64,000 nucleotides of DNA from Oscillatoria sp. FACHB-1406 (GTDB taxonomy: Bacteria > Cyanobacteriota > Cyanobacteriia > Cyanobacteriales > Spirulinaceae): the NCBI RefSeq assembly GCF_014698145.1, contig NZ_JACJSM010000015.1, positions 62,001-126,000 of the forward strand, in the 5' to 3' direction. The notes under the pieces are model-generated. The model was not told where the DNA came from. It did not search any database and worked only from the letters and a program-made list of their open reading frames with translations. Positions within the stretch are counted from its first letter, which is position 1, and the number at the start of each line of letters is the position of its first letter. The position numbers and the translations under genes were made by a program. Positions 1 to 64,000 of the stretch are shown piece after piece.

Positions 1-326
1 TAAACGTATCGTTTTTCAATCGGTAACGGACAGCAAGGTAAATTCAAGTCGCCAACATCTTCAACGTGCTTTTTAAATTCGCCCGCTTTCGTTTGTGCCT
101 TCCCCTTTTTATCCAGTAAATCTTCGGGGGGATACCCAACTAAAAGTTTTACGGTTTTGGGTGCATACCCTCGGAACTCATCAAAATCGCATAATGCTCG
201 CAATCCAAGATTCCAGACATTGCGCTGCACTTCCAAACAGCGATCGATGAACTCTGCTTGTTCGCGAGTGGGATAGCATTTAAACTCCAAAACAAGCATC
301 CCTTTAGAACTCTCTTCCTTTTCCAT
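1..326 (-). CDS. tnpB: TnpB (IS200/IS605 OrfB) family protein, N-terminal part, runs off left edge
   Basis: The first 108 codons are visible; the rest lies beyond position 1. The ATG is at 326-324. Residues 10-40 (MLVLEFKCYP, then TREQAEFIDRCLEVQRNVWN) match the amino-terminal helix-turn-helix region of TnpB/OrfB, where a Tyr-Pro-Thr-x-Glu-Gln stretch is followed by an R-N-x-x-N/L signature. TnpB proteins are RNA-guided nucleases carried by IS200/IS605 elements. The RuvC-like catalytic domain is outside the window, so whether the gene is intact cannot be judged. No TnpA is visible upstream, so this may be a TnpB-only element whose left end lies within 327-430. An in-frame ATG at codon 10 is an alternative start. 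Confidence 0.65.
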   Translation of the reverse strand, partial: MEKEESSKGMLVLEFKCYPTREQAEFIDRCLEVQRNVWNLGLRALCDFDEFRGYAPKTVKLLVGYPPEDLLDKKGKAQTKAGEFKKHVEDVGDLNLPCCPLPIEKRYV

Positions 327-403
327 AAAACTCTCAAAAAAGAATTAAATTTTAGTTCTACGATCCCTTGATTTTCCCGGAAAACAAATATATTATAAAG
401 TGA

Positions 404-624
404 GATAGCGACGTTTGGGCGCGAATCGTAGGGATCCTTAAATTTAAGGATGAAGCGGAATTAACCGATGCGGCATTGACGCAAAGCAATGCTTATCCCT
501 CTAAGCGCGGGGACTTTTGAGGCGAGGCAGAAACAGAACCGCGAACTTATATAAGACCCCATCGCAAGGCGATGGCAATACCTTAAGAGGTAGGAGCGGA
601 GCTTTAGGCTCCGCTTCGGCTTTA
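404..624 (+). other. possible decayed transposon right end: open frame tail plus two hairpins
   Basis: An open frame without a start codon runs from 404 to a TGA at 518-520 and stays protein-like past the stop to about 580. It is followed by a small hairpin (560-574, CATCGC/GCGATG) and a strong one (595-615, AGCGGAGC/GCTCCGCT, loop TTTAG) leading into a T-rich stretch. A coding tail followed by hairpins is the arrangement at the 3' end of tnpB genes, where the right end and omega-RNA lie. No conserved TnpB residues can be shown, so this is a suggestion only. The strong hairpin would also serve as a terminator. Confidence 0.25.
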
Positions 625-739
625 TTCTAGATTAGACTCTTACACGCTCTCGATAGCAACCTCACATTAATGACCCTGACTTTCGAGCCAAAAACTTATA
701 GAAATTTACTAATAAAGTATCAACCTAAAGTGAAACACT

Positions 740-972
740 TAGCCCGCCAAGAACTCAAGTTCTTGGCTAATAGCTGAAACCCGTTGAAACGGGTTGGATA
801 ATACCAATTCTCAGTTACGATGCACTAAATTTTTCGTCGTAGGGGCAGCCACATTGTTATGCCCTCTTCGGGAATCGTGCAAAATCAATGAGAATTGGTA
901 TAAGTCTGAATTTCCGAGTCATCTTTAGATGACTTGAGTTATTAGCCTTGGGTTTGAACCCAAGGCGGGCTA
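740..972. mobile_element. MITE-like element, copy 1, interrupted by another element
   Basis: The ends are the inverted repeat TAGCCCGCC (740-748) and GGCGGGCTA (964-972). Inside are three further hairpins: AAGAACTcaAGTTCTT (749-764), ACCCGTTgAAACGGGT near 779-794, and CCTTGGGTttgAACCCAAGG (947-966). The same sequence, without the middle insertion, recurs at 13695-13824. There is no coding capacity. The size of the uninterrupted copy (about 130 bp), the terminal inverted repeats and the two dispersed copies fit a miniature inverted-repeat element. Confidence 0.7.
801..901. mobile_element. second small inverted-repeat element inserted in the first
   Basis: This 101-bp segment is bounded by a perfect 13-bp inverted repeat, ATACCAATTCTCA (801-813) and TGAGAATTGGTAT (889-901). 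It interrupts the element at 740-972 exactly where the uninterrupted copy at 13695-13824 is continuous. Flanking TA dinucleotides suggest a TA target. A 103-bp segment with the same outer nine bases but a different interior lies at 49924-50026. Confidence 0.65.
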
Positions 973-989
973 TGCTTCGATTCATTAAC

Positions 990-1021
990 AATGCCCACCA
1001 AAACTTAGAGGGTGGGCATTG
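990..1021. repeat. hairpin of the dispersed AATGCCCACC type
   Basis: AATGCCCACC (990-999) pairs with GGTGGGCATT (1011-1020) around an 11-base loop, followed by GCTAGTTTTT. A related half-site AATGCCCACC lies at 1063-1072. It sits downstream of the minus-strand aminotransferase gene, but the T-run is on the plus strand. It is probably a dispersed repeat; a terminator role is possible. Confidence 0.4.
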
Positions 1022-1108
1022 CTAGTTTTTAACGCTTTTTTGAACTTTTGATACAGAATAGCAATGCCCACCCTACAGGAGGTTAAGATTTGCTCGATAA
1101 ATAGCCCC

Positions 1109-2275
1109 TTAACTCGCTAGCACTTCGCTGGCAACTAAACAATCCTTTAGTCCGGCAGCGATGCGCTGTTGTTCTTCAAGCGACAGTTCGGGGAACATCG
1201 GCAGGGAGAGAACTTCGCGGGCGGCGCGTTCGGCGCGGGGGAATTGTCCGACGCGATCGCTGCCTTGTTGATACACCGTCTGGAGGTGCAAGGGAATGGG
1301 ATAATATACCATCGAACTGATGCCTAATTCTTGGAGATACTGGCGAACGCGCGCCCGAAGGGATCCGCTTTGCGGATCGCGCAGATTTTCCCCGCCTCGT
1401 TCTTGCAAGCGAATCGTGTATTGATTCCAAGCCGATGTACCGCCCGCAGGTGCTTGAGGGAGTACGACATCGGGAAGGGCGCGCAGTAATTGTTGGTAGC
1501 GGGTAGCAACGCGATCGCGCCCTTGGTTCCAAGCATCGAGATGGCGCAGTTTAATGGTTAAAATCGCCGCTTGTAGGGCATCGAGACGGCTATTAAGGCC
1601 GATGGCTTCGTGGTGATAGCGATCCGTCATGCCGTGTTCTTTGAGCATTCTCACCCGCGCCGCGATCGCGCTATCGTTTGTCGTTACCGCACCACCATCG
1701 CCGCACGCCCCTAAATTTTTAGTCGGAAAAAAGCTAAAACAACCGATATGCCCGATGCTGCCAACTTTTTGCCCCGCCCACTCCGCACCCGTCGCTTGGG
1801 CGCAGTCTTCAATAACCGCTAGATTGTGCGCTTCGGCAATCGCCATCAATCGCGTCATATCCACCGGCTGCCCGAACAAATGTACCGGCATAATCGCCTT
1901 GGTTTTTGGCGTAATCGCGGCTTCAATCTGTTCTAAATCCAAATTAAAGCTTTCGTCGATGTCTACAAAAACCGGAGTCGCGCCAACTCGGGTAATCACT
2001 TCGGCAGTTGCGAAAAAAGTAAAAGGAGTTGTAATCACTTCATCGCCCGCACCGATTTCTAAGGCGCGAAGGGCTAAGTAAAGAGCATCCGTGCCAGAAT
2101 TACAACCGATGCAGTGGGTTGTGCCGGTATAATCGGCAAACTGCTGCTCGAATTCTGCGACTGCTGCGCCGCCGATGTATCGTCCTGATTGAAGAATGTC
2201 TAAAACTGAGGTTTCAACGGCTGTACGAATTTGCTCGTACTGTCTGGTGAGGTCGAGGGGGGGAATCTGTTTCAC
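1109..2275 (-). CDS. DegT/DnrJ/EryC1/StrS family PLP-dependent sugar aminotransferase
   Basis: This 388-residue protein has the full fold-type I layout of sugar aminotransferases. These enzymes transfer an amino group to a keto sugar nucleotide used for cell-surface polysaccharides. Visible motifs are the substrate/PLP loop GCNSGTDALYLALRAL (57-72), the PLP-ring Asp in VIEDCAQA (D157) and the Schiff-base Lys in FFPTKNLGACGDGG (K186). The start is a GTG (2275-2273). Residues 299-308 (RDPQSGSLRA) look like an insertion relative to the family and correspond to a palindromic repeat in the DNA at 1361-1378. The gene stands alone, divergent from the permease gene at 2373. The exact sugar substrate cannot be told. 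Confidence 0.88.
   Translation of the reverse strand: MKQIPPLDLTRQYEQIRTAVETSVLDILQSGRYIGGAAVAEFEQQFADYTGTTHCIGCNSGTDALYLALRALEIGAGDEVITTPFTFFATAEVITRVGATPVFVDIDESFNLDLEQIEAAITPKTKAIMPVHLFGQPVDMTRLMAIAEAHNLAVIEDCAQATGAEWAGQKVGSIGHIGCFSFFPTKNLGACGDGGAVTTNDSAIAARVRMLKEHGMTDRYHHEAIGLNSRLDALQAAILTIKLRHLDAWNQGRDRVATRYQQLLRALPDVVLPQAPAGGTSAWNQYTIRLQERGGENLRDPQSGSLRARVRQYLQELGISSMVYYPIPLHLQTVYQQGSDRVGQFPRAERAAREVLSLPMFPELSLEEQQRIAAGLKDCLVASEVLAS
1355..1385. repeat. palindromic short dispersed repeat inside a coding region (site 1)
   Basis: The core GGATCCGCttTGCGGATC (1361-1378) lies within the aminotransferase gene and keeps the reading frame. Very similar cores occur at 11745-11762, and longer relatives at 26267-26301 and 28161-28196, each inside an unrelated gene. 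Confidence 0.6.
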
Positions 2276-2372
2276 GCGCTTACGTTAGTAATTTGTACTT
2301 ATCCAATCAAATTTTTGCTCTTTTGTCATTTGTCGTGATTTCGACAAAATTTGTTCTTCTGTGCGCAGACTG

Positions 2373-3152
2373 ATGAATACTGTAATTCAACTTGGCCCTT
2401 CGGATCTCGCTTTTTCCCTCGCCTTCATTGCTGCTGCGATCGCGCTGTCTCGTCTTTCGGGACTCGGGCTGGAAGGGCAACTCGCGATCGCCGCCGGACG
2501 CACCATTCTACAACTTCTCGCCGCCGGTTACATCCTCGCCTTCGTCTTTACCCTCAATGCAGGCGGCGTTCTGGTTGCATTAGGAGTAATGATAAGTATT
2601 GCCGCGATCGTTTCTCAAAATCGCATCGCCAAAAAACTCAAGCGTTTATTTCCCTGGATTTGGGGTTCCCTGTTCCTCAGTACCGCCCTCACCCTTAGCT
2701 ACATTATCCTCCTGATTATTCAGCCTCCCGCTTGGTACGATCCGCAATATCTCATTCCCCTCGCTGGCATGATAGTCGGCAATGCGATGGATGCAGCCAC
2801 CCTCGCCGGAGAACGCCTCGTCAGTACCCTTCGCAATTCTCCCAGCGAAATCGAGACGCACCTCAGTTTGGGCGCAACGCCGGAACAAGCGGTATCTAGC
2901 TATCGCAAAGAAGCGATTCGCGCCAGTCTTATTCCCATGCTTAATCGCATGATGGTAGTAGGACTGGTATCGCTACCGGGAATGCTAACGGGGCAGGTTT
3001 TGGGAGGAAGCGATCCTTTTGATGCAGCACTGTATCAGATTCTTATTTTGCTCGCGATCGCCTTTGCAGATATTGTCGTCGTTCTCGTCATTACCGAAGG
3101 AATTCTCCGGCAATTTTTTAACCGCAATGCTCAGTTAAATTATGAGTTATGA
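2373..3152 (+). CDS. FetB-type (UPF0014) ABC transporter permease
   Basis: This 259-residue membrane protein has about seven hydrophobic segments. It matches the UPF0014/FetB (YbbM) family, whose E. coli member with its ATPase FetA exports iron. The family-typical region is YLIPLAGMIVGNAMDAATLA followed by LGATPEQA and a second membrane block around LPGMLTGQVLGGSDPFDAALYQ. The ATG at 2373 is preferred to an in-frame GTG at 2361. No fetA-like ATPase gene is adjacent. The last codons (NYEL and stop) are made of the heptameric repeat that starts here. The gene converges on moxR. Confidence 0.85.
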   Translation: MNTVIQLGPSDLAFSLAFIAAAIALSRLSGLGLEGQLAIAAGRTILQLLAAGYILAFVFTLNAGGVLVALGVMISIAAIVSQNRIAKKLKRLFPWIWGSLFLSTALTLSYIILLIIQPPAWYDPQYLIPLAGMIVGNAMDAATLAGERLVSTLRNSPSEIETHLSLGATPEQAVSSYRKEAIRASLIPMLNRMMVVGLVSLPGMLTGQVLGGSDPFDAALYQILILLAIAFADIVVVLVITEGILRQFFNRNAQLNYEL

Positions 3153-3293
3153 GTTATGAGTTATGAATTATGAATTATGAGTGATGAATGGTAAATGATG
3201 AATTACGAATTACCAACTACGAATTACGAATTACCAACTACGAATTACGAATTACCAACTACGAATTACGAATTACGAATTACGAATTACCAA
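3138..3293. repeat. heptameric tandem repeat array (GAGTTAT / TACGAAT / TACCAAC units)
   Basis: About 22 seven-base units in tandem: GAGTTAT and GAATTAT first, then TACGAAT alternating with TACCAAC. The array fills the space between the convergent FetB-like gene and moxR and extends into both, providing their last codons and stops. It resembles the short tandemly repeated repetitive (STRR) sequences known in filamentous cyanobacteria. Confidence 0.9.
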
Positions 3294-4194
3294 CTGGTAC
3301 TTCCCGTAATAAGCGTTCCACAATTGCTTTTGCTTGTCGCCCGCCTGCCGGAATCATTCGATGGGCGAGAACGTGGGGCGCTAAATGTTTGATATCATCG
3401 GGAATTGCATAATTTCGTCCTTCCAGAAAGGCGAACGCTTGGGCAGCGCGTTGCAACGCTATCGTCCCGCGAGGACTTACACCGAGGGTAATTTCATTGT
3501 CCGTTCGCGAGGCGCGCACGAGATTTAAGATATATTGTTGTAACTCCGTCGCAACTTGTACTTGACCCACTTGTTCTTGTAACTCAAATACTTCTTCGAG
3601 GGAAATGCAAGGTTGAAGGGTGTCTAGTCCTTGATGTCCCTGTTGTCTTTGCAACATTTGCAATTCTTCGGTTTCGGTAGGATATCCCAGGGTTAATGAC
3701 AAGGCAAACCGATCCATTTGCGCCTCGGGCAGGGGAAATGTACCTTGATATTCGATGGGGTTTTGTGTTGCGATCGCGAAAAAGGGTTGCGGTACTTTAC
3801 GCGATACACCATCCACCGTTACCTGTTGTTCTTCCATTACTTCGAGCAATGCTGATTGGGTACGCGGTGTAGCGCGGTTAATTTCGTCAGCCAGCAAAAC
3901 ATTAGAAAAAACAGGCCCCGCCATGAATTCAAATTCGCGGCTACTGGGGTTCCAAATATTAGTTCCGGTAATATCGGTCGGTAAGAGGTCGGGGGTGCAT
4001 TGAATGCGCTGAAATTTGCCGTTAATCGATCGCGCTAAGGATTTTGCCAGCAGCGTTTTTCCGACTCCCGGCACGTCTTCGAGTAAGGCATGACCGCCAC
4101 TGAGTAGGGCGACTAAAACTAAGCGAACTGCATCGGCTTTACCAACCAGAGTTTGAGCGAGATTATCAGTTAGTTTAGTAATAGAGTGGTTCAT
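3280..4194 (-). CDS. MoxR-family AAA+ ATPase
   Basis: This 304-residue AAA+ ATPase (AAA_3 type) has Walker A in LLEDVPGVGKTLLAKSLA (about 37-54), Walker B in NVLLADEINRA (about 98-108), a sensor region AIATQNP and the C-terminal lid domain. MoxR proteins act as chaperones in the maturation of complexes, often with von Willebrand A proteins; none is next to it here. It follows ribF on the same strand, with 120 bp of tandem repeats between. The final residues GNS and the stop are encoded by the heptameric array shared with the convergent permease gene. Confidence 0.9.
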   Translation of the reverse strand: MNHSITKLTDNLAQTLVGKADAVRLVLVALLSGGHALLEDVPGVGKTLLAKSLARSINGKFQRIQCTPDLLPTDITGTNIWNPSSREFEFMAGPVFSNVLLADEINRATPRTQSALLEVMEEQQVTVDGVSRKVPQPFFAIATQNPIEYQGTFPLPEAQMDRFALSLTLGYPTETEELQMLQRQQGHQGLDTLQPCISLEEVFELQEQVGQVQVATELQQYILNLVRASRTDNEITLGVSPRGTIALQRAAQAFAFLEGRNYAIPDDIKHLAPHVLAHRMIPAGGRQAKAIVERLLREVPVGNS

Positions 4195-4328
4195 AGTTAG
4201 TAATTAGTAATTCGTAATTCGTAGTTAGTAATTCGCGGTCATTGAGCTTGCCGAAATGTAATTCGTAATTCGTAATTCGTAATTCATCATTTACCATTCA
4301 TTATTCATTATTCATCATTCACTATTCA
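4195..4328. repeat. heptameric tandem repeats between ribF and moxR
   Basis: TAATTCG, TAGTTAG and then TCATTAT/TCATCAT-like units, broken by a short unique stretch (4233-4256). The array begins just upstream of the moxR ATG and ends inside ribF, where it encodes the last residues MNSE and the stop. Confidence 0.85.
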
Positions 4329-5268
4329 TTAGTATAGCGGCTTGACAATCGATGGCAATTTGTGCCTTAAGGGCATCTAAAGAAGAAAATTTTTGTTCGG
4401 GACGCAAAAATTGCATGAGATGAACGGTTAAAGTTTGACCGTATAAATCTCCCGACCAATCTAATAGGTGAATTTCAATCGTTGGCGCGGTACTGCCATC
4501 TACAGTCGGACGACAGCCAATATTAGCGACTCCCAGAAGAGTTTGCTGGGAGGGCAAAATAACTTTAACGCTGTAAACACCGTAATGGGGTAAAAGTTTG
4601 TTGGGGGGAACTTGTAAGTTTGCGGTGGGAAAGCCGATAGTTCTGCCGAGTTGTTGTCCGGTGACGACAGTGCCGATGAAAGAATAGGGACGACCGAGTA
4701 AGCGATTGGCTTGTTCGAGTTTTCCGTCTAAAAGGGCTTGACGGATGGCAGAACTGCTGATTCGAGGGGTGGCGGTTTCGGGGCTATCGCCCGTGCTACT
4801 TTTTAAGGTCGCGATCGCAACTTCCACCCCATAATTTTGCGCGATCGCTTGTAAATCTTGCGCTGTTCCCGTTCTTTTTGCGCCAAAGCGGAAATCTGCG
4901 CCAATAGCAACCAGTTTTGCCCCTAATTGTTCGACTAAAATCTTACTGACAAAGGCTTCCGGACTCAAAGCGGCGAGTTCGCGATCGAAGGGTAATAAAA
5001 TCAATTGTCGCACCCCTAATGCTTCAAGCTGCTGTACTTTTTCTTCGAGGGGAGTCAGGAGGGCTTTACTTTTGCCGGTGAAAAATTCTTGGGGATGGGG
5101 ATTGAAGGTAACGACGGTCGGGTATGTAAGAAGAGAACGATCGCTGGCGGCACTGTAGTGGATAATCGGCGCGATCGCACTGCAATGACCGAGGTGTACG
5201 CCGTCGAAGTTGCCCAGCGCAATTGCGGTCGGCGTTAAAGCCGTGGCAGTAGAAGAGGTTACCCACAC
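4315..5268 (-). CDS. ribF: bifunctional riboflavin kinase / FMN adenylyltransferase (FAD synthetase)
   Basis: This 317-residue enzyme makes FMN from riboflavin and FAD from FMN. The N-terminal nucleotidyltransferase domain shows IALGNFDGVHLGH (about 17-29), and the C-terminal riboflavin kinase domain shows GRPYSFIGTVVTGQQLG followed by GFPTANLQV with the conserved PTAN. The start is GTG; MWVTSS is the usual beginning of cyanobacterial RibF, which supports it. The metallo-hydrolase gene ends 46 bp upstream on the same strand and moxR follows, so the three may be co-transcribed. The last residues come from a tandem repeat. Confidence 0.95.
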   Translation of the reverse strand: MWVTSSTATALTPTAIALGNFDGVHLGHCSAIAPIIHYSAASDRSLLTYPTVVTFNPHPQEFFTGKSKALLTPLEEKVQQLEALGVRQLILLPFDRELAALSPEAFVSKILVEQLGAKLVAIGADFRFGAKRTGTAQDLQAIAQNYGVEVAIATLKSSTGDSPETATPRISSSAIRQALLDGKLEQANRLLGRPYSFIGTVVTGQQLGRTIGFPTANLQVPPNKLLPHYGVYSVKVILPSQQTLLGVANIGCRPTVDGSTAPTIEIHLLDWSGDLYGQTLTVHLMQFLRPEQKFSSLDALKAQIAIDCQAAILMNSE

Positions 5269-5314
5269 GCTTTACATTTTGACACATTACGACCGTATCG
5301 ACGCGCGATCGCTC

Positions 5315-6205
5315 TTAAACTCGTTCGCGAATTTTGGGCGGCCGATCTTTAGACTCTTGCGCGTTCACCTCAATCGTCATTCCCTCGCGGGCGAGAATAG
5401 CATTCGGAAAAGCTTGGCTGACTTCTTCCCCCATGCGATCGAGAAACTCATCATTATGCAAGGGATCGTGATGAAAGATCACCAATTGTTTGACATTGGC
5501 TTCTTTAGCCACTTTTACAGCTTCCTGCCAAGTCGAATGACCCCAACCCACCTTACTCGACTTTTCCGAATAGTATTCCTCATCGGTGTAAGCCGCATCA
5601 ATGACCAGAACGTCTGCATCTCTGGCTAGCAACAGTACGTTAGGATCCAAGCGATCGGGAAAATGTTCTGTATCCGTAACGTAAGCAAAAGACAGATTGC
5701 CCCAGTTCACCCGATACCCTACCGCCTCTCCGGGATGATTGAGTTTGGCATTCTCAACGCAAGCCTCGCCAATTTCGAGCTTCTGACCTAATTCCAGATC
5801 GTGGAATTGTAAGTCCGCTTGCATAATTTGTAAAGGAACTGGAAAGTTTGGGTGCAGCATTTGGTCGTGATGGCGCTGCATAATTGTCGCACCGTTCTGC
5901 GAAATCGGGCCGTAAATATGGAAGCGATTGCCCTTAATAAAAGCTGGAGTAAAAAACGGAAAACCCTGAATGTGATCCCAGTGCGTATGCGTAAAAAAGA
6001 TATGTCCTTCCATCGGTATCTCTTTAAGCAACGCTTGTCCCAGAACTCGCAATCCCGTACCCCCGTCAAAAATCAAGCACTGACCCGCCACCCGCACTTC
6101 AATACAAGGGGTGTTCCCGCCGTAACGAACCGTATCGGCACCGGGACAGGGAATACTCCCTCTCACGCCCCAAAGTTTAATAAGGAATTGATTATAGCTA
6201 GACAT
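5315..6205 (-). CDS. metallo-beta-lactamase-fold hydrolase
   Basis: This 296-residue protein has the metal-binding motif HTHWDHIQG (T-H-x-H-x-D-H type) after the FDGGTGLRVLG strand. Later metal ligands are probably the His in NHPGEAVGY, the Asp in YVTDTEH and the His in IFHHDPLH. The opening KLWGVRGSIPCPG...YGGNTPC is typical of a conserved cyanobacterial branch of cytoplasmic MBL-fold proteins near the RNase Z/PhnP-like group. The ATG at 6205 is preferred to an in-frame TTG at 6238. The substrate is not known. Confidence 0.85.
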   Translation of the reverse strand: MSSYNQFLIKLWGVRGSIPCPGADTVRYGGNTPCIEVRVAGQCLIFDGGTGLRVLGQALLKEIPMEGHIFFTHTHWDHIQGFPFFTPAFIKGNRFHIYGPISQNGATIMQRHHDQMLHPNFPVPLQIMQADLQFHDLELGQKLEIGEACVENAKLNHPGEAVGYRVNWGNLSFAYVTDTEHFPDRLDPNVLLLARDADVLVIDAAYTDEEYYSEKSSKVGWGHSTWQEAVKVAKEANVKQLVIFHHDPLHNDEFLDRMGEEVSQAFPNAILAREGMTIEVNAQESKDRPPKIRERV

Positions 6206-6819
6206 GGATATTAGCGAAGCTTCAGTTTCTTTAGGCAAGGTTTCGAGCGATCGCTTCGGTAGCCCGAGAACCTCGAAACAGAAGGTTAGAAAGGGTTAAC
6301 CGGGAATCGCAACGGGCGATTTAGAATCGGGATCGAGGGAGAATTAAAAGTATGAGTATCCGGCTGAGGAATTTTTTCTGCTATCCAAACTTAGCACGGG
6401 TTGAGGGCTAATAAAATTGAAGAATTTGCTAAAATTGAAATTCGCACTCTCAATAGACTCGTTTGGCATCCCCGCTAAATTCCAGTTTTTCCGAGTCGCC
6501 GAGCGCCTCTGGGTAGCACTAATCCAAATTTAGTTGCAGCTTGAAGCTGAGAAGGGCATCCGGTATTCCCTCAAATCGGCTCCCGAATCTTGTTTAGATC
6601 CCGGGCTAGTTATAGCCTAACAATTTTCCCGATTTTCGGGACGGAAGTTAGCTCAACATTCCCTTGTGATTTCGCTCACATCTGCTGCGGTAGTTTGTAT
6701 GCTTGAAGCATTAGACGTTGTAAGCATTCTCAAAGTCTACTGAATCCGCAATCGCTAGCTTGTCTAATGTAGTAATCTCCTCAGATATTCAGTTTGATTC
6801 CCTTTATTCAGCACGTCCC
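6206..6819. other. intergenic region, no gene seen
   Basis: This is the spacer between two divergent genes, about 610 bp. No convincing open frame, tRNA or repeat was found. AT-rich stretches around 6405-6450 could hold promoters, but no well-spaced pair of -35 and -10 boxes could be assigned. An in-frame TTG at 6760 would extend the rhomboid gene by 20 codons. Confidence 0.5.
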
Positions 6820-7440
6820 ATGAACGATCGAGTCGAAAAATCAATCGCCAGTGAGTTGAAGCTGCAAGCGACGATCCTGTGTGGATTTATCGCCATTTTT
6901 TGGGTAGTGGAAATTTGCGATCGCGTCATTTTTGGCGGCAGCCTCGACCGCTACGGCATTCAACCCCATACCCTCATCGGATTGCGCGGCATCCTCTTCG
7001 CTCCCTTTCTCCACGGTAACTTCGCCCATCTTATCGCCAATACCATCCCCTTTCTCATTCTCGGTTGGTTGGTGATGCTCCAAGAAACTAGCGATTTCTG
7101 GCTCGTGACTGCCGTTACCATGTTAATTGGCGGCTTAGGAACCTGGTTCTTTGGCGGTTCCGCGATTCACATTGGCGCTAGCAGCTTGATTTACGGCTAT
7201 TTAGGCTTTCTCCTGCTGCGCGGCTACTTCGAGCGCAACTTTGTCTCGATCTTCCTCTCCGTTGTCGTCTTCTTCTTCTACCGCAGTATCATTTGGGGAG
7301 TCTTGCCCTCAGATCCGAGGATTTCTTGGCAGGGCCACTTATTTGGGTTTATCGGCGGCATTCTCGCCGCGCGCCTCATCGGACGCAGGAAACGCGAACG
7401 ACGTAACGTCGATGATTATTTAAAGCGATCGGGATATTAA
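6820..7440 (+). CDS. rhomboid-family intramembrane serine protease
   Basis: This 206-residue multi-pass membrane protein has the rhomboid signatures: HxxxN in the first part (H70-N74, within FAHLIANTIPF), the catalytic Ser in HIGASSLIYG (S121) and the catalytic His in WQGHLFGF (H173). Rhomboids cut transmembrane helices inside the lipid bilayer. The active-site motif reads GASS where GlpG has GASG. The ATG at 6820 (MNDRVEK) is chosen; an in-frame TTG at 6760 is possible. The small Trp-rich gene follows 8 bp downstream and may share its transcript. Substrates are unknown. Confidence 0.88.
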   Translation: MNDRVEKSIASELKLQATILCGFIAIFWVVEICDRVIFGGSLDRYGIQPHTLIGLRGILFAPFLHGNFAHLIANTIPFLILGWLVMLQETSDFWLVTAVTMLIGGLGTWFFGGSAIHIGASSLIYGYLGFLLLRGYFERNFVSIFLSVVVFFFYRSIIWGVLPSDPRISWQGHLFGFIGGILAARLIGRRKRERRNVDDYLKRSGY

Positions 7441-7448
7441 TTTCGTTA

Positions 7449-7703
7449 ATGGTTAAAAAGCAAAAATTTCCGCACTTGCTCGGATCCAAGTGGACGGCAC
7501 GGCAAAAAACCTTCGGTTGGCGGCATTTCCAAGTCGTCAATCGCCAAGATCGAGGTCAGTGGGTTTTCGCCGAACTCGTTTCTTCTTGCGATCCGAGCGT
7601 GCGTTTTTGGATTAATGCCAAACAGCTTAAAGACCTCGATCTTTGGCAAGCCGGTTGGAAAACATTACAAGAAATGAACGAACCCGAAGAAGAAGAATTT
7701 TAA
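7449..7703 (+). CDS. TIGR02450-type small Trp-rich protein
   Basis: This 84-residue protein is rich in Trp and Lys at the start, with KWTARQKTFGWRHFQVV and the later FWINAKQLKDLDLWQAGW, and has a Glu-rich tail. The pattern fits a conserved bacterial and cyanobacterial family of unknown function (TIGR02450). It has no signal peptide or membrane segment. It lies 8 bp after the rhomboid gene on the same strand. Confidence 0.75.
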   Translation: MVKKQKFPHLLGSKWTARQKTFGWRHFQVVNRQDRGQWVFAELVSSCDPSVRFWINAKQLKDLDLWQAGWKTLQEMNEPEEEEF

Positions 7704-7867
7704 GCCTTAAATATTAAGGTGAACGGCGCTCGTCAGACTTAATTAAACCTAAGTTTTGCTTAATATAATATTTGCTCTCGTTAATCGGAAGAATAAAGCC
7801 TTCGCTTCGGATTAGCCCGAACTGATGTTCATTCGTTATCAATTATCCATTATCCATTGTCAATTAT

Positions 7868-8740
7868 ATGTCTGCTGTTTGCTTAGAAAACGTTTATAAA
7901 CTCTACAACAAAGTTCCCGTAGTTAACGACCTTTCCATTACGATCGAACCGGGCGAAATCTTTGGTTTACTCGGCCCGAATGGTGCGGGAAAATCGACGA
8001 CAATTCGGATGCTGATTGCCTTGACTCGCCCAACGCAAGGTATCATTCGCGTTGCGGGGTACGATGTCGTAACTCAACCGGCGCAAGTGAAGCGCAATAT
8101 TGGCGTTGTCTTGCAACAAACCAGCGTCGATAGTGATTGGACGGTTTGGGAGAACCTGGAATTTCACGGACGAATGCACCATATTCCTAAATCCCAACGT
8201 CAGGAACTCATCGAGCAATGGCTGGATTACGTCGATTTACGCGATCGCAAACACGACTTAGTAAAAACCCTTTCCGGCGGGATGAAACGCCGCTTGCAAA
8301 TTGCCAGGGCGCTACTCCACCAACCGAATATTCTATTTCTCGACGAACCCACCGTTGGCCTAGATCCGCAGAACCGCCGCCGACTGTGGGAAATTATTCA
8401 AAACTTGAACCAGCAAGGCATGACGATCTTGTTGACAACGCACTACATGGAAGAAGTCGAATTTTTGTGCGAGCGGATCGGAATTATGGAAGCCGGTAAA
8501 TTAATAGAGTTGGGAACTTTGCAACAATTGCGCGCTAAGTATGGCGAAGCGGTAATTTTAAAGCAAATGGGCGATCGCGAAGGAACGCGCGAAGCCGGAC
8601 GGATCGAATCGAGCTTTTTCCCCACTTTAGAAGCGGCTAACGGCTATATCGACGGCTTGCCGGATAGAACCGGGATGATGGTGCGCGCCTCGAATTTAGA
8701 AGATATTTTTGTGAAATTGACGGGGCATCAATTAGATTAG
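7868..8740 (+). CDS. ABC transporter ATP-binding protein (ABC-2 / drug-export type)
   Basis: This 290-residue ATPase has Walker A GPNGAGKST (36-44), a Q-loop in VVLQQTS, the signature LSGGM (135-139), Walker B ILFLDEPTVGLDP (155-167) and a switch His in LLTTHYMEE. The C-terminal extension of about 70 residues is typical of ATPases paired with ABC-2 permeases for lipids, polysaccharides or drugs. No permease gene is adjacent on either side, so it must work with a protein encoded elsewhere. A TATAAT at 7764-7769 is a likely -10 box. Tandem repeats (TTATCAATTATCCATTATCC) lie just before the start codon. Confidence 0.9.
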   Translation: MSAVCLENVYKLYNKVPVVNDLSITIEPGEIFGLLGPNGAGKSTTIRMLIALTRPTQGIIRVAGYDVVTQPAQVKRNIGVVLQQTSVDSDWTVWENLEFHGRMHHIPKSQRQELIEQWLDYVDLRDRKHDLVKTLSGGMKRRLQIARALLHQPNILFLDEPTVGLDPQNRRRLWEIIQNLNQQGMTILLTTHYMEEVEFLCERIGIMEAGKLIELGTLQQLRAKYGEAVILKQMGDREGTREAGRIESSFFPTLEAANGYIDGLPDRTGMMVRASNLEDIFVKLTGHQLD

Positions 8741-8893
8741 ATAGATTAGAAAACGCGATCGCCCCCAGGATTCGGTTCCATCGAACTAGAGAGATACTCC
8801 TTTGGGCTGCTAGAAAATGAACCGGAAAAACGTTAAAGTATAAGTCATCTAAATCTATGAACTGTCTCAGCCTTATTCGGATCTACTCTACCC

Positions 8894-9649
8894 GTGATAT
8901 CGACCTTAATCGCTGACTTTCAAATCATCTTTGAGCGCGATCCCGCAGCCCGCAACTGGTTAGAAGTTATCTTCTGCTACCCGGGGTTGCAAATCCTCCT
9001 CTTTCATCGCGTCGCTCACTGGCTTTACCAACATAAAGTTCCCTTTATTCCTCGCCTCATATCCCACCTCGGACGCTTCTTTACTGGCATTGAAATCCAC
9101 CCCGGCGCACAAATCGGGCGCGGCGTATTCATCGATCACGGGATGGGAGTCGTAATCGGCGAAACCGCTATTGTTGGCGATTACTGCCTGATTTATCAAG
9201 GCGTAACCCTCGGCGGTACGGGTAAGGAAAGTGGGAAACGACACCCCACCCTTGGCGAAAATGTCGTCATCGGCGGCGGCGCTAAAGTTCTCGGCAATAT
9301 CACCATCGGCAACAACGTTCGTATCGGTGCGGGTTCCGTCGTCCTGCGCGATGTTCCCTCCGATTGTACCGTCGTCGGCATTCCCGGACGCATCGTGTAT
9401 CGTTCCGGCGTGCGCGTCGATCCCCTCGGACACGGAAACTTGCCCGACTCGGAAGCAACCATTATTCGTACCTTACTCGATCGCATCGAACAACTCGAGC
9501 AGCAAGTTCAAGAACTCAACGATAAACAATCGGGAGTCGAGCTTCGCACTCGCGCCGCCCTCGAAGAAACTCACGCTCTTTCTGCCGCGCGTTATTGCTA
9601 CGTGAAGGATAAAGAGATTCAAGAGTTTTTTAATGGGGCGGGGATTTAG
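8894..9649 (+). CDS. cysE: serine O-acetyltransferase
   Basis: This 251-residue enzyme acetylates serine with acetyl-CoA, the first step of cysteine synthesis. It shows the CysE N-terminal helical part ([18 protein letters not shown]) and the left-handed beta-helix of hexapeptide repeats, with [13 protein letters not shown] and the catalytic-site loop [14 protein letters not shown]-terminal coiled-coil-like segment ([17 protein letters not shown]) goes beyond the short bacterial form and may mediate oligomerisation. The start is GTG. It stands alone. Confidence 0.93.
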
Positions 9650-9699
9650 AAGCAACGAGTTAAGCCGCTTGATCGGGGCAGATTTGCCCTAATTCGGGG

Positions 9700-10911
9700 T
9701 TACATTGAGTTGCCTTGCTCCACTAACCGAAATAATAAAAATTCCGTCACTTGATTCTCATTAAAATTATCATCGCTGACTAACAGCAACATTTGACCTC
9801 CATCCGGTAGGCGCGGACCTAACGCCATCCCCTCAAAGTTATCCAGCGGTATTCCCAACGTACTCAAATCCAGCAACAATTGTTTGCGCAGCGATCGAAT
9901 TTTCCAGGTATCGCCCGCAAGGGTAGGAATGCGGCTAGTATCAGTAGCATCGCCTCCAGAAATTTGGAAAATCTTTGCCCCACTGCCGGTAATACCGTAG
10001 GTTCTCTCTAAAGAGAGCATAAATCCTTCGCGCTCGAGGGCGACTAACTCGGTTAAACCGTTGCTAAAACTGCCGGTGGGGGCGGGGTCGAGGGTATAAA
10101 GGTTTTCTGAGATGTAGGCCGGAGGGCCGAAGGGGTTAATGACGTAATGCAAGAAGCGCAGGCGGGGACCGCGTTCTGGCGTGAGTTCTTCGCGGTCTTG
10201 GAACAAGGAATATTCTGGGGCGGCGAAGAGGCGAAAGGGGTCTTCGGCGGAAGTGCTGGGAGTGCTGAGGGTTAGCGCTTCAAAACCGAGGTTTTCTTGG
10301 GTTCCGCGCGGCGGTTGGTCGGGTTCGTCGGGAAGGTAGCGTTCGGGGAGGCGTAAGGTTTGGAGGAGTTGTCCGGTGGCGAAGTTATATTCGGCGATCG
10401 CGCAGGGAACCGCTTCGCGGGGCGCGGCGGTAACATTTTGACTGGGGATACTTTCGCTGGAGATCAGCGCCGTACCGCGCGGAGAAATGGCGAAGCCTTC
10501 CGGGTCGATGCTACCGGGGGCGTAAGTTTCGCCCGTCGCGGTTTTGAGGGGAGTTACGCCGTCAATCTCGACTTTTTCTAAGTGTGTTTTGCCGTTTTCG
10601 TCGCGATCGAGGTGAAGCTTAAGGGCGTAAAATCGGGCGGGGCCGTGTTGGGAGCGATCGTCTGAGAGGGCGTAGAATCTGGAGGTGGCGCGATCGTAAC
10701 TCAACGCCGACAATCCGCCAACCTGCGTGTCTTTAAACGTCGTTTCCGGCAGTTGGTAAGACCCTAAAAATTCTAGAGAGAGGGGCAGAAAAATCCGCTG
10801 TTCGGCGCGCACTTGAGGAATCGTCCCGCAAGCAGTCAGCAGCGCAGCCAGTAAAATAAGAGCAGTCTTTGCCCAGTGGTGACGGATGAACGCAAAAAAG
10901 CAGTCCCGCAC
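9700..10911 (-). CDS. phytase-like (esterase-like activity) exported lipoprotein
   Basis: This 403-residue protein begins with a lipoprotein signal peptide: a hydrophobic stretch ending in LAALLTAC, with Cys28 as the likely lipidation site. The mature part matches the 'esterase-like activity of phytase' family (VGGLSALSYDRATSRFYALSDDR; SIDPEGFAISPRG; NFEGMALGPRLPDGGQMLLLVSDDN), thought to form a beta-propeller. The start is GTG at 10911, supported by an AAGGAG ribosome binding site 8 bases upstream. It is likely anchored facing the periplasm. The substrate is not known. Confidence 0.82.
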   Translation of the reverse strand: MRDCFFAFIRHHWAKTALILLAALLTACGTIPQVRAEQRIFLPLSLEFLGSYQLPETTFKDTQVGGLSALSYDRATSRFYALSDDRSQHGPARFYALKLHLDRDENGKTHLEKVEIDGVTPLKTATGETYAPGSIDPEGFAISPRGTALISSESIPSQNVTAAPREAVPCAIAEYNFATGQLLQTLRLPERYLPDEPDQPPRGTQENLGFEALTLSTPSTSAEDPFRLFAAPEYSLFQDREELTPERGPRLRFLHYVINPFGPPAYISENLYTLDPAPTGSFSNGLTELVALEREGFMLSLERTYGITGSGAKIFQISGGDATDTSRIPTLAGDTWKIRSLRKQLLLDLSTLGIPLDNFEGMALGPRLPDGGQMLLLVSDDNFNENQVTEFLLFRLVEQGNSM

Positions 10912-11211
10912 GGATATATTCTCCTTAAAACCAGTGTGTATTGACGCTCGGACTCAATCTCATTAGACCGCTTGTGAGGGTAAAAAGCAAACCTCGTTGG
11001 AGGCAAAATGCAGAGCGGAACCCTACCAGAACTTAAAGAAATCCATAATAACTGCCCTAGCGCTCGCAATTGCTGTTATCTCTTAGATCTCAACACTCGT
11101 ATCTCGTTAGAACGCGCACCATAAGGCGGCTCCTTGCAGAGTAGCACCTTACCAAACCCCGTTCCTCCTTTTCACGCTAGCTCTTTAACTCTCTTAACTC
11201 CAAAATTCACA

Positions 11212-13662
11212 ATGTCTGAACTTCTCAAAGCAGTCCTCAATAGCGACGAAAAGATCGACCTCCAAGCCTTCTTGAGCCAATTGCGCGCCGAGTCGGAACA
11301 ATATCTCCTGCGCAACCAAATTCTCCAGGTCTTTGCCGATTACTGCGTCCGTCATGAAAAGCCCGCTTACTTCTTCCATTCTTCGGTCTTAGGCGAACTT
11401 TTGCACTATACTCATGAAATTATTCTCGATCGCGAGAGTACCTGGGCCATCCTGCGACCGCGTATTGGTTCGCAATTGGTACTGCGACTGAGCGGAGATT
11501 TGAGCAGTTTCGAGCGAATGCCCCTACAAGCCTTGCTTCACCTGCGAGACAATTTTGTCAACCGTCCCTCTTCGGGATTGTTAGAAATCGACTTTAGCCC
11601 CTTTTATGCCTCCTCGCCGTCAATTCGCGATCCCCGCAACATCGGTAACGGTCTGGAGTTTCTCAACCGTTACCTTTCCAGTCAATTATTTGCCGAACCC
11701 GAACAATGGTTAGAGGCGCTTTTGGGCGTGTTGCGCGCCCAAGGGGATCCGCGTAGCGGATCGCACCAGTATAACAACACGCCGCTGCTCATTAACGATC
11801 GCATTCGCACTCCCGACAAACTCTCCGAACAAGTTAAAAAAGCCCTAACTTTAGTCGGTCAGTATCCCAACGCCGAACCCTACGACACCTTTCGCTTCGA
11901 GCTACAAAATCTCGGATTTGAGCCGGGATGGGGCAATAGCGCCGCCCGGGTGCGAGAAACCCTCGAATTGCTCGACCGTCTCATCGACTATCCCGACCAC
12001 GCCGTTTTAGAAGCGTTTATCTCTCGCATTAACCTCGTCTTTCGCGTCGTTCTCATTTCCATTCACGGTTGGGTCGCTCAAGAAGATGTATTGGGTCGTC
12101 CCGAAACGACGGGACAAGTTGTTTATGTCCTTAACCAAGCGCGCAGCCTCGAAATTCAACTCCGAGAAGATTTGAAACTCGCCGGTTTAGATAACTTGCT
12201 GCAACCGGAAGTTATTGTTTTGACTCGCCTGATTCCCAATTGCCAGGGGAGTTCCTGCGATTTGCCCAAAGAAAAAATTCAAGGTACGGAGAATGCCTGG
12301 ATTCTGCGCGTTCCTTTCCGAGAATATAACCCCGAAGTTACTCAAAACTGGATTCCTCGTTTTGAAATTTGGCCGTATCTAGAAACATTCGCGATCGATG
12401 CAGAACAAGCGATTTTAGCTGAACTTAAAGCTGCACCAGACTTGATTATTGGCAACTATTCTGATGGTAATTTAGTTGCATTCTTACTTTCAAGACGTTT
12501 AGGATCGACTTATTGTAATATCGCTCATACTTTAGAAAAACCGCGCTATTTATTTAGCAACCTTTACTGGCCGGATTTAGAATCGCAGTATCATTTTTCC
12601 CTGCAATTTACTGCGGACTTGATCGGGATGAATGCGGCTGATTTTATTGTTACGAGTACCTACCAAGAAATTGTTGGCACGCCAGAAAGCTTGGGATATT
12701 ACGAATCGTATCAATTGTTTAGTATGCCCCAACTGTATCATGTTGTTAGCGGCATCGATCTCTTCAGCCCGAAGTTTAATGTTATCCCGCCGGGAGTCAA
12801 CGAAAATCTTTTCTTCCCCTACAATGAAAGTGCAAAACGCACGGCTGATGAAACGCAGCGAGTGAAGGATATATTATTCCTTCGCGAAGACCTGGATATT
12901 GTGGGGCATCTAGACGACCCAGACAAACGTCCAATTCTTGTTATTGCCCCGCCGACAGCCGCAAAAAATTTAACGGGGATTGTAGAATGTTTCGGCAGCA
13001 GCCCAGAACTGCAAGCGCAATGCAATTTAATTTTGCTAACCAGTAAAACGCGGGCAGAACAGACAACCAGTTCTGAGGAAAAAAGCGAAATCGAGCGTTT
13101 ATATGAATACATCGATCGCTACCAATTAAAAGGTAAAATTCGTTGGTTGGGATTGCGTCTTACCAGTCCAGATGTGGGCGAAGCCTATCGCGTGATTGCC
13201 GATTGTGGCGGGATGTTCGTCCATCCGGCGCGATTTGAGGCTTTTGGGTTAGTCATTTTGGAAGCAATGCTGTCCGGTTTGCCCGTTTTTGCCACTCAGT
13301 TTGGCGGTCCGAGCGAAGTGATTCAAGATGGTGAAAATGGCTTTGCGATTAATCCGACAGATTTAGCGGGAACGGCAGAAAAAATCTTGAATTTTATTGG
13401 CGAATGCGATCGCGATCCGGAGTATTGGGGCAAAATTAGCGATCGCGCGATCGCCCACGTCCGCGAAAAATACAATTGGTCCGCTCACACCAAAAAACTA
13501 CTTCTCCTCGCCAAAATCTACCGCTTCTGGAACTCTGCTTCAGCAGAAAACCGAGAATCTTTAATGCGCTATCTCGAAGCCCTTTTCTATCTCATTTATC
13601 GACCGCGCGCCGAACAACTGCTCGAACAACACTCGCAAGATCGGTTGACTGCTGATAGTTGA
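11212..13662 (+). CDS. sucrose synthase
   Basis: This 816-residue GT-B glycosyltransferase interconverts sucrose plus a nucleoside diphosphate with NDP-glucose plus fructose. The N-terminal regulatory part, the middle block (ILVLTRLIPN-like VIVLTRLIPNCQG, then LIIGNYSDGNLVAFLLSRRL, and FTADLIGMNAADFIVTSTYQEI) and the C-terminal ARFEAFGLVILEAMLSGLP with the E-x7-E motif are all typical of sucrose synthases. The ATG at 11212 is chosen over an in-frame TTG at 11134. Residues 178-184 (GDPRSGS) look inserted and correspond to a palindromic repeat (11745-11762). Confidence 0.9.
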   Translation: MSELLKAVLNSDEKIDLQAFLSQLRAESEQYLLRNQILQVFADYCVRHEKPAYFFHSSVLGELLHYTHEIILDRESTWAILRPRIGSQLVLRLSGDLSSFERMPLQALLHLRDNFVNRPSSGLLEIDFSPFYASSPSIRDPRNIGNGLEFLNRYLSSQLFAEPEQWLEALLGVLRAQGDPRSGSHQYNNTPLLINDRIRTPDKLSEQVKKALTLVGQYPNAEPYDTFRFELQNLGFEPGWGNSAARVRETLELLDRLIDYPDHAVLEAFISRINLVFRVVLISIHGWVAQEDVLGRPETTGQVVYVLNQARSLEIQLREDLKLAGLDNLLQPEVIVLTRLIPNCQGSSCDLPKEKIQGTENAWILRVPFREYNPEVTQNWIPRFEIWPYLETFAIDAEQAILAELKAAPDLIIGNYSDGNLVAFLLSRRLGSTYCNIAHTLEKPRYLFSNLYWPDLESQYHFSLQFTADLIGMNAADFIVTSTYQEIVGTPESLGYYESYQLFSMPQLYHVVSGIDLFSPKFNVIPPGVNENLFFPYNESAKRTADETQRVKDILFLREDLDIVGHLDDPDKRPILVIAPPTAAKNLTGIVECFGSSPELQAQCNLILLTSKTRAEQTTSSEEKSEIERLYEYIDRYQLKGKIRWLGLRLTSPDVGEAYRVIADCGGMFVHPARFEAFGLVILEAMLSGLPVFATQFGGPSEVIQDGENGFAINPTDLAGTAEKILNFIGECDRDPEYWGKISDRAIAHVREKYNWSAHTKKLLLLAKIYRFWNSASAENRESLMRYLEALFYLIYRPRAEQLLEQHSQDRLTADS
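11745..11762. repeat. palindromic short dispersed repeat inside a coding region (site 2)
   Basis: GATCCGC (11746-11752), GTA, GCGGATC (11756-11762) lies within the sucrose synthase gene and keeps the frame. The core is shared with site 1 (1361-1378). Confidence 0.6.
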
Positions 13663-13694
13663 TAGTGTTGTAGGAACGTTGCAAGTGAAACACT

Positions 13695-13824
13695 TAGCCC
13701 GCCAGGAACTCAAGTTCCTGGCTGATAGCTGAAACCCGTTCAAACGGGTTGGAGCCATCTGAATTTCCCAATCCTCTTCAGAGAACTTAAGTTATTAGCC
13801 TTGGGTTTGAACCCAAGGCGGGCT
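13695..13824. mobile_element. MITE-like element, copy 2, uninterrupted
   Basis: About 130 bp with ends TTAGCCCGCC (13694-13703) and GGCGGGCT (13817-13824), including the same internal hairpins as the element at 740-972. This copy lacks the 101-bp insertion. It lies shortly after the sucrose synthase stop codon, and its hairpins may help end that transcript. Confidence 0.7.
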
Positions 13825-14021
13825 GTGCGAGCAAGTTTAGGCTTAAGTTTGACACCAATGAGGGTAAACCCGCCCCTACAGTTTGGGTTAACTTTTTTAC
13901 GCCCTCCTACTGATTGCGTAGGGCTGTAACGGCATAATTGAAGACTTCTGTTAAGTCCTTCTACCGGACTGGCTCTCTAAGCCGATAATAGAAACTTGAA
14001 GTCGAACAGAGAGCAAAGATT

Positions 14022-15020
14022 ATGTCAGAGCTTGGCAATCCGGCAATGAAAGTCGGCATTTTAGGGTTTGGAGGATTGGGACAAGCAGCCGCTCGAGTGC
14101 TTGCACCTCGGCAGGAAATGAGTTGGGTGGCGGCGGCCGACCAGAAGGGCTATATTTACGATCCGGCGGGATTAGATGCCGATCGCTGTATCGCAGTTTA
14201 TCGCGATCGCGGTTCGGTGGGATATCTGGAACCCCAAGGGCATCTCAGCCAAGATAGCATCCAAGATTTAATCGAACGGTCGAACGCTGAAGGATATTTC
14301 CTAGCACTGCCCAACTTACCCAATACGTTTATGGCAGATGTAGCCAGGAAGTTCGCGCGTTCGGGTTGGCGCGGCGTACTGGTGGATGCACTCAAACGTA
14401 CTAGCGCAATGGAACAAATGCTCGCCCTCAAAGATGAGTTGCAAGCGGCGGGAATTACCTATATGACGGGGTGCGGTGCAACGCCGGGACTGCTGACGGC
14501 GGCGGCGGCGATCGCGGCACAAAGTTATGCGGAGATTCACAGCGTTAAAATCACTTTTGGAGTCGGTATCGCCAATTGGGAGGCTTACCGCGCTACGATT
14601 CGCGAAGATATTGCCCATATGCCCGGTTACGATGTGGAGCGAGCCAGAGCGATGAGCGATGCGGAAGTGGAAGCGCTGTTAGATAAAACTAATGGTATTC
14701 TGGCGCTGGAGAATATGGAACACGCCGACGATTTAATGTTAGAGTTGGCGGGAATTTGTTCGCGCGATCGCGTGACGGTGGGCGGTGTCGTCGATACGCG
14801 CAACCCCAAAAAACCTTTAAGTACCAACGTCCAAGTTACCGGGCGCACCTTTGAAGGTAAAACTTCTACCCATACCTTCACCCTCGGCGACGAAACTAGC
14901 ATGGCAGCCAATGTCTGCGGGCCTGCCTTCGGTTACTTAAAAGCCGGAATCTCCCTCCACCGTCGCGGAATGTACGGCGTTTTAACAGCAGCGGAAGTGA
15001 TGCCTCAATTTGTGCGTTAG
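14022..15020 (+). CDS. saccharopine dehydrogenase-like oxidoreductase
   Basis: This 332-residue protein begins with a Rossmann fold nucleotide-binding motif ([17 protein letters not shown], about 11-27), then a region resembling saccharopine dehydrogenase-type reductases ([35 protein letters not shown]). It belongs to a group conserved in cyanobacteria whose reaction is not established; lysine degradation is not implied. The ATG at 14022 is used, with a possible second start MKVGILG at codon 9. No operon partner is evident. Confidence 0.75.
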
Positions 15021-15067
15021 ATTTTTGCTGCACGAATTGTAAGTTTTGTCAAGATATGATTTTGTAG

Positions 15068-15087
15068 GGACGTTCCCTCGAACGTCC
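15068..15087. terminator. hairpin between two convergent genes
   Basis: GGACGTTC (15068-15075) and GAACGTCC (15080-15087) form a perfect 8-bp stem with a CCTC loop, preceded by TTTGTAG. It sits between the convergent genes at 14022 and 15139 and could end transcripts from either side, although no clear T-run follows. Confidence 0.4.
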
Positions 15088-15138
15088 TTGCAATTCGCTT
15101 GGCAAAGTTTACTAAAATGCTGCTAATGTAGCCTAAGC

Positions 15139-15876
15139 TTAATTCGCCGCCGCGATCGCCGGAATCGCCGAACTGGTTTTCTCATCTCCCTCCACCGGCT
15201 CTGCATTGAAACGATAGCCCACATTCCGCACCGTTTGAATCAAACTCGGTTGGCGCGGATCGGTTTCGAGCTTCTTGCGCAGCGAGAGAACGTGGGTATC
15301 GATGGTGCGGGGGTTATCAATGGCATCCGGCCAAGCGCGACGCAGCAATTCCGTCCGACTCAAGGCCGCGCCTTCCGCCCGCGCCAAAATGTAGAGCAAA
15401 CTGAACTCTTGAGGCGTTAAATCCACCAACTCTTCTCGTAGTTGCACTCGACGCTGAACGAGATCGATTTTCAGGTCGCCATAATTCAAAAATAAGGGAA
15501 CGGAGAGGGCGCGCAATCGACGCAGTAGCGCTTCCACTCGCGCCATAAACTCCTGCATCCCAAACGGTTTGGTGATGTAGTCGTCCGCTCCCGCTTTTAA
15601 GCCTCTGACGATATCGTTTTGGCTGGTGCGCGCCGAGAGTAACAACACGAGAGATTGCTTTTGCTGGTACAGCCATCGGCAGAGTTCAACCCCGTCTCCA
15701 TCGGGAAGATCGGAATCGAGAACGACTAGAGAAGGCTGAAAATTGTAATATAGGCTTCTGGCTTGGTGGAGGTTAGCCGATTGCTGAACCCGATAGCCAG
15801 CTTGTTGAAGATGCCAGCCTAACAGCGATCGCAAATGAGGATTGCCTTCAACCACGAGAATGCGAGTAGATCCCAC
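15139..15876 (-). CDS. OmpR/PhoB-type response regulator with an altered acidic pocket
   Basis: This 245-residue protein has a receiver domain (4-118) and a winged-helix DNA-binding domain (about 135-230, with LTPQEFSLLYILA and TIDTHVLSLRKKLE). The phosphoacceptor Asp (D54 in VVLDSDLPDGDG), S81 and K103 are present. The usual pair of acidic residues at the end of the first strand is replaced by E10-G11 (ILVVEGNP), so Mg binding and phosphorylation may be weakened. The start is GTG. No histidine kinase gene is adjacent. The target genes are unknown. Confidence 0.88.
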   Translation of the reverse strand: MGSTRILVVEGNPHLRSLLGWHLQQAGYRVQQSANLHQARSLYYNFQPSLVVLDSDLPDGDGVELCRWLYQQKQSLVLLLSARTSQNDIVRGLKAGADDYITKPFGMQEFMARVEALLRRLRALSVPLFLNYGDLKIDLVQRRVQLREELVDLTPQEFSLLYILARAEGAALSRTELLRRAWPDAIDNPRTIDTHVLSLRKKLETDPRQPSLIQTVRNVGYRFNAEPVEGDEKTSSAIPAIAAAN

Positions 15877-16067
15877 GATAGCCTACAGTCCTTATCGAGC
15901 GTAGGCTTCAGCGTAGCAGAGCTAATGTCAGGATTTTGTAACAATGGCTACGGCCTGGTAATCTCACCACTCAAAAGTTGCTGGGTTGCTTTTTTTCCAG
16001 TTACACTCAAGAGTAATCCGCAAAAATGCCGGACTCCAGAAAATTGCAGAAGAACTCGATAAAGTCA

Positions 16068-16670
16068 ATGATCCCTACTGTTATTGAAACCTCCGGTCGC
16101 GGCGAACGTGCCTTTGATATCTATTCTCGCCTGCTGCGCGATCGCATCGTCTTCTTAGGGCAAGCCGTCACTGACGAATCGGCAAACCTCATCGTCGCGC
16201 AACTACTCTTCCTCGAAGCCGAAGATCCCGAGAAAGACATTTACCTCTACATTAACTCTCCTGGCGGTTCCGTTTCGGCAGGATTGGGAATTTTCGATAC
16301 CATGAACCAAATCCAGCCCGACGTTTCGACCATTTGCGTCGGTTTGGCTGCAAGTATGGGCGCATTCTTGCTCAGTTCCGGCGCAAAAGGCAAGCGCATG
16401 AGCCTGCCCCACTCCCGCATTATGATTCACCAACCCCTCGGCGGCGCGCAAGGGCAAGCTACGGATATTGAAATTCAAGCTAAAGAAATTCTCTATCTCA
16501 AAGGAATGCTCAACCATCACCTCGCCGAGCAAACCGGGCAGCCGTTAGAGCGCATCGAACAAGATACCGATCGCGACTTCTTTATGTCCCCCGCTGAGGC
16601 GCAAGCTTACGGTTTAATCGACCAAACGATCGATCGCCGTCCTTCTGCGAGCAATCCTCCCAATAACTAA
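16068..16670 (+). CDS. clpP: ATP-dependent Clp protease proteolytic subunit
   Basis: This 200-residue serine peptidase has the catalytic triad S96 (GLAASMGAF), H121 (IMIHQP) and D170 (DRDFFMS), plus the family segment [19 protein letters not shown]. ClpP forms the barrel that degrades proteins unfolded by ClpC or ClpX. The start [22 protein letters not shown] matches cyanobacterial ClpP; an in-frame ATG at 16026 would add 14 poorly conserved residues. The M16 peptidase gene follows 90 bp downstream on the same strand, so a proteolysis-related transcript is possible. Cyanobacteria usually have several clpP genes; which paralogue this is cannot be decided. Confidence 0.95.
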
Positions 16671-16760
16671 TCAACCCCTGCTTTAGCTCGTCAAAAAGCT
16701 AGCCCCGCTTCGCGCAATTTCACCAATCCCAAGCTCTCCACTCAAAAAGTCTCCCACCTA

Positions 16761-18077
16761 ATGCCCTCTCTGCTGCTCGATACTCCTGCCCTCAACGCTC
16801 CTACGATTCACCAATTACCCAATGGCTTAACCATCATTGCCGAACAAATGCCCGTTAATGCGGTTAACTTTAACATCTGGATGACAGTAGGAGCCGCGAT
16901 CGAACCCGATGCCATTAGCGGAATGGCGCACTTTCTCGAACACATGATTTTTAAGGGAACCCCGAACCTTCCGAGCGGCGAATTCGAGCGTCGTATTGAG
17001 GAACGGGGGGCAGCAACGAATGCAGCGACGAGCCAAGAATATACCCACTACTACATCACGGCAGCACCGCAGGATTTTGCTGAGTTAGCGCCCTTGCAGT
17101 GGGATACGCTCCTTAATCCCAGCATTCCGGATGAAGCCTTCAATCGCGAACGCTTGGTTGTTTTGGAAGAGATTCGCCGTTCTGAAGATAATCCAAATCG
17201 GCGCACCCACTCGCGCGCGATGGAACTTTGCTTCGAGCGCCTGCCTTACCGCCGTCCTGTTTTAGGCTCGAGCGCGGTTATCGAGCAGTTGCAAGCGCAG
17301 CAAATGCGAGACTTTCACGCGCAATGGTATCGTCCCGAAAGGATGACGGCAGCAGCGGTAGGAAATTTGCCGGTGGATGAGTTAATTGAGGTCGTGGCGG
17401 CGGGTTTCGATCGCGCTGTTTCCATGCAGTCGCGATTGCCTTTTACCGCGCCTCAGTTACCCACTTTCATTCCTGAAGCGCCCTTTAGTGAAGTTACGCG
17501 CCACGAATACGAAGACGATCGCTTGCAGCAAGCGCGATTAATTATGGTCTGGCGCGTTCCAGGAATGCAACAGTTGGATGAGACTTACGCTCTCGATGTC
17601 ATTTCGGCGATTTTAGGGCAGGGACGAATGTCGCGCCTGTTCCGAGATTTGCGCGAAGAACGGCAGTGGGTGACTTCGATTGGGGCGAGCAATATGACGC
17701 AGGGGACGCAAGGATTATTTTATGTCGGCGCGCGCTTGCCGGTGGAGAATGTGGAGAAGGTGGAGGCTGCGATCGCGGAACACCTACGTTCTCTCCAAGA
17801 AGAATGCGTGGTGGAATCGGATTTAGACCGTATTTGTACTCAAGTCGCCAATCGTTTTGTCTTCGGTAACGAACGTCCGAGCGATCGGGCTAATCTTTAC
17901 GGGTACTACTACTCTCAACTCCGCAATCTCGAACCTGCCTTTGAATATCCCGCTCGCATTCGCACCTTAACCCCCGCCGATATTCGAGAAGCAGCCCGTC
18001 GTCACCTCACTCCCGATGCCTATGGCATTGTAGTTGCTCGTCCCGCAACGGCTGGCGAGATAATTGATAATGGATAA
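16761..18077 (+). CDS. M16-family zinc metallopeptidase
   Basis: This 438-residue protein has the inverted zinc motif H57-F-L-E-H61 (HFLEHMIFKGT) and a downstream acidic ligand region (VVLEEIRRSEDNPNRR), as in pitrilysin and mitochondrial processing peptidase subunits. The C-terminal half repeats the fold without the active site. It lacks a signal peptide, so it probably acts in the cytoplasm on peptides. The final residues IIDNG and the stop lie inside a GATAATG/GACAATG tandem repeat. Confidence 0.9.
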   Translation: MPSLLLDTPALNAPTIHQLPNGLTIIAEQMPVNAVNFNIWMTVGAAIEPDAISGMAHFLEHMIFKGTPNLPSGEFERRIEERGAATNAATSQEYTHYYITAAPQDFAELAPLQWDTLLNPSIPDEAFNRERLVVLEEIRRSEDNPNRRTHSRAMELCFERLPYRRPVLGSSAVIEQLQAQQMRDFHAQWYRPERMTAAAVGNLPVDELIEVVAAGFDRAVSMQSRLPFTAPQLPTFIPEAPFSEVTRHEYEDDRLQQARLIMVWRVPGMQQLDETYALDVISAILGQGRMSRLFRDLREERQWVTSIGASNMTQGTQGLFYVGARLPVENVEKVEAAIAEHLRSLQEECVVESDLDRICTQVANRFVFGNERPSDRANLYGYYYSQLRNLEPAFEYPARIRTLTPADIREAARRHLTPDAYGIVVARPATAGEIIDNG

Positions 18078-18262
18078 TTGACAATGGATAACGTCTTGAA
18101 TAATTGATAATGGACAATGGATAACGCTCGGAGCCGTTAATTGCTCTATTATCGCCTGTAGAGACGTTGTATACAACGTCTCTACAGATAATTTTGTAGG
18201 GTGGGCAGCGCCCACCCGTCTTAAGTCAGTGCCATTCATCCATTGTCAATTGTCAATTATTC
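18058..18262. repeat. tandem repeats and AATGGCACTG-type element
   Basis: GATAATTGATAATGG-like units run from inside the peptidase gene to about 18122 and return at 18236-18262. Between them is the palindrome GTAGAGACGTTGTATACAACGTCTCTAC (two parts, 18159-18186), the hairpin GGGTGGGCAGCGCCCACCC near 18199-18217, and the terminal repeat CAGTGCCATT (18227-18236). The same order of parts occurs at 44376-44485. Confidence 0.65.
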
Positions 18263-18279
18263 ACCCAAGCCATAAATAA

Positions 18280-18300
18280 GGGCATTGCAATGCAATGCCC
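18280..18300 (-). terminator. likely terminator hairpin of typA
   Basis: GGGCATTGC (18280-18288), loop AAT, GCAATGCCC (18292-18300): a perfect 9-bp stem 26 bp beyond the typA stop codon on the minus strand, followed by TTATTTATGG. The T-run is weak. Confidence 0.45.
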
Positions 18301-18326
18301 TTACCAAGTTTTGGTGGAATTGTTGT

Positions 18327-20117
18327 TTAACGTTTCGCCAGCTTCTTCGCTACTTTCCGCAGGCGAATCGATTCTGGCGTAACTTCGACTAACTCGTCGG
18401 AACCGATGTATTCAAGCGCCCGTTCTAAACTCATATCCACCGGCGTTTGCAATTGCACCAATTCATCCCCCGTTGCCGAACGATGGTTGGTTAATTGTTT
18501 CGCTTTGCAGACGTTTAAGTCTAAGTCTTGCGGGCGGTTGTGTTCGCCGACAATCATGCCTTTATACACCTTCGTTCCCGGCGTAATGAAGAATACGCCG
18601 CGATCTTCAGCATTTTTCAGCGCGTAGAAGGTTGCAACGCCTTCTTCAAAAGCTACCATTACGCCGTTGTAACGGGTTTCGAGATCGCCGATTAAAGGAC
18701 GATATTCCAGGAAACTATGGTTCATGATTCCTTCGCCGCGCGTCAGGCGGATGAATTCGCCTCGGAAACCGATTAACCCTCGCGCGGGAATGACAAATTC
18801 GAGTTGGGTGCGTCCGTTGCTTCCGGTTTGCATATCCTGCATCGTGCCTTTACGCTGTCCGAGGCGTTCGATGCAAGCGCCCACTGATTCTTCGGGAACA
18901 TCAAGGACGAGGTATTCAAAAGGTTCGCAGGGTTGTCCGCCAACTTCGCGGTAAATGACTTGCGGCTGCGAGACTTGGAATTCGTAGCCTTCGCGACGCA
19001 TGGTTTCGATGAGGATACCCAGATGCAGTTCGCCCCGCCCGGAAACAAGGAATTTTTCGGCGGAGTCACTGTCTTCAACGCGCAGGGCGACGTTCGTTTC
19101 AAGTTCGCGCGTCAGGCGATCGCGGATTTGCCGAGAGGTGACGAATTGCCCTTCTAAGCCCGCGAAAGGCGAGTCGTTGACTGAAAACGTCATTTGCAAG
19201 GTGGGTTCGTCTACCTTGATTAACGGTAGCGCTTGCGGTTCGTCGGGGCAGGTAATCGTTTCGCCAATGTTGGCATCGGCAAAACCGGCGACGGCGACGA
19301 TGTTTCCGGCAGAGGCTTCGGGCAGTTCGATGCGGGCGAGGCCTTCAAATCCGAGAAGTTTTGAAACTTTACCCTTGACAACGGAGCCATCATCTTTATA
19401 GAGTGCGGCTTGTTGTCCGGCTTTGATTTTGCCGTTGTGGATGCGACCGATGACGATGCGGCCGAGATAATCGGAGTAGTCGAGGGTGGTGACTTGCAAC
19501 TGAAGCGGTTTTTCGGGATCGCCTGCTGGCGGGGGGACGTGCTGCGCGATCGCTTCAAATAGCGGCTGCATATCGACGCTATCATCGTCTAAGCTGGCTT
19601 TGGCGAAGCCGGATAAGCCGGAAGCATAAAGGGTGGTAAAGTCGCACTGGTCGTCGTCTGCGCCCAACTCAACGAAGAGGTCGAAAACTTTATCGACGGC
19701 GCTGTCGGGATCGGCGTTGGGGCGATCGATTTTATTGACGACGACGATGGGGCGCAAACCTTTTTCGAGGGCTTTTTTGAGTACGAAGCGCGTTTGCGGC
19801 ATCGGCCCTTCGTTAGCATCGACAATTAGAATACAACCATCTACCATACCGAGAACCCGTTCCACTTCGCCGCCAAAGTCTGCGTGTCCGGGGGTATCGA
19901 CGATATTAATTGCTAGGTCTTTGTAGCGAACTGCCGTGTTTTTCGAGAGGATGGTAATACCTCGTTCCCGCTCGAGGTCGTTAGAGTCCATGACGCAATC
20001 GGGAACGGCTTCTCCTTCGCGAAAGACTCCGGATTGTTTGAGCAGTGCATCGACCAGCGTGGTTTTGCCATGATCGACGTGAGCAATGATGGCGACGTTG
20101 CGGATGGGAAGCGACAT
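18327..20117 (-). CDS. typA: translational GTPase TypA/BipA
   Basis: This 596-residue ribosome-associated GTPase has G1 [10 protein letters not shown] (12-21), G2 near RERGITIL, G3 DTPGH, G4 NKIDRP, an EF-Tu-like domain 2, an EF-G-like domain V ([18 protein letters not shown]) and the BipA-specific C-terminus ([21 protein letters not shown] split over about 420-445). It is involved in ribosome assembly and stress or cold adaptation in bacteria. The length is normal. It has its own upstream region, divergent from the toxin-antitoxin pair. Confidence 0.96.
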
Positions 20118-20240
20118 GGGTAGCTTAAGGAGTTAATGTAATTAATCTAAAGATTTCTTAATATTTTAGCGCATGGCGGCGCGATCGTGAATGCTCCCCC
20201 CGTCCGACAAAGGCGCGATCGACACGGGCAATTCTCAGTC

Positions 20241-20273
20241 TTGATAGTATTTGTGTACTATTTTTGCTATAAT
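20241..20273 (+). promoter_or_regulatory. promoter and palindromic operator candidate of the toxin-antitoxin pair
   Basis: An extended -10 box TGCTATAAT (TATAAT at 20268-20273) lies 72 bp before the antitoxin ATG. Just upstream is the inverted repeat ATAGTA (20244-20249), TTTGTG, TACTAT (20256-20261), which covers the -35 region. A palindrome there is what autoregulated toxin-antitoxin operons show. No protein is known to bind it. Confidence 0.5.
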
Positions 20274-20345
20274 GGGAGGGCGTGAGTTACTCTTAAAACG
20301 TTAATTAAAATTCAAATTTTATCTATATTTACGAGTTAGATTCTG

Positions 20346-20930
20346 ATGATAGATTGCCTCAGTGTGGCTCGCTACTTCATTGCGAGAGCTTACGAGGACG
20401 GAATAGAAGCTGAAATGACAAATATGAAAGTTCAAAAGCTTCTTTATTACGCCCAAAGCTTGCATCTGGCGTTGTACGATGAGCCATTATTTAACGAAGA
20501 AATTCAAGCATGGCGATATGGTCCTGTTTGTCCTCCTGCTTATAAGTTTTATCGCGACTTTGAAGGAAATCAGCTACCAATTCCAACAGCAATTGGAGAA
20601 CAACTTCCTAAAGAATCGCAGGAGCTATTGGAAGAAGTATGGGAATATTTCGGAGGCTACCATGCTTATTTGCTGAGCGACATGACCCACCTAGAGTTCC
20701 CTTGGAAAAAAGCGAGAAAAGGATTAGCACCGGATGCCGGTTCTACCGAGCCAATTCTTCTCGAAGATATGAAAGCGTTAGGCGCTCAAAAACTCGAGCT
20801 AATAGAGAGAGAACATCCAGCTTATCGAGCCGTTATGCTAGCAACATTAGAGGATGCTTGTAACTCTCAATCTTCAATTAAAATTCAAAAAGGAGAAGTG
20901 CGTGACTGGCTCAACTCACTTCTTGATTGA
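20346..20930 (+). CDS. Panacea-domain (DUF4065, SocA/GepA-like) antitoxin
   Basis: This 194-residue protein has the Panacea pattern: MTNMKVQKLLYYAQSLHLA (about 24-42), then EEIQAWRYGPVCPPAYKFYR (about 51-70) with the conserved W-x-Y-G-P-V. Panacea domains act as broad antitoxin or chaperone-like modules next to many toxin types. It is followed by, and overlaps by 29 bp, a small toxin-like gene in another frame. The pairing and the palindrome upstream support a two-gene toxin-antitoxin operon. Base composition is more AT-rich than in typA next door, a hint of transfer. Confidence 0.8.
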   Translation: MIDCLSVARYFIARAYEDGIEAEMTNMKVQKLLYYAQSLHLALYDEPLFNEEIQAWRYGPVCPPAYKFYRDFEGNQLPIPTAIGEQLPKESQELLEEVWEYFGGYHAYLLSDMTHLEFPWKKARKGLAPDAGSTEPILLEDMKALGAQKLELIEREHPAYRAVMLATLEDACNSQSSIKIQKGEVRDWLNSLLD

Positions 20931-21276
20931 AGACTCTGAGAACTTTAAGCGTTCTTTCAAAAAGCTAGCGAAAGTTCACAAAAATAAATTGGTCGAGCTT
21001 GTTGCTAAGAACTTAGAAAATTTAATTGATAACCCTTACCCTCAAAATTCTCGTCATGAACCTTTGCCGGGAAAACTAAAGCTATCTGAAGAATGGACGT
21101 TTCATAAACTCGATCTTAAGATTTCCAAGGGAGCTTCTGGACAAGTTAGACTCATGTATTTGGTAAATACAACAACAAAAATGATAAAACTTGTCTGGAT
21201 TTATAGCCACGAACAATTTTCAAAGCGTCCGCCAGATCGAGAATTAAAAGGGTTGATTCAAGACATAATTAATTAA
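20902..21276 (+). CDS. RelE/ParE-superfamily toxin candidate
   Basis: This 124-residue basic protein starts at GTG 20902, preceded by AAGGAG with normal spacing; a longer frame from ATG 20854 is less likely. It contains FKRSFKKLAKVHKNKLVELV, a region around RHEPLPGKLKLSEEWTFHKLD, RLMYLV and a C-terminal KLVWIYSHEQFSKRPP, in line with RelE/ParE-type folds in which Arg, Lys and His or Tyr at the end contribute to mRNA cleavage. The start lies within the antitoxin gene, so translation is probably coupled. The toxin activity is inferred from length, fold-like pattern and context. Confidence 0.7.
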   Translation: MTGSTHFLIEDSENFKRSFKKLAKVHKNKLVELVAKNLENLIDNPYPQNSRHEPLPGKLKLSEEWTFHKLDLKISKGASGQVRLMYLVNTTTKMIKLVWIYSHEQFSKRPPDRELKGLIQDIIN

Positions 21277-21357
21277 TTTTTTAAGCTTGACGAAGTAAAA
21301 GCTTAAAATACAATAACAACCGGAAAAATCCTGAATATTATTTGCTTCTATTGCTTA

Positions 21358-23607
21358 TCAAGTAACCATGTTAGCAAGATCGATCGGGATTTCGATCGCG
21401 AATTCCGTACCGACTCCCGGCGTAGAATCGCAGAATAACTTGCCCCCATGCCCATCCACCACCACTTGATAGCAGATTGCCAATCCCAGCCCTGTCCCTT
21501 TTCCGACAGGCTTAGTGGTAAAAAAAGGATCGAAAATACGAGCCTGAATATCTTTAGGAATTCCAACGCCATTGTCCGCGATCGCAATTTTAACTCGTTC
21601 TCTATCTAACCGCTCGGTACGAATAATAATTGTTGGTTCTGGTGTCTTCTCTAAAGCATCGATCGCATTAATTAAGAGGTTCATAAACACCTGATTCATC
21701 AGTCCTGCATAACAGACAACTAACGGTAAGTCGCCATATTGTTTTTGAACCTGAATAGCTGGATGTTTGGTGTTGTTATCTGCATCTGTTGTCTTGAGGC
21801 GATGGTCTAAAATGAGTAGCGTATTATCAATACCTTCATGTAGGTTGACGGGCTTAAAGTCCGATTCACCCAAACGAGAGAAATTGCGCAAACCTAGAAC
21901 AATTTCGCGAACGCGAGTGGTTCCTTGTTTCATTGAACTTAAAAGACGAGGTAAATCGTTGGCAATAAAATCAAGATCGAGATCTTCAACACTCTCCTGA
22001 ATTTCATTTGCCAAATGAGCAGAATACTTTTGGTAGAGCTTTATGGCGACTAGCATATCCTTTGTATAGTTATTAACGTGACCTAAGTTGCCATGAATAA
22101 AATTGATAGGATTATTAATTTCATGAGCAATACCAGCAACTAACTGCCCCAAACTCGACATTTTTTCAGTTTGAACCAATTGGGTTTGGGTATTTTTCAG
22201 ATGAGCTAAGGCGCGGGAAAGTTCATTAGTACGAGCTTTCACTCGTATTTCCAGTTCTTCATTCGTGCGTTCCAACAACCGAAATGAATATTGCAATTGC
22301 TGAACCATGTGGTTAAATGAACCTGCTAATTGTCCGATTTCATCAGGACGTTTGACATTGAGGCATACCTCAAAATTTCCGTTAGCAATTTTGTGAGTTG
22401 CAGCAGTTAATTGCTTCAGGGGACGTAAGAGCTTGCTTTTCAGCACCAACCAGATCGAGATAATTTCGACGATTAGCGTTAAAAAACCTGTCAGGAAAAT
22501 GACTTGGATTGTTTTGGAAGCCTCAGCAATAAGTAGCGATTTTGGATAAATCGTAACAAAATACCAGTCAGGACCTTTAATCCGGTTAACTGCTATAAAT
22601 TCGCGATCGACTGGATTATCAATTACTTTTTGGTCGGGAGTCATTGCCTTGACATATTCATAAACTCGTTGTAGATGGGGATCTCCAAACTTCTGAATCG
22701 TCAATTCCCCCTTACCTGCTTTAATTTCCTCGAGTAAGTCTGGATGGGCAATCAGCCGCCCATCCTCCCGAAACATCATATTTTGAGTGCCTCTCAAGTA
22801 ATTATTTACAGTTCTATCAATCAACTTATTCAGTTTAATGTTATGACCGCCGTTGGCAATATAATTTCCTTGAGAATTATCAATCGGTATAGTTAAGCTG
22901 ACCATCCAGTATCCTGAAATCGAATCTAAGTAAGCTCCCGTCCAAACGGGTTTTCGGGTTGGGTTATGCGCTTTATCTCCAATGTAGAAAGATTCTTGGG
23001 TTGTAATGTTTGTCTCGGCGGGAATGTCTAAATTAAGCGGAACATTTACCCAGTAACACGCATTAATGTTATCGGGTGCGGCCATGCAGGTATCGACAAA
23101 TTGGTTTCTCCAGGCTGGAGCATAAGCGCTTAAAACCTCGTACATTGCAATCGCCCGACGCTTTACATCCGGAGTTAATTTCACGCCTTTGCCGATAAAT
23201 ACTGTTGGATGTTTGAGCGTGTCAAAAGTTTTAGTCGGCTGGTTTTGGGGGGCATTCCGCACGGTTCCATCCGACCAAGTATAAAATAGGCGATCGAACT
23301 CTGCTTGAGGATCGCGATCGGCTTGTGCTTGGAGATTACTTAAAAATGCTTCCTTAGTTAGGGCTTGGTTACTTTCAGCCAGTTGAAAAATTTGTGATTC
23401 GCGCTGTCCCCGTTCTGCGACATATTTTCCTAGTTCTAAGCGAACTCTTGTTTGCAATACTTCCATTAAATGGAAATAACTCACCGTACAAGATAGTAAG
23501 ACAACCGCTGCAATACAGGAGGTCATTTGCATCAAGGTTACTCGTGCAAGTGATGACTGCTGCGAAGTAACAGTGTCGGAAACTTGATGAATCCATTTTC
23601 TCAGCAT
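21358..23607 (-). CDS. membrane sensor histidine kinase (Cache-like sensor, HAMP, HisKA, HATPase)
   Basis: This 749-residue protein has a membrane helix near 28-45, a large extracytoplasmic sensor region (46-365) with Cache-like features (MFREDGRLIAHPDLL; GPDWYFVTIYPKSLL), a second helix near 367-388, a HAMP domain (about 390-440), a coiled coil, the phosphoacceptor H495 (AGIAHEINNPINFIHGN) and the ATPase domain with DNGVGIP, TTKPVGKGTGLGL. It probably senses a small molecule outside the cytoplasm. No response regulator gene is adjacent. Confidence 0.92.
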   Translation of the reverse strand: MLRKWIHQVSDTVTSQQSSLARVTLMQMTSCIAAVVLLSCTVSYFHLMEVLQTRVRLELGKYVAERGQRESQIFQLAESNQALTKEAFLSNLQAQADRDPQAEFDRLFYTWSDGTVRNAPQNQPTKTFDTLKHPTVFIGKGVKLTPDVKRRAIAMYEVLSAYAPAWRNQFVDTCMAAPDNINACYWVNVPLNLDIPAETNITTQESFYIGDKAHNPTRKPVWTGAYLDSISGYWMVSLTIPIDNSQGNYIANGGHNIKLNKLIDRTVNNYLRGTQNMMFREDGRLIAHPDLLEEIKAGKGELTIQKFGDPHLQRVYEYVKAMTPDQKVIDNPVDREFIAVNRIKGPDWYFVTIYPKSLLIAEASKTIQVIFLTGFLTLIVEIISIWLVLKSKLLRPLKQLTAATHKIANGNFEVCLNVKRPDEIGQLAGSFNHMVQQLQYSFRLLERTNEELEIRVKARTNELSRALAHLKNTQTQLVQTEKMSSLGQLVAGIAHEINNPINFIHGNLGHVNNYTKDMLVAIKLYQKYSAHLANEIQESVEDLDLDFIANDLPRLLSSMKQGTTRVREIVLGLRNFSRLGESDFKPVNLHEGIDNTLLILDHRLKTTDADNNTKHPAIQVQKQYGDLPLVVCYAGLMNQVFMNLLINAIDALEKTPEPTIIIRTERLDRERVKIAIADNGVGIPKDIQARIFDPFFTTKPVGKGTGLGLAICYQVVVDGHGGKLFCDSTPGVGTEFAIEIPIDLANMVT

Positions 23608-23912
23608 AATATTCAGTTACTAAAAATAGAGACTGCTAAGGTTCCCCGAAAAATGGGGCTGGAGACACACGATAAGAAAGGGGCTAGAGGAGAGACAGGG
23701 CAGCTTAAACTCAGATAGAGAAAGCTTTATAGCCTCAATAAAATTGAACGGCTATCAATCCTATGCAGATAAAGTAGCATTTGCATTGATTTTTAGCTTG
23801 AGTGTTCGGAAATCTTTTTAGCGTAACACACGATCTCGAGATAGACAGGAGTATTATATCTTCTGTGTATAATATGGGAGTGGCTTTACAAAAGGATTTC
23901 TTCCATCTTCTT

Positions 23913-24575
23913 ATGGTTGAAAGTATTACAGCATCCGAACCCCCAGCGACTCAACAAAATCAAGGCGAGCAACGGGTTGTTTTTCGAGGTATTTCTTGGG
24001 ATACTTACGAACAACTTTTATTAATCTTGCCGCAATCGCGCGGATCGCGTTTAACCTACGATCGCGGAATTTTAGAAATTGCCATGCCCTTAGAAGACCA
24101 TGAATTTTTTCGCTGCTTAATCGAGTATTTTATTCGAGGTCTAGTGGAATTGATGGACTTATCGATTAAGACGATGGGTTCAACAACAATGAACTATCCC
24201 CAGCTTCAAAAAGGGGCGGAACCCGATAATGCTTACTACATCCAAAACCAGGCATTGGTAAAGGGGCGAAATGTCGATTTTTCCGAAGATCCGCCGCCGG
24301 ATTTAGTGGTGGAGGTTGATATTACTCACACGGATATTGCTAAAAATCAGTTTTATGCCGCTTTGGGCGTGCCGGAGTTTTGGCGGTTTAATGGAAAAGT
24401 CTGGCGCATTTATAATTTAAAATCAGGGGCTTATGTGGAAGTCGATCGCAGTCCGACGTTTCCCGACGTGCCAAAAGAATGGCTTTATGATTTCTTAGCG
24501 ATGGCGAAGGAAGATGAGATTGGGGCGATGCGGAAGCTGAGAGAACGCTGGCACGACAAGTTTAATTCAAATTGA
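23913..24575 (+). CDS. Uma2-family (DUF820) putative restriction endonuclease-fold protein
   Basis: This 220-residue protein matches the Uma2 family, very abundant in cyanobacteria: SRLTYDRGILEIAMPLEDHE, then PPPDLVVEVDITHTDI, with the PD-(D/E)xK-like acidic positions D-L-V-V-E-V-D. The biological role of these proteins is not established. The ATG at 23913 fits the family start; an in-frame ATG at 23874 and a longer frame from 23802 are possible. It ends 6 bp before the EamA transporter gene. Confidence 0.8.
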   Translation: MVESITASEPPATQQNQGEQRVVFRGISWDTYEQLLLILPQSRGSRLTYDRGILEIAMPLEDHEFFRCLIEYFIRGLVELMDLSIKTMGSTTMNYPQLQKGAEPDNAYYIQNQALVKGRNVDFSEDPPPDLVVEVDITHTDIAKNQFYAALGVPEFWRFNGKVWRIYNLKSGAYVEVDRSPTFPDVPKEWLYDFLAMAKEDEIGAMRKLRERWHDKFNSN

Positions 24576-24581
24576 ATCTGT

Positions 24582-25475
24582 ATGGGATATATTTATGCGA
24601 TCGCGGCTACCCTGATTTGGGCGGGCAACTTTGTCATTGCTAGAGGCTTAAATTCCGCAATTCCACCGATTAGTTTAGCTTTTTTTCGCTGGTCGATCGC
24701 ATTTTTAGCTCTCCTTCCTTTTGCTTTACCTTCGCTCCTAGAAGATCGAAAACTTTTTAGAAAACATTTTGCTTATCTCAGTGTAACTGCTTTACTGGGG
24801 ATTACCAATGTTAACACTTTAATTTACATTGCCGGTCGTACTACCCAAGCCGTTAATATGGCTTTGATTGCCACCTCTTCACCCATTTTTATCGTGATTT
24901 TCTCGCGCTGGTTTTATGGGGAAAAAATCTCGCTTCGGCGGGGATTGGGTCTTGCGATCGCGGTTTCGGGGGTTATCCTGCTTGTTTCGGGCGGTTCTTG
25001 GGAAAAGTTAGCGAGTATTTCTTTTGCGGAGGGAGATGTTTATATGCTTCTTGCATCGGTAGTTTTTGCGGGTTATACAATGCTTTTAAAGCGAAAACCC
25101 TCAGAAATGCGGCTAGCGACGTTTCATCTTTTTACGTTTGGTTTGGGATGGATTTTTTTACTGCCTTTTTACGCCATAGAAATCAGCAGTTCGCCTCCCG
25201 TTAATTTTAATTTTACGCTGAGCTTAGCGTTACTTTATATTGGAATTTTAGCATCCGTCGTTGCCTTTGTTGCCTGGAATAAAGCCATTATTTTAGCGGG
25301 GGCAACTCGTGCGGCTTTGATTTATTATCTGATCCCAGTTTTTAGCGGTTTTGCGGCTTGGCTGATTTTGGGCGAACCGATCGCGCCGGTGCATTTCCTG
25401 AGTACGATTGCGATCCTTACAGGTATTATTTTAACAAATCACGTCCCCTCAGAAAAAAGTACCCATCGCGGGTAA
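24582..25475 (+). CDS. EamA (DMT superfamily) transporter
   Basis: This 297-residue protein has ten predicted membrane segments in two EamA halves (starting IAATLIWAGNFVIARGLNSA and, in the second half, EGDVYMLLASVVFAGYTML). Members export metabolites such as amino acids or purines; the substrate cannot be read from sequence. It follows the Uma2 gene closely, but the two are not obviously related in function. Confidence 0.88.
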   Translation: MGYIYAIAATLIWAGNFVIARGLNSAIPPISLAFFRWSIAFLALLPFALPSLLEDRKLFRKHFAYLSVTALLGITNVNTLIYIAGRTTQAVNMALIATSSPIFIVIFSRWFYGEKISLRRGLGLAIAVSGVILLVSGGSWEKLASISFAEGDVYMLLASVVFAGYTMLLKRKPSEMRLATFHLFTFGLGWIFLLPFYAIEISSSPPVNFNFTLSLALLYIGILASVVAFVAWNKAIILAGATRAALIYYLIPVFSGFAAWLILGEPIAPVHFLSTIAILTGIILTNHVPSEKSTHRG

Positions 25476-25565
25476 TGTCATTTTCGATCGGCTTGTAGCA
25501 TCCTAGAATTAAGCTCCTTTAAGGGCTAGCTATTGTAACATTTTGCAACAAGCCGGAGATAAAGT

Positions 25566-26666
25566 ATGGGGCAAGGTTTAGATCGAGGATATGGCGTTTT
25601 GAAATGTCGCGCGATCGCGAAAAAAATCGAAACGGAGCGAAATTCTCCGCACTACCAAATTCTTGTTACGGACAATATAGGTCAATACCGCCTAGCCCTC
25701 AATGTTCGTTCGACTGAAGCACCTTACGATCTTCTTTATGCGATCGTCCCTAATTTTCAACATCCAATCACAGAAAAATTATATAAATTAGACTGGGGTT
25801 TTACTAACATCAAAAAAGCCGATCGAAAACCGGGAGGAATTGCCCTAGATTATATCCGAGGCAATCTCTTAAATGTTACTCAAATGCAGCCCTTGCCGTT
25901 CCAACGTTCAGGCGGCAGCGAAAAAAATCCCAACGATCTTAATGAATTTATTAACAGTTATATCGAGCGGGCGATTAAAACAGAAGATGCGATTATTTAC
26001 GCCTTTGGGGAGCCTTGGGAACCGGACAAAGGAGAAGATAAAATCTTTGGGTTCCAGCCGAGTTGCGGCGTTCATAATTTACATAAAAATCAGGGAAGTC
26101 CCAAACCCAGCCATAAAAAAAAGAAGGATTTTTCTAGAGAAAATGGAGTTTGGCAAGATGGAGGATTATTAATTCACTTTCCTTCTTCCGCTCAACCTTG
26201 GGTGGCGATGTTCTTTAAATTTGCCTCTCAAGCTTCTCATACAGACGATATTAATGGCGATGCGTTGCGCGATCCCGCAAGGATCCGCGTAGCAGCACGC
26301 GTTGGTAATGAATCTCCGGTTCCCCAGCAACCCAAACTTCGCCCTAGAATTAAGATTATTGCTGCTTTGGTCAATCCTATCGGCGATGATATCAGCAAAG
26401 CATCAGTGACTTTGATGAATTATTCTCCGGAAGCAGTAGAGTTAAAGGGATGGGCGATCGCGGATAGTTTGAAGCGTAAGCATCGATTGACAAACTTAAC
26501 CCTAAATTCGGGCGAAACAACGGTTGTAAAATTGACCGGGCAGGAAGCAAAGTTATCGAATAAGGGTGGGTTGATTACGTTATTAGACGCGCAAGGGATA
26601 AAAGTGGATGGCGTATCCTACACGCGCGCAGCAATTGTCGAACCGGGCTGGACTATTACATTTTAA
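25566..26666 (+). CDS. DUF2278 (YukJ-like) protein with C-terminal lamin-tail-like domain
   Basis: This 366-residue protein begins with GYGVLKCRAIAKKIE and continues with HYQILV, YRLALNVRS and GNLLN, a pattern of the DUF2278/YukJ family. A C-terminal beta-rich part from about 270 (IIAALVNPIGDDISKASVTL; ELKGWAIADSLKRKHRL) looks like a lamin-tail (LTD) domain. Residues 234-249 (DPARIRVAARVG) are probably an insertion between the two parts, encoded by the palindromic repeat at 26267-26301. A GGAG ribosome binding site precedes the ATG. The function is unknown. Confidence 0.65.
   Translation: MGQGLDRGYGVLKCRAIAKKIETERNSPHYQILVTDNIGQYRLALNVRSTEAPYDLLYAIVPNFQHPITEKLYKLDWGFTNIKKADRKPGGIALDYIRGNLLNVTQMQPLPFQRSGGSEKNPNDLNEFINSYIERAIKTEDAIIYAFGEPWEPDKGEDKIFGFQPSCGVHNLHKNQGSPKPSHKKKKDFSRENGVWQDGGLLIHFPSSAQPWVAMFFKFASQASHTDDINGDALRDPARIRVAARVGNESPVPQQPKLRPRIKIIAALVNPIGDDISKASVTLMNYSPEAVELKGWAIADSLKRKHRLTNLTLNSGETTVVKLTGQEAKLSNKGGLITLLDAQGIKVDGVSYTRAAIVEPGWTITF
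26267..26301. repeat. palindromic short dispersed repeat inside a coding region (site 3)
   Basis: This 35-bp segment (GCGCGATCCCGCAAGG, then ATCCGCGTAGCAGCACGCG) is nearly identical to the minus strand of 28161-28196. Both are translated in the same frame as DPA-G/R-IRVAARVG. Confidence 0.7.
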
Positions 26667-26765
26667 TTACGAAGTATCGAGAGAACCCAAAACAATAGGA
26701 TTGCAAGGGTGCGGGTTTAGAAATCTCCTCGAAATTAAACGCCGCCTTATACCCCACGGCTCGAG

Positions 26766-28292
26766 TTAAGCAACCTTAGCGACTCCAATATCTTCATCGA
26801 TAAATGTTGTCGCACTCCGCGCCGCTTCGAGAATCGTTATCAAGCCGCTTCCCGGATGAACTGCCCCGCCAATCCAGTATAAACCGCGCGTATTTTCGGA
26901 ACGAATCGGCGGGCGAAAAGGGCCCAGTTGCGTCCAGTTATGGCTTAAGTTAAACACGGCTCCGCGATAAACGGAATAGTCGTCGCGCCAAGTATTCGCG
27001 GTGTAGCAGGTTTCGCGGACGATGTGCCGTTCGACATCTTCATACCCTAACAGGGGCATCCGCGAGAGGATAAAATCGCGGTAGGATTTTTGCTTAGCAC
27101 TCCAATCGACTCCGTAAGCGGTGTTGGGAATGGGAACGAGAACGAAGAGAGTGCTGTGTCCCGGAGGTGCGTTGTCGGTATCGATGAGGGTGGGATTGCA
27201 GACGTAGAAGGGCGGGTTTTCTTCGTCGAGGGCGGAATCGTCCATCCAGGGACGTTCGCGGCGGCGGATATTTTCGGAGAGGTAGATTTGATGGTGGGGG
27301 AGGTTTTCGTAGCGGCGATCGATGCCTAAGTAAAGCATAAAGGTGGAGCAGGAATATTGGAAGCGCTCCAGTTTGCGATCGCTATAACGCCCGCGTTCTG
27401 AATCCGGTATGAGGGTTTGCATCGCGTGGCCGAAATCCGCATTCACCACTACCGCATCGGCGGTAATCCGTTCGCCGCTAGCGAGTTCGACTCCCCGAAC
27501 TTGACGATTTTCAATCCACGCTTGGCGAACGGGACAATTGAGATGAATGCGAACGCCCAAATCTTCTGCTGCTTTCCCCATCATTTTGGCAAGATTGCGG
27601 AAACCGCCTTCGGGATGCCACACGCCATCGGCAAATTCGAGGTAGGGAATTAAGCTGAAAACGCTAGCACTGACGGTGGGGTGCATTCCCAAGTATTTTG
27701 AGGGATAGCTGAGGGCATAGACCAGGCGATCGTCTTGGAAGTAGTTCCAAAAATGTTGGTACAAGCTTTCCCAAGGGCGAAATTGAAGCGCGGCGAGGAT
27801 TTCGTCCGGGCGCAGGTAGCCTAAAATGGAACGCACCGGAGAACCGAGATAGGGGCCGTAACCGAGTTCGTTTTTGCGTTGGTGTTCGAGATACCAGCGA
27901 TCGAAAGCTGCGGGGAGGTCGGGACGCAGGGTGGCGAGTTGGGCTTTGAAGGCGGTTAAATCTGAGGTTAAATCGAGATGGGTTCCATCCCAAAACCGGG
28001 CGCGCATGAAGGGATCGAGGCGCTTGAGGCGGATGTAATCGGAGAATTGCAGGCCGGAGTCGGCGAAGAGTTCTTCATACAGTCGCGGGAGTTGTAAGAT
28101 GGTGGGGCCGGTATCGAAGGAATAAGGGCCATCTTCAAAGCCTCGCATCCGACCGCCGACGCGTGCCGCTACGCGGATCCCTGCGGGATCGCACGCTTCA
28201 AATATTTCCACTTCATACCCTTTCCCAGCAAGCCGGATTGCAGTAGCTAAACCCCCCGGCCCCGCACCAATAATGACAATTTTCTTAGACAT
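26766..28292 (-). CDS. CrtI-type phytoene desaturase / carotenoid oxidoreductase family protein
   Basis: This 508-residue FAD-dependent protein has the dinucleotide-binding start KKIVIIGAGPGGLATAIRLAG, the second motif RVGGRMRGFEDGPYSFDTGPT and the C-terminal signature YWIGGAVHPGSGLITILEAARSA, all typical of CrtI-type desaturases and related carotenoid enzymes. The substrate (phytoene, another carotene, or a lipid) cannot be decided. Residues about 33-43 (ACDPAGIRVAA) are inserted between the glutamate that binds FAD ribose and the RVGGRM motif, by a repeat at 28161-28196, which might affect cofactor binding. It is divergent from nadA. Confidence 0.85.
   Translation of the reverse strand: MSKKIVIIGAGPGGLATAIRLAGKGYEVEIFEACDPAGIRVAARVGGRMRGFEDGPYSFDTGPTILQLPRLYEELFADSGLQFSDYIRLKRLDPFMRARFWDGTHLDLTSDLTAFKAQLATLRPDLPAAFDRWYLEHQRKNELGYGPYLGSPVRSILGYLRPDEILAALQFRPWESLYQHFWNYFQDDRLVYALSYPSKYLGMHPTVSASVFSLIPYLEFADGVWHPEGGFRNLAKMMGKAAEDLGVRIHLNCPVRQAWIENRQVRGVELASGERITADAVVVNADFGHAMQTLIPDSERGRYSDRKLERFQYSCSTFMLYLGIDRRYENLPHHQIYLSENIRRRERPWMDDSALDEENPPFYVCNPTLIDTDNAPPGHSTLFVLVPIPNTAYGVDWSAKQKSYRDFILSRMPLLGYEDVERHIVRETCYTANTWRDDYSVYRGAVFNLSHNWTQLGPFRPPIRSENTRGLYWIGGAVHPGSGLITILEAARSATTFIDEDIGVAKVA
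28161..28196. repeat. palindromic short dispersed repeat inside a coding region (site 4)
   Basis: A 36-bp segment inside the FAD-binding region of the carotenoid oxidoreductase gene. On the minus strand it reads GCGTGCGATCCCGCAGGG, then ATCCGCGTAGCGGCACGC, and encodes CDPAGIRVAAR. It is the close relative of site 3 (26267-26301). Confidence 0.7.
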
Positions 28293-28404
28293 CCTACTGA
28301 CTGCGCTTCGCTGACAGTTCTACTAATTGTGCCATTTTACCCCGGGGAATTGCTCGGGAACCCCGAAAAACCTGCGCGGCGCGATCGCCGGTCCCATTTT
28401 TGGT

Positions 28405-28434
28405 AAGTTTAACTATAATAGTTATAGTAAACTT
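28405..28434. promoter_or_regulatory. palindromic operator or promoter candidate upstream of nadA
   Basis: ACTATAA (28412-28418) and TTATAGT (28422-28428) form an inverted repeat with a TAG spacer, flanked by AAGTTTA and TAAACTT, about 33-62 bp before the nadA start codon. AACTATAAT is repeated at 28435-28443. NAD synthesis genes are often repressed by dedicated regulators such as NrtR; whether one binds here is unknown. Confidence 0.4.
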
Positions 28435-28466
28435 AACTATAATTTCAGCCTCAACCCGCAACTACT

Positions 28467-29432
28467 GTGTTTACAACCCTTTTACCGCGCCCCACAACCG
28501 ATAGCATTCCCGACGACTTGTTTGCTGCCATCGAACAACTCAAAAAAGAACTGAACGCCATTGTCCTCGCCCACTACTACCAAGATTCTGACATTCAGGA
28601 CATTGCAGACTATCTCGGCGACTCCCTCGGACTCGCCCAACAAGCAGCCACCACCAACGCCGATGTCATTGTCTTTGCAGGCGTTCACTTTATGGCAGAG
28701 ACAGCAAAAATCCTCAATCCGGACAAACTCGTACTGCTGCCCGATTTAGAAGCAGGTTGTTCTCTAGCCGATAGCTGCCCCCCCGAAGCATTTGCAGCAT
28801 TTAAGGCACAATATCCCGACCATATTGTAGTTTCTTACATCAATTGCTCGGCAGAAATTAAGGCAATGAGCGATATTATTTGCACCAGTTCAAATGCCGT
28901 AAAAATTGTCAATCAAATTCCGGCAGAGCAACCGATTATTTTTGCGCCAGATCGCAACCTCGGACGCTACGTGATGGAACAAACGGGCAGGGATTTAGTG
29001 TTATGGCAAGGCAGTTGTATCGTTCACGAAACCTTCTCTGAGAAAAAGTTAATCGAACTAAAAATCGAACATCCCAAAGCTGAAATCATTGCCCATCCTG
29101 AATGCGAACCGCCGGTTTTACGCCACGCCGATTATATCGGTTCAACGACTGCATTGCTGCATTACTCTCAAAAAAGTGCTGCGGATACTTTTATCGTTGT
29201 CACCGAACCGGGAATCGTTCATCAAATGCAGAAAGCTGCACCGAATAAGCGCTTTATTCCAGCCCCCGGAACTAACAATTGTGCGTGCAATGAATGCCCG
29301 CATATGCGCTTAAATACGCTGGAGAAATTGTATTTAGCGATGAAGAATCGCCAACCGGAAATCACAATGGCAGAAGAGATTCGAGTGGCAGCGTTGAAAC
29401 CCATTCAACGGATGTTAGAGATGAGTATTTAG
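28467..29432 (+). CDS. nadA: quinolinate synthase
   Basis: This 321-residue iron-sulfur enzyme condenses iminoaspartate with dihydroxyacetone phosphate to quinolinate, the precursor of NAD. It shows the three-fold repeated fold with [20 protein letters not shown] near the start, the cluster Cys regions [11 protein letters not shown], and [20 protein letters not shown] near the C-terminus. The start is GTG 28467; the length fits the family. A palindrome lies upstream and a terminator hairpin downstream, so it is probably a single-gene unit. Confidence 0.95.
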
Positions 29433-29443
29433 TTGAGAGAATG

Positions 29444-29478
29444 GTGCGTTACGCAAGGCTAACGCACCCTACTTTTTA
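29444..29478 (+). terminator. terminator hairpin after nadA
   Basis: GGTGCGTTA (29444-29452) and TAACGCACC (29461-29469) form a perfect 9-bp stem with an 8-base loop, followed by CTACTTTTT. The hairpin belongs to a type common in cyanobacterial spacers. It is 12 bp after the nadA stop. Confidence 0.7.
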
Positions 29479-29528
29479 AGATAAAATTGAGAGTAGGCTT
29501 TTAGATTTATTGAGTCGGGCGATTTCCC

Positions 29529-31265
29529 TTAAATCCTAACATCGAGCCACCCTTTCAATAATTCCTCTTGCTCTTCAGATATCGATTTCATCTTTGTAAC
29601 TTGATAAACAAGAGGCTGAGGTTTTTCTAAACGAAGGCGATGAATCCGCAATTCTTCTTGATGAAAAACCGCGACTTCAATCTCATCTCCCGCTCGATAG
29701 TCTAGCAAGCGTTCGTTTAACGATTCTGCCGTTACTTTGAAGCCATTAATCGCGAGTAATTCGTCGTCGGGATCGATTCCTGCTAAGTTTGCGGGCGACA
29801 TCGCTTCGACAAACTGAACTTTTGCTTTCCCATTTTCTGGGATAACTCTCATTCCGGTATAAGGAATTGCTTCGCCTTTCTCAACTGCTTTTAATTGCAA
29901 CCCAAAAGGTTCGAGATAGGTGTCAAAAGGTAAAGCTTCAGTATCGTCAATAAATGCCGCAAAAAAGCTGCTTAAATCGACACCCGCAACGGATTCGATC
30001 GCTTGCTGCAACTGTTCGGGCGTAAAACCTACTTCATCTTTGCCAAACTGTTCCCACAGAGTCCGTAGCACGTCATCGAGCGATCGCTGATTTTTGTGGC
30101 GCGATCGAATTAACAAATCCAGCAGCAGCGAAACCATTTCCCCTTTTAAATAGTAGGAAATTTGCGAATTATCGCTATTGCTATCCCGGCGGTAAAGTTT
30201 AATCCAAGCATCAAAACTCGACTCGCTCAGCGGTTGAACTTTTCGCCCCGGTGTCAGTAAATAGCGCGTAATTTCTTTACTCAGAATATCTAAGAAAGTT
30301 TTAACGTCATAAATACCTGCCCAAGCTGGAATTAAGCAATCGTAATAGCTTGTTGTTCCTTCACTAAACCATAGGGATGTCGTATAGTTTTCTTGTTCGT
30401 AATCGAAGGTTTCTAAAGCTTTGGGGCGGATGCGCTTTATATTCCACAGATGAAAGAATTCGTGAGCGACAAGCTGAATAAAGCGATTGTATTTTTCGGG
30501 GTGGCGGAAGCCAAAACGAGGATAATTGAGCGAGCAAGAGTCTTTATGCTCCAACCCACCATACCCCATCGCCGATAAATGAAGGATAAATAAATAGCGA
30601 TCGTAGGGCAAACCTCCGAAGATTTTTTCTTCAACGTTAATAAGCTTTTTGATATCCTCAATCGTTGATGCTGGGTTAATATTTCCTTTCCCCCAAATCG
30701 CTAGCTGGTGAGGCTTATTTAAGACTTCAAAATCATGAATTTCTTGAGTGCCAATTTCAAAGGGACTGTCAACTAACGTATCGAAATCGCGCGCCTCAAA
30801 GCTGTAACTGTCGCCAGACAATGAAAGGATTGGTAAAGTCGTGCTGACGCGCCAGTTAGGTTTGGGGGGAATAATTGTAATGCGGATTGGCTGTTTTTCG
30901 CGTCCGGGAACGAAATAGAAGAGGGCTGCCCCATTGAAATAGCCGTGCGTTGCATCAAGGTGATTGGTGCGAACGGAAAGTTCGTTCGCAAACACTCGAT
31001 AGCGAATGTTAACGGTTGAAGTTTTTTCGGTGGAAATTTGCCAGTGGTTTTTACTGAGTTTTTGACTGGGAAGCTGACTTTGCTTTTCCGCATCCCAAGC
31101 GCTGAAATCTTGAACGTTACGAGCATATTCCCGAACGAGGTAAGAACCGGGAGTCCACACGGGCATTTTCAAATCGAGAACCGGAGAGTTCCAATCATTA
31201 ATCTGCAATGTCACTTCAAAGAGGTGAGATTCGGGGACGGACATTGCGACTTGATAGTGAAGCAT
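29529..31265 (-). CDS. M61-family metallopeptidase with PDZ domain
   Basis: This 578-residue protein has the M61 N-terminal beta domain, the substrate motif YGGLEHKDS (235-243), the zinc site H268-E-F-F-H272 (VAHEFFHLWNIKRIRP) with a later Glu in LWFSEGTTSYY, and a C-terminal PDZ-like domain (about 470-560, ANLAGIDPDDELLAINGFKV). M61 enzymes are glycyl aminopeptidase-like. No signal peptide is seen. A short tandem repeat region follows upstream of the start (31262-31325). Confidence 0.9.
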   Translation of the reverse strand: MLHYQVAMSVPESHLFEVTLQINDWNSPVLDLKMPVWTPGSYLVREYARNVQDFSAWDAEKQSQLPSQKLSKNHWQISTEKTSTVNIRYRVFANELSVRTNHLDATHGYFNGAALFYFVPGREKQPIRITIIPPKPNWRVSTTLPILSLSGDSYSFEARDFDTLVDSPFEIGTQEIHDFEVLNKPHQLAIWGKGNINPASTIEDIKKLINVEEKIFGGLPYDRYLFILHLSAMGYGGLEHKDSCSLNYPRFGFRHPEKYNRFIQLVAHEFFHLWNIKRIRPKALETFDYEQENYTTSLWFSEGTTSYYDCLIPAWAGIYDVKTFLDILSKEITRYLLTPGRKVQPLSESSFDAWIKLYRRDSNSDNSQISYYLKGEMVSLLLDLLIRSRHKNQRSLDDVLRTLWEQFGKDEVGFTPEQLQQAIESVAGVDLSSFFAAFIDDTEALPFDTYLEPFGLQLKAVEKGEAIPYTGMRVIPENGKAKVQFVEAMSPANLAGIDPDDELLAINGFKVTAESLNERLLDYRAGDEIEVAVFHQEELRIHRLRLEKPQPLVYQVTKMKSISEEQEELLKGWLDVRI

Positions 31266-31421
31266 GAAGGATAAATGATGAGGAATAAATTATGAGTAAC
31301 GAGCCATTAATCATTAATGAGTTATTTAAAATTTAGCAAAAAATATTAAAAGTTGTGGGACGTTCGGGAGCGTAAATTCAACTTTTATTTTTTTGAGGAG
31401 CGAGCGATCGGGATTCAGTCT

Positions 31422-32108
31422 CTATTGTATTCTTCCGCTCAAGTGAGTCAGTTGTTTGAGGTTAACTAAACACAAAATATTCTTAGCCGATTGAATTTCG
31501 ACCCAACCTTTAGCTTCTAATTTTTCTAAGATTTTACGAGTTTCGTCGATTGTAATATCCGAAACATCTGCGAGGTCTGAGTGGGAAATATTCAGAATTT
31601 CTGCCCCTCTTTCAGTAGTTTTACCGTAATTTTCAGCAAAAGTTACTAAAGTTTTGGCGAGCTTAATGGCGGGCGGTTGATTTCGCATTTGAAAGCGAAT
31701 ATTGGTTTGGCGCAAACGCTGCACCATCAGTTGCAGCATTCGGTGATGGAGTTGAGGATCTTTGAAGAGGGCTTGGATGAAGCGTTGAGCGGAAATGCTG
31801 ACTAATTCGACATCAGAAAGGGCGATAACATCGGTGGAGCGGGGAGATTCGTCTAAAATGGCCATTTCGCCAAAAAAGTCGCCTTCCCCTAAAATAGCGA
31901 GGGTGGCGGCGCTTTCTCCGGCAAGACGACGAACTTTCACCCAACCGTCAACGATGAAATAGACGGCATTTCCCCAAGAGTCTTCCATTAAGACGGCGCG
32001 ATGGGCGGGATAGTCGTGTTCGACGGCAACGGAGAGTAACCAGTCTAGGGTTTCCGGGCTAACTGTGTTAAAGAGGGGAAAACGCTCGCTAAACGCTTTG
32101 GTTTCCAT
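31422..32108 (-). CDS. Crp/Fnr-family transcriptional regulator
   Basis: This 228-residue protein has a cyclic-nucleotide-binding-like domain (about 10-125, with GEGDFFGEMAILDESPRSTDVIA) and a C-terminal winged helix-turn-helix (about 165-215, LNISHSDLADVSDITIDETRKIL). The GEMA...RS/T pattern resembles cAMP-binding CRPs, with Ser-Pro-Arg-Ser-Thr in the phosphate cassette. The ATG at 32108 is chosen; an in-frame TTG at 32132 would add eight residues. It is divergent from desA with a 388-bp spacer. Its targets are unknown. Confidence 0.88.
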   Translation of the reverse strand: METKAFSERFPLFNTVSPETLDWLLSVAVEHDYPAHRAVLMEDSWGNAVYFIVDGWVKVRRLAGESAATLAILGEGDFFGEMAILDESPRSTDVIALSDVELVSISAQRFIQALFKDPQLHHRMLQLMVQRLRQTNIRFQMRNQPPAIKLAKTLVTFAENYGKTTERGAEILNISHSDLADVSDITIDETRKILEKLEAKGWVEIQSAKNILCLVNLKQLTHLSGRIQ

Positions 32109-32496
32109 TAGCAGTTTATAACTCCTATGCAATACGTTCTCGGAATGGAGTCGCGCCGCGAAGCGGATTCTTGCACGATCGCGCGATCGTCAGGTAAGGA
32201 GTCGATGGCTAAGTGCTTCGGGAACTCGGTTGCGGACTGAACCAAACATTGTTGCATTGCATCTCGAACTTCTATGCCCTGATATCTTATCAAAAATCTG
32301 ACGCAGCAAAGCCCGATTCGTTGATACTGGGGAGTTATCAGCCTTAAAGGGTTTGCTTTGGTGTTACTTAGCTTTACTTTGAGGAAAATTTGTTTTACGG
32401 CGCTATTCTGGCAAAACCGCAAATTATGGTATATATGTAAAGGTTTATGAAGTTCAATCTTCTCAAAGCTTCGCAATACCCTCAATAATCATTTAC
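32109..32496. other. intergenic region between the Crp-type gene and desA
   Basis: No gene is seen. It contains GCGCCGCGAAGCGGATTC (32153-32170), a partial relative of the palindromic repeat described at 26267, followed by clustered GATCGCGCGATCG palindromes. The AT-rich stretch near 32420-32445 (GGTATATATG) is the likeliest desA promoter region. Confidence 0.4.
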
Positions 32497-33528
32497 ATGA
32501 CTGCATTAGTACAAAAACCTCAACCCTGGGAATCTGCCACCTCGGATGCTCCTATGCGCCTCCGGGATATCCTTAAAACCTTACCTCCTGAAGTGTTTTT
32601 GAAGGATCGGCGCAAAGCTTGGTTGAAAGTCGCACTCAATGTCGCGCTCGTTGGTTTGGGATACTGGGGTTTAGCAGTTGCCCCGTTTTACCTCTTACCC
32701 GTGCTGTGGATTTTTACCGGAACCGCTTTAACGGGTTTTTTTGTCATCGGACACGATTGCGGACATCGCTCGTTTGCGAACCGCAAGTGGATCAATAATT
32801 TAGTAGGGCATTTAGCGTTTCTGCCGTTAATCTATCCGTTCCACGCTTGGCGCATTCTCCACAATCACCACCACAAACATACAAATAAGGTTCAGGTTGA
32901 TAATGCCTGGGATCCGTTTACGGTGGAGTATTACGAGAGTTTACCGCCGCTGCTGCGTTGGGGATACCGACAAATCCGGGGACGTTTTTGGTGGCTCGGT
33001 TCGATCGCGCATTGGGCTAAGCTGCATTTTGACTGGACGCAATTTAAGGGTAAGCAACGGGAACAAGTGCGTTTTTCAGTCTTGTTTGTGGTTATTGGGG
33101 CTGCGATCGCGTTTCCAACGCTGATTGCTTTAACAGGGATTTGGGGTTTTGTCAAGTTTTGGTTGCTACCTTGGTTGGTGTACCACTTCTGGATGAGTAC
33201 GTTCACCATCGTTCACCACACGCGCCCCGATATCCACTTTGCTCCGGTTCAGGAATGGGATGAAGCAAGCGCGCAGTTGTTCGGAACGGTTCACTGCGAG
33301 TACCCGCGTTGGGTTGAATTTCTCTGTCACGATATTAACGTTCACATTCCCCACCATGTTTCGACGGCGATTCCTTGGTACAACCTCCGCAAAGCTCATC
33401 AAATTTTGAAGGAAAACTGGGGAGAAAATTTAAAAGAAAGTAAGTTTTCCTGGGAGCTAATGCAGGAAATCACCGATTACTGCCATTTGTACGATGGTAG
33501 TAAAGGCTATCAAAAGTTTCCTCAGTAG
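32497..33528 (+). CDS. desA: acyl-lipid delta-12 fatty acid desaturase
   Basis: This 343-residue membrane desaturase has the three His boxes H86-D-C-G-H90, H122-N-H-H-H126 and H283-I-P-H-H287 that bind the di-iron centre, between hydrophobic segments. The sequence FFVIGHDCGHRSF and HIPHHVSTAIPWYNLR are typical of cyanobacterial DesA, which introduces the delta-12 double bond into membrane lipid acyl chains using ferredoxin. desB follows after 150 bp on the same strand, so polyunsaturated lipids can be made in two steps. Such genes are usually cold induced; that is not shown here. Confidence 0.93.
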   Translation: MTALVQKPQPWESATSDAPMRLRDILKTLPPEVFLKDRRKAWLKVALNVALVGLGYWGLAVAPFYLLPVLWIFTGTALTGFFVIGHDCGHRSFANRKWINNLVGHLAFLPLIYPFHAWRILHNHHHKHTNKVQVDNAWDPFTVEYYESLPPLLRWGYRQIRGRFWWLGSIAHWAKLHFDWTQFKGKQREQVRFSVLFVVIGAAIAFPTLIALTGIWGFVKFWLLPWLVYHFWMSTFTIVHHTRPDIHFAPVQEWDEASAQLFGTVHCEYPRWVEFLCHDINVHIPHHVSTAIPWYNLRKAHQILKENWGENLKESKFSWELMQEITDYCHLYDGSKGYQKFPQ

Positions 33529-33600
33529 GACGCTCCTGAAGTCGCCGCTCTTTATTCGGTCAATCTCGAAAATCGAGCGGGTTTGTTAGCGCAACAAATA

Positions 33601-33621
33601 GGGCATAGCACGGCTATGCCC
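33601..33621. repeat. stable hairpin between desA and desB
   Basis: GGGCATAGC, ACG, GCTATGCCC: a perfect 9-bp stem with a 3-base loop. It lacks a T-run. It could reduce read-through or stabilise an mRNA end; it also resembles dispersed cyanobacterial palindromes. Confidence 0.5.
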
Positions 33622-33678
33622 CAGTTCTAAAGCGGCTATGTAACGACCGTATTATCCTTTCAGAATACTCAATTTTCT

Positions 33679-34743
33679 GTGATCGTTAACACTAATAAAT
33701 CCCAAACATTACCGGCTGTAGAAGCCGTTGAACTTTCCGAACAGCTACCGTTTACCCTCAAACAGATCAAGGATGCGATTCCGCCACACTGTTTTGAGCC
33801 TTCTGTGCCTCGCTCGTTAGCTTACTTTTTCCTAGATATCGGAATTATTGCAGGACTGTACGCGATCGCGGCTTACCTCGATTCTTGGTACTTTTTCCCG
33901 ATTTTCTGGTTGATGCAAGGGACAATGTTTTGGGCGCTGTTCGTCGTCGGACACGACTGCGGACATCGCTCTTTTTCCCGTTACGAATGGCTCAACGATC
34001 TCATCGGTCATTTGTCGCATACTCCAATCCTCGTTCCTTTTCACGGCTGGCGCATCAGCCATCGTACCCATCACAACAATACGGGGAGTTTGGAGAACGA
34101 TGAAAGCTGGTATCCGATCTCGGAAAGTCGGTACGAAAAAATGACGGGATTGGAACGATTTGCGCGCTTTGATATTCCGTTGTTAATGTACCCGGTGTAT
34201 CTGTTCAAACGCTCTCCCGGCAAACAAGGAACCCATTTCGATCCTAGCAGCCCGCTGTTTAAACCTTCGGAAAAAAATCAAGTTTTAACCAGTACGATTT
34301 GCTGTATTGCAATGATTGTCTTGCTAGGCGTTTTAACCTATCAATGGGGCATTTTATGGTTTGTCAAATACTATTTCATGCCTTATCTCATTTTCGTGAT
34401 GTGGCTTGACTTAGTGACGTTTCTACATCATACAGAAGAAGATATTCCTTGGTATCGCGGCGAGAATTGGAATTTCTTGAAAGGGGCGCTTTCGACGATC
34501 GATCGCGATTACGGTTTCATTAATGAGATTCATCACAATATTGGAACCCACGTCGCCCACCATATTTTCTTGAATATGCCGCACTACCATCTCAAGGAAG
34601 CGACAGAAGCAATTAAACCGCTTCTCGGCGATTATTACCGCAAATCCGATCGCCCGATTTGGCAGTCGTTCTGGCGCTCTTACCGCAATTGCCATATTGT
34701 CTCGGATACGGGAGCGACGGTGTATTACCGCAAAACGAGATAA
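33679..34743 (+). CDS. desB: acyl-lipid omega-3 (delta-15) fatty acid desaturase
   Basis: This 354-residue membrane desaturase has His boxes H92-D-C-G-H96, H128-R-T-H-H132 and H291-V-A-H-H295. The second box SHRTHHNNTG and GFINEIHHNIGTHVAHHIF are features of omega-3 desaturases, which add the third double bond after DesA. The start is GTG 33679. The stop is followed directly by GATAATGGACAATGG tandem units. Having both genes places the organism among cyanobacteria that make trienoic acids. Confidence 0.92.
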   Translation: MIVNTNKSQTLPAVEAVELSEQLPFTLKQIKDAIPPHCFEPSVPRSLAYFFLDIGIIAGLYAIAAYLDSWYFFPIFWLMQGTMFWALFVVGHDCGHRSFSRYEWLNDLIGHLSHTPILVPFHGWRISHRTHHNNTGSLENDESWYPISESRYEKMTGLERFARFDIPLLMYPVYLFKRSPGKQGTHFDPSSPLFKPSEKNQVLTSTICCIAMIVLLGVLTYQWGILWFVKYYFMPYLIFVMWLDLVTFLHHTEEDIPWYRGENWNFLKGALSTIDRDYGFINEIHHNIGTHVAHHIFLNMPHYHLKEATEAIKPLLGDYYRKSDRPIWQSFWRSYRNCHIVSDTGATVYYRKTR

Positions 34744-35189
34744 TAATTGATAATGGACAATGGACAATGGATAACGAAGAAGAGACGATCGTTTTTTAGG
34801 GGGAATTAAGTTTCCAATTAATGCTCGATTGTTCGTTATCCATATGTCGATTTGAAAAACATCCACTCTGGCTGACGGGCGCGGTGGCGGGAGATTCCCT
34901 TAATCCGCGATCGCGCTGTCCCACTTCTTTCGGTAAACCTTTGAGCCGTAAATGCCCTCAATTGAGGCAATCGTTTCTCCGAAAGCGCTACCATATTGAT
35001 AAATAGCTGGGTCAAACCGCGATCGCCCCAAAGGCAACTCGTCCTGCAAAAGCCCCGAAATTCTTTAGCGGTGCAGGATGCGAATATCGATTGGGGCGGG
35101 TAAAATACAACTCAATAGCATCACCGGCTAGCTAAGATTGTCGAGCGCTGCATTGAATTCAATGGAAGGGAGTATTAGGAAGTAGCACT
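34744..35189. other. intergenic region with short tandem repeats, no gene seen
   Basis: Begins with TAATTGATAATGGACAATGG repeats (34743-34775). A 61-codon frame at 34821-35006 has no recognisable features and is not called. A GGGAG-type ribosome binding site near 35169 belongs to the phosphatase gene. Confidence 0.45.
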
Positions 35190-37220
35190 ATGCTTGTTTG
35201 TCCCAATTGTGATTTTGAAAATCCAAGCATTAATAAGTTTTGCGAACAATGCGGAACGTCTCTAGAAACTTGGTTGGTGGCGATCGTCGAACAAGCGCAA
35301 AGACCAACCGCCGAGAGCGTTTCTGCCCCCGTCTCCCCTCCGATTGAAAGCGCGCCGGTAGCAGTGGAAAGCCCTCAAGCCCCCGTGCCGAACCCCGAAA
35401 GCGCGCCGGTAGCAGTGGAAAGCCCCCAAGCCCCCGTGCCGAACCCCGAAAGCGCGCCGGTAGCAGAAGCCGTTGTCTCTGCCGTTCCGTCGCCGCAGCC
35501 CGAAGCTGCTGCTTCAACCGAACTGAGTGGAGAAGCAGTGGATCCCCAGCAACGTTACCGCATTGCTGCCGAGGCACGTCAAACTTGGCTCGACTGGCAG
35601 AAACAGCCCGCCGGAACGTTTGAGACGCACGTCTCGGATTCTCAACCCTCCGAACCAACTTTTTTAGAAACAGTTTTCGATCGCAGCCAGGAAGAATCAG
35701 AAAATGCGTCCGCTTCTGCCGAAGATTCCCAGGCTATGCAAGAGATACCCGCGATCGCTTACCATTACCTGACCCTTCACGATTCCCTCGCCCCCGCAAT
35801 TCCCCCCCTCCACGATGCTTGGAAGTTCGGCGGCTTTGAGACAATTTTGCTCGAAGACCGTCGAAATTGGGGGCTATTAATCGACCGTTGGGGCGATGAA
35901 GGGAATTCGCTCCTACAATTGCTCTACTGGCTCGACGAAATGCTGAAACTTTGGCAAGCCTTAGCACCAGTCGGTTGCGCTCAAAGCCTGCTCGAAGAAA
36001 CGAACTTGCGGCTCGACGAAGACCAAACCCTCTGCCTGCAACGCCTCTATCCCGATCCCGCCAACACCCAATTAACTCTTCAACACTTGGGCAAAATGTG
36101 GCAAAAGCTGTTTGGCAAATCGGGACGGACGATTTACGATCCGTTACCTCGGTTTTTGGAACAGGTGCGACAAGGCAACTACACCACTGTAGATGAAGTG
36201 CGCCCTAACCTCCAAAAGATCGCCACCCAATACGAAAATCCCTCAGCTTTCGAGGAAGAGATAACGCAAGTCCCTTCTGCCGCCGAGCGCTCCGAAGCCA
36301 ACACTATCCCCTTAGTTCAGACATCCGAGCGATTTACCGCCCCAAAAAGCAGCAGCGATGACGCGCCGACTGTCGTTCTTCCCATGCAACTGCTTAGCGT
36401 CTTGGAAGCGGGCTGTACCGATATCGGTCGCCAGCGAGAACACAATGAAGACTGCTTTGGCATCACCGCGAATATTTCCAAAGACGAAAATGCGATGAGC
36501 AAGCAAGTTCGCATTCGCGGGTTGTACGTGGTTTGCGACGGGATGGGCGGTCACGCCGCCGGAGAAGTCGCCAGTGCTATGGCTGTAGACACTTTACAGG
36601 AATATTTTAAGAACAACTGGTCAGAGGATGGCGGACTGCCCGATAAAGATACGATTATCGAAGGTGTATTGACAGCCAACCAAAAAATTTACGAAATCAA
36701 CCAGCAAAACGAACGCTCTGGGAGCGGACGGATGGGAACGACGTTGGTGATGGCTTTGGTTCGCGATACTAAAGTCGCGATCGCGCACGTCGGCGACAGT
36801 CGCATCTATCGCATCACCCGCAAGCACGGAATCGAACAACTCACCACCGACCACGAAGTCGGTCAGCGCGAGATTCAACGCGGAGTCGAACCGGCGGTTG
36901 CTTACGCTCGTCCCGATGCTTATCAACTGACTCAAGCGATCGGTCCTCGCGGCAGTAATTTTGTCAAGCCCGATGTCACTTTCTTGGAAATTAATGAAGA
37001 TACTCTGATTCTGTTGTGTTCCGATGGTCTATCCGACAACGATTTACTCGAAACGCACTTTCAGACCTATCTTACCCCTCTCATCAGTTCCAAAGCTGAC
37101 ATCGATCGCGGTTTGCAAGAACTGATTGACTTCGCTAACGATCGCAACGGTCACGATAACATTACGGGTTTGCTGGTTCGTTTAAAGGTGCGACCCAGTA
37201 CGGACTACCCGCGCTTTTAA
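35190..37220 (+). CDS. PP2C-type serine/threonine phosphatase with N-terminal zinc ribbon
   Basis: This 676-residue protein has a zinc ribbon at the start (C4, C7, C18, C21), a low-complexity linker with a 17-residue tandem repeat (ESAPVAVESPQAPVPNP, two and a third copies, 51 bp each at 35346-35460), a middle domain of unknown fold (about 140-350) and a C-terminal PP2C domain (about 405-670: GCTDIGRQREHNED, VCDGMGGHAAGE, AHVGDSRIYR, LLCSDGLSDN). The metal-binding Asp residues are in place. It is followed 43 bp on by a kinase gene of matching style, so the two probably act on the same phosphoproteins. Confidence 0.92.
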   Translation: MLVCPNCDFENPSINKFCEQCGTSLETWLVAIVEQAQRPTAESVSAPVSPPIESAPVAVESPQAPVPNPESAPVAVESPQAPVPNPESAPVAEAVVSAVPSPQPEAAASTELSGEAVDPQQRYRIAAEARQTWLDWQKQPAGTFETHVSDSQPSEPTFLETVFDRSQEESENASASAEDSQAMQEIPAIAYHYLTLHDSLAPAIPPLHDAWKFGGFETILLEDRRNWGLLIDRWGDEGNSLLQLLYWLDEMLKLWQALAPVGCAQSLLEETNLRLDEDQTLCLQRLYPDPANTQLTLQHLGKMWQKLFGKSGRTIYDPLPRFLEQVRQGNYTTVDEVRPNLQKIATQYENPSAFEEEITQVPSAAERSEANTIPLVQTSERFTAPKSSSDDAPTVVLPMQLLSVLEAGCTDIGRQREHNEDCFGITANISKDENAMSKQVRIRGLYVVCDGMGGHAAGEVASAMAVDTLQEYFKNNWSEDGGLPDKDTIIEGVLTANQKIYEINQQNERSGSGRMGTTLVMALVRDTKVAIAHVGDSRIYRITRKHGIEQLTTDHEVGQREIQRGVEPAVAYARPDAYQLTQAIGPRGSNFVKPDVTFLEINEDTLILLCSDGLSDNDLLETHFQTYLTPLISSKADIDRGLQELIDFANDRNGHDNITGLLVRLKVRPSTDYPRF

Positions 37221-37263
37221 AATGTCGCGCGAGTCGCTGCCTTAGTCCCTTGCCCGCAACGTT

Positions 37264-38469
37264 ATGATTACGATCGCGCTCCTAGACCCGAAAACTCACA
37301 ACCCCACTCAAACTTGGGCTTTTCGCGACTCCGAGGCAATTCGCATCGGCCGCGCTAACGATAATGAGATCGTTCTCGATCGCAACTTGGAAGTTTCGCG
37401 CTATCACGCCGAGTTGCGCTCGGTCGCCCGCACGCCGGGACAGCACCAATGGCAGTTGCTCGGACGCGGAGCGAATGGGACGTTTCTCAATGGCGTGTTG
37501 GTTTCTCAAGCCTTTGTTCCCGACAACGCCCTCCTCCAACTCGCAAAAGGTGGCCCTCTATTGCGGATCGACTTGTCCGAGGTTGCTGCGCCCCCCGTCT
37601 CCCCTGGCTGCACCCACGCGGGTAATGCTCCTAATACCCTATTTTGCGTGCATTGCGGTCAGCCCATTGTTGAGGAAGAACGGTTCGTGCGTCAGTATCA
37701 AGTGTTGCGCGTTTTGGGGCGCGGCGGGATGGGGACGACGTACCTCGCATGGGATAAAGCGGGGTCGATTTCCGGACGACCGATTACCCTCGTGCTTAAG
37801 GAAATGAATGCGGATATGGCAAAAGTTCCGAAAGCGCAGGAGCTTTTTGAGCGGGAAGCGCGCATTCTCAAGAACTTAGCGCATCCCGGCATTCCGAAAT
37901 ATTACGATTTCTTTATCGAGCAGGGTAAGAAATACCTGGCGATGGAGTTGATTCATGGGCAAAATCTCGAACAACGCATCTATCAAAAGGGGCCTGTTGC
38001 ACCGCAACTAGCCATTGAATGGATGCTGCAAACTTGCGATATTTTGGGGTATCTCCACTCCCTCGATCCGCCCCTCGTCCATCGCGACGTGAAACCCGCT
38101 AATTTGATGCTTCGCAACGTCGATAATCGCATCGTGTTGCTCGATTTTGGCGCGGTGAAGGAAATCGGTACGCCAATGGGAACGCGCATCGGTGCGGAAG
38201 GATACAGCGCGCCAGAACAGGATCGGGGGCAGCCTTGTCCCCAATCCGATCTGTTTGCGATCGGTCCGACGCTGACTTTTTTGCTTTCGGGGGAATCCCC
38301 CATCCGCTATTACAAATCGGTCGATCGCGACTTCCGTTTGAGCGTTGGCAGCATCCCTAGCATCAATGCAAAGCTCCAGCACGTTATTGAGACAGCTAGC
38401 GAACCGCAACTGCGGCGGCGCTATCAAACCGCTAAAGAGTTGTTTGCTGCTTTAACAGATTGTTTGTAA
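37264..38469 (+). CDS. FHA-domain serine/threonine protein kinase with zinc-ribbon linker
   Basis: This 401-residue protein combines an N-terminal FHA domain (about 5-100; RIGR at 27-30, S45-R46-x-H48, and N71-G72), a short Cys-rich knuckle (C116, C128, C131) and a protein kinase domain (145-400) with G-loop GRGGMG (152-157), catalytic Lys in VLKE (K179), HRD (273-275) and DFG (294-296). FHA domains bind phosphothreonine, so it may recognise its own or partner phosphorylation sites. No membrane segment is present. The order FHA first, kinase second is less common than the reverse. It probably shares an operon with the PP2C gene upstream. Confidence 0.92.
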   Translation: MITIALLDPKTHNPTQTWAFRDSEAIRIGRANDNEIVLDRNLEVSRYHAELRSVARTPGQHQWQLLGRGANGTFLNGVLVSQAFVPDNALLQLAKGGPLLRIDLSEVAAPPVSPGCTHAGNAPNTLFCVHCGQPIVEEERFVRQYQVLRVLGRGGMGTTYLAWDKAGSISGRPITLVLKEMNADMAKVPKAQELFEREARILKNLAHPGIPKYYDFFIEQGKKYLAMELIHGQNLEQRIYQKGPVAPQLAIEWMLQTCDILGYLHSLDPPLVHRDVKPANLMLRNVDNRIVLLDFGAVKEIGTPMGTRIGAEGYSAPEQDRGQPCPQSDLFAIGPTLTFLLSGESPIRYYKSVDRDFRLSVGSIPSINAKLQHVIETASEPQLRRRYQTAKELFAALTDCL

Positions 38470-38543
38470 GCCTTATAAATCCCAGTATTGTTTTGCTCTA
38501 GCTCGAACTCACCAGAAAACCCGATGAGATTGCGATCGCGGGA

Positions 38544-38762
38544 TCAATCTTCATCCCAAGCTTCGACGACGAGGACATCGCCAATTGCATCCTGCATCGT
38601 AAAGCCAAAATCAAGCAGTTCGTTCTTCCAATACTGCCAGTCGTCACCATAAAGCAGAGCGACTTTCCAGATGCTATCGTTCGGTTTTAAGGCTTTGGAA
38701 TCGACTAAGGATTGTAATTGACGTTGAAATTTCACCATCGGGTGAGCGAGTTGCTGAATCAT
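38544..38762 (-). CDS. DUF4327 family small protein
   Basis: This 72-residue acidic protein (HPMVKFQRQLQSLVDSKAL, DSIWKVALLYGDDWQYWK, ending in VVEAWDED) fits DUF4327, found only in cyanobacteria. No signal peptide or membrane segment. The function is unknown. It is convergent with the kinase gene. Confidence 0.75.
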   Translation of the reverse strand: MIQQLAHPMVKFQRQLQSLVDSKALKPNDSIWKVALLYGDDWQYWKNELLDFGFTMQDAIGDVLVVEAWDED

Positions 38763-39099
38763 ACTCTCAAAATTTCGTTAATATTGGATAGTACAAAAAT
38801 TCTTAGGGCTGCTTTCCCGGCTCTGATGCTTTACCCATGCGTAGAAGTCAAGGCATCGGGAATTTAATATCCAGCATAGTTGTAACGCATCTAGGGCGAT
38901 CGATGCAAGTCTTTTTTGAAAAATGTTCGGAAATTACTACTTTCTCACGGGAACGAGCTTGCGTTCCTCTCGCCCTTTGCATCAGATTTAGGGAATTTAA
39001 TCTTTAATTTAGCACAGTATGACGCTATCGGTGTAATTTAATAATTTCGTGACGCGATCGCTCATCTCTGTTAAAATTTTCTGTCTTCAGCTTGAATCT
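38763..39099. other. intergenic region, no gene seen
   Basis: About 340 bp. The only structure noted is a hairpin GGGAACGagcttGCGTTCC near 38948-38966. No open frame of interest. Confidence 0.4.
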
Positions 39100-39750
39100 T
39101 TAAGCGTTTCGCGATCGCCCTGCGGCAAGCTGTTGCCTTAAATCCCGAATCGCAGCGCTCGTGTTGCGCCCATAAGCGATTTCAATACAGCGCGCGATCG
39201 CATCCTGTAGATCGCGATCGGGGAAGTAAACGCTTTGAGTTTGAAGCTGATAATTCGCTCCATCTAGCCGATAAATCAAGAGTTGCTGCTTTTTTAACAG
39301 CCAAACTTCCGGTACGCGATAAGGAAGATAATCCGCCACATCCGAATAACTGGTAACATCGATTTCGATAACCAAATCTGGCGGCGGATCGTTTTTCCAG
39401 TCAATCCGCTTCTTTCCACACACCGCTTGCCAGTTATTAATATAAAAACAATAATTCGGTTCGATGCCGCTTTCTTCCGGCAAAGTCATCGTCACGGGAG
39501 TAAACGCATCGTATTCTCGCCCCTCGAAATCTAAAAGAGTCGTGACAATACTCGCCAACAGATGAGCATCTTTTCCGTGAACCGGCAAGGGTGACATTAG
39601 CAATACTTCTCCGGAACGATACTTTAAACGCGGGATCGAGCCATCGCCTCTGCGATCGCACAAACTCTGATACTCTTGCCAAGTCGCAGGCAACCGCACG
39701 ACAGAACCGGGAGGTAATTGAATTTTTTCGGGCGAAACAATGGCTAGCAT
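39100..39750 (-). CDS. Uma2-family (DUF820) protein
   Basis: This 216-residue protein has the Uma2 layout: PATWQEYQSLCDRRGDG near the start, RLKYRSGEVLLMSPLPVHGKD, GIEPNYCFYINNW and the core DPPPDLVIEIDVTSYSD, then VPEVWLLKKQQLLIYRL. The PD-(D/E)xK-like acidic residues are present. The first eleven codons (MLAIVSPEKIQ) and the segment around RIDWKN recur, joined together, in the chimeric gene at 41937-42224. It is downstream of, and on the same strand as, the ParA-type operon, 61 bp away. Confidence 0.82.
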   Translation of the reverse strand: MLAIVSPEKIQLPPGSVVRLPATWQEYQSLCDRRGDGSIPRLKYRSGEVLLMSPLPVHGKDAHLLASIVTTLLDFEGREYDAFTPVTMTLPEESGIEPNYCFYINNWQAVCGKKRIDWKNDPPPDLVIEIDVTSYSDVADYLPYRVPEVWLLKKQQLLIYRLDGANYQLQTQSVYFPDRDLQDAIARCIEIAYGRNTSAAIRDLRQQLAAGRSRNA

Positions 39751-39811
39751 AATATCAATTCCCTTGAACTACCATTCCTTCGCTATCATAATAGAAAATA
39801 GCCGTCTCGAC

Positions 39812-40516
39812 CTACATTTCTAAGCTTCTCAGCGCAGAAATAAGAGCATCTTTTTTCATCTTGCTAATTCCCTTAATCCCCTGTTGCTTCGCCCTCGTTT
39901 TTAGCTCTGCTACGGAGAGCGAACTCAGTAACTCAGCTTCATTAACGACTTTATTAATGGGTTCGGAAGTTGCTTCGGGTTCGAGATAAAAAACTTGCTT
40001 CAACGCATCGAGTTTTTTTCCCTTAGTTATGCCACATTTTAAAGTTGTAATCGGGGTAAAATTTTTCCAGCTTTGGCGCGGTGCTTCGTCAATTCGATTG
40101 GTAGCAACAGCAAGTTTTACAGTTTTGAGTGGGCTGGCGGGTTGTTTAATTAAATATTCCAGAGCCGAGGCTATTTCATCTCTCGATGCCGTTGAAAGAT
40201 TAATCTTTGGCATCTGCTCGCCTGATAGCACTTTCACCACTTCTTCTGCATCGCCCTCTGGATTGACAATAATGCACCAGACTCGTTCTAAGGCGGCTTC
40301 TTCAGCAACAGTATAGACAAACGAATTTCCGATAACCTGATATTTATCTCTGCCAATCTCTTTAACAATAATTGGAACCCAATTCGTGCCGCCTTTTTCA
40401 GTTAGCAAGCGAGCCGAGGCTTTAATCGAGAATGTTGAAGCTTCCGTTTTTCCTCCAGCCTCGATATCATCCAAATAGAGATACATGAGCTTCCCAATAT
40501 CTTCAACTGCACTCAT
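39812..40516 (-). CDS. ParB-like protein with C-terminal Rho_N/SAP-like motif, partner of the ParA-nuclease fusion
   Basis: This 234-residue protein has, at 46-84 (WVPIIVKEIGRDKYQVIGN then a helix and VWCIIV), the strand-helix pattern of the ParB/Srx N-terminal domain; the GERR box that ParB uses to bind CTP is missing. The C-terminal 35 residues (LSVAELKTRAKQQGIKGISK, then KKDALISALR) look like a Rho_N or SAP nucleic-acid-binding motif. Its ATG overlaps the TGA of the upstream ParA-type gene by four bases (ATGA), so the two are translationally coupled. I do not know a named family with this combination. A role as DNA-binding partner of the ATPase is inferred from context. Confidence 0.6.
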   Translation of the reverse strand: MSAVEDIGKLMYLYLDDIEAGGKTEASTFSIKASARLLTEKGGTNWVPIIVKEIGRDKYQVIGNSFVYTVAEEAALERVWCIIVNPEGDAEEVVKVLSGEQMPKINLSTASRDEIASALEYLIKQPASPLKTVKLAVATNRIDEAPRQSWKNFTPITTLKCGITKGKKLDALKQVFYLEPEATSEPINKVVNEAELLSSLSVAELKTRAKQQGIKGISKMKKDALISALRSLEM

Positions 40517-41850
40517 TGTAAGAAATACTCCTTAGCTAAATTTTTATAATATTCGTGAGCGGTTCTATCGCGATAAACCGCAGGAGTGTTGGAAAATGCC
40601 GAGCTTGCAATTCCCGCATAACTCGGCACGATCGCAACATGAAGGTCTTTTTTTGCATTCGTATGTCTGGGATAGAAGTATGGCAGCAAATCGACTTTCT
40701 CTTTCCGTGCATCCGTGATGATTTTATGAATGGCGTGCTGAGCCGCTTCTAATTGAGGATTTGTAATCTTCTCTCCATTAAAAAAGATTGGCAAGGCAAT
40801 TGGACTTCCATCTTTTTTTTCAGCCTGAATTTCAGGAATAAACTTTTTAATAGCAACAGCAGCATTCTGCAAGGAGAAGAGACTATTATGTTTTGTGGGA
40901 ATCAAAATTACGTCTGCTGCAAAAACTGCCAGTTGACTCAAAATTCTCCAGTTAGGAGGTGAATCGATTAAAATATAGTCGTATTCATTTCTTACTGATT
41001 CTAACACTTGATGTAAACGATGGCGCGTCATCAGTTTCAGCAGTTGGTCATCGGTAGTATTAGAAAACTTCTCATCCGCCGGAATGACATCAAATGCAAC
41101 TTGCAATTTTTTGGTTTTGAAGAAAAATTCATAAGAGCAAAGAGCGCTGTCTACCGGAATATTGCGTTCGGTGAGAAAATCATATACGCTCCCTTGACTT
41201 AACGAAATTCCTAATGCACGAGTTAAGTCGTGTTGGTTTGGATCGAAGTCAATTACCAATACTTTTTTTCCGGCTAAGGTCAGTATCCCTGCTAAATTAA
41301 TGGTAGTTGTTGTTTTTCCAACGCCACCTTTATTATTATACACTGTGACAGTCAGCGCTCGGCTAGCACTCTCAATTTTGTGGCGTATTTCAGCAATTCT
41401 ATTGTCAATATTATTTGTGTCTAAAACGTAACAAGGCGTGGCAGGATAAATAACTTTGCCGTGTTTACGAAACAATTGAATGTGGTCTGCATTGGTAATA
41501 ATTCCCCACTGAGCGCTTTTACAGCTTGCGCCGAGAAGGTAGCGTTTTATTTGAGCAACAGTGCTTTTATATTGCGGGCTACCACTCGCTAAGTTTACAT
41601 CTCTTCCCTTTAACTCTACAAGGAGATAAGGATTAGATTTGGTATGCAAGAATATATTGTTTCCGTTATTTTTTCTAACTGCTAGATCGACAGCCGATTT
41701 TCCGTCTCCTGTCTGATATTCTGGATAAATTTCGTTGGATTCAAAACCTAATGCTTTTAGTAGCTCGTAGGAAAAGTTAGAAGCAACGATAGCTTCTGGA
41801 GCATTAGCAGGAAGATTGTGCAGGACAGGCTGAAGACTGATAGAAGTCAT
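40513..41850 (-). CDS. ParA-type ATPase fused to an N-terminal PD-(D/E)xK nuclease-like domain
   Basis: This 445-residue protein has two parts. Residues 1-150 resemble the N-terminal nuclease domain of type I restriction enzyme HsdR: D55 (SAVDLAV), E79-L-K81 (LLVELKGRDV) and Q100-x3-Y104 (AQIKRYL) make a complete D...ExK...QxxxY set. Residues 165-445 are a ParA/MinD-type ATPase with the deviant Walker A KGGVGKTT (174-181, signature Lys K174), Walker A' VLVIDFDPNQHDLT and Walker B YILIDSPPN (D296). ParA proteins move or position DNA; a nuclease domain on one is unusual. The gene is AT-richer than housekeeping neighbours. It forms an ATGA-overlap operon with the ParB-like gene. Plasmid partition, phage or plasmid defence, or transposon targeting are all possible. 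Confidence 0.8.
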   Translation of the reverse strand: MTSISLQPVLHNLPANAPEAIVASNFSYELLKALGFESNEIYPEYQTGDGKSAVDLAVRKNNGNNIFLHTKSNPYLLVELKGRDVNLASGSPQYKSTVAQIKRYLLGASCKSAQWGIITNADHIQLFRKHGKVIYPATPCYVLDTNNIDNRIAEIRHKIESASRALTVTVYNNKGGVGKTTTTINLAGILTLAGKKVLVIDFDPNQHDLTRALGISLSQGSVYDFLTERNIPVDSALCSYEFFFKTKKLQVAFDVIPADEKFSNTTDDQLLKLMTRHRLHQVLESVRNEYDYILIDSPPNWRILSQLAVFAADVILIPTKHNSLFSLQNAAVAIKKFIPEIQAEKKDGSPIALPIFFNGEKITNPQLEAAQHAIHKIITDARKEKVDLLPYFYPRHTNAKKDLHVAIVPSYAGIASSAFSNTPAVYRDRTAHEYYKNLAKEYFLQ

Positions 41851-41936
41851 GTTTGAAGTGGATTAGCTTCCGGTCGTGGCTCCTTCTATTATGCCCACTT
41901 CTCAAAACTTATTCCCAAAAAGAAAAGATTTTTAAT

Positions 41937-42224
41937 TTACTGCTGGTGTTGTAAAATCGGCAGTAGAATCTCTGGCGAAACGCGATCGCTCGTTGTCACT
42001 TCTCCCAAGCGCGTCGGCAAAATGAATCGAACGCGACCGGCTTTAACTTTCTTATCGAGTTCCAAAGCCGTTAAAATGCTAAAAACTTCTACATTGGCGG
42101 GAGTTTTTACCGGAAGTCCTGTTTTAATAATTAGTTCTTGCTGCCGTTGCACTTCTGTTTCCGTCCACTTTTTTCCAGTCAATCCGCTTCTTTGAATTTT
42201 TTCGGGCGAAACAATAGCTAGCAT
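41937..42224 (-). pseudogene. chimeric fragment: Uma2 start joined to a second copy of the aroB 3' end
   Basis: The frame starts with MLAIVSPEKIQ, identical to the start of the Uma2 protein at 39750. It then has bases identical to the Uma2 segment that encodes KKRIDWK (near 39400-39420) but read in another frame (RSGLTGKK), and then switches to a 75-residue stretch that matches the AroB C-terminus ([17 protein letters not shown] to LLPILQ) with about six substitutions. The reading frame is open over 95 codons but no whole domain is encoded. It records at least two recombination events. Confidence 0.85.
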
Positions 42225-42342
42225 AATAAGCAGGTATGCAAAATTATTTACACATAACCATGAGCCAAAAAGCAGGAAAGCCAAGGGTTTCAGGATTTGC
42301 AAGTGAGTAATTTATTTTGCTTAGGTGCTTATCAACAATATC

Positions 42343-42861
42343 TCACATTAAGTCTTCCCTAAGCTTAGTCAGTATCAACCCCATCCAATTTTTACCCGGC
42401 CACTGACTGATATCAAAAATTTTAGGATCGTTTCGATCCAATCCCACGCTCCACTTTCGATCGTGACGGTAAGCTTCTACCAGTAGAGTTCCACGAGTCT
42501 TCAGTAACAGATCTAATAAATGTTCGTGCTGTGAAAATTTCTCTTTATTTCCTCGATAAACAATTTGTTGACAGTATTGACTCCAGATAGTGCTGTCAAA
42601 GTTTTGAACCATTCTCCCTAATTCCTGATGTTGTTGAGGATGCTTAGCAGCGATTATCTTTTTAGCGGTTTGAAGGTCGCCAAACAATAAAGCTTTCTGG
42701 TACATCATAAATTGCTCGGCACAGTTATAGGTAATGCCATTTAAAGTGAAAGGCACAATATACCACTGCGAAAAAGGCGAGGTATAGTCCACAAAAAAAG
42801 TAAATTGTTTATAAAAATAAAGTTCAACTTTATCGACAATTGAAGCATTTTTTATATTCAT
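42343..42861 (-). CDS. NADAR-domain (YbiA/DUF1768-like) protein
   Basis: This 172-residue protein shows the NADAR pattern: SPFSQWYIVPFTLNGITYNCAEQFMMYQ split over about 30-55 with the conserved Glu, then KALLFGD, the helix AKKIIAAKHPQQHQELG, and the C-terminal GKNWMGLILTKLREDL. NADAR domains act on ADP-ribose or NAD derivatives; some remove ADP-ribose from guanine in DNA and serve as antitoxins to DarT-type toxins, others clean up riboflavin intermediates. No DarT-like gene is adjacent. The ATG at 42861 is preferred to a TTG at 42879. It lies between the two copies of the aroB 3' end. Confidence 0.8.
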   Translation of the reverse strand: MNIKNASIVDKVELYFYKQFTFFVDYTSPFSQWYIVPFTLNGITYNCAEQFMMYQKALLFGDLQTAKKIIAAKHPQQHQELGRMVQNFDSTIWSQYCQQIVYRGNKEKFSQHEHLLDLLLKTRGTLLVEAYRHDRKWSVGLDRNDPKIFDISQWPGKNWMGLILTKLREDLM

Positions 42862-43166
42862 AGCTTCTTCAGGAATCAATTTACAAGTATCAATTTATTG
42901 TTTAACATTATTCATATTTTTATTGATAAAATATTTAGACTATCAGTTTTTGACTAATGAAGATATTTTGTCTCAAGAAATCCACTTTCTAAACCGGCTA
43001 TTTGCTTTAATTGACGAATTTCATACAAATGCGATTGAAGCACATAACACCCAACGTCTTCAATAAGAGACCCGACGCAATTCCCTAAGAAAGTGCAGAA
43101 GTCCCCACCTTTAGTATCGTCAATATCGGGTCAGTTAGCTCAATTTCGTAAAACTTCTTCTCATTT

Positions 43167-44273
43167 TTATGAAAAAGCGTTGTTCGAGTGTTGTAAAATC
43201 GGAAGTAGAATCTCTGGCGAAACGCGATCGCTCATTGTCACTTCTCCTAAGCGCGTTGGCAAAATGAATCGAACGCGACCGCCTTTAACTTTCTTATCGA
43301 GTTCCAAAGCTGTTAAAATGCTAGAAACTTCTACATTGGCGGGAATTTTTACCGGAAGTCCTGCTTTAATAATTAGTTCTTGCTGCCGTTGCGCTTCTGT
43401 TTCAGTCCAAATTTCCAATGCGAGGGCAATTTCTCCAGCCGCAACCATACCAATTCCGACTGCTTCGCCGTGATTGATGCTACGATATCCCGTTAAACTT
43501 TCGATCGCGTGACCAATCGTATGACCGTAGTTGAGAATCGCGCGCAACCCCGCTTCTTTTTCATCTTTCCCGACCACATCTGCCTTCGCTTGACAAGAGC
43601 GTAGTAAGATAAAATTTAGCAGTTCTGGGTCAAATGTTCGGAAGCGATCGAGATGTTTTGCAGCCTCGAGTTTCTCGAACAATTCCACATCCCAAATCAC
43701 CCCATATTTAATAACTTCTGCCATCCCCGCGCGGAATTCTCGCGATGGCAACGTTTCCAAAACATTGGGATCGATCGCAACCCACTTGGGTTGATAAAAT
43801 GCACCAATCAAGTTTTTTCCTTGGGGGTGATTGACTCCCGTTTTACCGCCAATCGAAGCATCTACCATCGCTAAGAGCGAAGTCGGAACTTGAACGAAAT
43901 TAATCCCTCGCAACCAAGTTGCTGCTGCAAATCCTGTCATATCTCCAATTACGCCACCCCCTAATGCGACTAAGGTTGAGGAACGTTCCAAGCGTTTTTC
44001 GATCGCGGTATCGTAGACTTTCTGAATCGAATTTAGGGTTTTGTAGCGTTCTCCAGGGGGAATTAAATGATAGCTGGTGTCAAATCCGGCTTCCTTTAGC
44101 GATTTAAGGGCGCGATCGCCGTATAGTTTAAAAATAGCAGGATTGGAAACCAGTAAAACTTTTTTGCCGAGTTTAAGCTGACTCATTTCTGCGCCGATGC
44201 GATCTAAAAGACCGGGCGCGATCGTAAGATCGTAGGAATTATCAGGTAGTGCAACGCGAATGGTCGAAGACAT
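43167..44273 (-). CDS. aroB: 3-dehydroquinate synthase
   Basis: This 368-residue enzyme makes 3-dehydroquinate from DAHP, the second step of the shikimate pathway, with NAD and a metal ion. Visible are the NAD-binding [19 protein letters not shown], the substrate loop [18 protein letters not shown], and the metal-binding His residues in [12 protein letters not shown] and [10 protein letters not shown]. The last residues (HSNNAFS) differ from relatives and from the duplicated fragment (HQQ), so the very 3' end may have been altered when the copy was made. Upstream of the ATG lie heptameric repeats. Confidence 0.95.
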
Positions 44274-44278
44274 TTGAA

Positions 44279-44375
44279 TTATGAGTTATGAGTTATGAGT
44301 TATGAATTAGGAGTGATGAATGGGAAATTATAAGCGATGAGTGGTGAATTATGAATTGAGAGTTATGAATAATGA
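44279..44375. repeat. heptameric tandem repeats upstream of aroB
   Basis: TATGAGT and TATGAAT units with variants, starting six bases before the aroB start codon, so the ribosome binding region of aroB is repeat-derived. Confidence 0.8.
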
Positions 44376-44485
44376 AATGGCACTGAAATAAGAGTTGAAA
44401 AATAGCCGTAGAGACGTTGTATACAACGTCGTTATTGATATTTCGTAGGGTGGGCAGCGCCCACCAGCCTTAAGTCAGTGCCATT
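44376..44485. mobile_element. MITE-like element with AATGGCACTG ends
   Basis: 110 bp bounded by the inverted repeat AATGGCACTG (44376-44385) and CAGTGCCATT (44476-44485), containing GACGTTGTATACAACGTC and GGTGGGCAGCGCCCACC-type hairpins. Parts in the same order occur at 18159-18236, and a diverged copy lies at 60652-60843. No coding capacity. Confidence 0.65.
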
Positions 44486-44571
44486 CATGAATAATGAATT
44501 AAGCTAAATCGCAATTTAAATCGGGTAGACTCAATATCCTTCTCTCCTTTCATCATTCACCCTTCATCTAT

Positions 44572-46716
44572 TTACTTGACAATTCGCCCAAAATCGGCAA
44601 GAACGCGAGCGTGATTTCGTAGCAATCCGAGCAAATTCAATCGATTTTTTTGAACGTCGGGGTTTTCTGCCATCACTAATACGCTATCTTCGCCATCAAA
44701 AAAGTTGCTGACGACAGGTGCAATTTGTGCCAAATTATCAACTAAAAGTTGATAGTTGCGTTCGTCTCGGGCTGCTTTAGTTTTAGGAACAAGTTGAACG
44801 AGTGCTTCGTAAAAATCGCGCTCGCAGCCTTTTTCAAACAAACTCGGATCGATAAGATTTTCGGGTTCTAGGGTTTCCGTATCGAGGTCGCCTTTAACAG
44901 CAAGGCGCGTCGAACGATTGACGGTTTCGTAGATGTTATCGAGGGTTTTATTATCCCGAATGGTTTGTAAGAAAACGGCGCGATCGCGAACGTCTAGGAG
45001 ATCGTTTAAGGCGCGATCGCAATATTCCGCATCTTCCTCCGCGATCGCCGCATTCACTAAGTCATAATCAATTCCTAACTCATCTTGCAATAGCGTGCGA
45101 ATGCGCTGCACGAAAAACTCCTGCAATGCAGGATAAGGCGATTCTTTGTCCTCATGATTGCTCGCAAAATCCTTACCAAATTGAGCCAGCAATTCATCTA
45201 AATTAATCCCTAAGTTTGCGTGCCAAATAATATTAATAATCGCATTTGCAGCGCGCCGCAGGGCAAACGGATCGGAAGAACCCGTCGGCAGCATTCCCAA
45301 GCCAAAGATTGAAATCAAAGTATCCAAGCGATCGGCAATACCCACAATTTGACCGATCGCGGACTCTGGCAGCACATCGTCCGCACCACGCGGTAAATAA
45401 TGCTCGAAAATTGCAGTAGCCACTGCTTCCGGTTCGCCGCTAGCTAGGGCGTATTTTTGTCCCATTACCCCCTGCAATTCAGGGAATTCATAGACCATCT
45501 GCGAAACGAGATCGACTTTACACAACAGCGCTGCCCGTTCTACCCATTCCCGTTCTTGTTGTGGCAGATCGAGTTGCTTGCAAATTTCTTCGGCAATTTC
45601 AATTAAGCGCTCGACTTTATCGTGCATCGTTCCTAGATCTTCTTGGAACGTCACGGTATCGAGTTGAGGAAGGTAAGTTTCAAACGGTTCCGAACAGTCA
45701 GCATCGTAGAAAAATCGCGCATCAGCTAAACGCGCGCGAATGACTCGTTCGTTTCCGGCTGTTATGATATCGGATTTAGCCGGGTCGCCGTTAGAAATTG
45801 CAATAAAGTTAGGCAGTAGCACGCTATTTTTATCCGCCGTTTCTTTAACGGGAAAATAGCGTTGATGCGTCACCATCACGGTTGCGATCGCTTCGGTTGG
45901 CAAGCTCGAAAATTCTTCATCAAATTTCCCAGCCACCGCCGTCGGCCATTCGACTAAATTAACGACTTCATCCAACAATTCTGGGTACACTTCCGCATAA
46001 CCGTGCAACTGCTGTGCCGCCGCTGCAATCTGCTGTTCGATCGCGCTACGCCGTACCGCCGGATCGACTTCAACACCTGCCCCTCTCAGGGTTTCGAGGT
46101 AATCCGCCGCGTTGGAGATGACGACAGGTTCCGGATGTAGCACGCGATGTCCCCGCGAAACGCGATCGCTTTCAATCTTGTCCGAACCGTTTACGAGAGT
46201 CAGGGGTAACACTTCCTCATCCAACAGTGTCACCAACCAGCGAATTGGGCGAGGAAAGCGCAAATCCCCATCACCCCAACGCATAAACCTGCGCCCTTCC
46301 AAGCTGGCAATCCATTGCGGAATTAGGCGCTGTAAAATCTCCGTCGCAGGCTGTCCCGGCGTTTCCTTGCGCGCGAAAACAAACTCGCCTTTCTCCGTCG
46401 GGCGTACTTCCAACGCCTCTAAAGAAACGCCTTGTTTGCGCGCAAACCCCTCAGCAGCGGGAGTTGGTTTGCCATCCTTAAACGCAGCAGCAGCGGGCGG
46501 CCCCTTAATGTCCTCGGCGCGATCGCTTTGTTGGGCGGGAAGTCCTTCGAGGAGAACGCTGAGACGGCGGGGTGTTGCGTAAACCGCGATCGCGTCCGGG
46601 ACGAGGGACTGTTCCTCTAAGCTTTTGGGGATGCGCTTTTGCCATTGCGCGATCGCGCTGGCAACAAAATCTGCGGGTAACTCTTCAGTACCGACTTCTA
46701 ATAACAACGTAGGCAT
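44572..46716 (-). CDS. glyS: glycyl-tRNA synthetase beta subunit
   Basis: This 714-residue protein is the beta chain of the heterotetrameric glycine-tRNA ligase, which charges tRNA-Gly together with GlyQ. It begins [18 protein letters not shown], the standard family start, has [23 protein letters not shown] typical of the HD-like region, and ends with the DALR anticodon-binding part ([19 protein letters not shown]). The length is normal. glyQ is not in the window. Confidence 0.96.
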
Positions 46717-46930
46717 GGGCGAACCGTTTCAACAAACACGCGGGCTAGATTAGTTTACCAAGAATGGCAGCAACTCACGAGACAAAATCTAATAATTTCG
46801 TAACTTTCAATGAAAAGATATTTTTAGATCGCTATATATAGGGTCTTTTTGAAATCAAGAAATGTTATAATTAAAGATTGCAAGGCTCGACTTCAATTCT
46901 CAACAAAAGTGACATTATTGGAAACTCCTA

Positions 46931-47524
46931 ATGATAGCCGCGATCGCAACTCCTCAAAAAGAATCTCCTCTCCTGTTTGCAAAACTGACTTGGAGAGAGT
47001 TCAAAGCGGTCGAACAATTATTAGACCGTCCGGGATATCGAATTTCTTTTCTAGATGGAACTCTGGAGATTGTCAAAATGCCGGGAGAACCCCACGAAAC
47101 TGTTAAAAAGAGAATCGCTGCCCTGCTAGAGTTATACCTTTTAATGGCAGGATTTGATTTTACACCCACCGGCTCAATGACTTTAGAAAGCGAAGGCGTT
47201 GCTGTCAAACGAGAGGCAGATGAATCTTATAAACTTGCGCCCGATCGCAAGCTACCCGATTTAGTCATTGAGGTCGTGTTTTCGAGCGGCGGCATCGACA
47301 AATTAGAAGCTTACAAGCGTTTAAAAATACCAGAAGTTTGGTTTTGGGAAGACGGATTATTGGAAATTTATCATCTGCGGGGAGAGGGCGACGGGCTGCA
47401 CTACGAAAAGATTTCTGAGAGTGAAGCCGTGAAGGGAATCGACCTAGATCTATTCTTACGCTGCATTAACATGGCGAATCATGTTGAAGCGATTAAGACT
47501 TTTCAACAAGCTCTGCAAAAATAG
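46931..47524 (+). CDS. Uma2-family (DUF820) protein, tandem copy 1
   Basis: This 197-residue protein has the Uma2 pattern LTWREFKAVEQLLDRPG, ISFLDGTLEIVKMPGEPHE, FTPTGSMTLESEGVAVKREAD and PDLVIEVVFSSGGIDKLEAY with the acidic D...E positions, then IPEVWFWEDGLLEIY. The short form is typical of one cyanobacterial Uma2 clade. It has its own -10-like box. The function is not established. The copy 766 bp downstream differs by 13 substitutions by my count. Confidence 0.85.
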   Translation: MIAAIATPQKESPLLFAKLTWREFKAVEQLLDRPGYRISFLDGTLEIVKMPGEPHETVKKRIAALLELYLLMAGFDFTPTGSMTLESEGVAVKREADESYKLAPDRKLPDLVIEVVFSSGGIDKLEAYKRLKIPEVWFWEDGLLEIYHLRGEGDGLHYEKISESEAVKGIDLDLFLRCINMANHVEAIKTFQQALQK

Positions 47525-47696
47525 TGAAGGATTTGCCGTAGATTCCGAAGGGACACTTCACAAACAGTACACTCGCTGCCAATTTCCCCTAGATTCCCAT
47601 CCATTCTGTGCTTTTTAAAATTTATAAATGTTATAATCAAAGATTGCAAGGCTTGACTTCAATTCTCAACAGAAGTGACATTATTGGAGACTCCTA

Positions 47697-48290
47697 ATGG
47701 TAGCCGCGATCGCAACTCCTCAAAAAGAATCTCCTCTCCTGTTTGCAAAACTGACTTGGAGAGAGTTCAAAGCTGTCGAACAATTATTAGACCGTCCGGG
47801 ATATCGAATTTCTTTTCTAGATGGAACTCTGGAGATTGTCAAAATGCCGGGAGAACCCCACGAAACAATTAAAGAAAGACTTGGTGCATTGCTAGAACTC
47901 TTTCTGCTAATGGGAGGATTTGATTTTACACCCACCGGCTCAATGACTTTAGAAAGCGAAGGCGTTGCTGTCAAGCGAGAAGCTGATAAATCTTATAAAC
48001 TTGCGCCCGATCGCAAGCTACCCGATTTAGTCATTGAGGTCGTGTTTTCGAGCGGCGGCATCGATAAATTGGAAGCTTACAAACGTTTGAAAATATCAGA
48101 AGTTTGGTTTTGGGAAGATGGATTATTGGAAATTTATCATCTGCGGAGAGAGGACGACGGGCTGCATTACGAAAAGATTTCCAAGAGTGAAGCCGTGAAG
48201 GGAATCGACCTCGATCTATTCTTGCGCTGCATTAACATGGCGAATCATGTTGAAGCAATTAAGACTTTTCAACAAACTCTGCAAAAATAG
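47697..48290 (+). CDS. Uma2-family (DUF820) protein, tandem copy 2
   Basis: This 197-residue protein is about 93% identical to the one at 46931. Six of the 13 differences cluster in residues about 55-75 (ETIKERLGALLELFLLMGG against ETVKKRIAALLELYLLMAG), mostly conservative, which suggests either local gene conversion with a third copy or selection in that helix. The catalytic-like core PDLVIEVVFSSGG is unchanged, so both copies may be active. Confidence 0.85.
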   Translation: MVAAIATPQKESPLLFAKLTWREFKAVEQLLDRPGYRISFLDGTLEIVKMPGEPHETIKERLGALLELFLLMGGFDFTPTGSMTLESEGVAVKREADKSYKLAPDRKLPDLVIEVVFSSGGIDKLEAYKRLKISEVWFWEDGLLEIYHLRREDDGLHYEKISKSEAVKGIDLDLFLRCINMANHVEAIKTFQQTLQK

Positions 48291-48415
48291 TGAAGGGATT
48301 GGCCGTAGATTCCGAAGGGACACTTCACAAACAGTACACTCGCTGCCAATTTCCCCTAGATTCCCGTCCATACTGAAAGTGTAAAAACACTGATGTCTAG
48401 GGAGGGAAAGGCATT

Positions 48416-48835
48416 ATGAAACTCAAGCTCAATGCACGCTTTGTACCTGCTGCCCTAGCCACCCTCGTGCTAGGATCGACAGCACTTCCCAGCGCTGCGG
48501 AAACTGTCGCCTTAGCCACCAGTCCCAATCCCTCGGTCGTTCTTTCCGGACAATCCGGCGGAACAGTGAGTACGCCAGACTGCGGTAAAATTGCCGCAAC
48601 CCCCAACCACGTCCTTAACGTTACCCAACGCATCAACTCGATGAACATTAAGGTTCAGTCTTCTGGCGGACAACCAACCTTATTGATAGACGGACCCGAC
48701 GGGCGCTTTTGTGCAGTGACAGCAGGCGGACAAGCCCCAACAATTCCCGGATTATGGATGCCGGGACAATATAGAATCTATGTTGGCGATCTTAGTGGTA
48801 GCTCGAATGGTTACACGATTTCCATCTCGCAATAA
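48416..48835 (+). CDS. small exported protein of unknown function
   Basis: This 139-residue protein has a clear Sec signal peptide (KLKLNARFVPAALATLVLG, then STALPSAAE) with a likely cut after Ala. The mature part has a Cys pair (C about 56 and C about 101) and Gly-rich, beta-type sequence (PTLLIDGPDGRFCAVT; PGLWMPGQYRIYVGDLSGSS), reminiscent of small periplasmic beta-sandwich domains. A GGGAGGGAAAGG ribosome binding site precedes the ATG. No family is recognised. Confidence 0.75.
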   Translation: MKLKLNARFVPAALATLVLGSTALPSAAETVALATSPNPSVVLSGQSGGTVSTPDCGKIAATPNHVLNVTQRINSMNIKVQSSGGQPTLLIDGPDGRFCAVTAGGQAPTIPGLWMPGQYRIYVGDLSGSSNGYTISISQ

Positions 48836-49059
48836 ATCTTGGTGAGAACGGTAGATTTAGAGCTTTTAATGCTTCCTTCGGGCTACAGCAAAAACTTTGA
48901 AGAGAGGGGCAAAGTGTGGAGCTTTTCCCTTCTCAATTCACGATGTTTGTAAGCGATCGCAACAGACACATCGACGAGGACAAGGCCAGCGATCGAAAAC
49001 CGGGCGAAATGGCATTCGCCCCTACCCAAATTTGTCCTCACTGCCTTAACGATAGCTAT

Positions 49060-49443
49060 TTAAGAATCTTCCAGCGATTGGGCAGAAACTTCGATCGCTT
49101 CGACATCAATCGTACCGGGCGGAGTCAAACGCTTAAAATGCCCGCCTTCCACCTTTAAGGGTTCCCCGCAACTCGGACAGCGGCAGTCCACCCCATTAAA
49201 GCCCGAAAATTGAAAGTTACAGACAGGACATTCATCTTCGATGAGGTTGCGCTGAACCCACCACCGAAAAATAAACCAAGCGATAACAGGGGAAATCAGC
49301 AGGAGGCCAAAGATAATAAAAAAGCTATTGACCAACCAACCCAAACCAATCGCGCCTAATGCCCAACACACCAGCAATAGGGTCAGCCAACAACCAATCC
49401 CCGAGCCGTTAAATTGTGAAAACCTCCGAAAGTCTCGATCCAT
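49060..49443 (-). CDS. membrane protein with C-terminal zinc ribbon
   Basis: This 127-residue protein has two membrane segments (about 18-38 and 41-61) and a cytoplasmic zinc ribbon (CPVCNFQFSG then CRCPSCGEPL, with four Cys in two CxxC knuckles at about 77-80 and 94-97). It is of a type conserved among cyanobacteria with no known role. An acidic tail follows. Confidence 0.7.
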   Translation of the reverse strand: MDRDFRRFSQFNGSGIGCWLTLLLVCWALGAIGLGWLVNSFFIIFGLLLISPVIAWFIFRWWVQRNLIEDECPVCNFQFSGFNGVDCRCPSCGEPLKVEGGHFKRLTPPGTIDVEAIEVSAQSLEDS

Positions 49444-49581
49444 CCCTGCCTCCTTTCCTAGGGAGCCTCTGTTCGTATTCTCTTAAGTGTAGCGCAAGCC
49501 CGTCGCTCTTCTAGAAGCGCGATCCCCGGCTCGAGAGGCTTTGTTAAGATAAGCTAAAAGAACCCTTACCTCCGAACGGTC

Positions 49582-49917
49582 ATGTTACTGGAGCGCAAAT
49601 TTGTTTTCTGGGGCGTTGCGATCGCGGCTATGATTTTACTCGCCCTCCCCGCAATCTCGCAAATTAACCCCAATCGCTGTAGCTTCAAGGGTGCCGATCT
49701 TTACGGAAAAGTGCAAGTCGTGCAAGCTTTTCCCGATGTAAAAGTTCAGGTCGTCCCTTCAGCACCGGACTTAAAGGTAAAATTTGTCGAAAATTTTCCC
49801 AATGAATGCGGTGAATGGCAAATCGTCGATATTTTTCCCGACCTCAAAGTTCAATTTGTCAATCTCTTTCCCGACCTCAAAATTCAACTGGTCGGTTCTT
49901 CTCCAGGAATTCCTTAA
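49582..49917 (+). CDS. exported protein made of FPDLKVQ-type repeats
   Basis: This 111-residue protein has an N-terminal hydrophobic signal (VFWGVAIAAMILLALPAISQ) and a mature part of 8-12-residue units: AFPDVKVQVV, SAPDLKVKFV, IFPDLKVQFV, LFPDLKIQLV, plus a Cys pair (C about 32 and C about 75). The alternation of hydrophobic and polar residues after each Pro-Asp suggests stacked beta strands. No family is recognised. Confidence 0.7.
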   Translation: MLLERKFVFWGVAIAAMILLALPAISQINPNRCSFKGADLYGKVQVVQAFPDVKVQVVPSAPDLKVKFVENFPNECGEWQIVDIFPDLKVQFVNLFPDLKIQLVGSSPGIP

Positions 49918-49923
49918 CCCCTA

Positions 49924-50026
49924 ATACCAATTCTCCGAGTTCGGACGACACATTTTGAGGCTGAAACCCTTAATATATCTAGAATTCTTCATTTTTAATT
50001 TTTAATTTTTAATTTTTAATTGGTAT
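49924..50026. mobile_element. small inverted-repeat element with ATACCAATT ends
   Basis: ATACCAATT (49924-49932) and AATTGGTAT (50018-50026) bound 103 bp that includes an ATTTTTA tandem repeat (49991-50018). The ends match those of the element at 801-901, but the interior differs. It ends about 100 bp before the CcmK-like gene and creates TATAAT at 50024-50029. Confidence 0.5.
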
Positions 50027-50127
50027 AATCGCTCTTTTTCAGCCAGTGGAGGGTAACGGTTCGACCGAATTAGGGCGGCATAGCGGTAAAATGGAGATTG
50101 CACGTTATTCTCTTCAAACACCCCGCA

Positions 50128-50439
50128 ATGCCAGACGCTGTTGGTATCATCGAAACTTTAGGTTTTCCTGCCGTTCTTGCCGCCGCCGATGCTTGCGTGA
50201 AAGCAGCCAGCGTTACCCTCGTCTTTTGCGATAAAAGCGAAAGCGGCCGTTTCGCGATCGCGATTCGCGGTCATGTTTCTGAAGTAACGCGAGCGCAAGC
50301 AGCGGGAATTGCAGCCGGAGAAGCGACTTACGGCGGCGAAGTCATTACGCACTACATCGTCCCCAACCCCCCTGAAAATGTCGTTGCCGTCCTCCCCATT
50401 GAATATACCGAAGACCTCGAACGATTCCGTTGGGGATAA
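50128..50439 (+). CDS. ccmK: CcmK-type carboxysome shell protein (CcmK3/K4-like BMC domain)
   Basis: This 103-residue single BMC domain begins PDAVGIIETLGFPAVLAAADA and ends ITHYIVPNPPENVVAVLPIEYTEDLERFR, a C-terminal end resembling CcmK3/CcmK4 minor shell proteins rather than CcmK1/K2. It would form hexamers in the carboxysome facet. The usual pore-loop KIGSG is replaced by KSESG (about 36-40), so the pore chemistry may differ. It is alone here; ccmK3 and ccmK4 normally sit side by side, away from the main ccm cluster. Confidence 0.88.
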   Translation: MPDAVGIIETLGFPAVLAAADACVKAASVTLVFCDKSESGRFAIAIRGHVSEVTRAQAAGIAAGEATYGGEVITHYIVPNPPENVVAVLPIEYTEDLERFRWG

Positions 50440-50596
50440 GTAATCAATAGATAGTCGAGCGTTGATAAATTGCCCGATGCCCAAAGATTGAAAGATTGAA
50501 AATCTCAAGTTCTTTTTTCTGTCGCTCGCCGGGGGTTTTGATTTGGCTATCAATTAAAGATATTGTCACTCCCGGATAACTGATAACTGATAACTG

Positions 50597-51007
50597 ATGA
50601 CTGAAATAAATACATCCCTCGATTTCACCTTTCAACGCCTCCGCGAAGTCCGCCTTGCGATTCTGCGCTTACACAAAGCCTTACTCAACTCCGAGCGGGT
50701 GGTTTACGAACAATTTTTCGGTCGGATTCGCAGTAGCGGTGAGTTCTTTCAATTAGTCGTCAATCACGACTGGTTTAGTTGGTTGCGCCCGATTTCGCAG
50801 TTTATTGTCGAAATTGATGAAGCCTTCGATCCTAAAGCTAAAGAACCGATGACCGTCGAAAAAGCTGAAGGATTTCTTGAAAAAGCAAAGACTCTCCTAC
50901 GACCGAATCGCGAAGGAACCTCTCTCGAAAAACGATACTATCAAGCCATTCAACGCGACCCGGATATTGCATTGATGCACGCGGAAGTCTCTAGATTGCT
51001 GAAATAA
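50597..51007 (+). CDS. conserved cyanobacterial-type protein of unknown function
   Basis: This 136-residue helical protein (LREVRLAILRLHKALLNSER; FFQLVVNHDWFSWLRPISQF; VEKAEGFLEKAKTLL) has no signal or membrane segment. The pattern looks like a conserved soluble family, but I cannot name it. The ATG lies at the end of a GATAACT tandem repeat (50575-50597), so the start codon itself is repeat-derived. Confidence 0.65.
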   Translation: MTEINTSLDFTFQRLREVRLAILRLHKALLNSERVVYEQFFGRIRSSGEFFQLVVNHDWFSWLRPISQFIVEIDEAFDPKAKEPMTVEKAEGFLEKAKTLLRPNREGTSLEKRYYQAIQRDPDIALMHAEVSRLLK

Positions 51008-51087
51008 GAGCGCAATTCAACAGATGAGGGATTAGAATTTAATTCTGAAGATTTACGCCGATATGCGATCGCTCTTTAGACAAAATA

Positions 51088-51262
51088 ATTCGTAGTTCGT
51101 AACTCGTAATTACGGGCAAAACTGACAATTAATTCATTCGGGTTTCAGAGCCACTAACTTCAGTTATGGAAAACAAAAAAATGCGTCGCATCGTATTCCA
51201 AGCCCCTTAATTTATCGATCGGATATTAATTACGAATTACGAATTAACAATTACGAATTGGA
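51088..51262. repeat. intergenic repeats of TAATTACGAATTA type
   Basis: AATTCGTAGTTCGTAACTCGTAATTACG units (51088-51115) and ATTACGAATTACGAATTAAC units (51228-51260) flank a stretch of unique sequence. They are the same kind as the heptameric arrays near 3138 and 4195 and lie just before the next gene's ribosome binding site. Confidence 0.7.
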
Positions 51263-51272
51263 GCGAAGCGAC

Positions 51273-51704
51273 ATGACTCTCTCTCGACTGCCTTTGACAA
51301 CCCCCCTCTTAACTTTATCGCTCCTCTTAGCAGCGCCGCCGCCTACCTTGCTGGCTGGGACTTGTGTTGCCCTTACCAGTTGCGGTCCGGCTCCGATGCA
51401 GTTTGTTCCCGGACAGCCCGTTTCCATTGAAGTTGTCAACCTCACCTATATTCCCATTTTCATTCAGCAGGTGGGCAAGACAAATTTTTTGAGTATCGCC
51501 TCCAGACAGTCGCTTTACGTCCTGCGCGGCAGTACCCTCAGCCCGAATTTTTCGCTGATCTTTTGGACGGGAGAGGGCGGTACGCTGCAAGCGAGCGTCA
51601 GCCAACCCGCCGCGCAAGTTCTAAGAATTGAAATTCGCGCCAGTCGAGCGAGGGGGAATAACGCAGTTTATCTCAGAGACGACGGACAAGTAGAAGTGTT
51701 TTGA
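51273..51704 (+). CDS. small exported protein of unknown function
   Basis: This 143-residue protein has a Sec-type signal peptide (LPLTTPLLTLSLLLAAPPPT). The mature part has two Cys (CVALTSC) near its start and beta-rich sequence (PVSIEVVNLTYIPIFIQQVG; LRGSTLSPNFSLIFWTGEGG). The ATG at 51273 is preceded by TTGGAGCGAAGCGAC; an in-frame TTG at 51258 is less likely. No family is recognised. Confidence 0.65.
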   Translation: MTLSRLPLTTPLLTLSLLLAAPPPTLLAGTCVALTSCGPAPMQFVPGQPVSIEVVNLTYIPIFIQQVGKTNFLSIASRQSLYVLRGSTLSPNFSLIFWTGEGGTLQASVSQPAAQVLRIEIRASRARGNNAVYLRDDGQVEVF

Positions 51705-51880
51705 TTGAAGGTGCAAGATTTGGAAAACCGCTCGCTTAGGCGCGATCGCGATTATTATTCTACTTCAAGAACTTTTTCGGGAAATCGGGAGTCAAGGGGG
51801 AAAGGGTTGTAGATGGTATTGAGCGCTTGCTCGGTAGCTTGAATGGCCCCCCAAAATTTAGCTGCGGTCTATTAACAGCT

Positions 51881-52129
51881 ATGGCACATTTTAATCGATT
51901 GACCTGGAGACAGCACCTCGCTTACCTCAGTTGCGCGATCGCGCTAGCTTTGAGTTCTGCTGCTTACCAAAAAGTCAACCTCTCTCAAAGCGCCACTTCG
52001 AGAGTGCAGTCTCAAGACACGATCGCTTTGTTGACCTTGCGTCGTTCGGTCAAGCGACTGCGCGAGAAAGTGTCTGCCGAGCGCGATTTCAGCGCACCCC
52101 GCTCTCGAGCGGGCGATTATTGGCGCTAG
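51881..52129 (+). CDS. possible small membrane-associated protein
   Basis: This 82-residue frame starts at ATG 51881 (MAHFNRLTWRQHLAYLSCAI) with one hydrophobic segment (AYLSCAIALALSSAAY) and a basic C-terminal half (LRRSVKRLREKVSAERDF). No clear ribosome binding site and no homologue recognised; it may be real or chance. Confidence 0.35.
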   Translation: MAHFNRLTWRQHLAYLSCAIALALSSAAYQKVNLSQSATSRVQSQDTIALLTLRRSVKRLREKVSAERDFSAPRSRAGDYWR

Positions 52130-52429
52130 TTGCTACTGATTTTGACCGCCGCCGACAAGTTCGGTATTCACTCGCGCTCGAGGGTTAGTATGGATTCGGC
52201 AAATTGTTGCACTTCGGAGGAGTCTATTTCGGTATTTAAGGAGCGATCGGATTTAAACAGTAGAATCGCGATCTGTATATTTTCTAATTGCTCGACCCGA
52301 TTGACCTTTGTAAGCTAAGGTAGAACAAGAGGGGGGCAACCCACTCGCCCTTAATTTGGTGCATCCCTATTAAAATGCAGATAACCTTGGCTCTGCTCGT
52401 TATGGGAAATATGATGGATGGGTCACACA
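52130..52429. other. intergenic region, no gene seen
   Basis: About 300 bp before the PadR-type gene. A short frame at 52130-52318 has no signals and is not called. No repeat or hairpin stands out. Confidence 0.4.
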
Positions 52430-52783
52430 ATGAAGTTTGAAGATATCTATAAGTTTTTCCACAGTCCGCCGCCTCATTATCTCAATAAAGAGTTGGCAGT
52501 TTGTTATATTCTTTACATTCTTCTGCAAGGAGAGTCTTACGGAACCGAACTGATCGAACAACTCGAACAAGATTATTCGACCTACCGACTTTCGGATACG
52601 GTCTTATACGGCGCGCTGAAATTTTTAGAAGAAGAAGGAACGATCGCGGGATATTGGAAGAAAGTCGAAGGGCGAGGACGACCCCGCCGGATGTATCGCG
52701 TTGACGAACGGGCGCTCCGACAAGCCGAAGAATTGGCTCGTTTGTGGCAAGAGTACATCACCACTGAGAGCAAAGCAATGTAG
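52430..52783 (+). CDS. PadR-family transcriptional regulator (Pex-like)
   Basis: This 117-residue protein has a winged helix-turn-helix of PadR type: LNKELAVCYILYILLQGESYG, LSDTVLYGALKFLEEEG, then the wing GYWKKVEGRGRPRRMYRV and a short C-terminal helix. It resembles the cyanobacterial PadR group to which Pex, a clock-related regulator of Synechococcus, belongs; the function here is not shown. The ATG at 52430 (MKFEDIYKFF) is chosen over 52418. Confidence 0.85.
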   Translation: MKFEDIYKFFHSPPPHYLNKELAVCYILYILLQGESYGTELIEQLEQDYSTYRLSDTVLYGALKFLEEEGTIAGYWKKVEGRGRPRRMYRVDERALRQAEELARLWQEYITTESKAM

Positions 52784-52895
52784 GGCTTTTCCTGCGGCTA
52801 GGTTCTGCAAACATTTCGCCTATCTGAACCCTCTGGGCTGTTGAAAGCTAACCAGCTACCGGAAGGAAAAAAATATTGATTTTTAAGAGAGCGAA

Positions 52896-52938
52896 GCGAT
52901 CCGCGTTGCCAATTGGGAAACCCGCGATCGCCTTTTTT
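52896..52938 (+). terminator. terminator after the PadR-type gene
   Basis: GCGATCCGCG (52896-52905) pairs with CGCGATCGC (52923-52931) with one bulged base, followed by CTTTTTTATTTC. It lies 113 bp after the PadR stop. The left arm resembles the palindromic repeat family described at 26267. Confidence 0.6.
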
Positions 52939-53179
52939 ATTTCTTTTCTTTTTTAAGCCTTACTGCCATAAAATTGCAATAATTATCGGGCTGAATTTTG
53001 CCTAAAGGCGATAATTGATATTGAGTTTTACAATCTTAAATGCTAAAAATTCCTAAATCCCGGAGGAAAACGTTAAACCAATTGCCTCTCGCTCTCGCGG
53101 TCGGCAACCTGTTAGCATTAGATTACAAAGTCGCCCGATAAGGGCGAAGTTTTAAACCCAGTATTTCCATAAAACCGCT

Positions 53180-53716
53180 GTGAACTCTCCCATTCTTTCT
53201 TCAACGTTCTTCCTGACAATTTTATTGCTCGTGGGGCTATTCTTCTTCATTCGCGCCTCTGTTAAACCCCGCACCGAGCAAATTCAATTGGCGGCAGAAC
53301 TTCCGGAGGACGTTTTTCTCTCTCAATTGCAAGCTTATTTCGAGCAGCGCGCTTATCGCCTTGCTGCCCTCGATCGCGAACAACAGCAAATCACCTTCCA
53401 AGGTTTTGTCCGTCCGAGTTGGTTTCTCGCGATTTTCCTCAGTTTGCTCGCCGCTTTAGGGCTGCTTTGCTCGAGTTTGATTTTATCGTTTCTTTACCCG
53501 GAGCGGGCTGCTTTCTTTTTTGCTCTAATTCTTCTATCGCCCCTGGCGGGCTGGTTTTACTGGAAAAAAGCAGGCCGTCTCGAACAAGTCCGCTTAAAAA
53601 TAGAAGCGATGGACGCAGAAAGCAACAGGGCTAAAAGCTTAGTTACCGTTACGGGCCATCGCGACGAGCTTGCTGAACTGCAAAAAGCGATGCAGCTTCC
53701 GGCGAAAGCCCATTAA
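53180..53716 (+). CDS. CCB2/CCB4-like cofactor assembly of complex C subunit B
   Basis: This 178-residue protein has an N-terminal membrane helix (STFFLTILLLVGLFFFIRAS), a soluble part with FLSQLQAYFEQRAYRLAALD, two more helices (about 80-125) and a C-terminal soluble part. The layout fits the CCB2/CCB4 family (PF11152), which in chloroplasts helps attach the extra haem (ci) to cytochrome b6. A thylakoid membrane location is expected. The start is GTG 53180. The assignment is by pattern and is moderately sure. Confidence 0.6.
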   Translation: MNSPILSSTFFLTILLLVGLFFFIRASVKPRTEQIQLAAELPEDVFLSQLQAYFEQRAYRLAALDREQQQITFQGFVRPSWFLAIFLSLLAALGLLCSSLILSFLYPERAAFFFALILLSPLAGWFYWKKAGRLEQVRLKIEAMDAESNRAKSLVTVTGHRDELAELQKAMQLPAKAH

Positions 53717-53832
53717 AAGTCAGGAGCATCGAAACAACACTATATTTTCTCGAATTTCCCTGACGTGCTATTATTGATCTGATTTTCCAGACAACATCCC
53801 CCCAAGCTACAACCCTCGAGGGGAGATGCCCG

Positions 53833-53871
53833 AGCTAGACCGTGCTTCCCAGCAACAAGGCTAGCTTTTTT
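53833..53871 (+). terminator. terminator hairpin, possibly of a small RNA
   Basis: AGCTAG (53833-53838) and CTAGCT (53861-53866) with a 22-base loop, followed by TTTTT. Upstream are CCCTCGAGGGG (53813-53823) and a TATTAT (53769-53774) that could be a -10 box. It ends plus-strand transcripts from the CCB-like gene or from a small RNA of about 90 bases. Confidence 0.45.
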
Positions 53872-54190
53872 ATTGATTTGCGGCGACAGCCAATGGACTA
53901 TTGTTGCTGGTTGGAGCAACCAATCGCAAACTGGGGAAGAGAAAGTGATTTTCCTCCACGTATTGCGCTCCAAACAAACCCTTTTCTGCCCAAAAATAAC
54001 GATCCGTAGTGTGTTCGTTTCGTCGGACGACTAACAAGGCAGGAGGAGCAATTCCATTAGAAGATATATACTTTCTTGCTGCGGTGACGGGTTTATCTTC
54101 GCCACTTTCAAGGTTATACTGGGGTACTAATTCCAGGATTTTGCGTCCTTCTTGGCGTCGGCGACTTTTGCGTTTGCGTTTTCTTGCCAA
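53870..54190 (-). CDS. DUF3155 family protein
   Basis: This 106-residue basic protein (ARKRKRKSRRRQEGRKILEL; SGEDKPVTAARKYI; NEHTTDRYFWAEKGLFGAQY, then VEENHFLFPSL) fits DUF3155, a cyanobacterial family of unknown function. The start is a TTG (54190-54188), supported by a strong GAGGAGG ribosome binding site 8 bases upstream; no ATG is available before the conserved region. The basic N-terminus suggests nucleic acid binding. Confidence 0.8.
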   Translation of the reverse strand: MARKRKRKSRRRQEGRKILELVPQYNLESGEDKPVTAARKYISSNGIAPPALLVVRRNEHTTDRYFWAEKGLFGAQYVEENHFLFPSLRLVAPTSNNSPLAVAANQ

Positions 54191-54426
54191 TCTGCGTACC
54201 TCCTCGTCTTGCGACTAGCTGTAATATTGGTTACAAAAGCCGTGGCTAGTATATCTGGTTTAAACCAAAATATCAAGGGCCATTTGTCAATCCCCCAGCG
54301 GCAAGTCCAGAAGTGAAAACCCTTAGCTCGCGCGGGCGTTGGCGCAAAACTCAGAAAGCACAACTTGAGTTGACCCTCGATCCAAAGATTAACAAAAAGT
54401 AAGAATCAAGGTTTGAAAGTTAAGTA

Positions 54427-55782
54427 ATGTCGCATCCAAAGCTTTCAACTTCAGCGAGTGTAGAGTTTATCGACCTCTGTCAAGCGCAAGTCGCGCTCCT
54501 GACCCAAGGATTGGGTGCGGCTTGGTGTGCGGTATATTTGACAGAAGAGTTTGCTGAATGCAGCCCTAAGTTAGTGCCGGCTTTTGTTTACCCCGATAGC
54601 AAGATGTTGCGATCGCCAGAAACAGAGCTTAGCGCCTTACCGCGACGTTTATCGGCGGCAGCACTACCGGGCGACAGAGGAGAAACGCTGGATCGGGGAG
54701 ATTCGCCCTTTGAGGCAGCCGAAGAACAAATTGCCGCCCAACAAGGCTACCAGATCGTGCTGCCCCTCCTATACGAAGATCGCGCGCTGGGATTGTTAGT
54801 CGCACGGCGCAAGGAACGCAAGTGGAAAAAGCAGGAATTGCTCCAAATCGAGCAAGTCGCACGGACTTTAGCGATCGCTCGCTGTCTCGAAGTCGAGCGA
54901 GATTGGTATCGACAACAGTTCCAGCAACAAGTGCAAATACGACGAGTGCAGCAAAATATTTTAGACGATTGGCTGCATCAATTTCGCAATCCCCTGACGG
55001 CGCTACGGACGTTTGGCAAACTGTTGCTCAAGCGGTTATTCCCCGAAGATCGCAACCATCAAACGGCTGCCAATATTTTACGCGAAAGCGATCGCTTACA
55101 AGACTTATTGCAGCAATTCGACGGTTACTTAGACTCGTTAGAAGCAGCTTTAACCCATATCGAGCAAGACCAACGGTATGCCCTCGCTTCGAGTGCGGAT
55201 CGCTCCATCGACGCGGTAGCAACACCAGCAACCGGTTCTCTCTACTTGCTACCGGGTGGGGAAGTCCAACTCGAACCTTTGGCAGTCAAAGACGTTCTCG
55301 AGCCGTTAATCGCCTCGGCTGAAGCGATCGCATCCGAGCGCAATTTAACGCTGGAAACGCGCATCCCTACCTCCTTAGCGCCCGTGCAAGCCGACGCGCG
55401 CGCCCTACGCGAAGTTTGTAGCAACGCGATCGATAATGCCCTAAAATATACGCCGAGTGGGGGGCGAGTCGCGATCGAAGCTGGGCTTGAAAAGCCTAAA
55501 ATGCAAGGCATTGCCGTGCGCGATACAGGCCCTGGCATTCCCCCAGAAGACCAAGCCCATCTATTCGAGCGGCATTACCGAGGCGTACAAGCGCGCGGCG
55601 AAATTCCAGGAACGGGACTGGGGCTAGCAATCGCGAAAGAATTAATCGAACAGATGCAAGGGGAAATTGAAATCATTAGCCCCACCAAAAATGGCGGGGC
55701 TAATGACGCGGAGAAATTCAACTTAGGGAATCTAGGAGGAACAACGCTAATTATCTGGTTGCCCGTTGTTGGTAGGATGTGA
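54427..55782 (+). CDS. soluble sensor histidine kinase with GAF-like domain
   Basis: This 451-residue protein has an N-terminal GAF-like sensor (about 12-155; ending LVLPLLYEDRALGLLVARR-like), a short coiled coil, the phosphoacceptor H184 (DWLHQFRNPLTALRTFGKLL), and an ATPase domain with N box EVCSNAIDNALKYTP, DTGPGIP and GTGLGLAIAKEL. H-Q-F-R-N-P replaces the common H-E-x-R-N-P. No membrane segment, so it senses a cytoplasmic signal. No response regulator is adjacent. Confidence 0.9.
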   Translation: MSHPKLSTSASVEFIDLCQAQVALLTQGLGAAWCAVYLTEEFAECSPKLVPAFVYPDSKMLRSPETELSALPRRLSAAALPGDRGETLDRGDSPFEAAEEQIAAQQGYQIVLPLLYEDRALGLLVARRKERKWKKQELLQIEQVARTLAIARCLEVERDWYRQQFQQQVQIRRVQQNILDDWLHQFRNPLTALRTFGKLLLKRLFPEDRNHQTAANILRESDRLQDLLQQFDGYLDSLEAALTHIEQDQRYALASSADRSIDAVATPATGSLYLLPGGEVQLEPLAVKDVLEPLIASAEAIASERNLTLETRIPTSLAPVQADARALREVCSNAIDNALKYTPSGGRVAIEAGLEKPKMQGIAVRDTGPGIPPEDQAHLFERHYRGVQARGEIPGTGLGLAIAKELIEQMQGEIEIISPTKNGGANDAEKFNLGNLGGTTLIIWLPVVGRM

Positions 55783-55791
55783 GGTTCAAAC

Positions 55792-57045
55792 TTATTGAGG
55801 GCTAACCACGAAGTCAGAGCGCAGCGTTAAATTCAAGTCCGTATTGGGTTCCACTACGAGGACATCGACGCTTCCCGCACCGATTAAACGCTGAACCAGA
55901 GAGGCAAGCAAGCCCGCACCCGTACCGATTAAGACTTCCGAAGCGGTGATAGTGCGATCGCCCGTTACGCCAGAAATTGCTGCTGCTGCTGCCGAGCCAA
56001 TTGCTGCATTCTTGAGCAAATTAACGAGCGAGCTACCTTGGCGGACTGTTTCCGTCTGCGTAATGACTTGAGAAGTCGCATTGAACGCCTTGCGCGTGCC
56101 GTTAGCGAAGACGATTTCCTTCGAGACAAACTGAGTACCACCCGTTGCCGGTCGCAGTTCGCCCAAGACTTTGCTGCCTTTAGGAATCAACAGCGTGCCG
56201 TCCGACGTGGTGATATTGGTTGCGACCACCAGTTCGACTTGAACGGTTTCTTCTTGCATCAACACGATTTTATCGCGTTCGTAGGTTACGGGAATGCTCG
56301 TTCCGGCGGGAATGCGGAAATCCGTCACGATGGGGGAAAGCGAAACGATGTAGTTCGAGGCAATCGCAGAAGCCGAATTTTGACTGACTAACGCTTGATA
56401 CAAGAAGGCGGCTACTTCAGCGCGAGTAGCATTGCGGACGGGATTCAACGTTTTTAAGATCGGATAGTTCACGACCATGTTTTTCTCCGTCGCTGCTGCA
56501 ATGGGGCTGCGCGCGTAGGAAGAAATGCTGGAGAAATCGTTGTAGTAAGATAGTGTTTCGTTAACCGTGCGCGTGGTCGTGTAGTTCAAACCATTCGCCA
56601 GAGATACCAAGACTTGTTCGCGAGGAATATTTTGTTCCGGTTGGAAGATGCGGCCGGGATAACCGGAGAGGAAGCCCATTTCATAAGCCTCGTCAATTGC
56701 GGACATTGCCCAATAAGTAGAAGGAACATCCACAAAACTGACTTTATCGCGGATTTTGCCTTTATTGAATGCCTTTCTCAACATGGCAGAATACTGAGCG
56801 CGCGTTACGGGCGCGTCGGGGCGGAATGTGCCGTCGGGGAAACCAGCGATTACACCGCGTTGCACTAACTGCTGAATGAAATCTGCTGCCCAATAACTAT
56901 CGGAGACATCTCGGAAGCCCGTGCTTTGAGCCATAGCCGGGGCGGGAGCCAGCATCGGAGCGACCAGAGGCGCGATCGCGGTGGCGTTCATGCTAGCAGT
57001 GAGAACTAAAGCGGTTGTAGCTTTCCAACGATTGAGTTTCAACAT
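55792..57045 (-). CDS. SLH-domain envelope protein
   Basis: This 417-residue exported protein has a signal peptide (WKATTALVLTASMNATAIAP), three SLH repeats (about 45-210; FRDVSDSYWAADFIQQLVQR, FVDVPSTYWAMSAIDEAYEM and a third) that bind the cell wall, and a C-terminal beta-rich domain (IPAGTSIPVTYERDKIVLM; LLIPKGSKVLGELRP) followed by a Gly/Ala-rich hydrophobic stretch (GSAAAAAISGV; GTGAGLLASLV). That C-terminal part resembles TrbI/VirB10-like beta-barrel sequences. The ATG at 57045 has GGAGAAGG upstream; a GTG at 57069 is less likely. Confidence 0.82.
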   Translation of the reverse strand: MLKLNRWKATTALVLTASMNATAIAPLVAPMLAPAPAMAQSTGFRDVSDSYWAADFIQQLVQRGVIAGFPDGTFRPDAPVTRAQYSAMLRKAFNKGKIRDKVSFVDVPSTYWAMSAIDEAYEMGFLSGYPGRIFQPEQNIPREQVLVSLANGLNYTTTRTVNETLSYYNDFSSISSYARSPIAAATEKNMVVNYPILKTLNPVRNATRAEVAAFLYQALVSQNSASAIASNYIVSLSPIVTDFRIPAGTSIPVTYERDKIVLMQEETVQVELVVATNITTSDGTLLIPKGSKVLGELRPATGGTQFVSKEIVFANGTRKAFNATSQVITQTETVRQGSSLVNLLKNAAIGSAAAAAISGVTGDRTITASEVLIGTGAGLLASLVQRLIGAGSVDVLVVEPNTDLNLTLRSDFVVSPQ

Positions 57046-57424
57046 CGATAACCTTCTCCAAAAAAACACTGAACTCGTATTGTTAAGAAATTAGACTTGA
57101 GAGTAACTGAAAGGTTCCAGAGAAGTGTAGTTTAGCTTTTATTCTTTGTTTTTGCAGGAATATAGCAATATTTGGTTTATTGCCGCTTCTGACATTCTCT
57201 GTTACCTGGGTTCAATGACCGCCGCGATCGCGTAGAAGTTGCCCGCTTCGGGACAGTTAATTGGGTGTCACACGATTTTTGGCTTTCTAAGCAATGCTTG
57301 CACGTTCTTAGTGAATTGAAATCTCCCCTAGGATTCGGTTAACAGAATTCTTAAGAAACTGAAACTAGAGCGAGGTCAAACGTACAATTTTAAGAACGAA
57401 ACTGCGTTTGAACGGAGGCCATTT
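57046..57424. other. intergenic region between divergent genes
   Basis: No gene seen. The plus-strand gene at 57425 has an ACGGAGG ribosome binding site at 57412-57418. No repeats or clear hairpins. Confidence 0.45.
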
Positions 57425-57958
57425 ATGGCTTATTCATGCGAACTTAGGCCCGGTCAGAACATTTATCTCGATAATTCTGGCGGGCAAACCACAATCGCAA
57501 CCTCTACCGGCAGTCCGGGACAGCAGCAACAATCAAGTCGTACCTTTGAGACGGGAAACTGGACGGCAAAGCCCGAATTGTTTGAAACTTCTAGCGGGGT
57601 GATTCTCAAGCTGACGAGCGATCGCGGCGAAACTTATATTCGGCTCCAAGGTAGCAGCGCGAGTCCGGTAAGCAGTCCGCCTTCCCTCGCTCTGGCTCGT
57701 TCCTACCCCTTACAAGAAGTGTCGAGCGACTCGTTCTCGTCGTCAATACCCTCCATGAAACCGATGGAACCCATGAAACCGATGAAGATGGGAGATTTAA
57801 GCGCTAAAACCGAGACAATGGAGATGCGATCGGGCAATATGGCAATGCGTATGGAAGCGCCCTCGCCTCAGTCAACGCGGCATTTTTGCAGTCAGTGCGG
57901 CGCGTCCATCGCTCCTGAAGACCGTTTCTGCTCGCATTGCGGCCATAAACTTCACTAG
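57425..57958 (+). CDS. protein with C-terminal zinc ribbon and Met/Pro-rich linker
   Basis: This 177-residue protein has a beta-rich N-terminal part (RPGQNIYLDNSGGQTTIATS; ETSSGVILKLTSDRGETYIR), a linker with repeated Met-Lys/Glu-Pro units (SMKPMEPMKPMKMG, about 109-122) and a C-terminal zinc ribbon (FCSQCGASIAPEDRFCSHCG, four Cys). No signal peptide. It ends 5 bp before the acetyltransferase gene, so the two are probably co-transcribed. The function is not known. Confidence 0.75.
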   Translation: MAYSCELRPGQNIYLDNSGGQTTIATSTGSPGQQQQSSRTFETGNWTAKPELFETSSGVILKLTSDRGETYIRLQGSSASPVSSPPSLALARSYPLQEVSSDSFSSSIPSMKPMEPMKPMKMGDLSAKTETMEMRSGNMAMRMEAPSPQSTRHFCSQCGASIAPEDRFCSHCGHKLH

Positions 57959-57963
57959 CTGCA

Positions 57964-58890
57964 ATGGAATTACATCGGTTTAAAAACGCCCCCGAATTTT
58001 ACGCTCGTGCCGAACCTCATTGGCTTGCTAATGAAGCACTTCATAATTTAATGCTAGCCTTAGCCAAATCGCTGGTTCGCTACCCGGAACGGTATTCCCT
58101 GCCCCCTTATCTCGTTACTGTTGAAACTGAAGGGAAGGTGGTAGCCGTGGCTTCGCAGATGCCCCCCTATAAGTTGTTAGTGTCTGAAGTCGGTCAGCGC
58201 GCCCCAACGCAAGCAGAAGAAACTGGCTTATCCGGTGAGGAGGAGCGTCGTTTGAGAACTCGCTCTGCCCTCGAAGCGATCGCTCTAGACTGCCAGCGCC
58301 GCCAGCGCGTTCTACCTGGTGTCAGTGCGCCTGCCTTTGAAGCGAAGATTTTTGCTGAGCTTTGGCAGGAAATGACAGGCGCGCCCTGCAATCCGAGCTT
58401 GCAACTGCACGTTCGCCAACTCGAGCGGGTGCAACCGATCGCTAAAGTAGAGGGACAGTTGCGTTTGGCAACTTTTGCCGAGCGCCAGTTAGCCATAGCG
58501 TGGCAAGCTGAGTTTTTCCAGGAGGCGCTAGGAATCGAAAAACCTAATCTCAATTGGACAGTGGAGTACCAAATTGAGGAAGAGCGCATTTATTTTTGGA
58601 CGATTCCCGCGCCCGATGGCAAAGAAATGCCAGTTTCTTTAGCCGTCTGCGGTCGTTCTACGCCCAACGGAGCGACGATAACGGCGGTTTATACACCTTC
58701 GGTCTACCGCCGCAAAGGGTACGCGACTTCCTGCGTGGCGACTTTGAGCGAAATCCTACTGGCTCGCGGTTATCGCTACTGTTTTTTGTTTACGGATGTC
58801 ACGAATCCTACCTCTAATCGTATCTATAGCGCGATCGGCTACGAAATTGTTGGCGATTGGGATGAATATACGTTTGGGAGAACCGTCTGA
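57964..58890 (+). CDS. GNAT-family N-acetyltransferase
   Basis: This 308-residue protein has a GNAT domain at the C-terminus, with the acetyl-CoA loop YRRKGYATSCVATLSEILL (Q/R-x-x-G-x-A type) and the later strand RYCFLFTDVTNPTSNRIYSA, then IGYEIVGDWDEYTF. The N-terminal 150 residues are a helical domain seen in a subset of such proteins. The substrate is unknown. Confidence 0.85.
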   Translation: MELHRFKNAPEFYARAEPHWLANEALHNLMLALAKSLVRYPERYSLPPYLVTVETEGKVVAVASQMPPYKLLVSEVGQRAPTQAEETGLSGEEERRLRTRSALEAIALDCQRRQRVLPGVSAPAFEAKIFAELWQEMTGAPCNPSLQLHVRQLERVQPIAKVEGQLRLATFAERQLAIAWQAEFFQEALGIEKPNLNWTVEYQIEEERIYFWTIPAPDGKEMPVSLAVCGRSTPNGATITAVYTPSVYRRKGYATSCVATLSEILLARGYRYCFLFTDVTNPTSNRIYSAIGYEIVGDWDEYTFGRTV

Positions 58891-58958
58891 CTTTGGATTT
58901 GTGCGGGTTGGGCTAAGAGACGCGATCGATCGCTGTCTTTCAACCCATTCAAAATTAA

Positions 58959-58989
58959 TTGTGCCAATTTTTAAAACTTTTGCTATAAT
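58959..58989 (+). promoter_or_regulatory. promoter candidate of tRNA-Leu
   Basis: An extended -10 box TGCTATAAT (TATAAT at 58984-58989) lies 43 bp before the tRNA; TTGTGC (58959-58964) is a possible -35 box with a longer than ideal spacer of 19 bp. Confidence 0.5.
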
Positions 58990-59031
58990 AAGAAACTGGA
59001 TTGCTTAAAAAACAATCCGTTAACTCCGAGC

Positions 59032-59112
59032 GCGGATGTGGTGGAATTGGTAGACACGCACGCTTGAGGGGCGTGTGGCTTCGCTGTGCGAGTTCGAGTC
59101 TCGCCATCCGCA
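59032..59112 (+). tRNA. tRNA-Leu (anticodon GAG)
   Basis: The 81-nt sequence folds as a tRNA: acceptor stem GCGGATG with CATCCGC (59105-59111), D-arm with TGGTAGACA, anticodon loop CTTGAGG reading CUC/CUU codons, a long variable arm as in class II tRNAs, and T-loop GTTCGAGTC. The discriminator base is A (59112), and CCA is not encoded. There is a promoter-like box upstream and a terminator downstream. Confidence 0.95.
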
Positions 59113-59127
59113 TATCTACATTAAAGA

Positions 59128-59172
59128 ATTGGGAGCGCCACAAGTTGTGGTTTTAGCTCCCAATCATTTTTT
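59128..59172 (+). terminator. Rho-independent terminator after tRNA-Leu
   Basis: ATTGGGAGC (59128-59136) pairs with GCTCCCAAT (59156-59164), followed by CATTTTTT. An inner stem CCACAAgTTGTGG extends it. Confidence 0.8.
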
Positions 59173-59273
59173 GAGCGCGCGATCGCGAGATTCAGAAAAT
59201 CTCTGCGATCGGCAAAAGAGTATCAACTGCCCCACCCCCGCTTGGGATAGGGCTTGTAACTCAACGCTAAGAT

Positions 59274-60488
59274 TTAACGTTGCTCCGACTTTACGCAATT
59301 AAGCATTCGCAACGTCGCGGCCGCAGCATAATTGCGCTGAGAAGGCGTATTAGGCGTAAAGTTCGTCCCTACTTCGTTCAGCGGCGAAGCAACGCGACAG
59401 TAAGACGACATTTCTTGCGAGAGGCTCGCTGCCCAATGTCCGCTCATATCCGAGAAGGTAACGGGCGGTTGTTTGGCTTCCAAGGTCGGCGACAAACCGC
59501 GCAAGGTTTTGCCGTATTGCGCCGCCTTCTTCATCACAGCGATTAACTCAGCGCGAGTGACATTTCGTTCCGGTCTGAAGGTTCCATCTTCTAAATACCC
59601 TTCAACGATTTTATTGTCGCGCGCCCACTTAATTTTAGCCGCACTCCAGCGCGAAGCCGGAACGTCTGGGAAGGGCGAAGTAGTTACAGTCGGTGCGGTA
59701 ACATTCACATTAGGAATTCCGCGCATCGCTTCAAACACCATTGAAACCAATTGCTCCCGCGTCAGGGGATTGAGCGGACGGAAGGTATTATCTTCCGCGA
59801 AACCGGCAATAAAGCCCAGTTTAACCGCTTGCTCGATCTCCGAGCGATAAAGGTCATTGGTAATATCCCGGAAACCTGTTGGCGGCGGCGGTGGCGGTGG
59901 CGGCGGTGGTGGTGGCGGCGGTGGCGTTACGCCATCGCTCTTACTGAAATAAGTATGACCTTGTTGGATTTGTCCTTGATAGTTGCGTTTGGTGAAACGC
60001 CAGCCCGGTTCGAGGACAATTTTAAGATAGCCGTTGGTAAGTCCTTGGCTGCGTCCGATGAGAAATTCATTACCGCTAACACCAACGCGCGGCAGTCCAA
60101 TGAGTTGAACTTCGTTGCCGCGTCGGACTAGAGTGGGAAGATACTCCAAACCGTAATCTTGTCCGTTGATGCGAATCGAGTAGCCGTTGGTGTCTCGAAA
60201 GCGCCGACAGATATTGGTGAAGTCAAAGGTTTCCCAAAGGGGATCGATCAGGGTGGGCTGAGCGCCCATTTCGCCCCAACAAGCGCGTTTGCCGGGAATT
60301 TGTTCGATGACAGTGAGGGTAAAGTTGTTACCCGTGTCGCCGAAGGGAGAGGCAATCGCGACGAAGTTCTGTTGGGCAACTTCCGTTTCGCCAAAAATTG
60401 TTTGGGCGCGAACGTCTTCTAGAGGTGTCAAGATGGAAATCGTAGCCGTTGCTAAGGCTGCGAGTTTCAGGGGTAGTGCGGACTTCAT
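59274..60488 (-). CDS. DUF3747 and SLH-domain envelope protein
   Basis: This 404-residue exported protein has a signal peptide (LKLAALATATISILTP), a DUF3747-type domain (about 30-185; GNNFTLTVIEQIPGKRACWG; NDYGLEYLPTLVRRGNEVQL-like), a run of 15 prolines (about 192-206) and three SLH repeats (about 208-395; FRDITNDLYRSEIEQAVKLG; FPDVPASRWSAAKIKWA; FSDMSGHWAASL). It is probably attached to peptidoglycan-linked polymer, with the proline run as a stiff spacer. The DNA of the proline run is a CCG/CCA microsatellite, so its length may vary. Confidence 0.85.
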   Translation of the reverse strand: MKSALPLKLAALATATISILTPLEDVRAQTIFGETEVAQQNFVAIASPFGDTGNNFTLTVIEQIPGKRACWGEMGAQPTLIDPLWETFDFTNICRRFRDTNGYSIRINGQDYGLEYLPTLVRRGNEVQLIGLPRVGVSGNEFLIGRSQGLTNGYLKIVLEPGWRFTKRNYQGQIQQGHTYFSKSDGVTPPPPPPPPPPPPPPPTGFRDITNDLYRSEIEQAVKLGFIAGFAEDNTFRPLNPLTREQLVSMVFEAMRGIPNVNVTAPTVTTSPFPDVPASRWSAAKIKWARDNKIVEGYLEDGTFRPERNVTRAELIAVMKKAAQYGKTLRGLSPTLEAKQPPVTFSDMSGHWAASLSQEMSSYCRVASPLNEVGTNFTPNTPSQRNYAAAATLRMLNCVKSEQR

Positions 60489-60651
60489 TTAGCTTTTCTC
60501 CATGCCTGATTATTTATCGGTTTTGAGAGGATATATTCATGGCGCTTGGGGTGCTATTGCAGTTTTTTGCGATGTCTTTCTGCCCAACTTAGAGCATCGT
60601 CTCATATTTCCTGGCGCTAGGGCAGATTTTCAACGATTGTTTATGACCCAA

Positions 60652-60843
60652 TGGCACTGACTTTAAGTGAAAGTAAGCGAAGTGTAACGCACCCATACGG
60701 TGCTGCTTCTGACCTCTAATGTTATAGCGCTACGCAACTCGGTTATGAGATTGGGTAGAGACATTCGGTAGGGTAGGCAGCGCCCACCAGCCAAGACTTT
60801 TGTGCGTTTAGTAAAACGGACATTCGCAAGTAAGTGGCACTAT
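60652..60843. mobile_element. diverged copy of the AATGGCACTG element
   Basis: Begins AATGGCACTGACTTTAAG (60652-60669), the inverse of the right end at 18219-18236 and 44468-44485, and contains GTAGAGACATTCGGTAGGG and GGCAGCGCCCACCAGCC. The other end is degenerate (AGTGGCAC near 60833-60840). Confidence 0.45.
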
Positions 60844-60932
60844 ATAGAAGAAGCCAGAACTCGCGATCGGGTTCCCAAATTAAAGTCCCGACTCGCCGCA
60901 GATCGCAAGCCGAGACCTTAAACATTGCCTCC

Positions 60933-61154
60933 TTATTCCGCTTTCGGCTTATTGGGAGTGGGTTTTTTCCAAAGCCGCGCAATTTCCAGGACAACCAACG
61001 CCGTTCGATAGAAGTGGGCGCTGATTGCACTGAGTAGATAAATAGCAAGCAACCAATGCGGCAAAGTCAAAGCTTGCGGAAGCGGTGCGGGAAACTCGAG
61101 AGAAGGGGGAATCGCGATTTGGGTTTGGTTGGATTCGGTCATGTTGTCGTTCAT
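60933..61154 (-). CDS. small membrane protein of unknown function
   Basis: This 73-residue frame (MNDNMTESNQTQIAIPPSLE start) has one hydrophobic segment (LPHWLLAIYLLSAISAHFYR) and a basic tail (LWKKPTPNKPKAE). An in-frame ATG at 61193 would add 13 residues. It may be real; no family is recognised. Confidence 0.45.
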   Translation of the reverse strand: MNDNMTESNQTQIAIPPSLEFPAPLPQALTLPHWLLAIYLLSAISAHFYRTALVVLEIARLWKKPTPNKPKAE

Positions 61155-61358
61155 CGTTAAAAATCTACTAGAACTCTGGGATGCTTTAATCATCAGCGTT
61201 CCAGAAAAAAATTAACCCCCCGAAAGCTATCTAGAAACCATACACTTGCTGCACGCGCGATACCTCTGCCCAGACCCAAAAGCCAATGCTATCGTAGAGG
61301 AATTGCTCTGCACATTAGTGTCAACTTAAGCACGAGTGTTTGTTATAGCGTCATCCCA

Positions 61359-61463
61359 GCCCTCACCCCCCCGACCCCCCTCTCCCAATTTTGGGCGAGG
61401 GGGGAGAAGAATTCTCTGTTGCTCCCCTCTCCCAGGGTTGGGAGAGGGGCTGGGGGTGAGGGC
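61359..61463. repeat. C-rich/G-rich inverted repeat
   Basis: GCCCTCACCCCC (61359-61370) and GGGGGTGAGGGC (61452-61463) bound a segment with further complementary blocks (CCCCCCTCTCCCA and GGGAGAGGGGCT). This type of element is seen in many cyanobacterial spacers. The long stem may form a cruciform or act as a terminator upstream of the STAND gene. Confidence 0.65.
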
Positions 61464-61602
61464 GATTCCGCTTTATGAGTGGGTTTCACCCTAAGTTGAC
61501 GCTAATGATGCCCTTCCGGTAAGCGATGACAGGGTGCGATCGGATGTGAAAAAATTAGTAGGGGCGCGGCGGCTTACAATTGGTGTCAGCTTTAATACAG
61601 CA

Positions 61603-64000
61603 ATGGAATGGACTGAATTTCTCAACAGTATTGGCACTAAACATAAACTGACGGCAGAGCAATGCACCGTCCTAATTGCTCGTTTAGACCGGCGTAACGA
61701 TAACGATAAAAATAGTAAGATTGCAGCCAGTCTCGATATTTCTCAAGTCCAACTCGAACGCCAACTCCGCACAATTTACGCTATTTTTGCGGCCGATTGT
61801 CCCGACCTAGCTTCCAAAAATCGAGGCAAACTAAAAGTTCTTAAAGCTTATCTGTGGGAGCGATACGAAAGGGAAAAATCCCAGCCCCAATCCGCCTCAC
61901 CCCAACCCGCCGTAACCCCCCAAAACCTCCCCATCAGCAGCGTTGTCAAATTTGTCGGGCGCGAAGAAGCCCTCAAAACCGTCCATCAAAACTTACAGGA
62001 AGCCACCACCGCCGTCATTTCCTCTGTATCCGGGATGGGCGGCGTGGGCAAAACCGAACTCGCCTTGCAATACGGCTATCAACAACGCGCCGAAAAAACC
62101 TATCCCGGCGGGATTTGTTGGATAAACGCCCGCGCCCAAGATGTTGGGATTGGGATTCTCGATTTTGCGAGGGTTGAATTGGGCTTGCCACAACCGCCCG
62201 ATACCTATAAAACTGTGGTGGAACAAGTGAAGTGGGTTTGTCAGCGCTGGACGGGAGAACCCATCCTGATTATCCTCGACGATGTAGCCGATGAAGCCGC
62301 AGTCCAGACCTACCTCGAGGCACTCGACAGCCGCTTTCGGGTGCTGATAACGACGCGGTTGAAGTTGCGAACCAAAAGCGCGCGCTTGGAGTTGAAGGTG
62401 CTGGAAGAAGCCGATGCCTTGGAATTGCTGCGAGCGTTAGTTGACGATGCAGCGCGCATTGACTCGCAGCTTGAAGATGCCCAGCGATTGTGCGAGTGGT
62501 TGGGATATTTGCCCTTGGGGTTGGAATTGGTGGGGCGGTACTTGGCGCGCAAGGAAGATTTGAGCTTGGCGGTAATGCTGGAGCGGTTGGAGGCAAAACG
62601 ACTTGCAGCGAGGACGCTGGTTAAAACCGACCGCGATACGACGGCGAAATTGGGCGTAGCGGCGGCTTTTGAGTTGAGTTGGCAGGATTTGCCCGAAGCA
62701 GCGCGGGGGTTGGCGGGATTGTTGAGCATTTTTGCTTTAGCGCCGATTCCTTGGGCGTTGGTAGAAGGCTGTTTGCCGGAGTGGGAGGAGGAGGAATTGG
62801 AAGATTGCCGCGATGAAGAACTGTTGGGGCGAAGTTTGCTGTCGCGGGAGAAAGAAGAAACTTATCTGCTTCATTCGCTGATTCGCGAATTCTTTGCGGT
62901 GAAGTTAAAAGAAGAGTTGGGCGAAGTCGTAGAAGAGTTGCAGTGGAGATTTGCCGTCGTGCTGACGGAAGTCGCAAAGACGATTCCGCAGACGGTGACG
63001 CTGAGCGATATCGTGCGAGTTGAAGAAGCGCTGCCGCACTTAGAAGAAGTGGCGGATAAGTTAACATCTTTGCTGGAGAATAGCACCGATACAACATGGC
63101 TGTTTACCGGACTGGCGCGAGTGGCAGAAGCGCAGAGTCGCTGGCTGGATGCCGAACCCCTCTTGCAACGCGCCCTCAGCATCAACGAACGGCAATTGGG
63201 ACCCGACCATCCCGACACCGCCTCCAGCCTCAACAATCTCGCGGGGTTGTACAACTCAATGGGACGCTACGAGGAAGCCGAATCCCTCTTGCAACGCGCC
63301 CTCAGCATCAACGAACGGCAATTGGGACCCGACCATCCCGACACCGCCACCAGCCTCAACAATCTCGCGGCGTTGTACTACGCAATGGGACGCTACGAGG
63401 AAGCCGAACCCCTCTTGCAACGCGCCCTCAGCATCCACGAGCGGCAATTGGGACCCGACCATCCCTCCACCGCACAAAGCCTCAACAATCTCGCGGCGTT
63501 GTATCGCTCAATGGGACGCTACGAGGAAGCCGAACCCCTCTTGCAACGCGCCCTCAGCATCCACGAGCGGCAATTGGGACCCGACCATCCCCACACCGCC
63601 ACCAGCCTCAACAATCTCGCGGGGTTGTACAACGCAATGGGACGCTACGAGGAAGCCGAACCCCTCTACCAACGCGCCCTCAGCATCAGGGAACGGCAAT
63701 TGGGACCCGACCATCCCCACACCGCACAAAGCCTCAACAATCTCGCGGGGTTGTACGACTCAATGGGACTCTACGAGGAAGCCGAACCCCTCTACCAACG
63801 CGCCCTCAGCATCAGGGAACGGCAATTGGGACCCGACCATCCCCACACCGCACAAAGCCTCAACAATCTCGCGGCGTTGTACTACGCAATGGGACGCTAC
63901 GAGGAAGCCGAACCCCTCTACCAACGCGCCCTCAGCATCCACGAACGGCAATTGGGACCCGACCATCCCCACACCGCACAAAGCCTCAACAATCTCGCGG
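61603..64000 (+). CDS. STAND NTPase: helical N-terminal domain, NB-ARC, TPR repeats (runs off right edge)
   Basis: The first 799 codons are visible. Residues 1-90 form a helical, HTH-like domain (MEWTEFLNSIGTKHKLTAEQ start) seen at the front of some cyanobacterial STAND proteins. The NB-ARC NTPase follows: Walker A GMGGVGKT (144-151), Walker B ILIILDDV (221-228), VLITTR (247-252), GLPL-like GYLPLG (301-306) and an MHD-like LHS (423-425). From about 515 there are TPR units of 42 residues (EEAEPLLQRALSIHERQLGP type), seven in the window, encoded by nearly identical 126-bp repeats from about 63150. Such proteins act as switches that sense a ligand with their repeats; many defend against phages. 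The effector is not identifiable. Confidence 0.9.
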   Translation, partial: MEWTEFLNSIGTKHKLTAEQCTVLIARLDRRNDNDKNSKIAASLDISQVQLERQLRTIYAIFAADCPDLASKNRGKLKVLKAYLWERYEREKSQPQSASPQPAVTPQNLPISSVVKFVGREEALKTVHQNLQEATTAVISSVSGMGGVGKTELALQYGYQQRAEKTYPGGICWINARAQDVGIGILDFARVELGLPQPPDTYKTVVEQVKWVCQRWTGEPILIILDDVADEAAVQTYLEALDSRFRVLITTRLKLRTKSARLELKVLEEADALELLRALVDDAARIDSQLEDAQRLCEWLGYLPLGLELVGRYLARKEDLSLAVMLERLEAKRLAARTLVKTDRDTTAKLGVAAAFELSWQDLPEAARGLAGLLSIFALAPIPWALVEGCLPEWEEEELEDCRDEELLGRSLLSREKEETYLLHSLIREFFAVKLKEELGEVVEELQWRFAVVLTEVAKTIPQTVTLSDIVRVEEALPHLEEVADKLTSLLENSTDTTWLFTGLARVAEAQSRWLDAEPLLQRALSINERQLGPDHPDTASSLNNLAGLYNSMGRYEEAESLLQRALSINERQLGPDHPDTATSLNNLAALYYAMGRYEEAEPLLQRALSIHERQLGPDHPSTAQSLNNLAALYRSMGRYEEAEPLLQRALSIHERQLGPDHPHTATSLNNLAGLYNAMGRYEEAEPLYQRALSIRERQLGPDHPHTAQSLNNLAGLYDSMGLYEEAEPLYQRALSIRERQLGPDHPHTAQSLNNLAALYYAMGRYEEAEPLYQRALSIHERQLGPDHPHTAQSLNNLA
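63150..64000. repeat. 126-bp tandem repeats encoding TPR units
   Basis: Seven units (the last cut off) with starts near 63151, 63273, 63399, 63525, 63651, 63777 and 63903. Most differ by only a few bases, including CTCTTGCAA against CTCTACCAA and ATCCACGAG against ATCAGGGAA. The array continues beyond the edge. Confidence 0.9.

Follow-up and report, generated by a model that had tools for sequence, protein, structure and literature searches.

How might a ParA ATPase be used when it carries what looks like a nuclease domain of its own? ParA ATPases move plasmids, chromosomes, carboxysomes and other cargo, and we know of no ParA that bears its own nuclease. The question is raised by two overlapping genes in a stretch of 64,000 nucleotides from Oscillatoria sp. 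FACHB-1406 (the window). The initial annotation had described a nuclease-type domain before a complete ParA ATPase, together with a ParB-like partner protein. Its coordinates for both genes and their ATGA overlap proved correct; that both genes lie on the minus strand was missing from it. The pair has the following features:

40513-41850, minus strand: nuclease–ParA fusion gene, an ORF of 445 aa
41371..41850, minus strand: HSDR_N_2-type PD-(D/E)xK domain, fusion residues 1-160 (Pfam, residue conservation, predicted element order)
40513..41370, minus strand: ParA ATPase domain, fusion residues 161-445 (Pfam AAA_31, fold match of the model)
39812-40516, minus strand: ParB-like partner gene, 234 aa (ORF, Pfam, fold match of the model)
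40513..40516, minus strand: ATGA start/stop overlap of the fusion gene and the partner gene (sequence reading)

The junction of the two genes reads ...CAATGAGT, which is the ATGA overlap.

Domains of the fusion protein and its partner

The ParA ATPase is complete. Pfam AAA_31 matches the window protein with 121.4 bits, and the deviant Walker A motif is KGGVGKT (K174, K179), accompanied by D203 and by D296 of Walker B. K174, which had been pointed out initially, is present in all 43 aligned homologues, as are G175, G176, K179, D203 and D296. The model of the ParA part matches Soj, ParA and McdA with Z about 18-20, residues 321-445 being largely at pLDDT near or below 50. In some ordinary ParAs, an N-terminal HTH stands before the ATPase.

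The N-terminal domain of the fusion protein looks like a PD-(D/E)xK nuclease of the HSDR_N kind, and DNA cutting is predicted for it. When residues 1-160 are isolated, they match Pfam HSDR_N_2 with 31.6 bits (cut-off 25, E 1.8e-7); the family goes unreported in a scan of the full-length window protein. HSDR_N_2 is also found at E<=0.1 in 33 of 42 N-domains of homologues. For residues 1-150, where the initial annotation had allowed for a non-nuclease fold, the Pfam assignment is HSDR_N_2. The key residues are E19, D55, E79-x-K81 and Q100-x3-Y104, all but E19 having been claimed before at these very positions. Across the 43 aligned homologues, which include the window protein, E19 and E79 are invariant, while D55 is kept in 41, K81 in 41, Q100 in 40 and Y104 in 35.

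D55, E79 and K81 are jointly intact in 41 of the 43 proteins, and a deeper set with this domain layout keeps the catalytic residues in 16 of 16 cases. This exceeds the need of a mere DNA-binding domain and counts for the nuclease reading. It also makes it improbable that the nuclease has been retired, with the N-domain left only to bind DNA or to dimerise and the pair positioning something else, although the site is ruined in two of the 43 copies, one of which still has its partner. A chance motif is ruled out by the conservation in 41 of 43 homologues together with the HSDR_N_2 match. In the structure model, the predicted order of elements is two helices, three strands, a helix and three strands; the mean pLDDT per ten residues is 72-93, but 38 at residues 61-70. 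Fold-comparison lists for the whole-chain model are filled by ParA relatives and name no nuclease, the N-domain being barely probed by them, and a sequence search of solved structures with the N-domain gave nothing useful.

According to its model, the partner has a ParB-like fold without the GERR/CTP motif (residues 1-102), followed by a ComEA-like region (about 102-179) and a Rho_N/SAP-like end (192-234). The fold matches ParB, Noc and PadC with Z 9.5-10.1 over 87-93 residues, and the GERR box is found in 0 of 32 partners, with GNSF or similar at its position; both agree with the initial description. Pfam ParB_N stays under its cut-off for the window partner (14.3 vs 26.3 bits). It occurs at E<=0.1 in 30 of the 32 partners, and in a more distant relative the partner does pass the cut-off (39.4 bits). 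The nucleic-acid-binding-like C-terminus, also noted before, is recognised by Rho_N (25.8 bits, cut-off 24.9). In fold comparison this end resembles the SAP region of FAN1 and the end of endonuclease VII, and the middle resembles part of ComEA, with modest Z values of 5.3-6.5. The HhH-like and Rho_N/SAP modules resemble general or structure-type DNA-binding parts, and DNA binding is predicted. Among the 13 Pfam families matched by the 32 partners at E<=0.1, there is no HTH family.

Distribution among cyanobacteria

We found 43 full-length homologues in 386 cyanobacterial genomes. As the best four candidates per genome (seven in one search) were scored, absences are provisional. The two-gene arrangement, for which a genome search had been suggested, is conserved: the partner adjoins the fusion gene in 37 of the 43 homologues and was undetected next to the other six. 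In 28 of the 37 cases the matches overlap or are at most 2 nt apart (stop codon uncounted). No third conserved gene was found within 7 kb of 38 anchors, so that no fixed methyltransferase or replication gene accompanies the pair.

In 14 sampled genera, carriers and listed non-carriers of the window subtype occur side by side (best four candidates per genome), and in genus g23 the pair is present in 10 of 12 genomes. The homologue tree mixes families and extends beyond the order of the window, whose own genome has three members in three clades. At 22 of 23 loci the G+C content of the pair is below that of its surroundings, by a mean of 6.7 points. In G116, the nearest family member, aroB is followed by other genes on a 6.7-kb contig, on which Uma2, NADAR and the pair had no match; an empty site for comparison with the window is therefore not seen there. 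Judged from these sequences, the pair is a self-contained two-gene cassette that is patchy, horizontally mixed and carried by many cyanobacteria. A chromosomal partition locus is unlikely, given the patchy presence and the lack of shared neighbours.

Further searches went beyond these genomes. At E<=1e-20 for the window protein and at E<=1e-10 for the L062 type, all matches among 72,556 plasmids were cyanobacterial. The deeper-set protein matched 1,134 plasmid records, none over at least 80% of the query. Of three non-cyanobacterial matches that were retrieved, those from Azospirillum and Runella were translated, the third being from Niveispirillum; both are ParAs whose short N-terminus looks by eye like an HTH and not like HSDR_N, and were rejected. 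The 50,697 phage records contained no relative spanning 80% of the query. One pattern scan that reached the chromosomes of other phyla gave five cyanobacterial relatives of full length and one match with ParA alone.

The deeper set has full-length matches in 43 of the 386 genomes. Nearly full-length matches with one or both profiles occur in 71 genomes, or in 74 when six split matches are included, three of which are in genomes uncounted before. This spread, and the resemblance of the partner to FAN1, endonuclease VII and ComEA, would suit a role in DNA repair or recombination: the HhH- and SAP-like modules would direct a nuclease that roams the nucleoid to DNA with breaks or branches in the cyanobacterial chromosome, which is polyploid. 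We consider this quite unlikely, since the cassette is AT-rich, patchy and horizontally mixed, since one genome holds several copies of it and plasmids carry it too, and since the fusion protein evolves fast.

Proposed function and plasmid copies

Our best guess, offered tentatively, is that the pair could be a nuclease that ParA positions and that is directed at foreign or competing replicons. The HsdR-type nuclease domain would occupy the N-terminal position of ParA, and the ATP-bound ParA dimer would coat nucleoid DNA. The partner would bind particular DNA, be it a structure, an end, a fork or a foreign replicon, and not a fixed centromere. By stimulating the ATPase it would gather and activate the nuclease domains at the bound DNA, and unwanted DNA such as that of phages or competing plasmids would be cut. 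We infer all of these parts: DNA cutting, trigger, target and benefit to the host or the carrying element. Conceivably, a spatial machine of the ParA/ParB type would here serve as a weapon, the ParA-borne nuclease being fired where a CTP-independent ParB-like sensor gathers, clearing foreign or rival replicons. If true, this would be a DNA-surveillance class apart from restriction-modification, CRISPR and SMC-based plasmid clearing. If active, the two-gene system would join DNA positioning and DNA cutting in one polypeptide; it would bear on the resistance of some cyanobacteria to foreign plasmids, and on ParB folds without CTP.

In genus g23 the median dN/dS is 0.69 for the fusion protein vs 0.09 for the partner (15 pairs from 6 genomes). 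The value of the fusion protein exceeds that of most flanking genes and fits the expectation for an arms-race protein; it may instead reflect relaxed constraint. One g23 copy has a stop codon. Defence enrichment is not clear from a neighbourhood comparison with PADLOC, in which 126 models were matched by 144 neighbours and 35 by 94 controls; these figures count models (25 of them listed) and not proteins, the models are redundant, and the controls flank related genes.

The main rival, which we regard as somewhat less likely, is partition or replicon maintenance. ParA and an unusual DNA binder would maintain whatever carries them, be it a plasmid, a phage-plasmid or an integrated element, the nuclease domain would process that carrier's own DNA (for instance multimers or forks) or remove incompatible copies, and chromosomal copies would be remnants or captured cassettes. 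The order of ParA followed by a ParB-like gene and the ATPase residues are canonical, and the partner is under strong purifying selection. In addition, a profile search detected no ParA other than that of the pair on ABRG53g, a plasmid of 12.6 kb, or in the 72.8 of 77.8 kb that were scanned for pLBA. However, of the six distinct plasmids that bear the pair or a relative, four (three from Nostoc, one from Pseudanabaena) have another ParA-like gene, and two of these four have ParM as well. The replicon type is clear for 21 of the 43 copies, 18 being on contigs of at least 1 Mb and three on plasmids, and replication genes are not conserved around the pair. Occurrence only as a standard plasmid partition cassette, which the initial annotation had considered, is at odds with these contigs and with the additional ParA-like genes. 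ABRG53g and pLBA are related plasmids, and pLBA has an annotated terminase.

Candidate centromere sites were searched as exact 8-mers within 350 bp at 23 loci (46 flanks) and compared with 100 shuffles, a procedure that distant, single or degenerate sites escape. Repeated 8-mers exceeded all 100 shuffles in five of the 46 flanks, which counts for maintenance; three of these represent the common HIP1-like word CGATCGC. The other two are AATTATGA, five times in L067, and CACCCACA, four times in L047. Maintenance is further disfavoured by the lack of any exact 10-nt word common to four of the 23 loci and of an HTH family in Pfam scans of the 32 partners.

In favour of surveillance by a positioned nuclease we count the intact catalytic residues, the adjacency of the genes and the lack of other conserved neighbours, their patchiness, the mixed tree, the low G+C content, the fast evolution of the fusion protein in g23, the 18 of 43 copies on large contigs, the second ParA on four of six plasmids and, in the exact-word search, the lack of a common site and of an iterated word beside most copies. 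Against it we count the unclear defence enrichment, the plasmids with a sole detected ParA, the homologues without a partner, the two ruined sites, the g23 stop codon and the flanks with repeats.

Comparison with known systems

As the initial annotation had stated, the layout of HSDR_N–ParA plus a ParB-like protein appears to be undescribed: no such system was found in the literature searched. Type I ParABS systems (ParA/Soj and ParB/Spo0J) share all Walker residues and the ParB-fold partner directly downstream. The pair differs in having an HSDR_N domain before ParA, in a partner without GERR and Pfam-visible HTH but with HhH-like and Rho_N/SAP-like parts, and in that an exact-word search found no shared site beside its genes.

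In ParA-ParT-parS from Streptomyces plasmid SCP2, as far as the consulted parts of PMC12260392 describe it, the partner is likewise not CTP-reliant. ParT has no CTPase domain and is loaded, probably via its M domain, onto an 18-bp parS. The partner studied here differs in retaining a ParB-like fold, with GERR missing, and in working beside a ParA that has a nuclease-type domain attached; the word "nuclease" is absent from the main text of that article as consulted. The same parts report ParT homologues in 21 cyanobacterial species, while of the 45 cases in which a ParA lies nearby, 44 belong to actinobacteria. Passages from a survey of ParB-CTPase folds (PMC12704722) report that fusions often rewire ParB folds and that other NTPs may be bound. 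That survey searched with PF02195 at its cut-off, below which the window partner falls; in these passages ParB-DUF3850 is the only fusion reported steadily beside parA, and an HSDR_N-ParA pair is not named.

The N-terminal domain of type I restriction HsdR (HSDR_N_2 / HSDR_N) has the same D...ExK signature. The fusion protein differs from HsdR in having no helicase family (Pfam) and in being joined to ParA, and the pair has no conserved neighbour that could be a methylase or specificity gene (38 anchors). Ordinary restriction-modification is ruled out, as there are neither conserved HsdM/HsdS partners nor a helicase. The plasmid-clearing systems Wadjet and MksBEFG are SMC-based; they resemble our proposal in coupling a DNA-roaming ATPase to a nuclease and differ in that the pair has no conserved third gene.

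The window partner has no match in PADLOC at E<=1. PDC-M28B of that collection is a candidate and not a tested system. One of its models is matched at E<=1e-5 by 30 of 41 members, the match of the window protein spanning 98 of the 438 profile positions.

A nuclease-type ParA protein and its ParB-like partner

The measurements describe the pair as a compact, mobile two-gene module: a ParA motor bearing a nuclease site that appears intact, together with a predicted ParB-like DNA binder without the CTP motif. The end of the fusion gene and the start of the partner gene share an ATGA, the overlap already described in the initial annotation.

41850 down to 40513, minus strand: fusion gene (upstream, 445 residues)
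40516 down to 39812, minus strand: partner gene (downstream, 234 residues)

A nuclease set (D55, E79-x-K81, Q100-x3-Y104) in front of a complete ParA with K174 had been proposed for the fusion protein, and both assignments hold. Residues 1-160 alone match HSDR_N_2, the Pfam family for the N-terminal domain of the type I restriction protein HsdR, with 31.6 bits (cut-off 25); this family was not reported when the full-length protein was scanned with Pfam. At E≤0.1 it is found in 33 of 42 homologous N-domains, and two full-length relatives, L174 with 25.7 and L187 with 25.9 bits, barely exceed the cut-off. In the alignment of 43 homologues, the window protein included, E19 and E79 never vary; D55 and K81 are each conserved in 41 sequences, Q100 in 40 and Y104 in 35. 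D55, E79 and K81 are jointly intact in 41 of the 43. The site is altered in another copy from the window genome (L051, C2:340495-341868, D55H and K81R), for which no partner was found, and in the copy of genome G157 (L078, D55G and K81T), which has one. These two copies speak for a retired nuclease domain and the 41 intact sites against it; this reading is very improbable and is ranked last.

The ParA part (AAA_31, residues 167-343, 121.4 bits) has its signature lysine K174, the Walker lysine K179, D203 and D296 invariant in all 43 homologues. The AlphaFold2 model of the fusion protein was built with a seven-sequence alignment and is poor over much of its C-terminal quarter. In the N-domain, ten-residue means of pLDDT are 72-93, but 38 at residues 61-70. 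The predicted elements are two helices, three strands, a helix and three strands, which is the order expected of the nuclease fold.

The partner was equally modelled from seven sequences (mean pLDDT 80), and three parts are predicted. Residues 1-102 resemble ParB, Noc and PadC (Z 9.5-10.1, rmsd 2.7-3.3 over 87-93 residues in the best seven matches) and the GERR box is missing from 32 of 32 partners, with GNSF or similar in its place, which bears out the ParB-like fold without GERR that had been claimed for this protein. Residues 102-179 resemble a part of ComEA which we take to be its helix-hairpin-helix domain (Z 6.5, rmsd 2.3, 62 residues), and residues 192-234 resemble the N-terminus of Rho and a region of FAN1, presumably SAP (Z 5.3-7.2). 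The Z-scores of these two model-based matches are modest, and common small helical arrangements could be their source. At E≤0.1, Pfam reports ParB_N in 30 and Rho_N in 25 of the 32 partners. Five partners (L074, L076, L078, L079, L080) have a different end, an apparent second copy of the middle module in the alignment. The ParB-like N-domain also occurs repeated or fused in viral-contig proteins (L170:5605-6675, L171:4126-9027, L172:4834-6285), and in the 12 kb around each of them the profile of the fusion protein has no match.

Distribution and pairing

A profile search with the fusion protein covered 386 genomes of the phylum, scoring the best four candidates per genome. It gave 43 matches at E≤1e-100 with nearly the whole profile covered, in 39 genomes. 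The suggested search for the two-gene arrangement was productive: the partner lies directly downstream on the same strand in 37 of 43 cases, with 28 of these pairs overlapping or at most 2 nt apart (stop codon not counted), and was not detected at the other six. When genes up to 7 kb from 38 anchors were clustered, the partner occurred in 33 loci and every other group in 7 or fewer; both groups with 7 loci are large families at scattered positions, by eye kinase-like and ABC-type.

A deeper set of more distant proteins with the same architecture keeps E11, E15, D46, E70 and K72 in 16 of 16 aligned members. For 14 of the 16 a gene on the same strand is listed downstream, and five of these genes match the partner profile (E≤1e-3); of three such proteins scanned with Pfam, one exceeds the ParB_N cut-off (39.4 bits), in another both ParB_N and Rho_N stay below theirs, and the third has neither. 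With the deeper-set profile, full-length matches number 43, one in each of 43 of the 386 genomes (again best four candidates each). Nearly full-length matches to either profile occur in 71 genomes, or 74 with split matches.

Searches of a collection of open-licence papers turned up no HSDR_N-ParA pair, and neither did passages of PMC1913061, PMC12704722, PMC12839542, PMC10853773, PMC5379612 and PMC12260392.

Mobility, replicons and possible function

The window (C15:62001-126000) belongs to a 5.47-Mb assembly with cyanobacterial relatives and with three copies of the fusion gene, which fall into three separate clades of a 48-protein tree. The window protein's clade is supported (100/98) and takes in members from four further family codes, of which two lie outside the window's order. 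Carriers of the window subtype stand beside non-carriers in at least 14 genera among the rows listed, which include only a minority of the non-carriers. In 22 of 23 loci the G+C of the pair is below that of its surroundings; the mean difference is 6.7 points (Wilcoxon p 5e-5).

The replicon is clear for 21 of 43 copies, and 18 of the 43 are on contigs at least 1 Mb long. Nostoc sp. UHCC 0870 carries three copies, one on each of three plasmids; all three plasmids have a further ParA-like gene, and two have ParM. A relative on Pseudanabaena galeata pPg_01 has a second small ParA-like gene close by. On the 12.6-kb plasmid ABRG53g, profile searches found no other ParA and a Pfam scan of ten proteins no further partition protein; on Leptolyngbya boryana pLBA, of which 72.8 of 77.8 kb was scanned, no other ParA was found. 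These two plasmids are the strongest evidence for the main rival reading, replicon maintenance with DNA processing, which we consider rather unlikely; a repair function, ranked after it, is more doubtful still. We tentatively favour DNA surveillance, which gives every part a role most economically: the partner would mark places on DNA, and the fusion protein would cut there.

Genes for terminase, integrase, Rad52 and AlkB are annotated on pLBA (L088/L215, NZ_AP014639.1), which, because of the terminase, looks like a phage-plasmid. For another pair (L089:5992-8015) the contig, 58 kb long, is classed as viral (IMGVR_UViG_3300009787_000008); small genes close to this pair resemble repressor genes by eye.

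The fusion gene occurs in 10 of 12 genomes of genus g23, with a stop codon in one. Among six of these genomes, its median dN/dS is 0.69 (0.23-1.0), that of the partner 0.09 (0.04-0.22), and flanking-gene pairs are mostly below 0.27, except for a GAF-type gene (0.15-0.55) and one pair (0.41). The catalytic residues do not vary among the six. Such fast change around an unvarying active site is consistent with an arms race; a duller account of the high fusion-gene values would be relaxed constraint.

Neighbourhood and candidate sites

Neighbour proteins were taken from 26 loci, 144 in all; their most frequent Pfam families are Uma2 (5) and, with 4 each, DUF29, phage integrase and radical SAM. These proteins match 126 PADLOC defence models, a redundant collection, at E≤1e-10, with at most 4 proteins each among the 25 models listed; 94 controls, from deeper-set loci and thus not neutral, match 35, with at most one protein each among 25 listed. 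Five loci from three clades (L072, L073, L068, L046, L078) lie within about 8 kb of genes resembling, by eye, the ATP synthase operon, in differing orientations; this is possibly an insertion spot common to several copies.

In the window, a Uma2 gene adjoins the pair and a NADAR-domain gene is close by:

42343-42879, minus strand: NADAR-domain gene (156 bits)

The latter only weakly resembles the anti-phage NADAR family NF053876 (28 bits, cut-off 240). Within 39100-44273, a decayed copy separates it from the pair, and aroB lies on the far side of the NADAR gene. This copy consists of a Uma2 start, a 24-nt inner Uma2 piece and 222 nt of the aroB end (95% identity). The arrangement reads as two putative alleles of an aroB-X-Uma2 slot in tandem, X being NADAR or the nuclease-ParA pair. 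Neither allele is present on the 6.7-kb contig of the nearest family member, G116.

Exact 8-mers within 350 bp of 23 loci (46 flanks) were compared with 100 shuffles each, and no 10-mer within 200 bp was common to four loci. In five flanks an 8-mer is repeated beyond all 100 shuffles. Three of these are HIP1-like CGATCGC words, which are common in cyanobacteria; the others are AATTATGA, five times beside L067, and CACCCACA, four times beside the plasmid locus L047.
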